DNA of 47,601 nucleotides from Actinomycetota bacterium. Lineage in GTDB: Bacteria > Actinomycetota > Thermoleophilia > Solirubrobacterales > 70-9. The stretch spans positions 1 through 47,601 of the forward strand of contig JAUPTY010000003.1 of NCBI GenBank assembly GCA_030917845.1, written 5' to 3'. Position numbers and translations under genes: made by a program. Positions 1 to 47,601 of the stretch are shown in pieces. Numbering within the stretch: the first letter of the stretch is position 1; every line of letters begins with the position of its first letter. The notes beneath the pieces were generated by a model that worked only from the letters and a program-made list of their open reading frames with translations, was not told the DNA's origin and did not search any database.

Positions 1-480
1 ATCGAGCGGGTCACCCGGCTGGAGGAGGCCGGCGCGGCTGGAATCTGCGCGGGATGCGGATCACTTCACGCCCGGGGAGCGGTCTACTGCTGGCGCTGTG
101 GACGCAACGTCGCTCAGGCCCAGGGTTCATCGGTAGTGCTGCCAGCCGGAACGACCCGGCCTCCGGTCACTCCGGCTCCTGTTCCGGCCCACCCGGCTCC
201 GAATGGTGCGGCTCCTGCTCCGGCTGCTGCGTCGAGTGAGGAGGCTCCGGTGTTTCAGGCGACAACTCCGCCACCCAGAAACCCGGAAGTTGGCCTGCAC
301 CTGCCCGATATCGACTACGACCCCGCCACCACCCATACCGATCCGGCCGAGGCCCGAGTCCCTGAGCCAGGCCCGCCGGCGCAGGAGATGCCGGATCATT
401 TGATGCCTGAGCCGGAGACGCCGGAGACGGAGCTTGAGGAGCCGGTGGACGTCGGTGAGGAACAACCCGCCCGCGGATGA
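1..480 (+). CDS. C-terminal part of a zinc-ribbon protein with Pro/Glu-rich tail (5' truncated by window edge)
   Basis: Frame 1 is open from base 1: IERVTRLEEAGAAGICAGCGSLHARGAVYCWRCGRNV (CxxC...CxxC), then a low-complexity P/E/A tail; stop TGA overlaps next ATG (ATGA). Confidence 0.7.
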   Translation: MERVTRLEEAGAAGICAGCGSLHARGAVYCWRCGRNVAQAQGSSVVLPAGTTRPPVTPAPVPAHPAPNGAAPAPAAASSEEAPVFQATTPPPRNPEVGLHLPDIDYDPATTHTDPAEARVPEPGPPAQEMPDHLMPEPETPETELEEPVDVGEEQPARG

Positions 481-1664
481 AGCCGAACCCTGCCACCAGG
501 ACGCCGAAGGAGCCGCGGCGACTGCCATTCCGGCTGAAGGTGCCGGAGCGCGACGAATTGATCGCCTACGCGCTCGCCACCCTGGCCATGGGTCTGATGA
601 TCGGTCTCGCGATCGGTCCGATCGTCAACGGTGCGGCGAAGGTGACTCCGATAATCATCGCCCCGCTGCCCGGAGCCGAGGAAGAAACTGAGGTCACTGG
701 CACCGTCGCGGATGTGCCTGCACTTCAGTCACCGGCAGGTTCGGATTCCGGCGAAAACGGGAATTCAAATTCCAGTGAAGAGACCCTGGTCGCGTCCGAA
801 GATCCTGTAGGCGAGGTAACCATTCCGGATGCGGACGAAAGCCCGCCTCCGACCGATCCCAAGTCGGAGTACCGCGAACCGAAAGACGAGGATCCGGCGC
901 CCGACCCGTCCCCGGATCCGGACCCGGAACCGGAGCCGGAGGGTGTGGAACTTACCGGCACGGTCCTGGCCAATTCACCGGGGAGCAAGACCTACTGGGT
1001 GAGCTCCGATGGTGAACTGACGACCGTCTTCGCGGCCACCGTCCCCGATCCCGGGCTGGTCATCTCGACCAGGGTCGAGCCGCTTTCGAACGGGACCCTG
1101 ACCGAGGTCGAGGCCCGGTCCGCGATGGATATATCCAAGGAGTCCTCGGTCAAGAGCGTGCTCAGCTACGTCGACCCTGCAGCCGGCGTTGCGGTTCTTT
1201 CCAGTCGCGGATCGTCGTTGCCGGTGATGCAGACGGAGCCGGGCCTGCTCGACCCGTTCACGGTCGGGCAGAAGGTGGAAGCCACGATCAACCTCGACGT
1301 CCCCGACCCGGAAAACTTCAACGCGAACGACCCGGCCGCCGAGCCCCTGGATCTGCCGATCCAGCTCGAGGAGATGCGCCCGCTCACCGGCAGCCCTCCG
1401 GTCGAGTTGACCGGCGAGCTGATCTCGGTTGACGAGGTGGCGTTCACGCTCACGATGGCCGCTGACTCGACCGGCAGCCTCGGCTCCGTGATCGAACTCC
1501 TGGCTTCGGAAGACTTCCCCTTCGGGTCGGTCACGCCAGGCCAGTCCTACAGTGCGACCGCGACCAGGGTTGACGGCCGGCTGAAGATTATCGGCTTCTC
1601 GCCCGCCTCAGGCAAAGCCGCCGCGAACGATCCGGCCAGGGCCTTCGGTACCCACGCCCGCTAG
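477..1664 (+). CDS. Membrane-anchored protein with acidic Pro-rich stalk and beta-rich extracytoplasmic region
   Basis: 395 aa; one N-terminal TM segment (LIAYALATLAMGLMIGLAIGPIV), PDPSPDPDPEPEPE linker; translationally coupled to upstream ORF. Confidence 0.7.
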   Translation: MKPNPATRTPKEPRRLPFRLKVPERDELIAYALATLAMGLMIGLAIGPIVNGAAKVTPIIIAPLPGAEEETEVTGTVADVPALQSPAGSDSGENGNSNSSEETLVASEDPVGEVTIPDADESPPPTDPKSEYREPKDEDPAPDPSPDPDPEPEPEGVELTGTVLANSPGSKTYWVSSDGELTTVFAATVPDPGLVISTRVEPLSNGTLTEVEARSAMDISKESSVKSVLSYVDPAAGVAVLSSRGSSLPVMQTEPGLLDPFTVGQKVEATINLDVPDPENFNANDPAAEPLDLPIQLEEMRPLTGSPPVELTGELISVDEVAFTLTMAADSTGSLGSVIELLASEDFPFGSVTPGQSYSATATRVDGRLKIIGFSPASGKAAANDPARAFGTHAR

Positions 1665-1696
1665 AGAAGCTCAGCGGACCAGACAGAGCCAAGGGC

Positions 1697-2104
1697 TCAG
1701 GTGCCTTCGATCTTCATTGGGGGCGACTGATACGGCGCCTCGCCCGCCGGGGCTTCGGCTGCTGCTGGTTCGGCTTCGGCGGGCTGTTCCACTCCGAGGG
1801 TTTCAGCCAGTTCGCCGTTTTCGAACATCTCTTCGATGATGTCGCAGCCGCCGAGCAGCTCGCCGTTGACGTAGAGCTGGGGGAAGGTCTCCCAGTCGGA
1901 AATTTCGGATGTGACCTCGCGCAGCGGCTGCAGGGCCGGCAGCACGTCGATCGCGCCGTACTCGACGCCCATCTGGTCGAGCACCTGGACGGTGCGCATC
2001 GAGAAGCCGCAGCGCGGAGCTGACGGCGTGCCCTTCATGAAGAGCAGCACCTGATTCTCGTTGATCAGTTCGCGGACGCGGTCGGTGAGTTCCTGGTCGG
2101 CCAT
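1697..2104 (-). CDS. grxD: Grx4-type monothiol glutaredoxin
   Basis: CGFS active site (PRCGFSMRTVQVLDQMGVEY), WETFPQLYVNGELLGGCDI motif. Confidence 0.93.
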   Translation of the reverse strand: MADQELTDRVRELINENQVLLFMKGTPSAPRCGFSMRTVQVLDQMGVEYGAIDVLPALQPLREVTSEISDWETFPQLYVNGELLGGCDIIEEMFENGELAETLGVEQPAEAEPAAAEAPAGEAPYQSPPMKIEGT

Positions 2105-2139
2105 GTAATTGATGTTAGGGGATGCGCGAGCCCGGGCCG

Positions 2140-2370
2140 CTAGTCCAGGACCTTGACGGTGAGGGCGTGGATCGTGCCATCGTCAAAGCGCTCGCGTACT
2201 GCGGCCTTGACCAGACGGTGCTGGTCGATCCGGCTTTTGCCCTCGAACTGCGGAGCGGACACTTCGGCCCGGAGGTGATCCCCGGTCCCGGTCTCGTCGA
2301 TCACCTCGGCAGTGGAGCCCGGAAGCGCGGTCTCAATCATTCCCTTGAGTTCAATCAGATCGGCGGCCAT
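2140..2370 (-). CDS. bolA: BolA family protein
   Basis: 76 aa BolA fold; FEGKSRIDQHRLVKAAVRERFDDGTIHALTVKVLD; start overlaps stop of upstream gene (TGATG). Confidence 0.88.
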   Translation of the reverse strand: MAADLIELKGMIETALPGSTAEVIDETGTGDHLRAEVSAPQFEGKSRIDQHRLVKAAVRERFDDGTIHALTVKVLD

Positions 2371-3803
2371 CAGCTGCCACTTTTCGCAACGGCGGCAGCT
2401 TCAGCCTGTTCGGCAGCAGTCTCGAGCATCTCGTCGATCCGCACGAACTTGACCCGCGGGCGGCCGTGGGGTTCGCCTCGGCCGACTTCCGCCTGGTCGA
2501 TCTTCTCCCAGCCGCTGAAGGAAACGTAATGGGCTCCCCGCTCGATCAGCAGGGCCTCGATCGCGTTCGGATCCGGAGACTCGGGATCGAGCAGGTTGCC
2601 GGCAGCGACATCCTCGAAGAGGTGCGTGACGGTCTCGGTTGCGCATTTCTTGTTGGTGCCGATCACGCCAGAGGGGCCACGCTTGATCCAGCCAGCGGTG
2701 TAGTGGCCGGTTCGATGCTCGCCGCCGTGGGTCTCCAGCACCCGTCCGTTCTCGTTGAGAATGGTGCCGCGGCGTTCGTCGAAGGGGACTCCGCGCAGCG
2801 GAATGCCGGTGTAGCCGACCGATCGAAGAATCAGGTCACATGCGAGTTCTTCGCGCTCGCCAGTGTCTTTCGCTTTCAGCGAGCCGTTCTCTTCGACCAG
2901 CTCGTTTCGTCCGATCACGATGCTCTCGACCTTGTCGCCGCCCTTGATCTCGATCGGTGAGGCGAGGAAGCGCAGAACTACCCGCTTCGGCTTGCCGGAG
3001 GGCTCCCGAGTGGCGTATTCCTTGACGATCTCGACATTGACCCGGGCGGTCTTGTCGGCATCGTCGGATTCGATCCAGGCCTGGCTGGCGGGGTCGAGTA
3101 CAACCTCGTCCGGGTCGACGATCACGTCGGCTTCCTCGAGTTCTCCGAGTTCCTTGACTTCAGGGTTGGTGTAGGCCGCCTGGGCGGGGCCGCGGCGGCC
3201 GAGCACGACAATCTCCTCGATCGTCGAAGCGTCCAGGATGTCGATCGCATGGTCGGCGGTGTCGGTCTTCCTCAGCTCGGCGTCATCAAGGGCCAGCATC
3301 CTGGCAACGTCAAGGGCGACGTTGCCGTTACCGATCACCACCGCGCGCTTGGCCTCGTCCAGATTGAAGTCCCGGTCGGCGTAATCGGGGTGGGCGTTGT
3401 ACCAGCCGACGAATGCGGTCGCGGCAAAGCTTCCGGGCAGGTCCTCTCCGGGGATGCCAAGCTCGCGGTCGGCTTCGGCACCAAAGGTGTAGATCACCGC
3501 GTGGTAGTGCTTCTCGAAATCCTCGACGTTCAGGTCGCGGCCGACCTCGATGTTCCCGAAGAAGCGGAAACCCTCCTTGGCGGCGGTCCGCTCGTAGACC
3601 CGCGTGACCGATTTGATCTTGGGGTGATCGGGTGCGACGCCGCCACGGACCAGCCCGTAGGGGGTCGGGAGGCGGTCGAAAAGATCGACCTGGGCGTGGG
3701 TCTCCGGATCCTTGATGATCTGGTCGGCGGCGTAGAAGCCGGAAGGGCCGGCGCCGATGATCGCTACGCGGAGCGGGTTTTCGGGGGTTCCTGGGTTACT
3801 CAT
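2370..3803 (-). CDS. FAD-dependent ferredoxin-NADP reductase (FprA-like)
   Basis: MSNPGTPENPLRVAIIGAGPSGFYAADQII...TPYGLVRGGVAPDHPKIKSV; GxGNVALDVARML; C-terminal TAGWIKRGPSGVIGTNK. Start set at 3803 rather than the ORF start 3917. Confidence 0.92.
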   Translation of the reverse strand: MSNPGTPENPLRVAIIGAGPSGFYAADQIIKDPETHAQVDLFDRLPTPYGLVRGGVAPDHPKIKSVTRVYERTAAKEGFRFFGNIEVGRDLNVEDFEKHYHAVIYTFGAEADRELGIPGEDLPGSFAATAFVGWYNAHPDYADRDFNLDEAKRAVVIGNGNVALDVARMLALDDAELRKTDTADHAIDILDASTIEEIVVLGRRGPAQAAYTNPEVKELGELEEADVIVDPDEVVLDPASQAWIESDDADKTARVNVEIVKEYATREPSGKPKRVVLRFLASPIEIKGGDKVESIVIGRNELVEENGSLKAKDTGEREELACDLILRSVGYTGIPLRGVPFDERRGTILNENGRVLETHGGEHRTGHYTAGWIKRGPSGVIGTNKKCATETVTHLFEDVAAGNLLDPESPDPNAIEALLIERGAHYVSFSGWEKIDQAEVGRGEPHGRPRVKFVRIDEMLETAAEQAEAAAVAKSGS

Positions 3804-3843
3804 TCGGCCAACAAGGATAAGGAATAGCGGCTCCGGGCCGTGT

Positions 3844-4767
3844 CTACTTCTCGGCTCGCTGTGCGACGCGTTCCATCTCGTCGACGAACTGGGGCCAGAG
3901 CTGCTCGGGAATGTCATGTCCCATTCCCTCGTACATCCTCAGTTCGGCCCCTGGTATGGCCCGGGCGGTCGCCCGGCCGCCACGCGGCAGGACGAGCCTG
4001 TCAGCCGAGCCATGCAGCACCACCGTCGGAATGTCGAGACGGGAAAGGGCTCGGTCGCGTTTGGGCTGGCAGTTGATCGCGTGGAGCTGTCTGGCCGTGC
4101 CGTCGAGGTGGATCCCCCGTTCGTAGGCAATCGAGGCGATCTGGCGGAGACGGTCCTTGTTGGTGGGGAAATCGGGGGAGCCGATTACCGCGGCCAGAGC
4201 CTCCATGCCGCTCAGGTAATTGTCGAGGCTGTCGGTCGGCCGGGTTCGCACCAGCGCGGCCAGTTCTCTTACGCCGGGGAAAGCATCGAGGCGTGAACCC
4301 GTGCGAGACATCATCGAAGTCAGTGAAAGAACCCGCTCCGGATGGTCGATTGCCATGGTCTGGGCAATCATGCCGCCCATCGAATAGCCGATCACATGGG
4401 CGCCGTCGACGCCGAGGTGGTCGAGCACGCCAACCGCGTCGGCGGCCATGTCGTTAAGTGTGTAGGCGAGATCGCGAGGGATCCCGAGCATCATCGTCGG
4501 GAGCGGCGGCTTCCCCTTGTGCTTGAGGATCGTCGAAGCCCCGTTGTCGCGATTGTCCATCCTGACTACCCGGAATCCGCGATCGGTCAGCATTTCAACC
4601 AGGGGCAGATCCCAGTAGATCATCTGGGTGCCGAGCCCCGCGACCACGAGCAGAACCGGGTCGGAAGGATCGCCATGGACATCGAAGGCGATCTCGACCT
4701 CGCCGACCTTCGCAAAGTCGACTTCCGGGATGGCGGGGGTGCTACGGCCTATCGTTTCGGTTGTCAT
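3844..4767 (-). CDS. alpha/beta hydrolase
   Basis: HVIGYSMGGMIAQ nucleophile elbow; VVLHGSADRLV and GMGHDIP acid/His motifs. N-terminal extension of the ORF to 5433 looks like antisense of the divergent gene. Confidence 0.85.
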   Translation of the reverse strand: MTTETIGRSTPAIPEVDFAKVGEVEIAFDVHGDPSDPVLLVVAGLGTQMIYWDLPLVEMLTDRGFRVVRMDNRDNGASTILKHKGKPPLPTMMLGIPRDLAYTLNDMAADAVGVLDHLGVDGAHVIGYSMGGMIAQTMAIDHPERVLSLTSMMSRTGSRLDAFPGVRELAALVRTRPTDSLDNYLSGMEALAAVIGSPDFPTNKDRLRQIASIAYERGIHLDGTARQLHAINCQPKRDRALSRLDIPTVVLHGSADRLVLPRGGRATARAIPGAELRMYEGMGHDIPEQLWPQFVDEMERVAQRAEK

Positions 4768-6718
4768 GGCCGAACTGAAGATACCGGGGCGCCGAGCTGG
4801 AGCGGCTTTAATCGCCCTGCTCGCCCTGCTTTTCTGGGTTGCTCCGGCTGCGTCCGCGGCCGTGACTGCGGTTGACACGGCAGCCGGCAGTCGCGGGCAG
4901 GTGACGATCATCGTGCTTCCCTCCGGGATCACCCCGGATGACCTCGAAGGCCTTGACGGAGCCGCCATCGGGCTGATGAACGGCGGTCTGGGAGAAGTCT
5001 CGGCGCAGCAGACTTGGCTTGATGTGTCGCAAGGAGCCCGGGCGTTTGACACAACATATGACACACCGTTAGAACGTGTGTATCCGGGCGGGGAATCGGC
5101 GCAGGGGTGGGAAAAAGTAGTGCGAAGGGGCAGGACTGCCGAGAGCACCGTAATTCCCGGCCTCCTGGCTTCCGTGCTGGTCCGGAACGGGCTCGACGCG
5201 GCTGCCGCGGAGTCGGCCGGCACCGCGGCGCTCGCCGTAGTCCGGCGGGACGGTTCGGTTGCCCGGGCGCCAACGGCATGCGGTGGTCCTGAATCGATGA
5301 TCAGGCCGGATATCCCGGGGGCGGAAGCACCGATCCCGGGCTGTCCCGACCCGGTCACGGTCCTTTCGATGCCGGTCTCCTCCGCCTTCGAGACCGCAGC
5401 GAACCGCAGGGCCCGCGATCTCCAGATCTTCATCGAGCGCCCGCCGGCCGATTCCGGCGACCAGCTGGCGATCGCGATCGCCGGCCCAGGTTACAGCGGA
5501 ATGCTCGAATCACCGAGCACCCGGACCGGTGGCTATGTGCTGGCGACCGACATCGCCCCGACGATCCTCGAACACTTCGGCCTCAGGACCCCGAAGGCGA
5601 TGACCGGCCTGCCGCTTGAATCGGGCGGGGAACTTGATCTCGAACGGCTGGCCGAGCTGGAAGGTCGCTACGAAGAGGTAGGCAAGCGGCGCGGTGCGGC
5701 CCTGGCGATCCCGCTTCTGCTCTGGATCGGGCTGGTCGCCCTGGTATCGCTGGTCAGTCGCGGCCTCTACGCGAGGCCGGCCATTCGGCTGCTCTGCCTC
5801 TCGACTGTGCTTCTGCCCGGCGTTCTGTTGTTGACCGCGGCGCTCTCGCCGTCCCTCGGGGTTGAACGAACCATCGCGACCCTCCTGCCGGTCCTGATTG
5901 CCGGCCTGCTCATGCGTCTGGCACCAGGCTGGCTCTCGCTTGCCCTGGCCTGCGGCCTGACCGTGATCCCTTATGGGATCGACATGCTGGCCGGCTCGGT
6001 TCTCACGCCTCTTTCGGTGATCGGACCGAACCCCGGTCTCGGCGCCCGCTTCTACGGAATCGGCAACGAGCTTGAATCGACCCTGATGATCCTGACCTCG
6101 ATCGGGACCGGGGCAGCGTTGACCTGCTCGGGAACTGCGGGCCGTCGGGCGGCGGTCATTTTCCTGGCTGTGGGACTGGTCTCGACCGTGGTCTTCGCCG
6201 CCGGCCGATTCGGGGCTGACGTCGGGGCGGCGATCGTCTTCCCGGTTGCGGCCGTGGTCGCCGCTGCTATCGCGACCGGTCGCCCGCGGCTTGCCTGGGT
6301 GGGGCTCGCGGTGGCCGCCGCCGCCCTCGCACTGCTCGCGGTTGCGGACATCGTGACCGGCAGCGAGACTCACTTCGTGCGCTCCGTCGTCGGGGGCAGC
6401 GGTGGCTCGTTCTTCGATGTTGTCGGCCACCGGCTCGACGCGACTCTGGAGAGCTTCACCCGGCTCTCGCGGATCCCGGTCACCGTGCTTGCCCTCGCGG
6501 TGATTGCCCTGGGCGTCTGGAAGCGGCCGCTGATCGGCGACTGGCTGGCGGACCTTCCGCTGATGAAAGCCGGAATCGCTGCCGCTGCCGCGGGCTCGCT
6601 GGTGGGAGCCGTGACCAACGATTCCGGGGCACTTTTCATTCAGGTCGGAACGCTATATCTGGCGCTGGTACTGGGATTTGCCTGGACCGCTGCGAAGTCC
6701 CGCAATTCAGGGGGTTAA
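4766..6718 (+). CDS. Multi-pass membrane protein with signal peptide and extracytoplasmic alkaline-phosphatase-superfamily-like N-terminal region
   Basis: MAELKIPGRRAGAALIALLALLFWVAPAASAA signal; TDIAPTILEHFGL motif; about 10 hydrophobic helices in the C-terminal half. Confidence 0.75.
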   Translation: MAELKIPGRRAGAALIALLALLFWVAPAASAAVTAVDTAAGSRGQVTIIVLPSGITPDDLEGLDGAAIGLMNGGLGEVSAQQTWLDVSQGARAFDTTYDTPLERVYPGGESAQGWEKVVRRGRTAESTVIPGLLASVLVRNGLDAAAAESAGTAALAVVRRDGSVARAPTACGGPESMIRPDIPGAEAPIPGCPDPVTVLSMPVSSAFETAANRRARDLQIFIERPPADSGDQLAIAIAGPGYSGMLESPSTRTGGYVLATDIAPTILEHFGLRTPKAMTGLPLESGGELDLERLAELEGRYEEVGKRRGAALAIPLLLWIGLVALVSLVSRGLYARPAIRLLCLSTVLLPGVLLLTAALSPSLGVERTIATLLPVLIAGLLMRLAPGWLSLALACGLTVIPYGIDMLAGSVLTPLSVIGPNPGLGARFYGIGNELESTLMILTSIGTGAALTCSGTAGRRAAVIFLAVGLVSTVVFAAGRFGADVGAAIVFPVAAVVAAAIATGRPRLAWVGLAVAAAALALLAVADIVTGSETHFVRSVVGGSGGSFFDVVGHRLDATLESFTRLSRIPVTVLALAVIALGVWKRPLIGDWLADLPLMKAGIAAAAAGSLVGAVTNDSGALFIQVGTLYLALVLGFAWTAAKSRNSGG

Positions 6719-6760
6719 CCGCTCCCCGGTAGGCCGCCGCCTGCTCTATCCTGTCTATCC

Positions 6761-9103
6761 GTGCGGATCGCCCTCGTAACACCGTATTCGTGGACTTATC
6801 AGGGCGGCGTCAATCGTCACGTCCAGTCGCTCGCCGAGGAGTACATCTCTCGAGGCCACTACGTCCGTGTTATTGCGCCGCTCGATCCACCAGACCGCCT
6901 CTCGAAGGCGCTTCACCGTGCCCCTGCCGAAGAACGTGAGATACCCGACTACCTGATCCCGGTGGGCCGCACCGTCGGGATCAGTGCGAACGGTTCCGTT
7001 TCGAACATTCCCGTCTTTCCCTCAGGCGTGACCCGGACCCGGCGGGCGATCGAGGAAGGCGATTTCGACGTCGTCCATATTCACGAGCCGATGACTCCGG
7101 TCAACGGCTGGGACGCATGCCTTTCGAGCGATGTCCCGGTGGTCGGCACCTTCCACGCTTACTCGACCAAGCCGATGCCGAACCTGATCGCCAGCGCTGT
7201 CGGTTCCCGTCGGGTGCTGAACAAACTCTCCGCCCGGATCGCGGTCTCGGAAGCGGCCGCCTGGACCGGGCGCCGCTGGTTTGGCGGCAACTACACGATC
7301 GTGCCGAACGGAGTGGACATCGACTCCGTTCACGTCGGGCCCAAGTCAGAGTCCGACCATCTCCGTGCCCTTTTCGTCGGCCGGGCAGACGAACGCAAGG
7401 GACTGCCGGTTCTGCTGCGGGCATTCTCGGCGCTTGTCGAGCATGTCCCGGCCCGCCTTTCGGTGGTTGGTTGCGACCCCGAGGATGTGCGGCGGATTCT
7501 CGCCCACCCCGAACTCGAGGATCATCTCGACCTCCACGGAAAGGTCTCGAACGAAGAGCTCTGGCAACAGCTTGCAGATGCCGATGTGCTGGTCGCACCC
7601 TCACTTTCGGGCGAAAGCTTCGGCATGATCCTGACCGAGGCCTTTTCCGTCGGTACCCCGGTCATCGCTTCAGGAATTGCCGGCTACAGCGACGTGGTCA
7701 CCAACCACCACGACGGCGTGATGGTCCCTCCAGGCGATCCGCAGGCACTGGCCGAGGAACTCCAGCGGGCCCACCACGAGCCCGATCGGCTGGCCCGGAT
7801 GGGCGAGGCGGCCCGCGAGAGTGCGCAACGCTACGCCTGGGGTTCCGTCGCCGACCAGGTGATGGACGTCTACGAGCGGGCGATCGAGGTACCGGAACCG
7901 GAGGAAAAGGCGGAACGGGTCCGCCGTCGTTTTGGCATGACTTCGTCTGACGGTCTGCCCCTGGCACCAGCCTTGAAGCTGCCTTCGCTGGATCCGCCTC
8001 CGGCGGACCCCGCGGGGAATCGCAAACGGTTCTTCCGCAAGGCCGCCCTCGGCCTCGCTGCGCTCTTCGGTCTTGGTCTGACCGCCTTGGCCGCGCAGAA
8101 GATCGGGGTGGATCACGTCGCGCATGCCATGGTCCGTTCTGATCTTTCCTGGGTGCTCATCGCCCTGGCCTTGATGGCCTCTTCGCTTTTCGTGCGTGCC
8201 TGGTCCTGGTTCTTCATCGCCCGATCGGCGATGCCGCATTCCGGTTTGAAACGCCGTGATTTCGCGTCGGCGACCATGATCGGGGTGTTGATGTCAGCCA
8301 CCTTGCCGGCTCGCCTCGGTGAACCCGCAAGGGCGATCAGTCTCGCCCGTCATACCGGCCGGGCCAAGGAAAACCTTCCTGTGGTGATCGGCACGATCGT
8401 CTCCCAGACGATGTTGAACATCCTCGCGATCCTGCTGCTCGGCGTTCTCGTGCTGACCTCGATGGACAACGTGTTCCAGGGCGGCACAAAGCAGATTCTG
8501 CTCTTCAGCCTGATTCCTGCCGTGCTGCTTCTGGCAGTGATCGCGGCCCCGTCAATACTTGGCAAACAGAGCGGCGAAGGCAAGCTGGCCCGGATCGGGG
8601 CAGCAGTCCACTCGGTCATGGTTCAGGTGCGCCGCGGTCTCGTCGTCTTCAAGCATCCCCGGAACGGTGCACCGGCGGCCGCCCTTCAGCTCTTTGCCTG
8701 GGTCATCCAGCTGCTTTCCTGCTGGGCCCTGATGTTTGCCCTCGGTCTCGATCACAAGGCCGGGCTTGCCGCATCCGCGGCAGTGCTGCTGGCAGTCAAC
8801 GTCACGGCTGTGGTTCCGGTCACCCCGTCCAACATCGGCATGTTCCAGCTTGCCGTCATCTTCGTGCTCCACAAGGGCTGGGGAATCTCGACCGCGGATG
8901 CTCTCGCTTACGGCGTCATCCTCCAGGCGGTTGAAATGGCGACCGCTGCGGCACTGGGCGTCCCCGCCATGGTCCGCGAGGGACTGACCTGGTCTGACCT
9001 GCGCACCCAGGCGATCGCGACCGCACCGGTCGAGCTCGATCCTTACCCGCAGAGCCGCCGTCGCAAGCGCGAAAAGACCGAACAAGTCACCTACACAAGG
9101 TAA
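6761..9103 (+). CDS. GT4 glycosyltransferase fused to LPG-synthase-TM/UPF0104 (YbhN/AglD-like) membrane domain
   Basis: PimA-like N-terminus MRIALVTPYSWTYQGGVNRHVQSLAEE and SLSGESFGMILTEAFSVGTPVIAS; C-terminal 7-8 TM region with AHAMVRSDLSWVLIALALM...PARLGEPARAISLAR...VTPSNIGMFQLAV. GTG start. Confidence 0.88.
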   Translation: MRIALVTPYSWTYQGGVNRHVQSLAEEYISRGHYVRVIAPLDPPDRLSKALHRAPAEEREIPDYLIPVGRTVGISANGSVSNIPVFPSGVTRTRRAIEEGDFDVVHIHEPMTPVNGWDACLSSDVPVVGTFHAYSTKPMPNLIASAVGSRRVLNKLSARIAVSEAAAWTGRRWFGGNYTIVPNGVDIDSVHVGPKSESDHLRALFVGRADERKGLPVLLRAFSALVEHVPARLSVVGCDPEDVRRILAHPELEDHLDLHGKVSNEELWQQLADADVLVAPSLSGESFGMILTEAFSVGTPVIASGIAGYSDVVTNHHDGVMVPPGDPQALAEELQRAHHEPDRLARMGEAARESAQRYAWGSVADQVMDVYERAIEVPEPEEKAERVRRRFGMTSSDGLPLAPALKLPSLDPPPADPAGNRKRFFRKAALGLAALFGLGLTALAAQKIGVDHVAHAMVRSDLSWVLIALALMASSLFVRAWSWFFIARSAMPHSGLKRRDFASATMIGVLMSATLPARLGEPARAISLARHTGRAKENLPVVIGTIVSQTMLNILAILLLGVLVLTSMDNVFQGGTKQILLFSLIPAVLLLAVIAAPSILGKQSGEGKLARIGAAVHSVMVQVRRGLVVFKHPRNGAPAAALQLFAWVIQLLSCWALMFALGLDHKAGLAASAAVLLAVNVTAVVPVTPSNIGMFQLAVIFVLHKGWGISTADALAYGVILQAVEMATAAALGVPAMVREGLTWSDLRTQAIATAPVELDPYPQSRRRKREKTEQVTYTR

Positions 9104-9108
9104 AAGGG

Positions 9109-9126
9109 GCGGCCCGTTCGGGCCGC
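9109..9126 (+). terminator. GC-rich hairpin after GT4 fusion
   Basis: GCGGCCCG-TT-CGGGCCGC perfect inverted repeat 5 nt after stop; a second hairpin CCCTCCCA...TGGGAGGG at 9139-9171 follows; no clear U tract. Confidence 0.6.
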
Positions 9127-9229
9127 AACTGAAACCCACCCTCCCAGAGAAGGACTGAATGGTTGGGAGGGCTCTGTTCGAGGCGAATCCGGGCCCCCTC
9201 ATACCGGGCCTCCCGGAACGTGTCGTTGC

Positions 9230-9257
9230 TTGACAAGCTTCCCGTTGTCCTTACACT
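9230..9257 (+). promoter_or_regulatory. Putative promoter of ArsR gene
   Basis: TTGACA (9230-9235), 16-bp spacer, TACACT (9252-9257), 7 nt from ATG at 9265. Confidence 0.6.
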
Positions 9258-9274
9258 GAACTTTATGGTTCAGT
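9255..9274. promoter_or_regulatory. Palindromic operator straddling the ArsR start codon
   Basis: ACTGAAC-TTTATG-GTTCAGT, perfect 7-bp arms centred on the ATG. Confidence 0.6.
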
Positions 9275-9594
9275 ATCGAATGGCTCACGAGACCTTTGCG
9301 GCGCTGGGTGACCCGGCCCGGATGGCGATCCTTGATCGGCTCGGTGAGGGCGGGGCTTCGATCTCGGAACTGGCCGAACCGGCTGGAATGACCCTGACCG
9401 GGATGAAGAAACACATCCGGATCCTCGAAAAAGCAAAGCTGGTCACCACCGAGAAGCGCGGTCGAACCCGCTGGTGCGAACTCTCAAGTGAAGGCTTTGA
9501 CGAAGCCGCCTTCTGGCTGGATGAATTCCGCCGCCGCAGACATCAGCAGCTCAATCGCCTGGAACGGGTGATCGAGAGAAAGAAACTGGAATAG
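9265..9594 (+). CDS. ArsR-type HTH regulator
   Basis: MVQYRMAHETFAALGDPARMAILDRLGEGGASISELAEPAGMTLTGMKKHIRILEKAKLV. Confidence 0.9.
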   Translation: MVQYRMAHETFAALGDPARMAILDRLGEGGASISELAEPAGMTLTGMKKHIRILEKAKLVTTEKRGRTRWCELSSEGFDEAAFWLDEFRRRRHQQLNRLERVIERKKLE

Positions 9595-9611
9595 GAAAAG
9601 GGGAAGAAGAA

Positions 9612-10109
9612 ATGAGCGAACTGAACGAACTCCACAAGACCGTGGTGACAACCCCCGGCAACACCGAGATCCGGACCGAACGGATCTTCGACGCGCCCCC
9701 CGAGCTGGTCTTCGACTGCTTCTCGGACCCGGAGACCCTGACCGAGTGGCTCGGTCCTGACGGCTACGAGATGAAAGTCGAGAAATACGACTTCCAGCCC
9801 GGCGGCGAATGGAAATATCTGCACATCGCGCCCGACGGATCCGAGTACGTCTTCTTTGGCAAGTTCCTTGAGATTGATCGGCCGGTCCACCTGTCGCAGA
9901 CCTTCAATTTCGTGATGGAGCCACAGCCGCCGGATTCGATTGACCGCGCCGATTTCATCAAGGTCGAAGGGGGACGGACCCGGCTGGTCACCGTGACCAC
10001 ATTCGATTCCAGGGAAGACCGCGACGGAATGCTCCAGTCCGGGATGGAACAGGGGATGAACGAGAGCTACAACAAGCTGGATGGCCTCCTGGCCAAACTC
10101 CAAAAATAA
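9612..10109 (+). CDS. SRPBCC/AHSA1-domain protein
   Basis: RIFDAPPELVFDCFSDPETLTEWLGP...MNESYNKLDGLLA; follows ArsR. Confidence 0.9.
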   Translation: MSELNELHKTVVTTPGNTEIRTERIFDAPPELVFDCFSDPETLTEWLGPDGYEMKVEKYDFQPGGEWKYLHIAPDGSEYVFFGKFLEIDRPVHLSQTFNFVMEPQPPDSIDRADFIKVEGGRTRLVTVTTFDSREDRDGMLQSGMEQGMNESYNKLDGLLAKLQK

Positions 10110-10114
10110 AGATG

Positions 10115-10138
10115 GCGTCCCGGTCTACGCCGGGACGC
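10115..10138. terminator. Hairpin between convergent SRPBCC and GFA genes
   Basis: GCGTCCCGG-tctacg-CCGGGACGC; 6 nt after stop. Confidence 0.6.
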
Positions 10139-10201
10139 AACAGAAACCCGTCCGATCACGAGGTCCGCAAATGGATGATCGGACTCCGTATTCGGGAGGA
10201 T

Positions 10202-10669
10202 CTAGCTGAGATCCATCTTGGACCAGTCGAGTCTTTCCGGGAAGCGGGGGAGGCCGTCGTCCGGGACCGGGAACCAGGGGGCCGCGTAGTCGGTGAACTG
10301 ATGGGCCAGGGGACGGACCCCCGGGTCCTCGTTCAGGGCTCCCAGCCGGATCGCGAGGATGTCCGGGTTGTCGGGGTGGCTGGTGTAGAGGTGGCCGCCG
10401 CAATTCCCGCAGAAGTACTTGTTGAAGCCACCGTCACCGGGTTCGTATCCCTTCACCGAATCCTCGCCGGCGGTGATCGAGAAGGAACCGGGTTGGGTGA
10501 GGCCGGTTACCGAGACTCCGCTACCGGTCCGCCGCTGGCAGCGCTTGCAGTAACAGAGCGCGGCCCCGACCAGCGGCTTGTCCACCGCGAAGGTGACATT
10601 GCCGCAGACACACTCACCGGTCATGTGCGTGGCTGGCTCCGGACCCTGATCCTGCGCTGAACTCTCCAT
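10202..10669 (-). CDS. GFA (CENP-V/GFA) family protein
   Basis: GECVCGNVTFAVDKP, CYCKRCQRRTGSG, FCGNCGGHLYT zinc-ligand cysteines. Confidence 0.88.
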   Translation of the reverse strand: MESSAQDQGPEPATHMTGECVCGNVTFAVDKPLVGAALCYCKRCQRRTGSGVSVTGLTQPGSFSITAGEDSVKGYEPGDGGFNKYFCGNCGGHLYTSHPDNPDILAIRLGALNEDPGVRPLAHQFTDYAAPWFPVPDDGLPRFPERLDWSKMDLS

Positions 10670-10740
10670 GGCCGAAGCCTAGCCGGGAGTCGCGCCAGCA
10701 GATAACCTCGCTTCGAGGGAATCCACCAGAAGGAGAGTCA

Positions 10741-13176
10741 ATGCGGCAGGTGTCTTCGTCTTCGTTCGTCCGTCCAACCGCGGTGCTGATCGCTTTCGGG
10801 GTGATGCTTCTGGCCTTGCTGGCGATGCCGTCGCCACAGGCGGAGGCAGCCAAGGCCCCGAAAGTCACGATCCGAACCACCGAGTACGGAGTCCCGCGGA
10901 TCCTCGCGGACAAGCCTTACGGCCTCGGCTACGGATACGGCTGGGCGATTGCGAGCGAGCAGCTCTGCACCCTCGCCGACACCTATGTGACGGTCCGTGG
11001 CGAACGATCGAAGTATTTCGGCGGCTCGACCGACGCACCGAACTTCATTTCAAACCTCGAATCCGACTTCTTCTGGAAACGGGTCCGGGCCGAGGGCACC
11101 GTGAAGAAGATGCTCAACCTGAAGCCGCCGAACGGGCCGCTGCCGGTGGTCAAGCAAGTGGTCAAGGGATACGCCGCGGGCTACAACGCCTACATCCGAA
11201 AGACCGGGGTGAAGAAGCTGCCGGATCCGCGTTGCCGTGGCAAGGCATGGGTCAGGCCGATCACGGTGCTCGATGCCTACCACCGCTTCTTCCAGCTGCT
11301 CGGCTACGGCAGCACCGATCCGTCGATGGATGGAATCGTCAGCGCCCAGCCTCCGGGCCCGGAACCCTTCAGCTCGGGGCCGGAAGCACCGGATTCATCA
11401 TCCGGTATCAGTGCCGAGGACTTCGGGGCGGACTTCGGAAACTTCACCGGTGGTCTCGGTTCGAATGCGGTCGGTCTCGGCAAGGCGTCGGTAAAGGGTG
11501 GCAAGGGCCTGCTGCTCGGCAACCCGCATTTCCCCTGGCATGGAGCTCAGCGCTTCTTCGAAGCTCAGCTGACGATCCCAGGGACGATCAACGCTTCCGG
11601 GGCCAGCCTGCTCGGGGTGCCGGTAATCCTGATCGGTCACACCCGCAACATGGCCTGGAGCCACACGGTTTCCACGGCGCGGCGGTTCATCATCTACCGG
11701 GAGACTCTCGACCCGACCGACCCGACCCACTACATCGTCGACGGCCAGTCGAAGCCGATGAAGGCGACCACGGTCACCGTTCAGGACAAGGAAGGTCCGG
11801 CCCAGACCAGGACTCTTTACTCGACCGAGCACGGTTACGTCACGGATTCGGTCCAGGGCACCCCGCTGTTTGCCTGGACCACCGCCAACGCCTATTCGCT
11901 GTTTGACGTCAACACCGGCAACTTCCGGATGATCAACCACTTCTACTCGATGAACCGGGCCCAGAGCACGCCAGAGGTTCTGAAGATCCTGAAGAAGTAC
12001 CAGGGGATCCCCTGGGTCAACACGATCGCCTCCGACTCGAAGGGCCGGGCGCTCTACGCCGACATCGGGGCGGTTCCGGATGCTTCCGACGAGCGGGTCG
12101 CCGAATGCAACACGCCGGGTCTCGGCGCGGTCGCCTGGGTCTCCTTCCGGCTGCCGGTCTTCGACGGATCGAATTCAGATTGCGACATGAGCCGGAAGCG
12201 TGCCGGAGCGGCGGGGCCAGGTCTCCTGCCGGCGACCGAGATGCCCTTCCAGCAGCGCTCCGACTACGTGGAGAATTCGAATGACTCCTACTGGTTGACC
12301 AACGTCAAGAAGCCGCTCGAGGGCTACGACCGGATCATCGGCGAGGAGCGAATCCCCCAGAGCGAGCGCACCCGGATCGCCCACAAGATGATCAACCAGA
12401 AGCTGGGCAGCGGGATGTTCACGCTGGGCGGCCTCAAGGCGATGTTCTACAACAACCGGGTTGAGAGCTCCGAGCTCCTGCTCGACCAGGTGGTCGCCTA
12501 CTGCAACGCCAATCCGATTGTGATCGGCAATGACGGTCCGGTCGCTACCGGCCCTGCCTGTGATGCGCTCGAGAGCTGGGACGGCCGCAATAATCTGGAC
12601 TCGACCGGTGGTCTCTTCTTCCAGCGGTTTGCCGGGCGGTTGTATTTCGGGGCTACCGGGCCGGTCTACTCGAATCCGTTCGATTACACCGATCCGGTCG
12701 GCACGCCGTTCGGTCTCAACACTGCCAACCCGGACCTGCCGATCGCCCTGGCCGACACGATCACCGAGTTCGCCACCCAGGGGATTCCCTTCAGCGCCAA
12801 GCGGCGCCAGTACCAGACAGTGACCAGGCAGGGCAAGAGGATTCCGATCCCGGCCGGTGACTTTGAGCCTTTTGGGTCCTTCAATCCGGTCTCGGGTCCC
12901 TGGGTACCGGGAGAGGGGATCACCGAGATCGACTCCGGATCGAGCTTCGTCCAGGCGGTCCACCTGACCGGGGCGAAGTGCCCGACGGCGAGCATGATCC
13001 TTACCTACTCGCAGTCGGAGAACCCGAAGTCGAAGCACTACGCCGACCAGACGAGGCTCTACTCGAAGAAGGGCTGGGCCATGGACCGCTTCTGTCCGCA
13101 TCAGCAGAAGCGATCCCCCGGCCTCAAGGTGAAGCGGTTCGGTGGCGGCGCCAAGGCCGAGCGCCGCGGTCTCTGA
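10741..13176 (+). CDS. Secreted penicillin acylase family (Ntn hydrolase) protein
   Basis: Signal peptide; GLGSNAVGLGKASVKGGKGLLLGNPHFPWHGAQRFFEAQLTIPG; predicted nucleophile Ser codon at 11461-11463; AAGGAG RBS. Confidence 0.9.
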   Translation: MRQVSSSSFVRPTAVLIAFGVMLLALLAMPSPQAEAAKAPKVTIRTTEYGVPRILADKPYGLGYGYGWAIASEQLCTLADTYVTVRGERSKYFGGSTDAPNFISNLESDFFWKRVRAEGTVKKMLNLKPPNGPLPVVKQVVKGYAAGYNAYIRKTGVKKLPDPRCRGKAWVRPITVLDAYHRFFQLLGYGSTDPSMDGIVSAQPPGPEPFSSGPEAPDSSSGISAEDFGADFGNFTGGLGSNAVGLGKASVKGGKGLLLGNPHFPWHGAQRFFEAQLTIPGTINASGASLLGVPVILIGHTRNMAWSHTVSTARRFIIYRETLDPTDPTHYIVDGQSKPMKATTVTVQDKEGPAQTRTLYSTEHGYVTDSVQGTPLFAWTTANAYSLFDVNTGNFRMINHFYSMNRAQSTPEVLKILKKYQGIPWVNTIASDSKGRALYADIGAVPDASDERVAECNTPGLGAVAWVSFRLPVFDGSNSDCDMSRKRAGAAGPGLLPATEMPFQQRSDYVENSNDSYWLTNVKKPLEGYDRIIGEERIPQSERTRIAHKMINQKLGSGMFTLGGLKAMFYNNRVESSELLLDQVVAYCNANPIVIGNDGPVATGPACDALESWDGRNNLDSTGGLFFQRFAGRLYFGATGPVYSNPFDYTDPVGTPFGLNTANPDLPIALADTITEFATQGIPFSAKRRQYQTVTRQGKRIPIPAGDFEPFGSFNPVSGPWVPGEGITEIDSGSSFVQAVHLTGAKCPTASMILTYSQSENPKSKHYADQTRLYSKKGWAMDRFCPHQQKRSPGLKVKRFGGGAKAERRGL

Positions 13177-13225
13177 GCTCCCGCAGAACGGATTGCCACG
13201 GGCACTGGCCGGATAGGATCGGCCG

Positions 13226-13900
13226 GTGGCCCGGGCAACTTCGGTTTTCGATGATCAGGCAGCGACCTACAGGGGTCCGCGCGAAAAGCTGATCCCGCAG
13301 ATGGACCGGTTCTACGGGTCGGTTCCCGAGGCGGTCGGTCTGGTCGGGCGGGACGGGCCGCTTCGCATTCTGGATCTGGGTGCCGGCACCGGGATGCTCT
13401 CGGCTGTGGTCGCCGAGTCGTTCCCGGAAGCCCGGTTCACCCTGTTCGACTCTTCGCCACGGATGCTGGAGCAGGCCCGGGACCTGCTCGGGGAGAAGGC
13501 GGAGGTCGTAACCGGAGACATGTACCAGGGGATCCCGGAGGGCCCCTGGGATGCGGTGATCTCAGCCCTGGCGATCCACCACATGACCGACGAGGGAAAG
13601 AAGTCGGTCTACGAGGCCGTTTTCTCCGGCCTGCGGCCCGGCGGGATCTTCGTCAACGCCGAGCACGTTCTCGGCGAGACGCCAGCGATGCAGGACTACT
13701 ACGCCGAATGGCACCGCTGGCAGGCATTCGAGAAGGGCCTGAACGAAGCCGAGTGGAAGGAAACGGTCGAGCGCATGAGCCACGACCACCTGACCCCGCT
13801 CTCGACCCAGCTGGAGTGGCTTTCGGAGATCGGTTTCACCCACGTCGACGTCCTCCTGAAGGACCACGGGTTCGCCGTATTCACCGGTCGACGGGCTTGA
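13226..13900 (+). CDS. Class I SAM-dependent methyltransferase
   Basis: RILDLGAGTGMLSAVVAESFPEARFTLFDSSPRMLEQAR...VISALAIHHM. GTG start. Confidence 0.88.
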   Translation: MARATSVFDDQAATYRGPREKLIPQMDRFYGSVPEAVGLVGRDGPLRILDLGAGTGMLSAVVAESFPEARFTLFDSSPRMLEQARDLLGEKAEVVTGDMYQGIPEGPWDAVISALAIHHMTDEGKKSVYEAVFSGLRPGGIFVNAEHVLGETPAMQDYYAEWHRWQAFEKGLNEAEWKETVERMSHDHLTPLSTQLEWLSEIGFTHVDVLLKDHGFAVFTGRRA

Positions 13901-13930
13901 TCCCGACCGATTGGTGGAAACTCCCTTCAA

Positions 13931-14617
13931 ATGACCGGTTCAAACGCAGCCACGGTTTCCCTTCGGGTCCACGACGCGCTCCGCAAGCAGATCCTCGAGG
14001 GCGATCTCGAGCCGGGCAGCCGGATCCCTTCCGAGCGGGTCCTGGCGGAAGAGTTCGGGGTCAATCGCCACGCAGTGCGGGAGGCCCTGAAACGGCTTGA
14101 GCAGGCCGGGCTGATCAGGATCACCCACGGCGGAGCCACCAGGGTTCTCGACTGGCGTGATTCCGGCGGCCTTGAGGTGATTCTCGATCTCGCGGGAGAC
14201 TCGGTCGACCCGCCGCCGGAACTGGTCCGCTCTGTCCTCGAGATGCGCGCCTCGATCGGTGAGGATGCCGCCCGGCTCTGTGCCGAGAGGGCCAGCGAGT
14301 CGGATCGGGAACAGGTCGAAGCGCTTGGCGAACGTGCCGCCGGACTGGTCGGAAGCGATGATCCGAACCTGATCGATCTCGCTTTCGCCGAGTTCTGGCT
14401 CGCGGTCGTCGCCGGTTCCGGCAACATCGCCTACCGGCTTTCGCTCAACTCGCTGCTGGCCGCGATGCTCGGATTCGGCGACGTCGCCGAGAAGATCCGT
14501 CCCTCCGATCCGCAGATCATCGGCCGGCTCGGCAGGGCGATAGGGGCCGGAGACCCGGAGACCGCTGCCGAAGTGGCCGGGCACATGCTCCGCGCCGACA
14601 TCGAACGCGCCGCCTGA
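13931..14617 (+). CDS. GntR/FadR-subfamily (FCD domain) regulator
   Basis: VSLRVHDALRKQILEGDLEPGSRIPSERVLAEEFGVNRHAVREALKRLEQAGLIRI plus helical C-terminal domain. Confidence 0.9.
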   Translation: MTGSNAATVSLRVHDALRKQILEGDLEPGSRIPSERVLAEEFGVNRHAVREALKRLEQAGLIRITHGGATRVLDWRDSGGLEVILDLAGDSVDPPPELVRSVLEMRASIGEDAARLCAERASESDREQVEALGERAAGLVGSDDPNLIDLAFAEFWLAVVAGSGNIAYRLSLNSLLAAMLGFGDVAEKIRPSDPQIIGRLGRAIGAGDPETAAEVAGHMLRADIERAA

Positions 14618-14632
14618 GCCGAGCCGGAGTAC

Positions 14633-14666
14633 TTGCGCGGTTTCCTTTCAACTGGTATAACCAGTT
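14633..14666 (+). promoter_or_regulatory. Promoter plus FadR/GntR-type operator upstream of fatty-acid-hydroxylase gene
   Basis: TTGCGC-17 bp-TATAAC; AACTGGT-ATA-ACCAGTT perfect palindrome at 14650-14666 overlapping the -10. Confidence 0.7.
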
Positions 14667-14671
14667 TAGTC

Positions 14672-15616
14672 ATGGGCGACCTGATCATTTACGCGATCCC
14701 GTTCTTCTTTCTGGCGATGGGGCTGGAGTACCTGACGCTCCGCCACGCCGCTCACGATCACGAGCACGAAGCGGTCGATCCCGATGCGCCGGTCGGCTTC
14801 GAAAAGAAGGACACCGCGACCAGCCTCAGCATGGGCGTCGGCCACCTCTTCATCGCCGGTGCCTGGAAGCTGGTCGTGCTGGTCATTTACGCGGCGATCT
14901 ATTCGGTCAGCCCGATCCAGCTCTCGCCGTCGGACTGGTGGACCTGGGTTCTGCTCTTCTTCGTCGATGACCTCGCCTACTACGCCTTCCACCGCAGCCA
15001 CCACCGGATCCGCCTCTTCTGGGCGATGCATGTGGTCCATCACTCGTCCGAGCACTACAACTTCTCGACCGCGCTGAGGCAGGACTGGTCGCCTTTCAGT
15101 TCGATCTTCTTCTGGATGCCCGGCGCTCTGCTATTCGAACCGTGGATGATCTACCTGGCCTTTTCCTGGAGCCTGCTCTACCAGTTCCTGCTCCACACCG
15201 AGGCGGTCCGCAAGCTGCCCCGGACGATCGAGTTCATCTTCAACACGCCCAGCCACCACCGCGTCCATCACGGCTCCCAGGAGCAGTACCTGGACAAGAA
15301 CTACGGTGGCATCCTGATCATCTGGGACCGCATGTTCGGCAGCTTCGAACCGGAGGAAGAGCGGGTCCGTTACGGCCTGACCAAGAACATCGAGACCTTC
15401 CACCCGGTCAAGGTCGCCTACGCGGAGTACATGAACATCTGGCGGGATGTGCGGGCGGCCGACAACTGGCGGGACCGGCTCGGGTACACCTTCAAGGGGC
15501 CCGGCTGGAAACCGGGGCCGGAGCCGGTAGCCTCGGCAGATGAGCGGATTCCGGCTGACCCACATCGGCGGCCAGACAGTCCTGATCGAGATCGACGGCT
15601 GGCGGCTGCTGACTGA
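14672..15616 (+). CDS. Sterol desaturase / fatty acid hydroxylase superfamily membrane protein
   Basis: His boxes FHRSHHRIR, HVVHHSSEHYN, HRVHHGSQ; hydrophobic segments. Confidence 0.9.
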   Translation: MGDLIIYAIPFFFLAMGLEYLTLRHAAHDHEHEAVDPDAPVGFEKKDTATSLSMGVGHLFIAGAWKLVVLVIYAAIYSVSPIQLSPSDWWTWVLLFFVDDLAYYAFHRSHHRIRLFWAMHVVHHSSEHYNFSTALRQDWSPFSSIFFWMPGALLFEPWMIYLAFSWSLLYQFLLHTEAVRKLPRTIEFIFNTPSHHRVHHGSQEQYLDKNYGGILIIWDRMFGSFEPEEERVRYGLTKNIETFHPVKVAYAEYMNIWRDVRAADNWRDRLGYTFKGPGWKPGPEPVASADERIPADPHRRPDSPDRDRRLAAAD

Positions 15617-16331
15617 CCCGACCTTCGACCCGGCCGGAGGCAATTACAACTTCGGCTGGGGCGCTCATTCCGAGAAGCTTGAAGACCCGGCCATATCCGT
15701 CGAAGAGCTAGGAAAGGTCGACGCGGTACTGCTCTCGCACGAGCATCATGAGGACAATCTGGATCAGGCAGGCCGGGACCTGCTGCCACAGGTCGGCAAA
15801 GTGATCACCACTCTCTCCGGCGCACAGGATCTAGATGGGGGAGTGGTCGCCACCGGACTCGCGCCCTGGGATTCGACGATCCTCGAGGACTCCGGCAAGC
15901 CGACGATCACGATCACCGCTACGCCTTGCCGACACGGCCCGCCGCTGAGCCATCCGATCACCGGCGACGTGATCGGCTTCTCGCTCGAATGGGACGGACG
16001 CCAGGGATCACTCTGGATCACCGGTGACACAGTCCTCTACGGCGGTGTGATGGAGGTGGCGGACCGGATCGACGTGGATACGGCTCTGGTTCACCTCGGT
16101 GGCGTCAAATTCCCGATTTCCGGTCCCCTGAAGTACACAATGGACGCGGCCGATGCGGTGGAGCTGTGCGAGAAGGTCGCCCCGAACACCCTGGTGCCAA
16201 TTCACTTCGAGGGCTGGAAGCACTTTCGCGAGGGCAAGCCGGGGATCGACGCCGAGTTCGCCAGAGCACCGCAGCGGTTCCGGGATACCGTCCGCTGGCT
16301 CGAGCCAGGTGCGGTCGCCGACTTCGACTAG
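15540..16331 (+). CDS. MBL-fold metal-dependent hydrolase (UlaG-like)
   Basis: RLTHIGGQTVLIEIDGWRLLTDPTFDP; LLSHEHHEDNLD; PIHFEGWKHF. Confidence 0.88.
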   Translation: MSGFRLTHIGGQTVLIEIDGWRLLTDPTFDPAGGNYNFGWGAHSEKLEDPAISVEELGKVDAVLLSHEHHEDNLDQAGRDLLPQVGKVITTLSGAQDLDGGVVATGLAPWDSTILEDSGKPTITITATPCRHGPPLSHPITGDVIGFSLEWDGRQGSLWITGDTVLYGGVMEVADRIDVDTALVHLGGVKFPISGPLKYTMDAADAVELCEKVAPNTLVPIHFEGWKHFREGKPGIDAEFARAPQRFRDTVRWLEPGAVADFD

Positions 16332-16903
16332 CTCGCGGCGTCGCGGCGAAAGCAGCTGCTCAGGTGGCTGTTGACCAGTCCGGTCGCTTCCATCAGGGCG
16401 AACATGTTGGTCGGGCCGACGAACTTGAAGCCGTGGCGGCGAAGCTCCTTGGCCAGCGCCTCCGATTCGGGTGAGCTGGTCTTCAGGTCGGCCATCGAGG
16501 CAGGAGCGGCAAAAGGGGCCGGAGCGAAGGACTCGATCAGGGGCTCGAGGCCGCCCTCATCCCGCAAGGCGATCGTGGCCTCTGCATTCGAGCGGGTCGC
16601 GTTGATCTTGGCCCGGGCCCGGATGATCCCCTCGTTGCCCATCAACTCCTCCACGTCCTTGTCGCTCAACCCGGCGCAGTAGTCGAGGTCGAAGTCACGG
16701 AATGCCTCCCGGAAGGCGGGTCGCTTGCGGAGGATGGTCGCCCAGCTCAGCCCGGCCTGAAAGGCCTCGAGCGAGAGCCGCTCGAACATCGCCTGCTCGC
16801 CTTCGAGGCGGATTCCCCACTCATTGTCGTGGTAATCGCGCATCATCTCGCTGCCATTGGCCCAGTCGCAGCGCTTCAGTCCGTCATCTTCGAGCTCGGT
16901 CAC
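16328..16903 (-). CDS. tag: DNA-3-methyladenine glycosylase I
   Basis: RCDWANGSEMMRDYHDNEWGIRL...FERLSLEAFQAGLSWATILRKRPAFREAF...GFKFVGPTNMFALMEATGLVNSH. Confidence 0.93.
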   Translation of the reverse strand: MTELEDDGLKRCDWANGSEMMRDYHDNEWGIRLEGEQAMFERLSLEAFQAGLSWATILRKRPAFREAFRDFDLDYCAGLSDKDVEELMGNEGIIRARAKINATRSNAEATIALRDEGGLEPLIESFAPAPFAAPASMADLKTSSPESEALAKELRRHGFKFVGPTNMFALMEATGLVNSHLSSCFRRDAAS

Positions 16904-16945
16904 CGCACGATTCTCGCATTCGTCAACCGCCGGTAGCGTTCGGGT

Positions 16946-17686
16946 ATGGGCAAGGTGGGAACAAGGGCATGGTCAGGAGTGCTGGGGGTCTGCGCGCTGC
17001 TCCTTTTCACCGCCGTCACGGAAGCCAGCCTGGAGAAAGGCGTCGCCGGCCGATCGGTCGAAGGCCGGCCGATCGTGGTCTGGCATCAGGGTGACCCGGA
17101 CGCTGATTTCCGGGTGCTCGTGGTCGGTTCGGTCCATGGAGACGAACGCCAGGGGATCCGGGTCGTTTCCAACCTTCGGCAACGTCTGGCCGGCAAGAAC
17201 GGACCCCGCGATATCGGCCTGTGGACGATCAAGTCGGCGAATCCGGATGGCACCGCGGCCGGGACCCGGAAGAACGCGCGCGGGGTGGACCTCAACCGGA
17301 ACTTCCCCTACCGCTGGGACGGCAGTCTGAACGGCGGTTACAACTCCGGCCCCCGGCCGGCCTCCGAGCCCGAGACCCGCTCGATCATGAAGCTGGCCAA
17401 CCGGACCGGATTCAACCTCGCGATCTGGTTTCACCAGCCGTGGGGGAGAACCCTCGTCCCCTGCAACAAGGACCGCCGCTGGGGATACCTCTACGCCCGC
17501 CTCTCAGGGCTTGGTTCGGGCGGTTCCTGTGATCGGGGCCGCTACCCGGGCAGTGCCGTCTCCTGGCAGCGCCACGAATATGGCACCACCACTTTCGTGG
17601 TCGAGTTCGGCCCGGGGATCCAGCCCCGGGCCTCAATCAACCGTCACGCCAGCGCGGTACTCCGCCTGGCCCGACGGATGAGCTAA
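16946..17686 (+). CDS. M14 family zinc carboxypeptidase, exported (murein peptide amidase-like)
   Basis: GSVHGDERQGIRV; NPDGTAAGTRKNARGVDLNRNFPYRW; WFHQPW; VEFGPG; N-terminal hydrophobic segment. Confidence 0.88.
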   Translation: MGKVGTRAWSGVLGVCALLLFTAVTEASLEKGVAGRSVEGRPIVVWHQGDPDADFRVLVVGSVHGDERQGIRVVSNLRQRLAGKNGPRDIGLWTIKSANPDGTAAGTRKNARGVDLNRNFPYRWDGSLNGGYNSGPRPASEPETRSIMKLANRTGFNLAIWFHQPWGRTLVPCNKDRRWGYLYARLSGLGSGGSCDRGRYPGSAVSWQRHEYGTTTFVVEFGPGIQPRASINRHASAVLRLARRMS

Positions 17687-17705
17687 CCCTCTGTCTTGGA
17701 TCCCA

Positions 17706-17763
17706 TTCAACCAATTGGTTGACAGTTCGTCGGCCATCATCTATGTTCAACCACATGGTTGAA
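17706..17763 (+). promoter_or_regulatory. ArsR promoter with two identical-type operators
   Basis: TTGACA (17719-17724)-17 bp-TATGTT (17742-17747); TTCAACC-N4-GGTTGAc at 17706-17723 and TTCAACC-N4-GGTTGAA at 17746-17763. Confidence 0.7.
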
Positions 17764-18102
17764 GAAACTGAAGAGGTCGACCGGGTATTCCACGCCCTTT
17801 CGAACCGGACCCGCCGGGGGATGCTCCGCCGCCTCACCCGGGGGGAGTGCCCGGTCGGCGAGTTGGCCAGGCCAACCGACATGTCATTTGCTGCGGCATC
17901 CAAACACGTTCAGGTCTTGGAGAAAGCTGGAATGGTCAATCGGAGGGTTGAGGGCAGACAACACATCTGCTCGCTCCGGCCCGAACCGTTGAAGGAAGCC
18001 AGCGAGTGGCTCAGCTTCTACGAGAAGTTCTGGAGCGACAATCTGGACCGTCTGGCGTCGGTGCTTGAGGCCGACATGGCGAAGGAGAAAGAAGATCAAT
18101 GA
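17755..18102 (+). CDS. ArsR-type HTH regulator
   Basis: MVEETEEVDRVFHALSNRTRRGMLRRLTRGECPVGELARPTDMSFAAASKHVQVLEKAGMVNRRVEGR. Confidence 0.9.
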   Translation: MVEETEEVDRVFHALSNRTRRGMLRRLTRGECPVGELARPTDMSFAAASKHVQVLEKAGMVNRRVEGRQHICSLRPEPLKEASEWLSFYEKFWSDNLDRLASVLEADMAKEKEDQ

Positions 18103-18575
18103 CCATCGACGGAGAATCGGTAAGGATCGTCAAGCAGGTCGGAGCACCGGTTGACCGGGTCTGCAAGGCTTTCATCGACCCGGACGAGCTGGTCCGCTGG
18201 ATGCACCCCGAACAGTTCCGGGGAGTCTCGGCCGCCAACGACCCGCGGGTTGGCGGCCGGGGCGAACTGACTCACCGCAACCTCGACGGTGAGGAGATCG
18301 TCGGCGGCTTCAACTGGGAGTACCTGGAAGTCGAGCCGAACCGGAAGCTGGTCATGGACTGGCAGTTCGGCGGCTTCGGCCAGACCAACGAAAGCAACCG
18401 GTCCCGGATGACCATCGAGCTTCGCGAAACCGACCCCGGTTCGACCGAAGTCACCCTCTTCCACGAACGACTGGGCGAAGCACCTCCCGGTGGTCACATG
18501 GGAGTCAACACCGGCTGGACCCAGGCGCTCGAGAGCCTCCAGCGGCACATCGAAGAAGGAGAAGAGTCAAAGTGA
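18099..18575 (+). CDS. SRPBCC/AHSA1-domain protein
   Basis: VRIVKQVGAPVDRVCKAFIDPDELVRWMHPE...GVNTGWTQALESLQRHIE; ATGA coupling to arsR. Confidence 0.9.
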   Translation: MTIDGESVRIVKQVGAPVDRVCKAFIDPDELVRWMHPEQFRGVSAANDPRVGGRGELTHRNLDGEEIVGGFNWEYLEVEPNRKLVMDWQFGGFGQTNESNRSRMTIELRETDPGSTEVTLFHERLGEAPPGGHMGVNTGWTQALESLQRHIEEGEESK

Positions 18576-19327
18576 ACACGCCACCGATCGTTTCAACCGA
18601 GGAGTGGGAAGCCGCCCGGGCCGAGATGCTGGTCAGGGAAAAGGAAGTAACCCGGGCCCGCGACGCCCTGGCCGCCGAAAGGCGCCGGATGCCCTGGCTG
18701 AAGCTCGAAAAGGACTACGAGTTCGACGGACCAAATGGCAAGGTCAGCCTGCTCGACCTGTTCGAAGGTCGCCGGCAGCTGGTCGTCTACCGGTTCTTCT
18801 TTGATCCGGATGTAAGTGGCTACCCCGACAAGGGCTGCCCCGGTTGCTCATTCGGGACCGACCAGGTAGCCGACCTTCGCCACCTGAACGCCCGCGACAC
18901 CACCTTCGCGCATGTGTCCAGGGGAACCCAGGAGAACATCAAGCGGCTGAAGGAAAAGATGGGCTGGGAGCAGATCCCCTGGTACAGGGTGATCGACGAC
19001 TTTGACAAGGACATGGGCGTAAGCGAGTGGCACGGAACCAACGCCTTCATCCGCGATGACGAAGGCAACGTCTTCCGCACCTGTTTCATCGACGGCCGTG
19101 GTGACGAGCACATGGGCAGCACCTGGGCCCATCTCGACATCACCGCACTCGGTCGCCAGGAGGAGTGGGAGGACTCACCGGAGGGCCACCCCCAGACCCC
19201 GCCGTACCAGTGGTGGCGCCGCCACGACGAATACGACATGGAAGAGGCCGCCCGCGAGCTGGCCGAGCAGATCGAACGCAGCCGCCAGTCCAACGGCACC
19301 GGCATTCCCGGCAAGGTGGCCACATGA
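18572..19327 (+). CDS. DUF899 family (thioredoxin-like) protein
   Basis: VSTEEWEAARAEMLVREKEVTRARDALAAERRRMPW...YRFFFDPDVSGYPDKGCPGCSF. GTG start overlapping previous stop. Confidence 0.9.
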   Translation: MNTPPIVSTEEWEAARAEMLVREKEVTRARDALAAERRRMPWLKLEKDYEFDGPNGKVSLLDLFEGRRQLVVYRFFFDPDVSGYPDKGCPGCSFGTDQVADLRHLNARDTTFAHVSRGTQENIKRLKEKMGWEQIPWYRVIDDFDKDMGVSEWHGTNAFIRDDEGNVFRTCFIDGRGDEHMGSTWAHLDITALGRQEEWEDSPEGHPQTPPYQWWRRHDEYDMEEAARELAEQIERSRQSNGTGIPGKVAT

Positions 19328-19431
19328 TCTTCGCCCACATCGGCGCGGTCCCGGTCGAGGAGCTGCTCGCCCTGGCCCCGGCATTCGCTAGCGCCGGGAT
19401 CGTGCTGCGGGCCCGCCTTAGACGCCGCTAG
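19324..19431 (+). CDS. 35-aa small protein, translationally coupled to DUF899 gene
   Basis: ATGA overlap; MIFAHIGAVPVEELLALAPAFASAGIVLRARLRRR, hydrophobic segment with terminal RLRRR. Confidence 0.6.
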   Translation: MIFAHIGAVPVEELLALAPAFASAGIVLRARLRRR

Positions 19432-19503
19432 ATCCGTGTAGCCAGCTCTCGAGGCGCTTTCCTGGAGTCAGGTCGCAGCTCTGTAGCCCGAACGACTCAA
19501 ATC

Positions 19504-19548
19504 GTTGTACAACATGAGTTTGACAACGTCTTGTGTCGGACCTATGAT
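19504..19548 (+). promoter_or_regulatory. tetR promoter and putative operator
   Basis: GTTGTACAAC palindrome 19504-19513; TTGACA 19520-19525, 17 bp, TATGAT 19543-19548; ATG at 19557. Confidence 0.65.
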
Positions 19549-19556
19549 CGTCCGGC

Positions 19557-20138
19557 ATGCCGCGATACGTAGACCATGACCAACGGAAGAGGGACATCCT
19601 CAATGCCACGTGCAAGGTTCTCGGACAGGGAGGACTTAGCGCCCTCTCCTTCCGGGCCGTGGCCAAGGAACTTGGAGGCTCGACGACCCTCGTGACCCAC
19701 TACTTCGGGTCTCAGGCAGAGCTCCTCGACGGTCTGGCCGGCTGGTTGGTCGACGACTGGGAAGCCGATCTGGCCGATCTCGAAACCGGTGTGGACGACC
19801 CACACGAAAGGCTCCGGCTCTTCCTTAGATGGTTGATCCCTGATTCCGAGGAAAGTCTGCTTCAGGAACGTGCCCGGATCGGACTACTGGCGGAGCGGCA
19901 GGACAGAACGGAAGCTGTCGAGATGTTCGATATTTGGGATCGCCGTATGCGGGAGCTCATCCGCCAGCACCTCAAGCCGATCGTGCCGAAGAAGGAACTC
20001 GAGATGCGGGTAGACATGATCCGGGTAATGACCAACGGATTGACCTTCTCGGCGATCGAGCATCCGGATGGCTGGACGACTGATCAGATGTGGGCGGTGC
20101 TCGACCAGTCCCTCAGCGATATGGGACTGACTGCGTAA
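19557..20138 (+). CDS. TetR/AcrR family regulator (BetI-like)
   Basis: MPRYVDHDQRKRDILNATCKVLGQGGLSALSFRAVAKELGGSTTLVTHYFGSQAELL. Confidence 0.9.
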   Translation: MPRYVDHDQRKRDILNATCKVLGQGGLSALSFRAVAKELGGSTTLVTHYFGSQAELLDGLAGWLVDDWEADLADLETGVDDPHERLRLFLRWLIPDSEESLLQERARIGLLAERQDRTEAVEMFDIWDRRMRELIRQHLKPIVPKKELEMRVDMIRVMTNGLTFSAIEHPDGWTTDQMWAVLDQSLSDMGLTA

Positions 20139-20144
20139 TCCTTC

Positions 20145-21278
20145 TCAGAGCTTCTGGCCGAGTTGGGGCAGGTCCGGCCACTCGCGTTGGCAGCTGAGGA
20201 TTTCGTTGCCGCCTTCGGTCACGTAAACCGTGTCCTCCAGGGAAAGTATGGTCGGCTTGTCAACCGCCGGCTCCAGCGCGAAGGTCGACTGGTCCGGAAC
20301 CAGCAGGTCGGGCTCTGCTTCCGCCCAGATCAGATAGTCCTCGTGGGGGTCGAGCCCGATCCCGTGTCCAAGGAAGAAAACATCCCAGACGTCCAGGTTC
20401 TCTCGGCGGGCGTCCTCGTCGAACTTCGCCTGGATCTCAACCAGGGGAGTGCCCGGCTTCATCGCTTGGAGGGAGCGCTTCAGCACAGCTCCGAGCCTGC
20501 GGTTGGTGTCGACGATCTCGTCAGAGACCGATCCGGCGGAGACCATCCGCTGAACATCGGCGTGGTAGCCGTCGATCGAGCAGCCCATCTCGATATTGAT
20601 CAGCTCGCCGTCCTGGATGGGCCGGTCGATCATGCTCATCCGTTGTTCGCCGTCGCCCCAACGGAAGGCGATCCAGGCCATTGCCTCGGCGCCGTTTGCC
20701 AGCACCGCTTCCGAAAGCAGGTCGGCGAACTCGCGGTCGGTCATTCCGGTCCGGCCCTCGCCGATCGCCTGGATCATTCCCAGCTCGGCGGCGTGGCAGG
20801 CCTTGCGGATCTTTTCGACCTCGTCGGGCGACTTGACGATCCGGTTTCGGAGCAGGGCCTTGTCTACACCCATCAGCCTGATCCCGGGGAATTCGGTCCT
20901 CACTCGGTCGGCGACCGCAGTAGCCAGGAACTCGGACTCGATGCCGACCGCTCCTTCCCTCAGGCCCTGGTTCCCGAGGACCTCGATCAGGTGGTCGATC
21001 GGCTCCTGCGGGTGGACGCAGAGGGACACGTCGAGGCTGGTCTGGTTGGCGTGGTCGGCACCCCAGCCGGGAGCCAGTAGCGTCCGCTTGCCGTCTCTTG
21101 TCCAGAGCACGAAGGAACGCTCGTCGCTGACCAGGCCGACGCCCGGATAGTCGACCCCGCTGAGGTGACGGATGCTCGCCCTGGTCGAAGCGAGAATCGC
21201 ATCCAGACCTTCCTTCTCAAGCATCGCGTCAGTGCGCTCTTCGCGGGAGAGTGGGACGGAGCCGGTTGTTTCGTTCAT
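20145..21278 (-). CDS. M24 family (creatinase/aminopeptidase P-like) hydrolase
   Basis: INIEMGCSIDGYHADVQRMVSAG; FLGHGIGLDPHEDYLI; FALEPAV; DTVYVTEGGNEIL. Start chosen at MNETTGS (21278). Confidence 0.85.
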   Translation of the reverse strand: MNETTGSVPLSREERTDAMLEKEGLDAILASTRASIRHLSGVDYPGVGLVSDERSFVLWTRDGKRTLLAPGWGADHANQTSLDVSLCVHPQEPIDHLIEVLGNQGLREGAVGIESEFLATAVADRVRTEFPGIRLMGVDKALLRNRIVKSPDEVEKIRKACHAAELGMIQAIGEGRTGMTDREFADLLSEAVLANGAEAMAWIAFRWGDGEQRMSMIDRPIQDGELINIEMGCSIDGYHADVQRMVSAGSVSDEIVDTNRRLGAVLKRSLQAMKPGTPLVEIQAKFDEDARRENLDVWDVFFLGHGIGLDPHEDYLIWAEAEPDLLVPDQSTFALEPAVDKPTILSLEDTVYVTEGGNEILSCQREWPDLPQLGQKL

Positions 21279-21295
21279 CGGGAGTCCAATCTTTC

Positions 21296-21325
21296 TTGAC
21301 ACAGGCGTTGTATAACGACTATGGT
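21296..21325 (+). promoter_or_regulatory. Promoter of SBP operon with putative TetR site in spacer
   Basis: TTGACA 21296-21301, 18 bp, TATGGT 21320-21325; GTTGTATAACGA at 21307-21318. Confidence 0.55.
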
Positions 21326-21379
21326 ATTCAAATCGTCAGCAAGGGTCAACCTTGGAACCGCATTCTTTGAGAGGGGATA

Positions 21380-22948
21380 ATGGACGCCAGAAAGCTTTCC
21401 AGGCGGCAGGTTCTTCAAGCCGCAGCAGGTACTACATTCGTACTGGGCGCCGGCGGGATTCTCGCCGCATGTGGATCTGACAGCAGTTCAAGTGGCGGTG
21501 GGGGAGGAACCCCGACCAAGGGCGGCAACCTCCGAGTGGGACTGATTGGCGGCGGCTCCACCGAGACGCTTGATCCTTTCGTGCCCCTGCTCGCCCCCGA
21601 CATCCTCCGCGGCTACCTTCTCTACACCTACGTTGGTGAATTCAACGGCGAGTACGAACCGACCGGACTGATGGCCGAATCGGTCGAGCCCGTAGACGAC
21701 AAAGGCCAGGTCTGGGATCTCACACTCCGCAACGGCATGGAGTTCCACAACGGCAAGACCGTCACTTCCGATGACGTGATCTGGAGTTTCAATCACCTGA
21801 TGGATCCGAAGACCGGTTCCACTGGTTCCGGGCTGCTCCCCTGGGTCGACCCGAAGAACATCAAGAAGATCAACAAGCGGACCACCCGGTTTACCCTGAC
21901 CCGCCCGGTCTCGATTTTCGAGCAGGCGCTCTACAACTTCGCGACGACCATCGTGCCGGAGAACTACAACCCGGCCAAGCCGATCGGTGCGGGTCCATTC
22001 AAGATGAAGTCGTTCAAGCCCGGTGACCGGAGCGTCTTCACCCGCTTCGACAACTTTTACGGCAAAACGGCCTATGTCGATCAGGTGGAGGTCATCTCGT
22101 TCAACGACACGACTGCCCTGGTCAACGCCCTGAGCGCCGGCGACATCGACATCGCACAGAGCGTCGGGTTCTCGAATGCCGCAGTGGTTGAGAGCGCCGG
22201 AAACCAGATCGTCAACACCCCGGGCATGTTCTGGTTCCCGCTGACCATGTCAGTTGATGACCCGGCCTTCAAGGACGAGCGGGTCCGTGAAGCGTTCCGC
22301 CTGATTCCGGACCGGCAGCAGATGGTGGATCAGGCCTACTCGGGCTACGGAGCGATCGGCAACGACCTCTACGCCTGGGATGACCCGGCATACAACTCGG
22401 GTTTGCCCCAGCGGGAACAGGACTTGGACAAGGCCAAGCAACTGCTGCTGCAGGCAGGTCAGGAGAACCTTTCGATCGAGCTCGCGACCACACCCGCCGT
22501 CCCCGGACAGGTCGAGACATGTCAGGTCTTCGCCGAACAGGCCAAGGGTGCCGGCGTCAACGTGAAGGTGAACAACCGCGACCCCGACACCTTCTACACC
22601 GACTACTACATGCAGGCGCCGTTCTCGTCGGACACGTTCACCAACCTGCCCTACCTGAACAACACTCTGCAGTGTCAGCTTCCGGAGTCGTACTACAACC
22701 AGAGCCACTTTGACGATCCCCAGTTCAACCGGCTCTATGACCAGGCTCTTTCCGAGATGGATCAGACGAAACGGAACGAGATCGAAATGCAGATGCAGCA
22801 GATCCAGTACGAGCGGGGAGCCCTGGTCATATCGGCACAGGTTGACAACATCGACGCGACAGCACCCAACGTCGGTGGGCTCGAATCGGGTCTCAAATGG
22901 TACTCCCCCCTCAACGGCTTTCACCTCGAGAACGTTTTCCTGAGCTAG
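21380..22948 (+). CDS. ABC transporter substrate-binding protein, family 5 (peptide/opine type), Tat lipoprotein
   Basis: KLSRRQVLQAAAGTTFVLGAGGILAACGSD (twin Arg plus lipobox); SBP_bac_5 features GMEFHNGKTVTSDDVIWSFNHLMD; GAGAGGGG RBS. Confidence 0.92.
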   Translation: MDARKLSRRQVLQAAAGTTFVLGAGGILAACGSDSSSSGGGGGTPTKGGNLRVGLIGGGSTETLDPFVPLLAPDILRGYLLYTYVGEFNGEYEPTGLMAESVEPVDDKGQVWDLTLRNGMEFHNGKTVTSDDVIWSFNHLMDPKTGSTGSGLLPWVDPKNIKKINKRTTRFTLTRPVSIFEQALYNFATTIVPENYNPAKPIGAGPFKMKSFKPGDRSVFTRFDNFYGKTAYVDQVEVISFNDTTALVNALSAGDIDIAQSVGFSNAAVVESAGNQIVNTPGMFWFPLTMSVDDPAFKDERVREAFRLIPDRQQMVDQAYSGYGAIGNDLYAWDDPAYNSGLPQREQDLDKAKQLLLQAGQENLSIELATTPAVPGQVETCQVFAEQAKGAGVNVKVNNRDPDTFYTDYYMQAPFSSDTFTNLPYLNNTLQCQLPESYYNQSHFDDPQFNRLYDQALSEMDQTKRNEIEMQMQQIQYERGALVISAQVDNIDATAPNVGGLESGLKWYSPLNGFHLENVFLS

Positions 22949-22950
22949 CC

Positions 22951-23439
22951 ATGGCCTTCCCGAACGGTGCCGAAGGCCCCGAACCGGGGTCCAGTGATCC
23001 GATCCTGATCGAGGACCTGCCTGGCCTGACCGGGCAGGTCTTCGAGGGAGCTTCGCTTCAGGTTTCCCGTGAAGAACGCGACACTTTCGAGCGGATCACT
23101 CACATCGGAGACGCCTACCCGCAAGCCGACGCACCAGAGTTTCCCGAGGACATCGTCGAGGGCTTCCACACCCTTTCGCTGCTCGACGCGATGTTCAATC
23201 TGGTCAGGCCTTTCGACCCGGACACCACCTGGGGTCTCAACTACGGTCTCGACCGGGTCCGCTTCATCGAACCGGTCAAGCCCGGTGTGACGCTGCGGTC
23301 CCGTTTCGAATTCCGCGAGGTCAAGGAGAAGGGCGAAGGCTGGCTGGTTCTGGTTCACGCTGAGCTGACCGCGGAAGGTGCTGAAGCACCGGCACTGGTG
23401 GCGGAGTGGTGGATTTACGTGATGCCGAGAAAGCGTTGA
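22951..23439 (+). CDS. Hotdog-fold (MaoC-like) protein
   Basis: FEGASLQVSREERDTFERITHIGDAYPQADAPEFPEDIVEGFHTLSLLDAMF...GLDRVRFIEPVKPGVTLRSRFEF. Confidence 0.8.
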   Translation: MAFPNGAEGPEPGSSDPILIEDLPGLTGQVFEGASLQVSREERDTFERITHIGDAYPQADAPEFPEDIVEGFHTLSLLDAMFNLVRPFDPDTTWGLNYGLDRVRFIEPVKPGVTLRSRFEFREVKEKGEGWLVLVHAELTAEGAEAPALVAEWWIYVMPRKR

Positions 23440-25046
23440 TGGAGACCAGCAGCGCGCAGATTCACTGGTCGCCCGAGGATCAGATTCCGTGGTCCGGGGT
23501 GGCCAAGACCCCGCTGCTTGAATTCATCGCGCCGCGACTGGCGACAGGCGGGTCGGAAGCCGCGGTTATCTTCGAGGACGGATTCGTCCTGACCTGCGAG
23601 CAGCTGAAGGACCGGGCCGAGCGTTTGGCCGGGGGTCTTTCGAAGGAGATCGGCCCGGGCGATCGCGTGATGATCTCGGTTGGCAACCGCTCCGAGTTCC
23701 TGATTGCCTGGCTGGCAATCCTCGCCAACCGGGCCACCGCTGTCTGCGTGAGTCCGAGGATCGCCAGCCATGATGCCACTCATGTGGTCGAGAACTCGGG
23801 CGTGGTACTGGCAATCGCAGAACCTGCCTCCGCCGATGTGCTGGAGGCGACGGGTATCGAGACATTGCGGAAGGTCTGGCGGGTTGGGGATCCGGAGCCG
23901 GACGGGCTCGTCGACCACTACTCGGACCATTCCCGGATAGACCTGGCTTCCGTGGAAGCGGAATTCGAGGACCTGACTGACATCGGATACACCTCCGGAA
24001 CTACGGGGCTGCCGAAGGCCCTCGCCTCGACCCATCTCGACTTGATGCGGTACACAGACTTCCTCTTCCGCTGCTTCTCCTTCCGGCAAGGCGATCGTTT
24101 CCTGAGCCCCCTTCTCTTCCATTACGGGGACCCGCTCTGGATGCTGATGGGTTCGCTCGAAGTCGGTTCCCCCCTGATCGTCATGCGCAAGTTCAGCGTG
24201 TCGCGCTTCTGGCAGGTCGCCCGCGAATATGGGGTCACGAAGCTACTTTCGATCGGGGCGATCCCGAGCCTGTTGCTGACTGCGCCCGAGTCCCCCTCCG
24301 ACCGGGAACACTCGGTTGACCTGGCAATGGCGGTCGCCGTACCCAAGGAGCAACACCTCGAACTTGAAGAACGGTTCGGCTTTCCCTGGATCGAAACATA
24401 CGGAACCTCGGAGTCCGGTCCCGCCATTGCGATGCCGATCGATGCCGCCAGCAGATACGCCGGCAGCGGCGCGCTCGGTATCCCCGTTCCGGAAGTCGAG
24501 GCACGGCTGGTCGACGCCGATGGAGAAGTACTCGAAGGGGCCGCCAGCGGTGAACTCGAACTGGCCGGCGAAGTGCTTTTCAAGAGTTATCTGAACAATC
24601 AGGAAGCGACTGCCGAAGTGATGCACGACGGCTGGTACAGGAGCGGCGACCTGATGGAGAGAGACGCCGACGGCGTCTATTACTTCCTTGGCAGGCGCAA
24701 GGAACTGATCAGGAGAGGTGGCGAGAACGTTGCGCCGGCCGAGGTCGAGTCCGTGATCAGGCTTCATCCGGCGGTCATAGATACGGCGGTGGTCCCGGTC
24801 GAGGATCCGATCCGTGGGGAAGAGGTGTTTGCCTACGTCCAGGTCGCTCCGGGTTCGGAAGTCCCGCCTCTGGAGATCTTCGAGTTCTGCTCCGACCGGC
24901 TCGCCCCGTACAAGCTGCCTCGCTTCATCAGTTTCAGAACCGAAGCGTTCCCGAGGACTCCGAGCCAGAGGATCCCGAAGAAGCAGCTGATGGTCGACGG
25001 CCAGCACTCGACCGAGGGTGCCTGGGACCGGGAACACCGTGAATGA
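23439..25046 (+). CDS. AMP-dependent acyl-CoA synthetase/ligase
   Basis: DIGYTSGTTGLPKALASTHLD; ETYGTSESG; DGWYRSGDLMERDADGVYYFLGRRKELIRRGGENVAPAEVESV. Confidence 0.93.
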   Translation: METSSAQIHWSPEDQIPWSGVAKTPLLEFIAPRLATGGSEAAVIFEDGFVLTCEQLKDRAERLAGGLSKEIGPGDRVMISVGNRSEFLIAWLAILANRATAVCVSPRIASHDATHVVENSGVVLAIAEPASADVLEATGIETLRKVWRVGDPEPDGLVDHYSDHSRIDLASVEAEFEDLTDIGYTSGTTGLPKALASTHLDLMRYTDFLFRCFSFRQGDRFLSPLLFHYGDPLWMLMGSLEVGSPLIVMRKFSVSRFWQVAREYGVTKLLSIGAIPSLLLTAPESPSDREHSVDLAMAVAVPKEQHLELEERFGFPWIETYGTSESGPAIAMPIDAASRYAGSGALGIPVPEVEARLVDADGEVLEGAASGELELAGEVLFKSYLNNQEATAEVMHDGWYRSGDLMERDADGVYYFLGRRKELIRRGGENVAPAEVESVIRLHPAVIDTAVVPVEDPIRGEEVFAYVQVAPGSEVPPLEIFEFCSDRLAPYKLPRFISFRTEAFPRTPSQRIPKKQLMVDGQHSTEGAWDREHRE

Positions 25047-26412
25047 CGGCGCCTCAGATATCGGGCGCTACCGGAGCCGGAGTCTCTGGCTGGACGAGTA
25101 CCCAGGCTCGCTCGATCCGAGACCCCCACTCCAGGGCGATCTCGACTGCGACATCGCGATCATCGGCGCTGGTTTCACCGGGCTCTGGACCGCCTACTAC
25201 CTAAAGCGGGAAGCCCCCGACGCACGGATCGTCGTGCTCGAAAAGGAGATCGCCGGATTCGGACCTTCGGGCCGCAACGGCGGCTGGGTCCAGGGCGGGA
25301 TGGCCGGAACCCCTTCGGCCTACGGGCTGCGGAACGACCCGGACCTGCTTGCGCGGGCGAATTCTGCCGCCGATTCTTCGGTCGACGAAATCGGGGCCGT
25401 CGTGGAGCTTGAAGGGATCGATTGCGATTTCCTCGAGGCCGGGGCCCTGGCGATCGCGACTTCTGAACCCCAGCGTCAGCGCCAGCTTGCCGAAATCGGT
25501 CCGGGGCAGTCGTTGCTCTCGCCATCCGAGACCGAGGAGTGGATCAAGGTTCCCGGAGTCCGGTCTTCCTTCTTCAGCCCGACTGCCGCCCGGGTCGATC
25601 CGGCCCGATTGGTCAGGGGTCTGGCCGACGCCTGCGAGCGAAGTGGAGTTTCGATCCTCGAACGTTCGGCTGCGATCGAGGTGACTCCGGGAACCGTCAG
25701 GTGCGCCTCCGGAACCGTCAAAGCAGAGACCGTCATACGGGCAACCGAAGCCTTCACCACGCAGACCAAGGCCTATTCGCGCCAGTTCCTTCCGCTTTAC
25801 TCACTAATGATTGCCACGGAACCGATTCCCGATTCGACCTGGGGTGAGATCGGCTGGAAGGACGGGTTACTGATCAGCGACCACCACCACCTCTTCTTCT
25901 ACGCCCAGCGCACCCGGGGCGGCCGACTTGCGATTGGTGGTCGGGGATCGCCATACCGTCTACGCACCCCCATCGACGACCGGAACGAACGCAATGCGTC
26001 GGTCAGGTCGCGTCTCGAGGAAACCGTCGCCAGGGCATTTCCTCTGCTTGCGGAAGCGGAAGTCACCCATCACTGGGGAGGACCCCTGGCGGTTCCCCGG
26101 GACTGGAGCATGTCGATCGGGTTCGACCCCGTCGCCGGCACCGGATGGGCTGGCGGATACACGGGTCACGGGGTCGCTGCTTCGAACCTCTCGGGCCGGA
26201 CCATGACTGATCTGGTGCTCGGGAGGGAAAGCGAACTCACCGTAATGCCATGGGTCGGGCACAAAGTCCGGAACTGGGAGCCGGAGCCCCTCAGGTTCCT
26301 CGCCTCTCGCGCGATAATCGCAATGCTCGAACGGGCCGACCACTATGAAGACCAGAACGGGCGCAAGGCTGGATACGTCCGGTTGTTACAACCATTCCTC
26401 GCCGAGAAGTAG
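25039..26412 (+). CDS. FAD-dependent amine/amino-acid oxidoreductase (DAO family)
   Basis: RSLWLDEYPGSLDPRPPLQGDLDCDIAIIGAGFTGLWTAYYL...GFGPSGRNGGW...GYTGHGVAASNLSG. Confidence 0.9.
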   Translation: MNDGASDIGRYRSRSLWLDEYPGSLDPRPPLQGDLDCDIAIIGAGFTGLWTAYYLKREAPDARIVVLEKEIAGFGPSGRNGGWVQGGMAGTPSAYGLRNDPDLLARANSAADSSVDEIGAVVELEGIDCDFLEAGALAIATSEPQRQRQLAEIGPGQSLLSPSETEEWIKVPGVRSSFFSPTAARVDPARLVRGLADACERSGVSILERSAAIEVTPGTVRCASGTVKAETVIRATEAFTTQTKAYSRQFLPLYSLMIATEPIPDSTWGEIGWKDGLLISDHHHLFFYAQRTRGGRLAIGGRGSPYRLRTPIDDRNERNASVRSRLEETVARAFPLLAEAEVTHHWGGPLAVPRDWSMSIGFDPVAGTGWAGGYTGHGVAASNLSGRTMTDLVLGRESELTVMPWVGHKVRNWEPEPLRFLASRAIIAMLERADHYEDQNGRKAGYVRLLQPFLAEK

Positions 26413-26424
26413 AAGGAAGACTTC

Positions 26425-27483
26425 GTGACGAAAGTCCAGACAGACCCCGATCCTGAAACGGCGCTGCTGGCCTCGGCCGGCGGTGAGGCCGGTGTGCTCG
26501 CGACCTCAGGTGGCGGGGGCAGGTACGGAGTCGCGAAATGGGTCGCCCGTCGCCTCGCGCTAAGCGTAGTAGTCCTATTTCTCGTTTCGATCGTCGTTTT
26601 CGTCGCGACCCAGGCGCTTCCCAGTGATCCCGCCGAAGCAATTCTGGGTCGCGACGCGACCCCCCAGCGCGTCGCCGCCCTGACCGAGCAGCTGAACCTG
26701 GACAAGCCGATGCTCGAGCAGTACACCTCCTGGCTAGGCGGAGTCCTGACCGGCGATCTCGGTGACTCGCTGGCTGCGCAGCGCCCCGTCGCGGACGAGA
26801 TCGGAAGCGCCTTCGTCAACTCGATCGCGCTGCTCATCTGTTGCGCGATCGTTCTCTTGCCTCTCGCAATTGGCTTCGGTGCCTGGTCGGCGATGCGCCG
26901 GGACAGCTTCGGGGACCGAGGCGGTCTCGGAGCGGCGCTGCTGGTCGGGGCGATCCCAGACTTCGTGATCGGTATCGTGATGACGATCCTCCTCGCCACC
27001 AACGTGTTCAAGGTGCTGCCGGCGGTGGCCCTGTTCCCGGACGGCTCTTCTCCCTTCTCGCATCCTGATGCGCTGGTTCTTCCCACCCTGACCCTGGTCA
27101 TTGCGTCGATGCCCTACCTCTACCGACTCTCGCGGGCGTCGATGATCGAGATCCTCGAGTCCGACTACGTTCAGATGGCGCGACTCAAGGGGGTTTCGTC
27201 GAAGCGGATCATGGTTCGGCACGCGCTGCCCAACGCGCTGGTGCCGACCATCCAGGCCTCCGCGCTTGTCCTCAGCCTTTTGCTCAGTGGCGTCGTGGTG
27301 ATCGAGTTCCTCTTCCGGTTCCCCGGGCTCGGGTCCGAGCTGGCGGAGTCGGTCTCGAACCGGGACCTGCCGATGATCCAGACGATCACGCTCATCTACG
27401 CGGCGGTGATCGTCCTGCTCAACCTGATCGCCGATCTGCTCACAGTGATGGTCAGTCCGCGCCTCCGAGGAGAGTTGAAATGA
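26425..27483 (+). CDS. ABC transporter permease (DppB-like)
   Basis: TM protein; DYVQMARLKGVSSKRIMVRHALPNALVPTIQ EAA-type loop. Confidence 0.92.
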   Translation: MTKVQTDPDPETALLASAGGEAGVLATSGGGGRYGVAKWVARRLALSVVVLFLVSIVVFVATQALPSDPAEAILGRDATPQRVAALTEQLNLDKPMLEQYTSWLGGVLTGDLGDSLAAQRPVADEIGSAFVNSIALLICCAIVLLPLAIGFGAWSAMRRDSFGDRGGLGAALLVGAIPDFVIGIVMTILLATNVFKVLPAVALFPDGSSPFSHPDALVLPTLTLVIASMPYLYRLSRASMIEILESDYVQMARLKGVSSKRIMVRHALPNALVPTIQASALVLSLLLSGVVVIEFLFRFPGLGSELAESVSNRDLPMIQTITLIYAAVIVLLNLIADLLTVMVSPRLRGELK

Positions 27484-28325
27484 CCGGGTCAACTTCGCTT
27501 CTGGCTCGGAGCTGGAAGCAGAAGCAGACGAAGATCGGGACGGCAATTATCCTGGTCGTTCTGTTCATCGCAATCGCCGGTCCTTGGCTTGCCCCGTATT
27601 CGGCGACCGAGTTCGTCGGGCCGCCTTTCACCGGGTCCACGTCGGCCGCTCCGTTGGGAACCGATGTGCTTGGTCACGACGTTCTCTCCCGGACGCTTCG
27701 TGGAGGACTCTTCGTGGTCTGGTCATCGATCGCCGCGGCGATCGTAGCCATGCTGATCGGGGTGACCCTCGGGTTGCTCGCCGGCTACCGGGGCGGCTTC
27801 ACCGATGGCCTGACAATGCGGGGCTTCGACATCGTTCTCGCTTTCCCGCAGTTGATCCTTGTCCTCATCTTCGTTTCCCTGATCGGGCCCAAGGCCTGGC
27901 TGATCGTCCTGCTCACCGGTATCGCCCTTTCCCCTGGCGTAGCGCGAGTTACCCGGGGACTAACCCAGGAAGTTGCGCAGCGGGATTTCGTCAGAGCCGC
28001 CGAGCTGATGGGCATGAGCCGCCGCCGAATCCTCTGGAGCGAGATCCTGCCCAATCTCTCCTCGGCGCTTCTGGTCGAGTTCACCACCCGGATGATCTGG
28101 GCGATCGGCGTGATTGCCTCGCTGGCTTTTCTCGGGCTGGGTCCCACATCAGACGTGGGCAACTGGGGATTAATGATCAATGAAAACCGGGTTGGCCTGC
28201 CGATTCAGCCGTTGGGCGTAATCGCTCCGGTCGTCGTCATGGCGGGATTCGCGGTCGGAACCGGACTGATCGCAGAGGGAATCTCCCGGTCGATGGCGAG
28301 GATCGAAGGGGCGAGGACATCTTGA
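27480..28325 (+). CDS. ABC transporter permease (DppC-like)
   Basis: LGTDVLGHDVLSRTLRGG; FVRAAELMGMSRRRILWSEILPNL. Confidence 0.92.
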   Translation: MTGSTSLLARSWKQKQTKIGTAIILVVLFIAIAGPWLAPYSATEFVGPPFTGSTSAAPLGTDVLGHDVLSRTLRGGLFVVWSSIAAAIVAMLIGVTLGLLAGYRGGFTDGLTMRGFDIVLAFPQLILVLIFVSLIGPKAWLIVLLTGIALSPGVARVTRGLTQEVAQRDFVRAAELMGMSRRRILWSEILPNLSSALLVEFTTRMIWAIGVIASLAFLGLGPTSDVGNWGLMINENRVGLPIQPLGVIAPVVVMAGFAVGTGLIAEGISRSMARIEGARTS

Positions 28326-30091
28326 CGGGATCGAGCGCGGTGACTGTCAGGGACCTTCGGGTCGAACTTCGCAGCGGCGAGGACGTGGTTGACCAGATCG
28401 GCTTTGACGTCGCCCCGGGCGAGATCCTCGGTGTGGTCGGAGAGTCCGGGAGCGGCAAGACCACGGTCGGCACCGCTCTGCTTGGCCACACCCGAAGCGG
28501 TGCTGAAATCACCTCTGGTTCGGTCGAGATCGAGGGGACCGACATCCTGCGCCTCGACCCCCGGCAGCTGAGCGGGATGCGAGGCCGGGTGGTGACTTAC
28601 GTGCCGCAGGATCCAGCTTCAGCACTGAACCCAGCTTTGAGGATCGGAAGTCAGCTGCGCGAGGTCATGAGGGTACATGACGCTTACTCCGGCGAGAGGG
28701 ATGCCAGGATCGAGCAGATCCTGGCCGACGTTCGCCTTCCTTCCGACCGGGACTTCTTGAGGAGGTACCCGCACGAACTCTCCGGCGGGCAGCAGCAGCG
28801 TGTGGCGATCGCGATGGCCTTCATGCTCCAGCCGACTGCGATCGTCCTCGACGAGCCGACCACCGGGCTTGACGTGACCACCCAGGCGCATGTGCTCGAG
28901 ACCGTCAGGCGACTCTGCGCAGAACATCAGGTAGCCGCGATCTACATCACCCACGACCTCGCGGTCGTCTCGGCTCTGGCCCAGCGGGTGATGGTCATGT
29001 ACGCCGGTCGAATCGTGGAAATCGGCGACCGGGAACAGGTGCTCTTCGAACCGAGACATCCCTACACCCAGCAGCTTCTGCGGGCGATCCCTTCCGTGAA
29101 AGAACGGACCAGGCTTGATCTCATCCCGGGCGCCGCACCTTCACCCGGCCACCGGCCGTCCGGTTGCAGCTACCGGACCAGGTGCCCGCTGGCGGCCGAG
29201 GGCTGTGCGGAAATCACGCCAGGCCTTGAAGGAATCGGTCCGGCACATGCGGCGGCCTGCCTCCGGCTGGAGGAGACCAAGGCAGGCACCTATAAGGCCC
29301 CGACGCTTCCCGATCTGACCGAAGTCGAAAGCCCGGCACCGCTCGTCTCACTCGAATCAGTCGAGTTCGCATACGGCGACAATCAGGTGCTCGATAGTGT
29401 GTCGCTTGACGTCCACCAGGCCGAATGCGTCGCGGTGGTGGGGGAGTCGGGCAGCGGAAAGACCACTCTCTCCCGCATCCTCGCGGGGCTTCTCGCCCCT
29501 GCCGCAGGTCAGGTCCGCTTTGACGGGGAGGCGCTTCCTTCCACAGCTCGATCCAGGTCACCCGAACTTCTCAAATCGATTCAGTACGTCTTCCAAAACC
29601 CGTACGGATCGCTTAACCCGAGGAAGTCGGTGGGGGAGATCCTCTCGCTGCCGGTCGCTCAGTTCGGGATCGGCAGCCGGGGCCAGACGCGGGACATCGT
29701 CGCGGCCGCTCTGGATGAGGTCGGTCTCTCGGAAGACATGATCGATAACTACCCGCAGGAGCTTTCCGGTGGTGAGCGCCAACGGGTTGCGATCGCCCGC
29801 GCCCTGGTCGGTCAGCCGAAACTCCTGATCTGCGACGAGGTGACCTCAGCCCTCGACGTCTCCGCCCAAGCGGGCATCGTCTCGCTTCTCCGCAAGCTGG
29901 TGGACGAGAGCGGACTGGCGATCATCTTCGTCACCCACGATCTCGCCCTGGTCAGGTCGATAGCTGACCGCTGCGCGGTTCTTGAGAAGGGAACGATGGT
30001 CGAGACGGGAGCTTCCTCGCTGGTGATCGACCATCCCTCACATCGCTACACCCGAGAACTGATCGCTGACACCCCGGTCGTGAACAGGTGA
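28322..30091 (+). CDS. Fused tandem ABC ATPase (DppD-DppF-like)
   Basis: Two Walker A (GESGSGKTTVG; GESGSGKTTLS) and two signature motifs (LSGGQQQRVAIA; LSGGERQRVAIA); TTG start overlapping previous stop. Confidence 0.93.
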   Translation: MTGSSAVTVRDLRVELRSGEDVVDQIGFDVAPGEILGVVGESGSGKTTVGTALLGHTRSGAEITSGSVEIEGTDILRLDPRQLSGMRGRVVTYVPQDPASALNPALRIGSQLREVMRVHDAYSGERDARIEQILADVRLPSDRDFLRRYPHELSGGQQQRVAIAMAFMLQPTAIVLDEPTTGLDVTTQAHVLETVRRLCAEHQVAAIYITHDLAVVSALAQRVMVMYAGRIVEIGDREQVLFEPRHPYTQQLLRAIPSVKERTRLDLIPGAAPSPGHRPSGCSYRTRCPLAAEGCAEITPGLEGIGPAHAAACLRLEETKAGTYKAPTLPDLTEVESPAPLVSLESVEFAYGDNQVLDSVSLDVHQAECVAVVGESGSGKTTLSRILAGLLAPAAGQVRFDGEALPSTARSRSPELLKSIQYVFQNPYGSLNPRKSVGEILSLPVAQFGIGSRGQTRDIVAAALDEVGLSEDMIDNYPQELSGGERQRVAIARALVGQPKLLICDEVTSALDVSAQAGIVSLLRKLVDESGLAIIFVTHDLALVRSIADRCAVLEKGTMVETGASSLVIDHPSHRYTRELIADTPVVNR

Positions 30092-30125
30092 CCCATCAAT
30101 CGAAATCGGAAAGAAGGGAATTCAA

Positions 30126-30338
30126 TTGATCCCCAACATCGGACCTCTTGAAATTGGAATCGTCCTGCTCATAGCGCTGATCGTCTTCGGTCCCCGCAAG
30201 CTCCCCGAGCTTGGTAAATCGGTAGGTAGTGGACTGCGCGAGTTCCGCGAGTCCGTTTCGGGCGCCTCAGAGGAGAACGTGGACTCCACGCAAGAGAAGC
30301 TCGAGCCGACAGAGAACAAGGTTGAGTCGGCTCGCTAG
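30126..30338 (+). CDS. tatA: TatA/E family translocase subunit
   Basis: GPLEIGIVLLIALIVFGPRKLPELGKSVGSGLREFRESV; RBS AGAAGGGA; TTG start. Confidence 0.9.
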   Translation: MIPNIGPLEIGIVLLIALIVFGPRKLPELGKSVGSGLREFRESVSGASEENVDSTQEKLEPTENKVESAR

Positions 30339-30398
30339 TCGTCCGGGTGAGGCAGAACCTCCTTCGGCATACACCTCCGGTTGTGCTGACCAGCGCTT

Positions 30399-30800
30399 CT
30401 ATTCAGCCCACCAGTCGCGTTGGCCCGAAACATCTCCGCGCGGATCGTCGCCGAGGTTGGGGGCGCCGATGACGAAGATCTCGAGGCCATCCGGTCCGGC
30501 TTCATAGCCTCGCCAGGCTCCGGGTGAGACCCGCACCGCGTCCCACTCCCTGAGTTCGAAGATCTCGTCGTCGACCTTCATGCGCCCGCCTCCGCGCAGG
30601 ACCACATACACCTCTTCCTGCTTTTCGTGGGTGTGGCCGTAGGGAAAGCGGTAGCCGGGCGGAATGCGCTGGTAACCGAGACCGGACTCCTCCAGTTCCA
30701 GTGCCTTGGTCGCCAGACGGAACTCCAGGTCCGGTGCGCCATTGAAGTTTGAACCGACGTTCTCCAGATCCCGCTTGATGTTCCGATGCGTGAAGGGCAC
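30399..30800 (-). CDS. Cupin domain protein
   Basis: YGHTHEKQEEVYVVLRGGGRMKVDDEIFELREWDAVRVSPGAWRGYEAGPDG. Confidence 0.88.
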   Translation of the reverse strand: MPFTHRNIKRDLENVGSNFNGAPDLEFRLATKALELEESGLGYQRIPPGYRFPYGHTHEKQEEVYVVLRGGGRMKVDDEIFELREWDAVRVSPGAWRGYEAGPDGLEIFVIGAPNLGDDPRGDVSGQRDWWAE

Positions 30801-30809
30801 ACCCAGAGA

Positions 30810-30814
30810 CTAAG
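30810..30814. repeat. Left target site duplication CTAAG
   Basis: CTAAG directly abuts left TIR; identical CTAAG at 31975-31979. Confidence 0.8.
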
Positions 30815-31868
30815 CCTGAATCCACCGAAGCCAAGTGCGATCTGAGTCCCGGCAGCCGAATCGGTGTTCAGCGAACCGATTGATGGTCGATCGATGCCAT
30901 CGAGGCCTGGTTTCGCAGCACCGGAGCGTCGTCGGTGCCGTTTGAGCCTGAATCCGGCCAGGGATCCGGAGTAGCCGCCGCTGGAAGGTCGCAAGCACCC
31001 TCGGAGAGGCTCCCGGCAAAGCGATGACCTGACTGAAGCGGGCGAGGTTATGGGCAATCGCAGCAAGCTGGGTCCAGGCCGAGTCCGGGATCCCGGCGAT
31101 CGCCCCGGGAACCTTGCCTTGCTGGCGGACCCCGATCGAGTAGGTGGCCTTTTGCTCTTCCAGAAATTCGAAGGTTGCGTTTCGCCAAAAGCCGGAGTCG
31201 GCCCGAATCAGGATCTCACCCGTAGCCCCGGCCCTTTTTACTCTTGGGATCAGTTCCTCAAGGAAACGCTGGATGCCGCGCTGGGTGTTGGCCGAGCCCT
31301 CGCGCAACCGGATCCCGAGCACTTCACCGGTACCGGCCCGGGTGGCAAGTAGCGGGTGGAGGCCGAACTCATGGGTATAGCCGTAGGAGGCACCCTGCTT
31401 TTGGTAGCCGTGAACCTGGCCGACGAAGGAATCGAGGTCGATGGTCAGGCGTTCATCCTTTTTCGGTCCGGCACCTGCCGACCAGGCGCGCCGGAGCAGT
31501 TGGCTGGCCACCGCCTCCAGCTGACGAACGTGGCCAAAGCTCATGCTGCGCAAAAAAGTGCCAAGAGTCGAGGGTGCCATCACCTTGTGCTCGAGGACGG
31601 CTCCGGTCGCACCGGAGCGCAGGATGTCGCAGCCATCAATCGAGTCGGCCCCGGCCAGCATCGCGTGGATCAAGGTCATCGCCTTTTGCTCCGGGCGGGC
31701 GGCGCCGGGGCGGGAGCCGAGGTCGAGCTTCTCGCTCACCAACTCGGCCAACCCCAGCCGCTCCGCGAGGGTCGCCGGGATGATCAGGCCGGCATCACTG
31801 ACCAGCCGGGAGTCGTCGAAGCGGGGCTTGATCTTCTCGATGCGAACCCCGGCGGAATGCTTCACCAT
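30810..31868 (-). pseudogene. IS1380-family transposase with internal in-frame deletion
   Basis: VRIEKIKPRFDDSRLVSDAGLIIPATLAERLGL...TIDLDSFVG...IRADSGFW...SIGVRQQGKVPGAIAGIPDSAWT then directly QLAAIAHNLARFSQ...RRLLRIPGR; the usual roughly 100-aa stretch with the distal catalytic region is absent. Confidence 0.8.
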
Positions 31869-31974
31869 TTGGGTGACCTCCTGACTCGGGCCGCGACAGG
31901 CGCAATCTGTCGCTATCAAGCCCTTTCAGGAGGTCATTTTGCTAAATGGATCGGATGGAAACGGTGGATTCAGG
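30815..31974 (-). mobile_element. IS1380-family element, internally deleted (1160 bp)
   Basis: Perfect 13-bp TIRs CCTGAATCCACCG (30815-30827) / CGGTGGATTCAGG (31962-31974), 5-bp TSD CTAAG, IS1380-like transposase remnant. Confidence 0.85.
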
Positions 31975-31979
31975 CTAAG
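31975..31979. repeat. Right target site duplication CTAAG
   Basis: Directly abuts right TIR. Confidence 0.8.
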
Positions 31980-32349
31980 CTGGTCGGCCACTGCGGGCAA
32001 TATTTGGGCGGCCTGGATGGTTGCCAGCGAGGCAGAAATCCGCATCAGCAGTTCGGTAACAGTTGGAGTGAACCGCTTGTAGTTTGCTGTGAACGAGGTC
32101 ATAACCGGATTTCAATCTAGATCTACCGGGATAATCACAAAAAAATGGCTTCATATAAGGGCAAAACTCGTCTTCTACCGCCTTAGCACGCAAATCATGC
32201 CGTACTCGCCGGGGGCGAATTCACAGAACCATCGACCGAGTAATCACAAAATAAATACCGCCAAGTGCAGGGAAAAAGAGGATCTATACCGCGTTCACAC
32301 ATAATGACGACCGCAGCGGTCGAAAGCAATATCACCTCCCGTGAGTAAG

Positions 32350-33028
32350 TCAGGCAGCGGTGCTGCGGTGCTGCTCGGCGGCCCAGGGGCGGATGTCCTT
32401 CTTGAGGAGCTTGCCGGAGGGGTTTCTGGGCAGCGGTTCGGTGCGGACGTAGATCGCGCGGGGCATTTGAAGGTGGCGAGCTGTTCGCGGCAGAGGGAGT
32501 CGACCGCTTCGGTGTTTACCGACTCGATCTGTTCGGCGACGATCACCGCGACCGCTGTCTCGCCCCACTTTTTGTCTTCGACCCCGACCACCGCGACTTC
32601 GCTGACCGAGTTGATCCGGTGGATCACGTCCTCGATTTCCTTCGGATAGATGTTGAGGCCGCCGGAGATGATCATGTCCTTCTTGCGGCCGGTGACCGTC
32701 AGGTATCCCTCCTCGTCGAGGATGCCGAGATCCCCGGTGTGGAGCCAGCCGTCGCGGAGCGTTTCCTCGTTTGCTTCCGGCCGGTTCAGGTACCCCTTCA
32801 TGGTGGCCGGGCTGCGGAGGATGATCTCGCCCTCGCCGTGCTCGACGATCTCGCCCTCCATGGTGCGGATCGCCATCGTGGTGATGGTCAGGGGACGGCC
32901 GGCCTTGCCGACGTGGGTAATTCCCTCCTCCGGTCGCAGCATGGTCGCCATTCGAGGCCCGCATCTGGTCGAGCAGATCCGGTGAGACTGAGAGCTTCTT
33001 GAGCAGGGTGGGGACCAGCGAAAGCAGC
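32350..33028 (-). pseudogene. Remnant of AMP-dependent acyl-CoA ligase (N-terminus missing, internal deletion, frameshift)
   Basis: SLVPTLLKKLSVSPDLLDQMRAS (frame A), then MATMLRPEEGITHVGKAGRPL...DGWLHTGDLGILDEEGYLTVTGRKKDMIISGGLNIYPKEIEDV...ATFKCP (frame B), then PRAIYVRTEPLPRNPSGKLLKKDIR (frame A). Confidence 0.85.
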
Positions 33029-33189
33029 GAGCAGATCTTCGCCGCGATCAGGTGAAGCAGGTCGTCGGGATCGGTCTCATCGCTGATCGCCCCGGCCACC
33101 TGCCGAAACGCCTCCAGGACTTCGCGGTAATCGGTCGCTCCGTCGCCCCCGGCGTTCGTGGCAGATGTCCCGTTAACCACGGGTTCGAC
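33029..33189 (-). pseudogene. N-terminal fragment of a possible GAF-domain regulator fused in frame to ligase remnant
   Basis: DYREVLEAFRQVAGAISDETDPDDLLHLIAAKICSLL runs directly into ligase-like SLVPTLLKKL. Confidence 0.5.
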
Positions 33190-33217
33190 AAACACTTCGT
33201 TCACAAAGGAGGGTGTT

Positions 33218-33233
33218 TTGTAGGTTCCTACAA
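33218..33233. promoter_or_regulatory. Palindrome upstream of GAF/ligase remnant
   Basis: TTGTAGG-TT-CCTACAA, perfect 7-bp arms. Confidence 0.4.
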
Positions 33234-33238
33234 CCGCA

Positions 33239-33786
33239 TCAGCGGTACCGGAAGTCGGCCTCCCGCTTCTCCTTGAAGGCGGCCACCGCTTCGACCATGT
33301 CCTCTGTCCTGGTGGCCAGAACCTGGGTCCGGTTCTCCATCTCCACTGCCGCTTCGATCGATGGCGCATCGACCGAAAGGGCCAGCACTTCCTTTGTCAT
33401 TCGGACCCCGAACGGTGAGTTACGGGTGATGTCCTTGCCGAAGGCCAGCGCTTCCTCGACCAGGTCACCGTCGGCCACCCGGGTGGCCAGGCCGATTCGC
33501 ATCGCCTGGTCCGCGTCGACCATGTTGCCGGTCAGCATGATTTCCGAGGAGGCGCCGTGGCCGACGATGCGGGGCAGCATGTAGGAGACGCCGACGTCAC
33601 AGGCGGAGATTCCGATCCGGACGAAGGCAGCACTGAACTTGGCATCCGGTCCGCAGATCCTGATGTCGGCAGCGAGCGCGAGGGCGAAACCGGCGCCAGG
33701 CGCTCGGGCCTGTTCAGGGTGAGAATCGCGACCTCCTCGCGGATCTCGAGGCTGCACTGATCCTGGACCGACTCGGTTTCGCTCAT
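33239..33786 (-). pseudogene. Enoyl-CoA hydratase/isomerase with internal frameshifting deletion
   Basis: MSETESVQDQCSLEIREEVAILTLNRPERL in one frame; APGAGFALALAADIRICGPDAKFSAAFVRIGISACDVGVSYMLPRIVG... in another; about 80 aa between them missing. Confidence 0.85.
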
Positions 33787-33909
33787 GTCTCGACCATAGA
33801 GCCAGACCGTCAGGTCGCCGGGCCCCTCGGTGGCAAATGCTTGTGGGGTTCACCATGTCTGCGGGTTTCCACGCTTGGCAGCGGGCGCCGTCTGCGGGAG
33901 GATAGAGGC

Positions 33910-34782
33910 ATGACTGAGATAATCGACACCGTTGCCGTGGTCGGCGGCGGTTTCATGGGCTCGGGAATAGCCGAGTCGACAGCCACGGCGGGGCTGCCGG
34001 TAACGATCTACGAAGCGGACCCGGAGCGCCGGCCGGGAGTGACTGACCGGATCGGCAAGTCGCTGGCCCGGGCGGTGAAGGGCGGCAAGATGGATCAGGC
34101 GGCGATGGATGAATCGCTGGCCCGGATCACCGTTGCCGACGAACTCTCCGAGATTGCCGGGGTGGATCTGGTGGTCGAAGTAGTGCCGGAGGATCTGGAT
34201 CTGAAGCTGAAGGTGATGGGCCAGATCGAGAAGATCGTGGATGAAGAAACGATCATCGCCTCGAACACATCCTCGATCCCGATCGCCGAGCTGGCCGGCT
34301 CACTCGATCATCCGGAACGGGTCTGCGGACTTCATTTCTTCGCGCCGGTCCCGGTGATGAAGCTGGTCGAGGTCGTGGTCGCGCTCGATTCCTCGGAGGA
34401 GACAATCACCAAGGCCCGGAACTTCTCCGAGCGGATCGGCAAGCGGCCAATCGAAACCAAGGACCGTTCCGGGTTCGTGGTCAACATGCTGCTGGTTCCT
34501 TATCTGATGGCCGGGGTGCGGATGTATGAGGAGGAGTTCGCGACTCCGGAGGACATCGACGAAGGCATGCGGCTTGGTTGCGGCCACCCGATGGGTCCGC
34601 TCGAGCTTTGTGACTTCATCGGTCTCGACGTTCTCTACAACGTCTGCGACTCGCTCTACGAAGAGTTCAAGCGGGACGAGTACGCGCCACCACCGATCCT
34701 CAAGCGGATGGTTGCCTCGGGTCGCTTCGGCCGCAAGTCCGGTCGCGGCTTCTACGAATACGAGAACGGAGCGAAAGCTTGA
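33910..34782 (+). CDS. 3-hydroxyacyl-CoA dehydrogenase
   Basis: VAVVGGGFMGSGIAESTATAGLPVTIYEADPE...ASNTSSIPIAELA...GLHFFAPVPVMKLVEVV...GFVVNMLLVPYL...GPLELCDFIGLD. Confidence 0.93.
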   Translation: MTEIIDTVAVVGGGFMGSGIAESTATAGLPVTIYEADPERRPGVTDRIGKSLARAVKGGKMDQAAMDESLARITVADELSEIAGVDLVVEVVPEDLDLKLKVMGQIEKIVDEETIIASNTSSIPIAELAGSLDHPERVCGLHFFAPVPVMKLVEVVVALDSSEETITKARNFSERIGKRPIETKDRSGFVVNMLLVPYLMAGVRMYEEEFATPEDIDEGMRLGCGHPMGPLELCDFIGLDVLYNVCDSLYEEFKRDEYAPPPILKRMVASGRFGRKSGRGFYEYENGAKA

Positions 34783-35150
34783 ACCTCGATGGATCGGTCG
34801 CCCTGATCGGCGGCGGTGCCTCCGGTCTCGGTCGCCGCCTTCGACGGCCAGGTCGGCCAGGCGTCGTACTCGGCTTCGAAGGGCGGCATCGTCGGACTGA
34901 CCCTGCCGGCGGCCCGTGATCTGGCCGACAGCCTGGTCAGGGTCGCGACGATCGCCCCGGGAATCTTCGACACCCCGCTGCTGGGCGAGCTGCCGCAGGA
35001 GGTGCTGGATTCGCTGGGTCGGATGGTCCCGAACCCGTCCCGGCTCGGCCGGCCCGACGAGGTCGCGGCGATGGCGCTTTCGATCGTCGAGAACGAGTAC
35101 CTCAATGGCGAAGTGATCCGCCTCGATGGCGCGATCCGCATGGCACCCCG
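34779..35150 (+). pseudogene. SDR-family dehydrogenase with internal frameshifting deletion
   Basis: [19 protein letters not shown] (TTG start, frame 0) followed by frame-1 [33 protein letters not shown]...[37 protein letters not shown]; about 130 aa between missing. Confidence 0.85.
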
Positions 35151-36019
35151 TTGTCACAGGGCACCGTCGCCTACCAGGACGAAGGCCAGGGACCCGTCCT
35201 GCTCTTCTCCCACGGGATCTTTGTCGACTCCTCACTCTGGGACGGACTGGTCGAGCGGCTGGTGCCGGCCGGCTTTCGCTGCATTCGTCCCCAGACCCCG
35301 ATGGGCTGCCACGAGACCCCGATGAACCCGGATGCCGATCTCTCGCCACCCGGCATCGCCGACCTGTTGAACGACTTCATTGCCGCACTCGACCTCGGCC
35401 CGGTCACCGTGGTCGGCAGTGACTCCGGCGGGGCGGTCGCCCAGATGCTGGCCGCGCAGCACCCGGATTCGGTCGAGGCGCTCGTCCTGACCAACTGCGA
35501 CGCGCTCGAGGTCTATTCGCCCTTCCCGTTCACCTTCCTGCCAATCCAGGCGAAGATGCCCGGCGGCATCGCCCCGCTCGGTGCCCTGATGAGGATCAAG
35601 CCGATCCGCTGGGCGACCTACCGGCTGCTCACCGTCGACCCGATCCCTGACCGGCAGCTCAAGGCCTGGCTCAGGCCGTCGGCAATCAACCCGGGAATCC
35701 GGCGGGACATGAACCGGCTGCTCAAGGGTGTGAAAAGAACCAGGCCATTGAAGCGGCGGAGACGCTCCGGTCCTTCGACAAGCCGGTTCTGATGCCGTGG
35801 GGCAAAGAGGACCGGTTCTTCAAGCTTGAACTCGCCCACCGGCTGGCGGCGATGCTCCCGAATGCGAGGGTCGAACCGATCGAGGGAGGTCGCACTTTCA
35901 TCGCGATCGACCGGCCGCAAGAGGTCTCGGACCTGATCGCTGCCTTCATGTCCGACGAGGTTCCAAAGAGTCAGCCGGTCGCGGGAAGAAGTACTCTCGA
36001 TCCCGCCGATGTCACCTGA
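35151..36019 (+). pseudogene. alpha/beta hydrolase with -1 frameshift near 35733
   Basis: [30 protein letters not shown]...VVGSDSGGAVAQM...RRDMNRLLKGV | KNQAIEAAETLRSFDKPVLMPWGKEDRFFKLELAHRLAAMLPNARVE; an A missing from an A-run restores frame. Confidence 0.8.
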
Positions 36020-36422
36020 AACCACCTATCGCTTGCGCGTTCGTTACAACGAATGCGACAAGGCCGGAATCGTCTTCAACGCGAACTATCTCGTCTACGC
36101 GGATGTGGGTGCCAACGAATTCTGGCGCGAGCATTTCGGCGGCTACGCGAACCTGACCGACCTCGGACTGGACCTCGTCCTGGTCGAATCAAACCTGCGC
36201 TTCCGCAAGCCCCTCCACTACGACGAGGAATTCGACATCAAGGTCAGCGTCGGCACCCTCACCAATCGGTCAATGGAGATGGAATTCGAGTTCACCCGCG
36301 GCGAAGACCTGATCGCCGAGATCACGATCGCCTACGTCTGTATCGAGACCGCAAGCCAGCAGGCAACCCCGATCCCGGAGCAGTTCCGCTCGATCCTCGA
36401 GGACGAGGCGCCAGCTATTTGA
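36009..36422 (+). CDS. Acyl-CoA thioesterase (4HBT/YbgC family)
   Basis: YRLRVRYNECDKAGIVFNANYLVYADVGANEFWRE hotdog signature. Confidence 0.9.
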   Translation: MSPETTYRLRVRYNECDKAGIVFNANYLVYADVGANEFWREHFGGYANLTDLGLDLVLVESNLRFRKPLHYDEEFDIKVSVGTLTNRSMEMEFEFTRGEDLIAEITIAYVCIETASQQATPIPEQFRSILEDEAPAI

Positions 36423-36697
36423 CCTTGACCGTGCGTGGGGCCGGTCGCGGCCTTGAAGCCCTTGCCGGAAGCGGTCACCTTGACCTTCAGCTGCTTGCCC
36501 TTCTTCGCGGATTTCTTGACCTGAACCTTGATCTTGCGGGTCACGGTCTTGCCGGCCGTGTCTCCCAGGTAGGTCTCACCGAAATGCTGGAGACCGGTCG
36601 GGCCCGAAAGCGTCTGGGCTGCCTGGGCGGCAGAAGCTGGGACCAGCAGTAGTGCGGCAGCAGCGAACAGCGATACGACGAATCCCCGAGCGGACAT
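36415..36697 (-). pseudogene. Small secreted protein remnant (signal peptide plus K-rich beta domain), internal deletion
   Basis: MSARGFVVSLFAAAALLLVPASAAQAAQTLSGPTGLQHFGETYLGDTAGKTVTRKIKVQVKKSAKKGKQ...GFKAATG; alternate frame downstream reads APRTVKVK-stop at 36415. Confidence 0.55.
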
Positions 36698-36767
36698 GAA
36701 ACTCCCTGGTTAGATCTGGATGACAGTGCCAATATTACGAACACTGTACGGAAAGGGGGAGTTTCGG

Positions 36768-38552
36768 TCAGCGCCGCTTCTTCTTCATCGCCAGCCTGAT
36801 CGTCTTGTTCTTGTTGGCGTTGATGCCGCCGGTCGGGCGGAACGCGAAGGCCATCTTGACCTTGACCGTCCCGACCTTCCGGAGCTTCTTCAGCGCCCTG
36901 CCCTTGGTCCGGATCGTGAACTTGAGGGTGGTCGCCTTCTTCGTTGACTTCGACTGACCCTTGACCGTGCTGCTGCCCTTCAGGGTGACCTTGCCGCCGC
37001 TGGGCAGGATGACCGGGAGGGTCGCGGTGCCCTTCTTCCTGTTCAGCTTCACCTTGCCGAAGCGGAACTTGTTCGTCTGAAGTTCGACGGCTCCGATGTC
37101 GGCACCATTGGCCTGCTTTGCCTTGGAAAGGGGTACCGAGCCGAACTTGACCGGCCGGAGCAGCCCCCGCATATCGGTCTCCAGGAAGCTGAGCCCCTTG
37201 TTCACGACCGGGCTGTCCGCGGCCGGAAGCATGGTCAAGGTCGGCCCTCCGTTGTCAGCAAGAGGACCGAGCTTCAGGTCGCTGGCAGCGATGTCGGATC
37301 CGGCGACCGTTTCGGTGTAGAAGGCGTCGGGCATCGTTCCGATCAGGTTGAACGAACCCGCGATGTCGCCCTTGGCTTCCTCTGAAATGACGGAACTCGA
37401 GACGTCCGCCGGGGTGTTCCCCGAGACGATCGAATTCTTCACCGCGGCCGGCAGTATGGCCACGAGACCGGCGCCGCTGTACTCGGAGTTGAACGGATTA
37501 GTGGTCTGGTTCCCGGTGAGCGTTGAGGAATCAACCGTCAGGCCGAACGTGAAACTGGCTACCGCGCCGCCGGCCAGTTCGGCGCTGTTGGCGGTGAAGG
37601 TCGAGTTCAGGATCGAGGCCCGGCTGGCGGGCAAAGGAGCGTTCAGGTAAACGGCACCGCCTATCGAGGCACTGCTGTTGCCCACGAAAAGTGAAGAATC
37701 GATGTCCGTGTCGCTAGACCCGGTGAAGATGGCCCCGCCACCCAGGCCGCCTCCGTCGAGGTCGGCGGTGGCCTCGTTCCCGATGAACGTCGAACCGGTG
37801 ATTCCGGTCTTCATGCTCACGAAGTCTTCGACGGTCGGCGTGAAAACCGCCAACCCGCCGCCGGCCAACGCCGCAGTGTTGTTCGAGAAGCGGGAGTCGG
37901 TGATCGTGACCGAATCCTGCTCCCCGCCGAAGGCCGAGCCGCCGGCACCCATCTCTGCCTCGTTGTCGGAGATGGTCGTGTCGATGATCGAGAGGTCTGC
38001 GGAGTCGGCGATGAATCCGCCGCCCGAGTTCAGGGCCTTGTTGTCAATCAGCTCGGAGTCCCTGATGGTGAGGGACCCGCTCTGCATCAGGACTCCTCCA
38101 CCCGACTGCCCCTGATTCGACTCGATCCTGACTCCATCGAGCACCGAGGTGCCCTCAGCCAGTGCGACCGCTCCGCCTGCGACTGAGGAACCGTTCCTGA
38201 GCGTCAGTCCGGAGATCGTGGCGCCACCACCGATCACGACGAACATGGAATGGGCATCGCCGCCATCGATCGCCAGTTTGTCTGAGCCGGGACCCTGAAT
38301 CTCCAGCGGACCTGTCACCTGGGGCAGGTCCGAGCCGAGGTTGATCGTTCCCGAAAGTCCGGCCTGGAAGACGATCCGGTTCTCGGTGTCAGCCGAAGTC
38401 ACCACATCGTTCATCGCGGCCCTCAAAGTGCCGGGACTGGCACTGTCGGCAGTCGACGTGACGGTGAATTCTGCGGCCTGGGCCGTCGAGGCAAAGCTCA
38501 TCCCGACCAGGACCGTCGCTGCAATCAGAGCTGTCCTCATGTTTCCCTTCAT
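36768..38552 (-). CDS. Secreted right-handed beta-helix repeat protein with cationic C-terminal domain
   Basis: Signal peptide; repeats GGGATISGLTLRNGSSVAGGAV, GSLTIRDSELIDNKALNSGGGF, DSVTITDSRFSNNTAALAGGGL; ENRIVFQAGLSGTINLGSDLP; K/R-rich C-terminus ending MKKKRR. Confidence 0.85.
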   Translation of the reverse strand: MKGNMRTALIAATVLVGMSFASTAQAAEFTVTSTADSASPGTLRAAMNDVVTSADTENRIVFQAGLSGTINLGSDLPQVTGPLEIQGPGSDKLAIDGGDAHSMFVVIGGGATISGLTLRNGSSVAGGAVALAEGTSVLDGVRIESNQGQSGGGVLMQSGSLTIRDSELIDNKALNSGGGFIADSADLSIIDTTISDNEAEMGAGGSAFGGEQDSVTITDSRFSNNTAALAGGGLAVFTPTVEDFVSMKTGITGSTFIGNEATADLDGGGLGGGAIFTGSSDTDIDSSLFVGNSSASIGGAVYLNAPLPASRASILNSTFTANSAELAGGAVASFTFGLTVDSSTLTGNQTTNPFNSEYSGAGLVAILPAAVKNSIVSGNTPADVSSSVISEEAKGDIAGSFNLIGTMPDAFYTETVAGSDIAASDLKLGPLADNGGPTLTMLPAADSPVVNKGLSFLETDMRGLLRPVKFGSVPLSKAKQANGADIGAVELQTNKFRFGKVKLNRKKGTATLPVILPSGGKVTLKGSSTVKGQSKSTKKATTLKFTIRTKGRALKKLRKVGTVKVKMAFAFRPTGGINANKNKTIRLAMKKKRR

Positions 38553-40021
38553 CGGATTCGGATCGATCGGAATGAACTGCCGGTTTTCGCGGACTTCGCG
38601 GAGACTGTGAACCGGACCTTGATCCGGCTACCCGCGGCGGTGCCTGGTTTGACCCGGATCCGGATCTTCTTCGTCACCGGCTTGCCGGCCGCGATCGACT
38701 TGATCCTGATCGGCTTGGCTTTGGCCGCGAGTGACTTCGGGAGCACCGTTTTCAGGGTGACACCCTTGGCCGTTATCTCACCACGGTTGTAGATCTTCGC
38801 CTTGAGGGTCACGGTTGATCCCGGAGCTGCCCGCCGCGGTCCGAAAACTCTGACCGCCAGCTCCGCCGGGGTTTTCTCCCTGGCGGACCCGGAAAGCTTG
38901 ATCGTCTTGCTGCCGAAGGTTCCGGTGACGACCAGGTCGGCCTTGTGGCTGCCCTTCGTGGTCGGCTTGAAGGTCACGTCGAAATCGCAGCGGCCCTGGA
39001 AGCCGAGGTTCTGGCAATTGCCGGCGTCGTAATCGAGCGAATATGACGAGGCCGCCGGACCGGATATAGCGGCGGAATCGACGTCGATCGGGGTGATGCT
39101 GCCGGAGGTGAGGCTGGCGGTCCCCGTCGAGCGGCTGCCGATGATCTTTTCGCCGAACCTGATGTAGGGAGTGACCTCGACCTGGGGGTCGGATCCCGAC
39201 CCGCTCAGGGGAACTTTGATGGTGCCAAAGTTCCCATACAGCGAAAGGACGCTCTCGTAGGTCAGGAAGTTCGGGGGAGTGAAAGAAACCTCGATGTCGC
39301 AGGATTCGCCGGCGTCAATTTGGAGGCATTCGTCGGGCTGCGAATAGGAAAATGCCGGCGTGAAGGAGGTGGAGCCGTCCGGCAGCGTGATCTCGGAATG
39401 ACTGAGGAGTAGCCGGGAGGTTCCGGTGGAGTTGAGGGTCACGGTCTTGGTCGAGGTGGTGTCCGCCGGGACCAGGCCCCAATCGAGGCTGGACGGGCTC
39501 ACCGAAGCATCGCTGTTGTTCGCAACGTTGGCGCTGAGCGGGATCTCCACGGTGTTGCCTTCGACCTGTTCCAGCATGCCGAACGCCATCAACTTGAGTG
39601 TCTCGGTGTACTCGCCTTCAGCCAACACGTACGGCCTGAATTGCACCTTGAATTGACAGCTCCCACCCTCGCTGGTCTGGATCTGGAAGTGGCTTTCTAG
39701 TCCGACGCCGGGGTTGTAGATCTCGCAGTTCCCGCCCGAAACGCTGAAAGGATCGGGGGCGCGGAAGGGATTCGGAACGGGTGTGCTGGCGAATGAAGGT
39801 TCGACAGAGGTGATGTTCACGTCACCCGTGTTCGTGATCGTTATCGACGCCTCGTAGGTCTCGCTGTCAAATGGATCGAACGCGCCGGAAGGATCGTGGG
39901 GGCTGACGAACTCGACCGAGGTCACGTTGGCCGAAAACTCAGGCGCAGCCGATGCTGACGCAGGCACGATCATGAGCAGCGCGGCCAGCGCCGCTACTAC
40001 CAACCCTTTTTTCGACCCCAT
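38549..40021 (-). CDS. Secreted choice-of-anchor D (ASH-like) Ig-fold protein with CARDB/DUF11-like C-terminal domain
   Basis: Signal peptide; repeated CxFxVxFxP motifs (SCQFKVQFRPY, SCDIEVSFTPPNF, RCDFDVTFKPTTKGSHKADLVV); ATGA coupling to downstream gene. Confidence 0.82.
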   Translation of the reverse strand: MGSKKGLVVAALAALLMIVPASASAAPEFSANVTSVEFVSPHDPSGAFDPFDSETYEASITITNTGDVNITSVEPSFASTPVPNPFRAPDPFSVSGGNCEIYNPGVGLESHFQIQTSEGGSCQFKVQFRPYVLAEGEYTETLKLMAFGMLEQVEGNTVEIPLSANVANNSDASVSPSSLDWGLVPADTTSTKTVTLNSTGTSRLLLSHSEITLPDGSTSFTPAFSYSQPDECLQIDAGESCDIEVSFTPPNFLTYESVLSLYGNFGTIKVPLSGSGSDPQVEVTPYIRFGEKIIGSRSTGTASLTSGSITPIDVDSAAISGPAASSYSLDYDAGNCQNLGFQGRCDFDVTFKPTTKGSHKADLVVTGTFGSKTIKLSGSAREKTPAELAVRVFGPRRAAPGSTVTLKAKIYNRGEITAKGVTLKTVLPKSLAAKAKPIRIKSIAAGKPVTKKIRIRVKPGTAAGSRIKVRFTVSAKSAKTGSSFRSIRIR

Positions 40022-40146
40022 GGTTCCTTCCGATGATGGGTCTGAAGACCCTGCCTGTACAGCTCAATGACACCGCTGCCATAGGAAAGTATCGCCCTGT
40101 CCGGGATTTATCCAGTCGGTCGAGGCGATTGAGGTGCTGGCTGCAT

Positions 40147-40191
40147 CGAGATTGAAGTTAGCGTCGAATAGCGCCGGTAACTTCAATCTCG
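40147..40191. repeat. 14-bp perfect inverted repeat, 17-nt loop
   Basis: CGAGATTGAAGTTA (40147-40160) ... TAACTTCAATCTCG (40178-40191), just 3' of metH. Confidence 0.8.
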
Positions 40192-40199
40192 GCGGTCGA

Positions 40200-43100
40200 T
40201 CAGGCCGGGGAGGGTTCGCCTTCCGCCTCGATCGATCCGTCGTCCGGATCGTCTTCGGGCGGATTGGCGGAGCGGTCGCTGAGCTCGATCACTTCGTCCG
40301 GCGAGGGGCCGTCCTTGGGTATGAAGCCTGACTTCATGCCGAAGTAGACCGCGTCCGGGTGATGGCTGATGATCGCGACCGTCGACTGTTCCGGCATCAC
40401 GGCGAAACCGTCACTGAGGTACATGCCGATCTGGTTCAGATCAAGCAGTTCCCAGACCTTTTCGTGCTCGGACTGGTCCGGGCAGGCGGGGTAGCCCCAG
40501 GAGTAGCGGCGGCCCTGATGCGGCTCGATGCCGAGGTCCGATCGGACCTCCTGATGGAGCCACTCGGCCAGACCTTCGGCACTCTGGACTCCGATGCCGT
40601 GGGTGAAGAGCTGTTCAGCGAACTCACCGTCTTCCTCGAGCTTGTCCATCACGTCCGTGACCTCGGCGCCGACCGTCACGCCCTGCAGGGCGACCACGTC
40701 CCGCACGCCGTCATCACCGAGCGGCCGGTAGAAGTCGGCCAGGCAGATCCGGTCGTGCTTCGGCTGCCTCGGGAAGACCAGGCGGTTGATTTCCTTGTCC
40801 TGGTCCTCGGGATCGAAAATGACCAGCTCGTTGCCGTCGGAGTTGCAGGGGAAGTAGCCAAGCACGGCCTTGGGGTGGAGGTAGTCCTGCTCGGCCCACA
40901 TGCGTTCGAGTCGGGGACGGAAGTCCTCGCTTACGAGCTTCTCCCACTCCTCGCCCTTGACGCCCCGCCCGCCCCAGTGGAGCTTGAACAGGACATGCAG
41001 GTCGAGGTGATTGAAAATGTCGTCGATGTCGACCGGGATCTCGCGAACCCCCCAGAACGGCGGATCGGGAATTGGAGCATCGGGGTTGGCGGCCGAACGG
41101 ACCGAGTCGTCGGTCACCGGGGGACCGTCGTCGACGACCACCGGCTTGTTGCGGAAAGTCTCGGCCTCCTGGCGCAGCTTCTCGACCAGCGCTGTGCGCG
41201 CCTCGGGCTCGATAAGGGCGTCCATCGTGTCGAGCCCCTGGAAGGCGTCCTTGCAGTAGAAGACACCCGGCTCGTAGATCTCGTCCGACTCGCGTCCGTT
41301 CGGGTAGAGCACCCTTCGGCCGAAGTCACGGTTGATTGCGGCGCCACCGATCAGCACCGGGTATTCGAGCCCGCGTGAATGAAGTTCCTGGATCGCAATC
41401 GGCATCTGCTTCGAAGTCGAGACCAGCAGGGCGGAGAGACCGATCGCGTCGGCTTCATGTTCCTCGGCAGCATCGAGAATCACGTCAACCGGCACCTGCT
41501 TGCCGAGGTCGACCACGGTGTAGCCGTTGTTGGTCAGGATCGTGTTGACCAGCGACTTGCCGATGTCATGGACGTCACCGAAGACGGTCGCAATCACGAC
41601 CTTGCCCTTGGTGTGGCCTTCCATCCGGTCGAGATAGTTCTCGAGCCTGGCGACAGCCTTCTTCATGACCTCGGCTGACTGCAGCACGAAGGGCAGGATC
41701 AGCTCGCCGGCCCCGAACTTGTCGCCGACTTCCTTCATCGCGGGGAGCAGCACCTCGTTCAGGGTCGGCACCGCGCCGATCTTCTTGACCGAAAGGTCGA
41801 TCCAGTCCTCGACGCCTTCCTTCTTGCGGCGCAGGATGTGGAAGTGGAGGGCTTCCTCCGGCTCCATGCCGGCGGTCGCATCCTCGGCTTCTTCCTCAGC
41901 TTCATCACCCTTCGATTCGAAGTGGGCGATGAACCTTTCCAGCGCGTCTTCGCGGCGGTTGAAGACCAGGTCCTCGGTCAGTTCCACCTCTTCGGCCGGG
42001 ATCTCGCCGTAAGGCTTGATGTGGTTCGGGTTGACCATCGCCAGGTCCAGCCCGGCGTCCACGCAGTGGTGGAGGAAGATCGAGTTGAGGACCGCGCGGG
42101 CGGGCAGGCCGACCCCGAAGCTCACGTTGGAAACACCGAGTGAGGTCTTGACTCCGGGGATTTCCGCCTTGATCCGGCGGATGCCCTCGATCGTCTCGAT
42201 CGCGGACGGCCGCCACTCCTCGTCACCGGTGGTCAGGGTGAAGGTGAGGTCGTCGAAGATCAGCGATTCGCGATCGAGTCCGTGCTCGTCAACCACCATC
42301 TCGGTGATCCGTTTGGCGATCTCGACCTTGCGGTCCGCCGTTTTCGCCATGCCGACTTCGTCGATGGTCAGGGCGATCAGGCAGGCGCCATGGGCCTTGG
42401 CCAGCGGGACCACGGTGTCGAGCTTGTCGCGGCCTGCTTCGAGGTTGACCGAGTTGACGATCGCCCGGCCGGGGATCTGCTCCAGGGCGGTCTTGATCAC
42501 GTTCGGTTCGGTCGAGTCGATCTGGATCGGGGAGGGCTGGGTCAGCGAGATCCGCTTGACCACTTCCCTCATCTGCTCGTCCTCGTCCTGGCGCTCGACC
42601 AGAGCCACGCAGATGTCGAGCACATGGGCTCCGCCTTCGACCTGGTCTTCGGCGACCTGGGTCAGCGAGTCGTAGTCATCGGCCAGCAGCAGTTCCTTGG
42701 CCCGGCGTGAACCCTGCGAGTTGACCCGCTCGCCGACCATGGTCGGGGTTGGTTCCTGAACCAGTGGGGTGGAGGTCATCATCGAAGAGACCCGGATTTC
42801 GCCCGGTTCGGGGCGCGGGCCGGGCTTCAGGCCCTTTACCCGTTCGCTGATCGCCTTGATGTGCTCCGGGGTGGTGCCGCAGCAGCCACCGACCACGCCG
42901 ACGCCGTAGCGCTCGACGAATTCGCCGAGGGATTTGGCCAGGGGCCCGGGTTCCTCGGGGAAGATCGTTTCGCCGTCCGGACCCTGGAGGGGCAGGCCGG
43001 CGTTGGGGATGCAGTGGACCGGCACGGTCGAGTTCTCGCCGAGGTAGCGGATCGCGTCCCGCATGTCTTCGGGACCGGTCGAGCAGTTCAGGCCGATCAC

Positions 43101-43769
43101 GTCCACCCTAAGTGCCTCCAGGGTGGTCAGCACCGCCTGGATGTCGGTGCCGAGCAGCATCTTGCCGCCGTTCGGCAGGAGCGAGACTGAAACCTGGATC
43201 GGGACTTCGCGGCCAACCTCCTCGAAGGCGGCGCGGGCACCGAAGATCGCCGCCTTGACTTCGAGGATGTCCTGGGCGGTCTCGATGATGATCAGGTCCG
43301 ATCCGCCCCGGACCAGGCCGCTGGCCTGTTCGGTGAAGACGGTGACCAGTTCGGGGAACTGGATCTTGCCGAGGGTCGGATCATCGGAAGCGGGCAGGTG
43401 ACCGGTCGGGCCGATCGAGCCGGCCACGAAGCGGTCCGGGCCGGCCGCCTTGCGGGCAATTTCGGCGGCCTTGACGTTGATTTCCTCGGTGTGGGCTTCC
43501 AGGCCCCATTCCTCGAGCTTGATCCGGGATGCCTGGAAGGTGTCGGTCTCGACGACCTCGGCTCCCGCTTCGATCATCGAGTTGTGGACACCTTCGATCA
43601 CGTCGGGACGATTCAGCACCAGCGCTTCGTGGCATTTGCCGAGTAGTCCGCCGTAATCCTCCTGAGTCAGGTCGAACATCTCCAGGGTCGCGCCCATGCC
43701 GCCGTCAAAGACGACTATGTGGTCGGCGATTGCCCCAAGATAGTCACGTTGGTTGTCGCTTTGGGCCAT
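40200..43769 (-). CDS. metH: Cobalamin-dependent methionine synthase
   Basis: 1189 aa; Hcy-binding GGCCGTTPEHI, pterin-binding MVGERVNSQGSRRAKELL, B12-binding FGDVHDIGKSLVNTILTNNGY, C-terminal reactivation domain. Confidence 0.96.
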   Translation of the reverse strand: MAQSDNQRDYLGAIADHIVVFDGGMGATLEMFDLTQEDYGGLLGKCHEALVLNRPDVIEGVHNSMIEAGAEVVETDTFQASRIKLEEWGLEAHTEEINVKAAEIARKAAGPDRFVAGSIGPTGHLPASDDPTLGKIQFPELVTVFTEQASGLVRGGSDLIIIETAQDILEVKAAIFGARAAFEEVGREVPIQVSVSLLPNGGKMLLGTDIQAVLTTLEALRVDVIGLNCSTGPEDMRDAIRYLGENSTVPVHCIPNAGLPLQGPDGETIFPEEPGPLAKSLGEFVERYGVGVVGGCCGTTPEHIKAISERVKGLKPGPRPEPGEIRVSSMMTSTPLVQEPTPTMVGERVNSQGSRRAKELLLADDYDSLTQVAEDQVEGGAHVLDICVALVERQDEDEQMREVVKRISLTQPSPIQIDSTEPNVIKTALEQIPGRAIVNSVNLEAGRDKLDTVVPLAKAHGACLIALTIDEVGMAKTADRKVEIAKRITEMVVDEHGLDRESLIFDDLTFTLTTGDEEWRPSAIETIEGIRRIKAEIPGVKTSLGVSNVSFGVGLPARAVLNSIFLHHCVDAGLDLAMVNPNHIKPYGEIPAEEVELTEDLVFNRREDALERFIAHFESKGDEAEEEAEDATAGMEPEEALHFHILRRKKEGVEDWIDLSVKKIGAVPTLNEVLLPAMKEVGDKFGAGELILPFVLQSAEVMKKAVARLENYLDRMEGHTKGKVVIATVFGDVHDIGKSLVNTILTNNGYTVVDLGKQVPVDVILDAAEEHEADAIGLSALLVSTSKQMPIAIQELHSRGLEYPVLIGGAAINRDFGRRVLYPNGRESDEIYEPGVFYCKDAFQGLDTMDALIEPEARTALVEKLRQEAETFRNKPVVVDDGPPVTDDSVRSAANPDAPIPDPPFWGVREIPVDIDDIFNHLDLHVLFKLHWGGRGVKGEEWEKLVSEDFRPRLERMWAEQDYLHPKAVLGYFPCNSDGNELVIFDPEDQDKEINRLVFPRQPKHDRICLADFYRPLGDDGVRDVVALQGVTVGAEVTDVMDKLEEDGEFAEQLFTHGIGVQSAEGLAEWLHQEVRSDLGIEPHQGRRYSWGYPACPDQSEHEKVWELLDLNQIGMYLSDGFAVMPEQSTVAIISHHPDAVYFGMKSGFIPKDGPSPDEVIELSDRSANPPEDDPDDGSIEAEGEPSPA

Positions 43770-43838
43770 CCGACGAGGATAGCGAGGTATGTATCCGGAT
43801 CAGGATTCGGGAGTTGGCCTGTGTTCTAGGTTTGTGGG

Positions 43839-44351
43839 ATGACCGGGGATACGTCGTACATTGCCCTGCTGAGGGCAGTCAACGTTGGCGGTTCGGGCAA
43901 GCTGCCGATGGCTGACCTGCGAGATCTGGCCGAGCAGGCCGGTTTCCGGCAGGTCAGTACCTATATCGCCAGCGGCAACCTGCTCTTCGCGTCCGAAATG
44001 AATGAGAAGCGGGTCAAGAAGACGATCGAGGACGCACTCGAGTCTTACGCTGGCAGCCGGATCGAAGTGATGGTCAGGACCGCGGCCGAGATGAGGAAGG
44101 TCGAACTCGACAACCCTTTCCGCGAGGTCGCTTACAACCGGATCGGCGTGATCTTCCTCGATCACCCGCCACCAAAGAGCTTCGAGGAAAAGGGGGTGAA
44201 GAACGAGGTGCTCAAACCAGGCAAACGGGAGATCTACGTTCACTACCCCGATGGCATGGGCCGCTCGAAACTGAAGATCCCGGTCGCCCGCTTCGGCACC
44301 ACCCGCAACATGAACACGGTCACGAAACTGGCGGGGTTGGCCAGCGGCTGA
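43839..44351 (+). CDS. DUF1697 family protein
   Basis: YIALLRAVNVGGSGKLPMADLRDLAEQAGFRQVSTYIASGNLLF. Confidence 0.92.
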   Translation: MTGDTSYIALLRAVNVGGSGKLPMADLRDLAEQAGFRQVSTYIASGNLLFASEMNEKRVKKTIEDALESYAGSRIEVMVRTAAEMRKVELDNPFREVAYNRIGVIFLDHPPPKSFEEKGVKNEVLKPGKREIYVHYPDGMGRSKLKIPVARFGTTRNMNTVTKLAGLASG

Positions 44352-45092
44352 TCAGGGCCGGTCCTTGTGCAGCGGGCAGGCCTGGCAGAGGTTGCTGCCG
44401 GGAGTGCGGTAGGCCAGACAGCAGGTGTTGCGGAGGTGGAACTCCTCGCCCCATTCGTCCTCCTCCCGCACGAGTTCGATTCGGAGCCGCGGGTCCGGGC
44501 TTTCCGGGCCGACCGTGAGGTGGCTCAACTCGAGGGCGAGTTCTGGCCGGTCGAAAGCCTTTCCGGACCAGACCAGCGATTGGGCCAGGCGATCAGATGC
44601 CGCGTGCCAGAGGGTCTTGGTCGGCCGCAGGCCCTGATCGTCGAGCCAGGCGATGGTCGGCTCCAGCAAGGCGACGAATCCGGTTCTGAACTGATCGGCA
44701 AGGCCCGCCGGATCCTCGGACTCGAGGCCCTGGGTGCCGATCAATCCGGTGGCCCGGATCAGCCCGCCCTCGGCGGCCAGCAGGACATTGTCAGGGGAGA
44801 GATCAGGGAGCTGGCCGGCGGCGACCAGGAACGATCCACCCAGATCAGCCAGCGCCCGGGCCAGGCTTTCGAGAAGCCACTCGGCCCGGATGTGATCCTC
44901 CGGCGGCCCGGCCAGTCCGCTGATCCTGCCCAGAAGCAGTGACTGGACCCGGCCGTTCTCATCGAGTTCGGCCGCCGGGAACCAGCCCTCACCGGGCCGG
45001 TCTCGCTGGCGGATGATGATCCCGTAGCCGTCAGCGGTCGCTGCGCTGACCCTGCGCAGGGTTCGATCCAGATCTGTTTCCTTGGTGTTCAA
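44352..45092 (-). CDS. FhuF-like (2Fe-2S) iron-siderophore reductase family protein
   Basis: C-terminal FHLRNTCCLAYRTPGSNLCQACPLH (CC-x10-C-x2-C). Confidence 0.75.
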   Translation of the reverse strand: MNTKETDLDRTLRRVSAATADGYGIIIRQRDRPGEGWFPAAELDENGRVQSLLLGRISGLAGPPEDHIRAEWLLESLARALADLGGSFLVAAGQLPDLSPDNVLLAAEGGLIRATGLIGTQGLESEDPAGLADQFRTGFVALLEPTIAWLDDQGLRPTKTLWHAASDRLAQSLVWSGKAFDRPELALELSHLTVGPESPDPRLRIELVREEDEWGEEFHLRNTCCLAYRTPGSNLCQACPLHKDRP

Positions 45093-45098
45093 TTCCGG

Positions 45099-45824
45099 TT
45101 GACTTACTCCGAATTACTAGAATCGCAGGTCGCTTTGCAGATCGAAGAATTCCTATTTTCCATTTCCGATGCCCTGCTCTGGCCAGTTCTGGTCTCGGCA
45201 CTGCTCGCCCTTGCCTGGTCTGTGATCGAGATCGGGATTCTCGCCGCGGAGCTCTGGCGCCGACGTTGGCGTTCGATCGGGGCTCTCGAGAACGCGGTCG
45301 ACCAGGCCGAGATTGACATTGCCCAAGGAGATCAGATCGGCGCGATCTCGGCGCTTTCGTCGGTTTCATGGAGCCGGCCAATGCGGGACACGATGCAGTC
45401 GATCGTCACTCTGCGGCCATCGCCCGACGCCGAGAACCGGATCGCCAAGCGCATGGCCGATTACGACTACACCTCGCTCAGGCGCCTCGAACGGACCCGG
45501 ATTCTGGTCCGCATGGGCCCCGCGCTCGGTCTGATGGGCACCCTGATCCCGCTCTCACCGGCCCTTGCCGGTCTTGCCGACGGCAACGTCACCGAACTGA
45601 CCGACAACCTGCGGGTTGCCTTCGGCGTGACCGTGGCCGGTCTGCTCACCGGTGCGCTCGCCTTTGCCGTCTCGCTGATCCGTGACCGCCTCTACGCCCA
45701 GGACTTCTCTGACGTTGAATACGCGGCCGCGAACCTCGCTCCCGACAAACACCTGGCCCAGCACTTCGTGCCCTCGACGGTCGAGCACGGCCACAGCACC
45801 CAGGTGTCGATGGGGAATCCCTGA
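45099..45824 (+). CDS. MotA/TolQ/ExbB-family proton channel protein
   Basis: N-terminal TM, cytosolic loop, RILVRMGPALGLMGTLIPLSPALAGLADGNVTELTDNLRVAFGVTVAGLLTGALAFAVSLIRDRLY. TTG start, uncertain. Confidence 0.85.
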   Translation: MTYSELLESQVALQIEEFLFSISDALLWPVLVSALLALAWSVIEIGILAAELWRRRWRSIGALENAVDQAEIDIAQGDQIGAISALSSVSWSRPMRDTMQSIVTLRPSPDAENRIAKRMADYDYTSLRRLERTRILVRMGPALGLMGTLIPLSPALAGLADGNVTELTDNLRVAFGVTVAGLLTGALAFAVSLIRDRLYAQDFSDVEYAAANLAPDKHLAQHFVPSTVEHGHSTQVSMGNP

Positions 45825-46216
45825 TGGCGAAAGTCACCGCTAAGGCCCGCAGCCGCGAGGACCGGGCGGGCGATCCGCTCGACGGCCTGGTCAATCTCTT
45901 TGACATCGGGATCATCCTCTCAGTGGCTTTCTTGCTGGCCGCGCTTTCCTCACTCAACCTGACCACCGAGGCCCTGACCGAAACCGATGCGACCAGTCAG
46001 GCCAACACGGTGCCAGCGGATTCGGTGATCACCAACCCCGACCAGCAGGCCGAGCAGATCACCATCGAGCCCGGCCAGGAAGTGGTTGGCCAGGGCGAAC
46101 CGATCGGCCAGCTCTACCAGCTCGAAGACGGCCGCACCATCCTCGTCAAACCCGCCGACGGCACCACCGGAGAATCAGGAACAACCGGCGTCACCGGCTC
46201 CACCGTTACCCCTTAA
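45824..46216 (+). CDS. DUF2149-like single-TM partner protein
   Basis: DPLDGLVNLFDIGIILSVAFLLAALSSLNLT; start overlaps exbB-like stop. Confidence 0.75.
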   Translation: MAKVTAKARSREDRAGDPLDGLVNLFDIGIILSVAFLLAALSSLNLTTEALTETDATSQANTVPADSVITNPDQQAEQITIEPGQEVVGQGEPIGQLYQLEDGRTILVKPADGTTGESGTTGVTGSTVTP

Positions 46217-46275
46217 GGCATCTGGCGGTTCATTCGTTGGTGGAGGGGCCCGGCGCGGTGCACCCGCCCTTCATC

Positions 46276-46505
46276 GTCGCTTCGCTCCCCATCCAGAGAT
46301 TCAGGCCAGGTACACCGCACCGGACCCTGAGGACCGTGTCGGTTGACGGTGCCGCAGGTTAGCTGTCGTCACGCTTACTGACTTGCGGCACCGTGGCGGC
46401 CGAGTTGCCCGGAGGGTTTTCAGGCGGGTTGCGGGGGGCGTGGTTTCCGGACCTCTGGATGGGGAGCGTAGCGACGGTCCGGGGGCCATACCCCCGCAAC
46501 CCGCC
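46276..46505. repeat. Structured convergent intergenic element with three nested/interleaved inverted repeats
   Basis: 23-nt IR (46276-46298 / 46453-46475, 1 mismatch), 11-nt IR (46346-46356 / 46384-46394), 15-nt IR (46423-46437 / 46491-46505), 7-nt inner IR (46447-46453 / 46476-46482). Confidence 0.8.
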
Positions 46506-46528
46506 CTCGCAGACCGGACCGACTGCAG

Positions 46529-47601
46529 TTAAGCCTTGAAGCGTCTGCGCCCTCGACCGCCGATGAAGCGAGTGATTGCGCTTACTGCCTTGTGGCGCTG
46601 CTCGGTGTAGGGGTACCAGAGGATCTCCGAAGGGAGCAGGGTCCGGGCGCTGACGATCGCCTCCGAGCGGCAGTACTTGCGGATTCCGTATTCACCGTTG
46701 CGGTAGCCGATTCCCGACTCCTTCCAGCCGCCCATCGGCAGGCCGGGAGCGAGCATGTTGAAGACGACGTCGTTGATGTTGACCGCACCCGCCTCGATCC
46801 GGCGGGCAACCTTCTCCGCCTTGCCGCGAGGGCCGAAGACCGAGGCCGAAAGGCCGTAGCGGGAATCGTTGGCCAGGCGGATCGCCTCTTCCTCGTCGGC
46901 CACCCTGGTCACGGTCACGACCGGACCGAAAGTCTCGTCCTCGACCACGGTCATTTCCGGGGTCACGTCCACCAGGACGGTCGGTTCAAAGAACTGGCCG
47001 GGGCCTTCGCCCCGCTTGCCGCCGGTCAGGACCCTGGCCCCGTCGGCGACCGCGTCATCGACCTGCTTCTCGACCTTTTCGAGCTGGGACATCATGGTCA
47101 TCGCGCCAACATCACAGGCGACGGTTTCGCCATCGGCACCCTGGGTGAGCTCCTCGACGTTCGCGGTAAGCCGGTCGACGAACTCTTCGTAAACGCCGTC
47201 CTCGACATAGATCCGCTCGACCGAAATGCACATCTGGCCGGAATTCAGCATGCCTCCCCAGGTCGCGGCGTTAGCGGCCCTTTCCATGTTCGCGCCCTCG
47301 AGCACGACCATCGGATCCTTGCCGCCGAGCTCCAGGCTGACCGGGGTCAGCGTCTCTGCTGCCCGGGCCATCACCTTCTTGCCGGTCACGTCGGATCCGG
47401 TGAAACCGACGAAGTCGGAATGGTCGATCAGGGCGGTCGCCGTCTCGGCGCCACCGTTAACCACTGTGATCACGTCCGGGCCGCCGATCTCGTCACGCCA
47501 GGCGTCGACGATCTCGTTCAGGCCGAGCGGGGTGATCTCGGAAGGCTTCAGGACCACGGCCGCGCCGGCCATCAGGGCCGGGATCGCATCACCTAGTGAA
47601 A
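46529..47601 (-). CDS. NAD(P)-dependent aldehyde dehydrogenase (N-terminus beyond window)
   Basis: SLGDAIPALMAGAAVVLKPSEITPLG...FTGSDVTGKKV...LELGGKDPMVV...NSGQMCISVERIYV...EDETFGPVVTV. Confidence 0.93.
   Translation of the reverse strand, partial: SLGDAIPALMAGAAVVLKPSEITPLGLNEIVDAWRDEIGGPDVITVVNGGAETATALIDHSDFVGFTGSDVTGKKVMARAAETLTPVSLELGGKDPMVVLEGANMERAANAATWGGMLNSGQMCISVERIYVEDGVYEEFVDRLTANVEELTQGADGETVACDVGAMTMMSQLEKVEKQVDDAVADGARVLTGGKRGEGPGQFFEPTVLVDVTPEMTVVEDETFGPVVTVTRVADEEEAIRLANDSRYGLSASVFGPRGKAEKVARRIEAGAVNINDVVFNMLAPGLPMGGWKESGIGYRNGEYGIRKYCRSEAIVSARTLLPSEILWYPYTEQRHKAVSAITRFIGGRGRRRFKA

What the first reader, a model, noticed from the sequence alone, without database searches (positions are those of the whole stretch)
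46217..46528. Highly structured convergent intergenic element with mutually exclusive pairings
A 15-bp stem (GGCGGGTTGCGGGGG / CCCCCGCAACCCGCC, 46423-46505) encloses a 7-bp stem (CCGGACC / GGTCCGG) whose apical loop, CTCTGGATGGGGAGCGTAGCGAC, is complementary at 22/23 positions to 46276-46298 upstream. A further 11-bp hairpin (ACGGTGCCGCA / TGCGGCACCGT) sits between. The arrangement allows either local hairpins or a long-range helix/pseudoknot, far beyond an ordinary terminator. It could be a structured RNA, a BIME-like repeat family or a hairpin mobile element.
Basis: partly seen in the sequence, partly recalled or inferred. Interest (0 to 1): 0.68.

Follow-up and report, generated by a model that had tools for sequence, protein, structure and literature searches.

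The report
Dispersed long-hairpin DNA repeat family
The structured patch between two genes is two back-to-back copies of a short hairpin-forming DNA repeat scattered through this bacterium and a few close relatives; its stem sequence changes freely while pairing is kept, and its tip always carries a tiny, exceptionally stable DNA hairpin, which suggests it works, and probably spreads, as a folded single strand.

Summary
The 312-nt gap holds two inverted copies (46246-46327 minus, 46424-46505 plus) of one dispersed hairpin repeat, called H here, plus an unrelated hairpin repeat between them. The '22/23 complementary loop' is H's conserved loop seen in opposite orientations. H has 14-18 copies in this Solirubrobacterales MAG, roughly 80 across eight genomes of one subclade, and none in ten other congeners; in six of these the two genes abut (empty site). 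Across 47 members the ~30-bp stem covaries (345 double-change cells against 110 shuffled). The tip keeps an invariant GAGC-GNA-GCGA. One strand is clearly the folding one (75 G-U against 4 A-C). GC-GNA-GC is the published, extraordinarily stable DNA minihairpin. All 12 two-copy sites tabulated are divergent, and hairpins of other families make BIME-like mosaics. No RAYT (Y1) transposase is found in carriers. Best reading: a REP/BIME-like non-autonomous mobile palindrome acting as folded single-stranded DNA with an unidentified enzyme. An RNA transcription-boundary role remains possible.

The parts
46246..46327 (-). H element 1: ~30-bp imperfect hairpin with class-1 apical loop; folding strand is the minus strand; its 3' tail faces the DUF2149 stop
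   Evidence: model R2 hit 2.9e-15; aligned in A2
46276..46297 (-). apical loop of H1, TCTGGATGGGGAGCGAAGCGAC on the minus strand; the GC-GAA-GC minihairpin is 46279-46285
46346..46394 (.). hairpin B (ACGGTGCCGCAGGTTAG/CTGACTTGCGGCACCGT), a second dispersed hairpin repeat lying just 5' of H1 on H1's folding strand
   Evidence: same hairpin 5' of H in G000 C116 and in G012 loci L125-L127
46424..46505 (+). H element 2: ~30-bp hairpin with class-1 apical loop; folding strand is the plus strand; its 3' tail faces the aldehyde dehydrogenase stop
   Evidence: model R2 hit 9.0e-15; 15-bp perfect outer stem
46454..46475 (+). apical loop of H2, TCTGGATGGGGAGCGTAGCGAC; the GC-GTA-GC minihairpin is 46466-46472
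45824..46216 (+). DUF2149 gene, upstream convergent neighbour
   Evidence: Pfam PF09919, E 3.5e-13
46529..47599 (-). aldehyde dehydrogenase gene, downstream convergent neighbour (runs off the contig)
   Evidence: Pfam PF00171, E 1.2e-100

Best explanation
The region is a BIME-like mosaic: two divergent copies of one dispersed palindromic repeat (H, about 82-105 nt) around a different hairpin repeat (B). SHOWN: H is a repeat family confined to one subclade of a Solirubrobacterales genus. Its stem is kept by compensatory change. One defined strand folds best (wobble and tandem G-A pairs lie on that strand). The tip always contains GAGC-GNA-GCGA or a lengthened form of it. H lies between ordinary chromosomal genes and, at the window's site, is absent with the genes abutting in outgroup congeners. 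INFERRED: H is a non-autonomous mobile element. When its region is single-stranded (for example during replication) the folding strand forms the long hairpin, capped by the very stable d(GCGNAGC) minihairpin, and a strand-specific ssDNA-processing enzyme recognises it and copies or moves it, as TnpA-REP does with REPs. That enzyme is not identified and is not a detectable Y1/RAYT transposase. Species-specific loop classes at shared sites would reflect repeated insertion or conversion between copies. Any effect on transcription of the neighbours would be secondary.
For: Copies: 14 in the own genome by loop core (mirror-pattern control 0) and copies in relatives; eight subclade genomes by covariance model. 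Structure: 25 members chosen by loop sequence alone give 23/30 pairs changed on both sides, 129 cells against 43 shuffled; 47 members give 92% of cells paired, 345 against 110. Strand: 75 G-U against 4 A-C in the loop-selected set, 133 against 10 in 47 members; the folding strand is more stable in 43 of 47, Wilcoxon p 1e-8. Tip: 46 of 47 have a GNA triloop, with stems of 2 or 4 bp and a covarying pair; GNA loops closed by at least two G-C pairs are the published extraordinarily stable DNA minihairpins, Tm 78 C for GCGAAGC (PMC4686876). Placement: empty sites in six outgroup congeners, gap -11 to 21 nt; all 12 two-copy sites tabulated are divergent; neighbours checked are ordinary chromosomal genes. 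In co-directional gaps the folding strand is sense in 15 and antisense in 9 cases (counted), so orientation does not follow transcription. TnpA-REP binds its folded ssDNA REP strand-specifically (PMC8266576).
Against: No transposase or HUH gene is tied to H: PF01797 is absent from every carrier genome, though carriers are incomplete MAGs. No insertion polymorphism between near-identical genomes and no target-site duplication was seen. Fifteen orthologous gaps carry H in two or three species, which also fits old, vertically kept elements; at the rpmE promoter in G000 and G009 the flanks align right up to the stem base. G-U wobbles and tandem G-A pairs fit RNA as well as ssDNA.
Confidence: 0.5

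Rival explanations
1. H is an RNA-level transcription boundary: when read in the folding direction the long hairpin ends or blocks transcription just before it runs into the next gene, so divergent pairs insulate both sides of a gap.
For: The element's 3' tail faces the nearer gene in 44 of 55 tabulated cases; the folding strand carries the G-U pairs; tabulated pairs are always divergent; long hairpins without a U-tract are plausible terminators in actinobacteria (general knowledge).
Against: No terminator-like or promoter-like site in the gap. In co-directional gaps the folding strand is sense in 15 and antisense in 9 cases. The facing-the-nearer-gene bias partly follows from divergent pairing and a longer 5' leader. 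The invariant 2-bp GNA tip is notable for DNA stability. Related genomes have different hairpins or none at the same sites.
Confidence: 0.27
2. H is a conserved functional structured RNA (small RNA or cis-regulator) at defined loci.
For: Strong covariation and an invariant loop core; 15 orthologous gaps shared between species.
Against: No Rfam family reaches its gathering score. Loci are next to unrelated ordinary genes. Loop class changes at most orthologous sites and the window's site is empty in outgroups. Two copies often sit in one gap.
Confidence: 0.1
3. Neutral palindrome turnover: arms are kept complementary by template-switch correction during replication, with no selected function.
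For: Template switching at quasi-palindromes restores complementarity without selection (general knowledge); the same gaps hold many unrelated hairpins.
Against: Does not explain the invariant tip, the 75:4 wobble asymmetry on one strand, dispersal with conserved leader and tail, or divergent pairing.
Confidence: 0.08
4. Bistable RNA switch: local hairpins compete with the long 46276-46298/46453-46475 helix, as first proposed.
For: The helix exists and is part of the + strand minimum-energy fold.
Against: It follows automatically from two inverted copies of one loop. Several other pairs have different loop classes and single copies are common.
Confidence: 0.03

Closest known systems
REP/BIME elements with TnpA-REP (RAYT), E. 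coli and Pseudomonas type
   Same: Dispersed extragenic palindromes, inverted dimers, mosaics with other hairpin types; logic of one folded, strand-specific single strand (PMC8266576, PMC3733652)
   Different: H is 82-105 nt with a ~30-bp stem, not 20-40 nt; the conserved unpaired motif is in the apical loop, not a GTAG/CGTC foot; tens of copies at most; no Y1 transposase in carrier genomes
CGTC-tagged REPs (CGTC-1 to CGTC-4)
   Same: Palindromic dimers without a dedicated transposase (PMC3733652); the complement of H's loop happens to contain CGTC
   Different: CGTC REPs have 8-9-bp stems, 4-5-nt loops and an unpaired CGTC at the foot; H has none of these
Large bacterial palindromic repeats such as ERIC/IRU (general knowledge)
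   Same: About 100-130 nt, intergenic, near-palindromic
   Different: H conserves its tip while its stem changes by compensation; no sequence link was found or specifically tested
Integron attC and IS200/IS605 end hairpins
   Same: Function through one folded single strand (discussed in PMC8266576)
   Different: No integrase or Y1 gene linked; conserved bases at the apex; attC boxes were not searched for
Synthetic d(GCGNAGC) minihairpins
   Same: Identical GC-GNA-GC tip (PMC4686876)
   Different: Studied as short oligonucleotides; here the invariant tip of a natural repeat family

Membership tests
REP/BIME | Dispersed, multi-copy, extragenic palindromes | tested here: met
   14-18 copies in the own genome, lying between genes
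REP/BIME | Short palindrome (14-40 nt; RepRanger default at most 32 nt, loop at most 11 nt) | tested here: not met
   82-105 nt, loop 17-26 nt
REP/BIME | Conserved GTAG or CGTC tetranucleotide at the foot | tested here: not met
   foot is CTGCAGGG...CCCCTCGA or variable; conserved GAGC..GCGA is in the loop
REP/BIME | Inverted dimers and mosaics with other hairpin units | tested here: met
   12 of 12 tabulated pairs divergent; hairpins B, P1, P2 next to H
REP/BIME | Cognate RAYT/TnpA-REP (Y1) gene in the genome | tested here: not met
   PF01797 only in G004, which lacks H; carriers are incomplete MAGs
REP/BIME | Strand-specific processing of folded ssDNA | not testable with these tools
   only indirect: G-T against A-C asymmetry
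Rfam RNA family | Score above a family's gathering threshold | tested here: not met
   only sub-threshold hairpin models of eukaryotes and viruses
Intrinsic terminator | G+C-rich hairpin followed by a T-run | tested here: not met
   0 found in 46100-46700
Covarying structured nucleic acid | Compensatory changes beyond shuffled and slid controls | tested here: met
   shows a folded single strand, not whether it is RNA or DNA

The most novel reading that the evidence does not exclude
A new class of mobile palindrome, with a ~30-bp covarying stem and an invariant d(GCGNAGC) minihairpin as strand-specific recognition tip, is moved or converted as folded single-stranded DNA by an enzyme that is not a Y1/RAYT transposase.
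Probability: 0.3. Interest if true: 0.72.

Novelty: new variant of a known kind. Interest (0 to 1): 0.5.

Why it matters
It is a clean natural case in which stem sequence is free, pairing is selected, and the only fixed bases form a minihairpin known from chemistry for its extreme stability as DNA. That makes the old question of whether REP-like repeats act as DNA or as RNA directly testable, and points to an unknown enzyme that spreads palindromes in genomes without RAYT.

Tried and rejected
(1) Single structured RNA or switch: rejected as the main reading, because the complementarity comes from two inverted copies of a dispersed repeat and is not kept at other two-copy sites. (2) RAYT-driven REP in the strict sense: PF01797 is absent from carriers. 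(3) Phage or plasmid origin: no match in IMG/VR, PLSDB or INPHARED. (4) Wider taxonomic spread of the exact core: the 11 hits outside Solirubrobacterales lie in no long hairpin and are near the number chance gives. (5) Genome-wide enrichment of the bare 11-mer GAGCGNAGCGA: modest in a few carriers, absent elsewhere in the family, so the motif is informative only inside the long hairpin. (8) Bias check: the 47-member set was collected with G-T pairs allowed on the folding strand, so the wobble asymmetry rests on the 25-member set chosen by loop sequence alone (75:4). (9) Genes around elements were called with a home-made codon-usage script, so distances to start codons are approximate. (10) Pair counts and the 15:9 sense/antisense count were tabulated by hand.

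Full report
OBSERVATION. The gap is the 312 nt between the convergent stops of a DUF2149 gene and an aldehyde dehydrogenase gene. No promoter-like or terminator-like site is found there and no Rfam family reaches its threshold.

WHAT IT IS. A search of the window's own MAG with the region gives many partial matches and one near full-length second copy. The shared core is the loop GTCGCTNCGCTCCCCATCCAGAGG: 14 copies in the own genome with at most 3 mismatches, none for the mirror pattern. Each copy is the apical loop of a long hairpin whose stem differs between copies but is paired. The window holds two such elements (H) in opposite orientation, 46246-46327 (-) and 46424-46505 (+).

STRUCTURE IS SELECTED. 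In 25 copies chosen only by loop sequence, 23 of 30 stem pairs show changes on both sides, 129 such cells against 43 in shuffles, and sliding the 3' partner by one column roughly halves the pairing. In 47 members from seven genomes, 92% of cells pair and 345 cells show double changes against 110 shuffled. The mismatches have a strand: on the strand that reads CTCTGGATGGGGAGCGNAGCGAC, 75 cells are G-U and 4 are A-C; in 47 members 133 against 10, and that strand folds more stably in 43 of 47. Most own-genome copies also carry a tandem G-A step (5'-TGAA-3' on both arms) on the same strand (my reading). One strand is therefore the one that folds, as RNA or as ssDNA.

THE TIP. Loop classes differ (TCTGGATGGGG, TCGGAATGGGG, TCCGGAATGAGG, TTATGGGG, TTCGGGGG, GGATAGTG), but all 47 share GAGC...GCGA around a triloop, GNA in 46. 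The closing stem is GC, or GCGC or GCCC in longer versions, with a covarying pair. GNA loops closed by two or more G-C pairs are the published extraordinarily stable DNA minihairpins, Tm 78 C for GCGAAGC (PMC4686876). From memory, the RNA version is much weaker; I could not check that here. This leans towards DNA.

DISTRIBUTION. Covariance models find H in eight genomes of one subclade (own, G001, G009, G010, G011, G012, G013, G015) and in none of the ten other congeners. In 151 genomes of the order only single weak hits appear outside the genus, in one other genus of the family. A looser cut shows long hairpins with a similar CGAGC-GNA-GCGAG tip in two other genera. There is no trace in viral, phage or plasmid collections.

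PLACEMENT. At the window's site six outgroup congeners have the two genes abutting (-11 to 21 nt), while G010 and G012 carry H of other loop classes there, and G001, G009, G011, G013 and G015 carry other sequences, mostly other hairpins. A second site also shows different hairpin repeats in most species. Fifteen orthologous gaps carry H in more than one species, mostly with different loop classes. At the rpmE promoter the flanks align up to the hairpin base in G000 and G009 while the hairpin bodies are typical of each genome. All 12 two-copy sites I tabulated are divergent. H is often preceded by hairpins of other families (B, P1, P2), which makes mosaics. Neighbours checked are ordinary chromosomal genes.

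MECHANISM. Dispersal, empty sites, divergent dimers and mosaics are the anatomy of REP/BIME elements. Strand asymmetry with a fixed tip fits recognition of one folded single strand, as shown for TnpA-REP (PMC8266576). In co-directional gaps the folding strand is sense in 15 and antisense in 9 cases, so orientation does not follow transcription, which weighs against an mRNA-borne element. I therefore favour a non-autonomous mobile palindrome working as ssDNA. The enzyme is unknown: the Y1 domain is absent from all carriers. Steps shown: repeat family, selected pairing, folding strand, tip, empty sites. Steps inferred: mobility, ssDNA as the acting form, the enzyme.

CLASSIFICATION. H works like a REP/BIME but fails its size, foot-motif and RAYT tests, so I file it as a new variant of a known kind and not as a REP.

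Noticed in passing
46346-46394; L134 about 1081-1127; L125-L127: Hairpin B (GTGCCGCAGGTTT...AACCTGCGGCAC) is a separate dispersed hairpin repeat lying a few tens of nt 5' of H in two genomes.
   Followed up: partly
10110-10201: Another convergent gap holds a GGCGTCCCGG hairpin and a CCCGTCCGATCA...TGATCGGACTCCG hairpin; the latter recurs in L135, L141 and L209, so it is a further repeat family.
   Followed up: no
L096 4207, L131 4064, L133 3840; L125, L133 8808, L205: Two more hairpin families next to H or at its sites: P1 (GGGTCGGGTAGGC... with a GGCGGCTGAATGCCGCC inner hairpin) and P2 (CCCTCCCAAAG...CTTTGGGAGGG).
   Followed up: partly
L100 4027 and 4126 (G009 C2): An inverted pair of ~24-bp hairpins of an unrelated family whose 19-nt loops are exact reverse complements, the same two-copy anatomy as in the window.
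   Followed up: no
L192, L193, L194, L197 (other genera of the family): About 30-bp hairpins with tips like CGAGC-GNA-GCGAG, possibly distant relatives of H; L195 and L196 are still longer hairpins with ~40-nt loops.
   Followed up: partly
31869-31945: Long hairpin GGTGACCTCCTGA...TCAGGAGGTCA followed by TTTT, an ordinary-looking strong terminator.
   Followed up: no
gaps such as L134, L088, L098, L141: AACTGCAAGTCGGCGAGCTTCGCCCCGCCTCCCAG and variants recur right after stop codons or in gaps of several genomes, another gene-end repeat.
   Followed up: no
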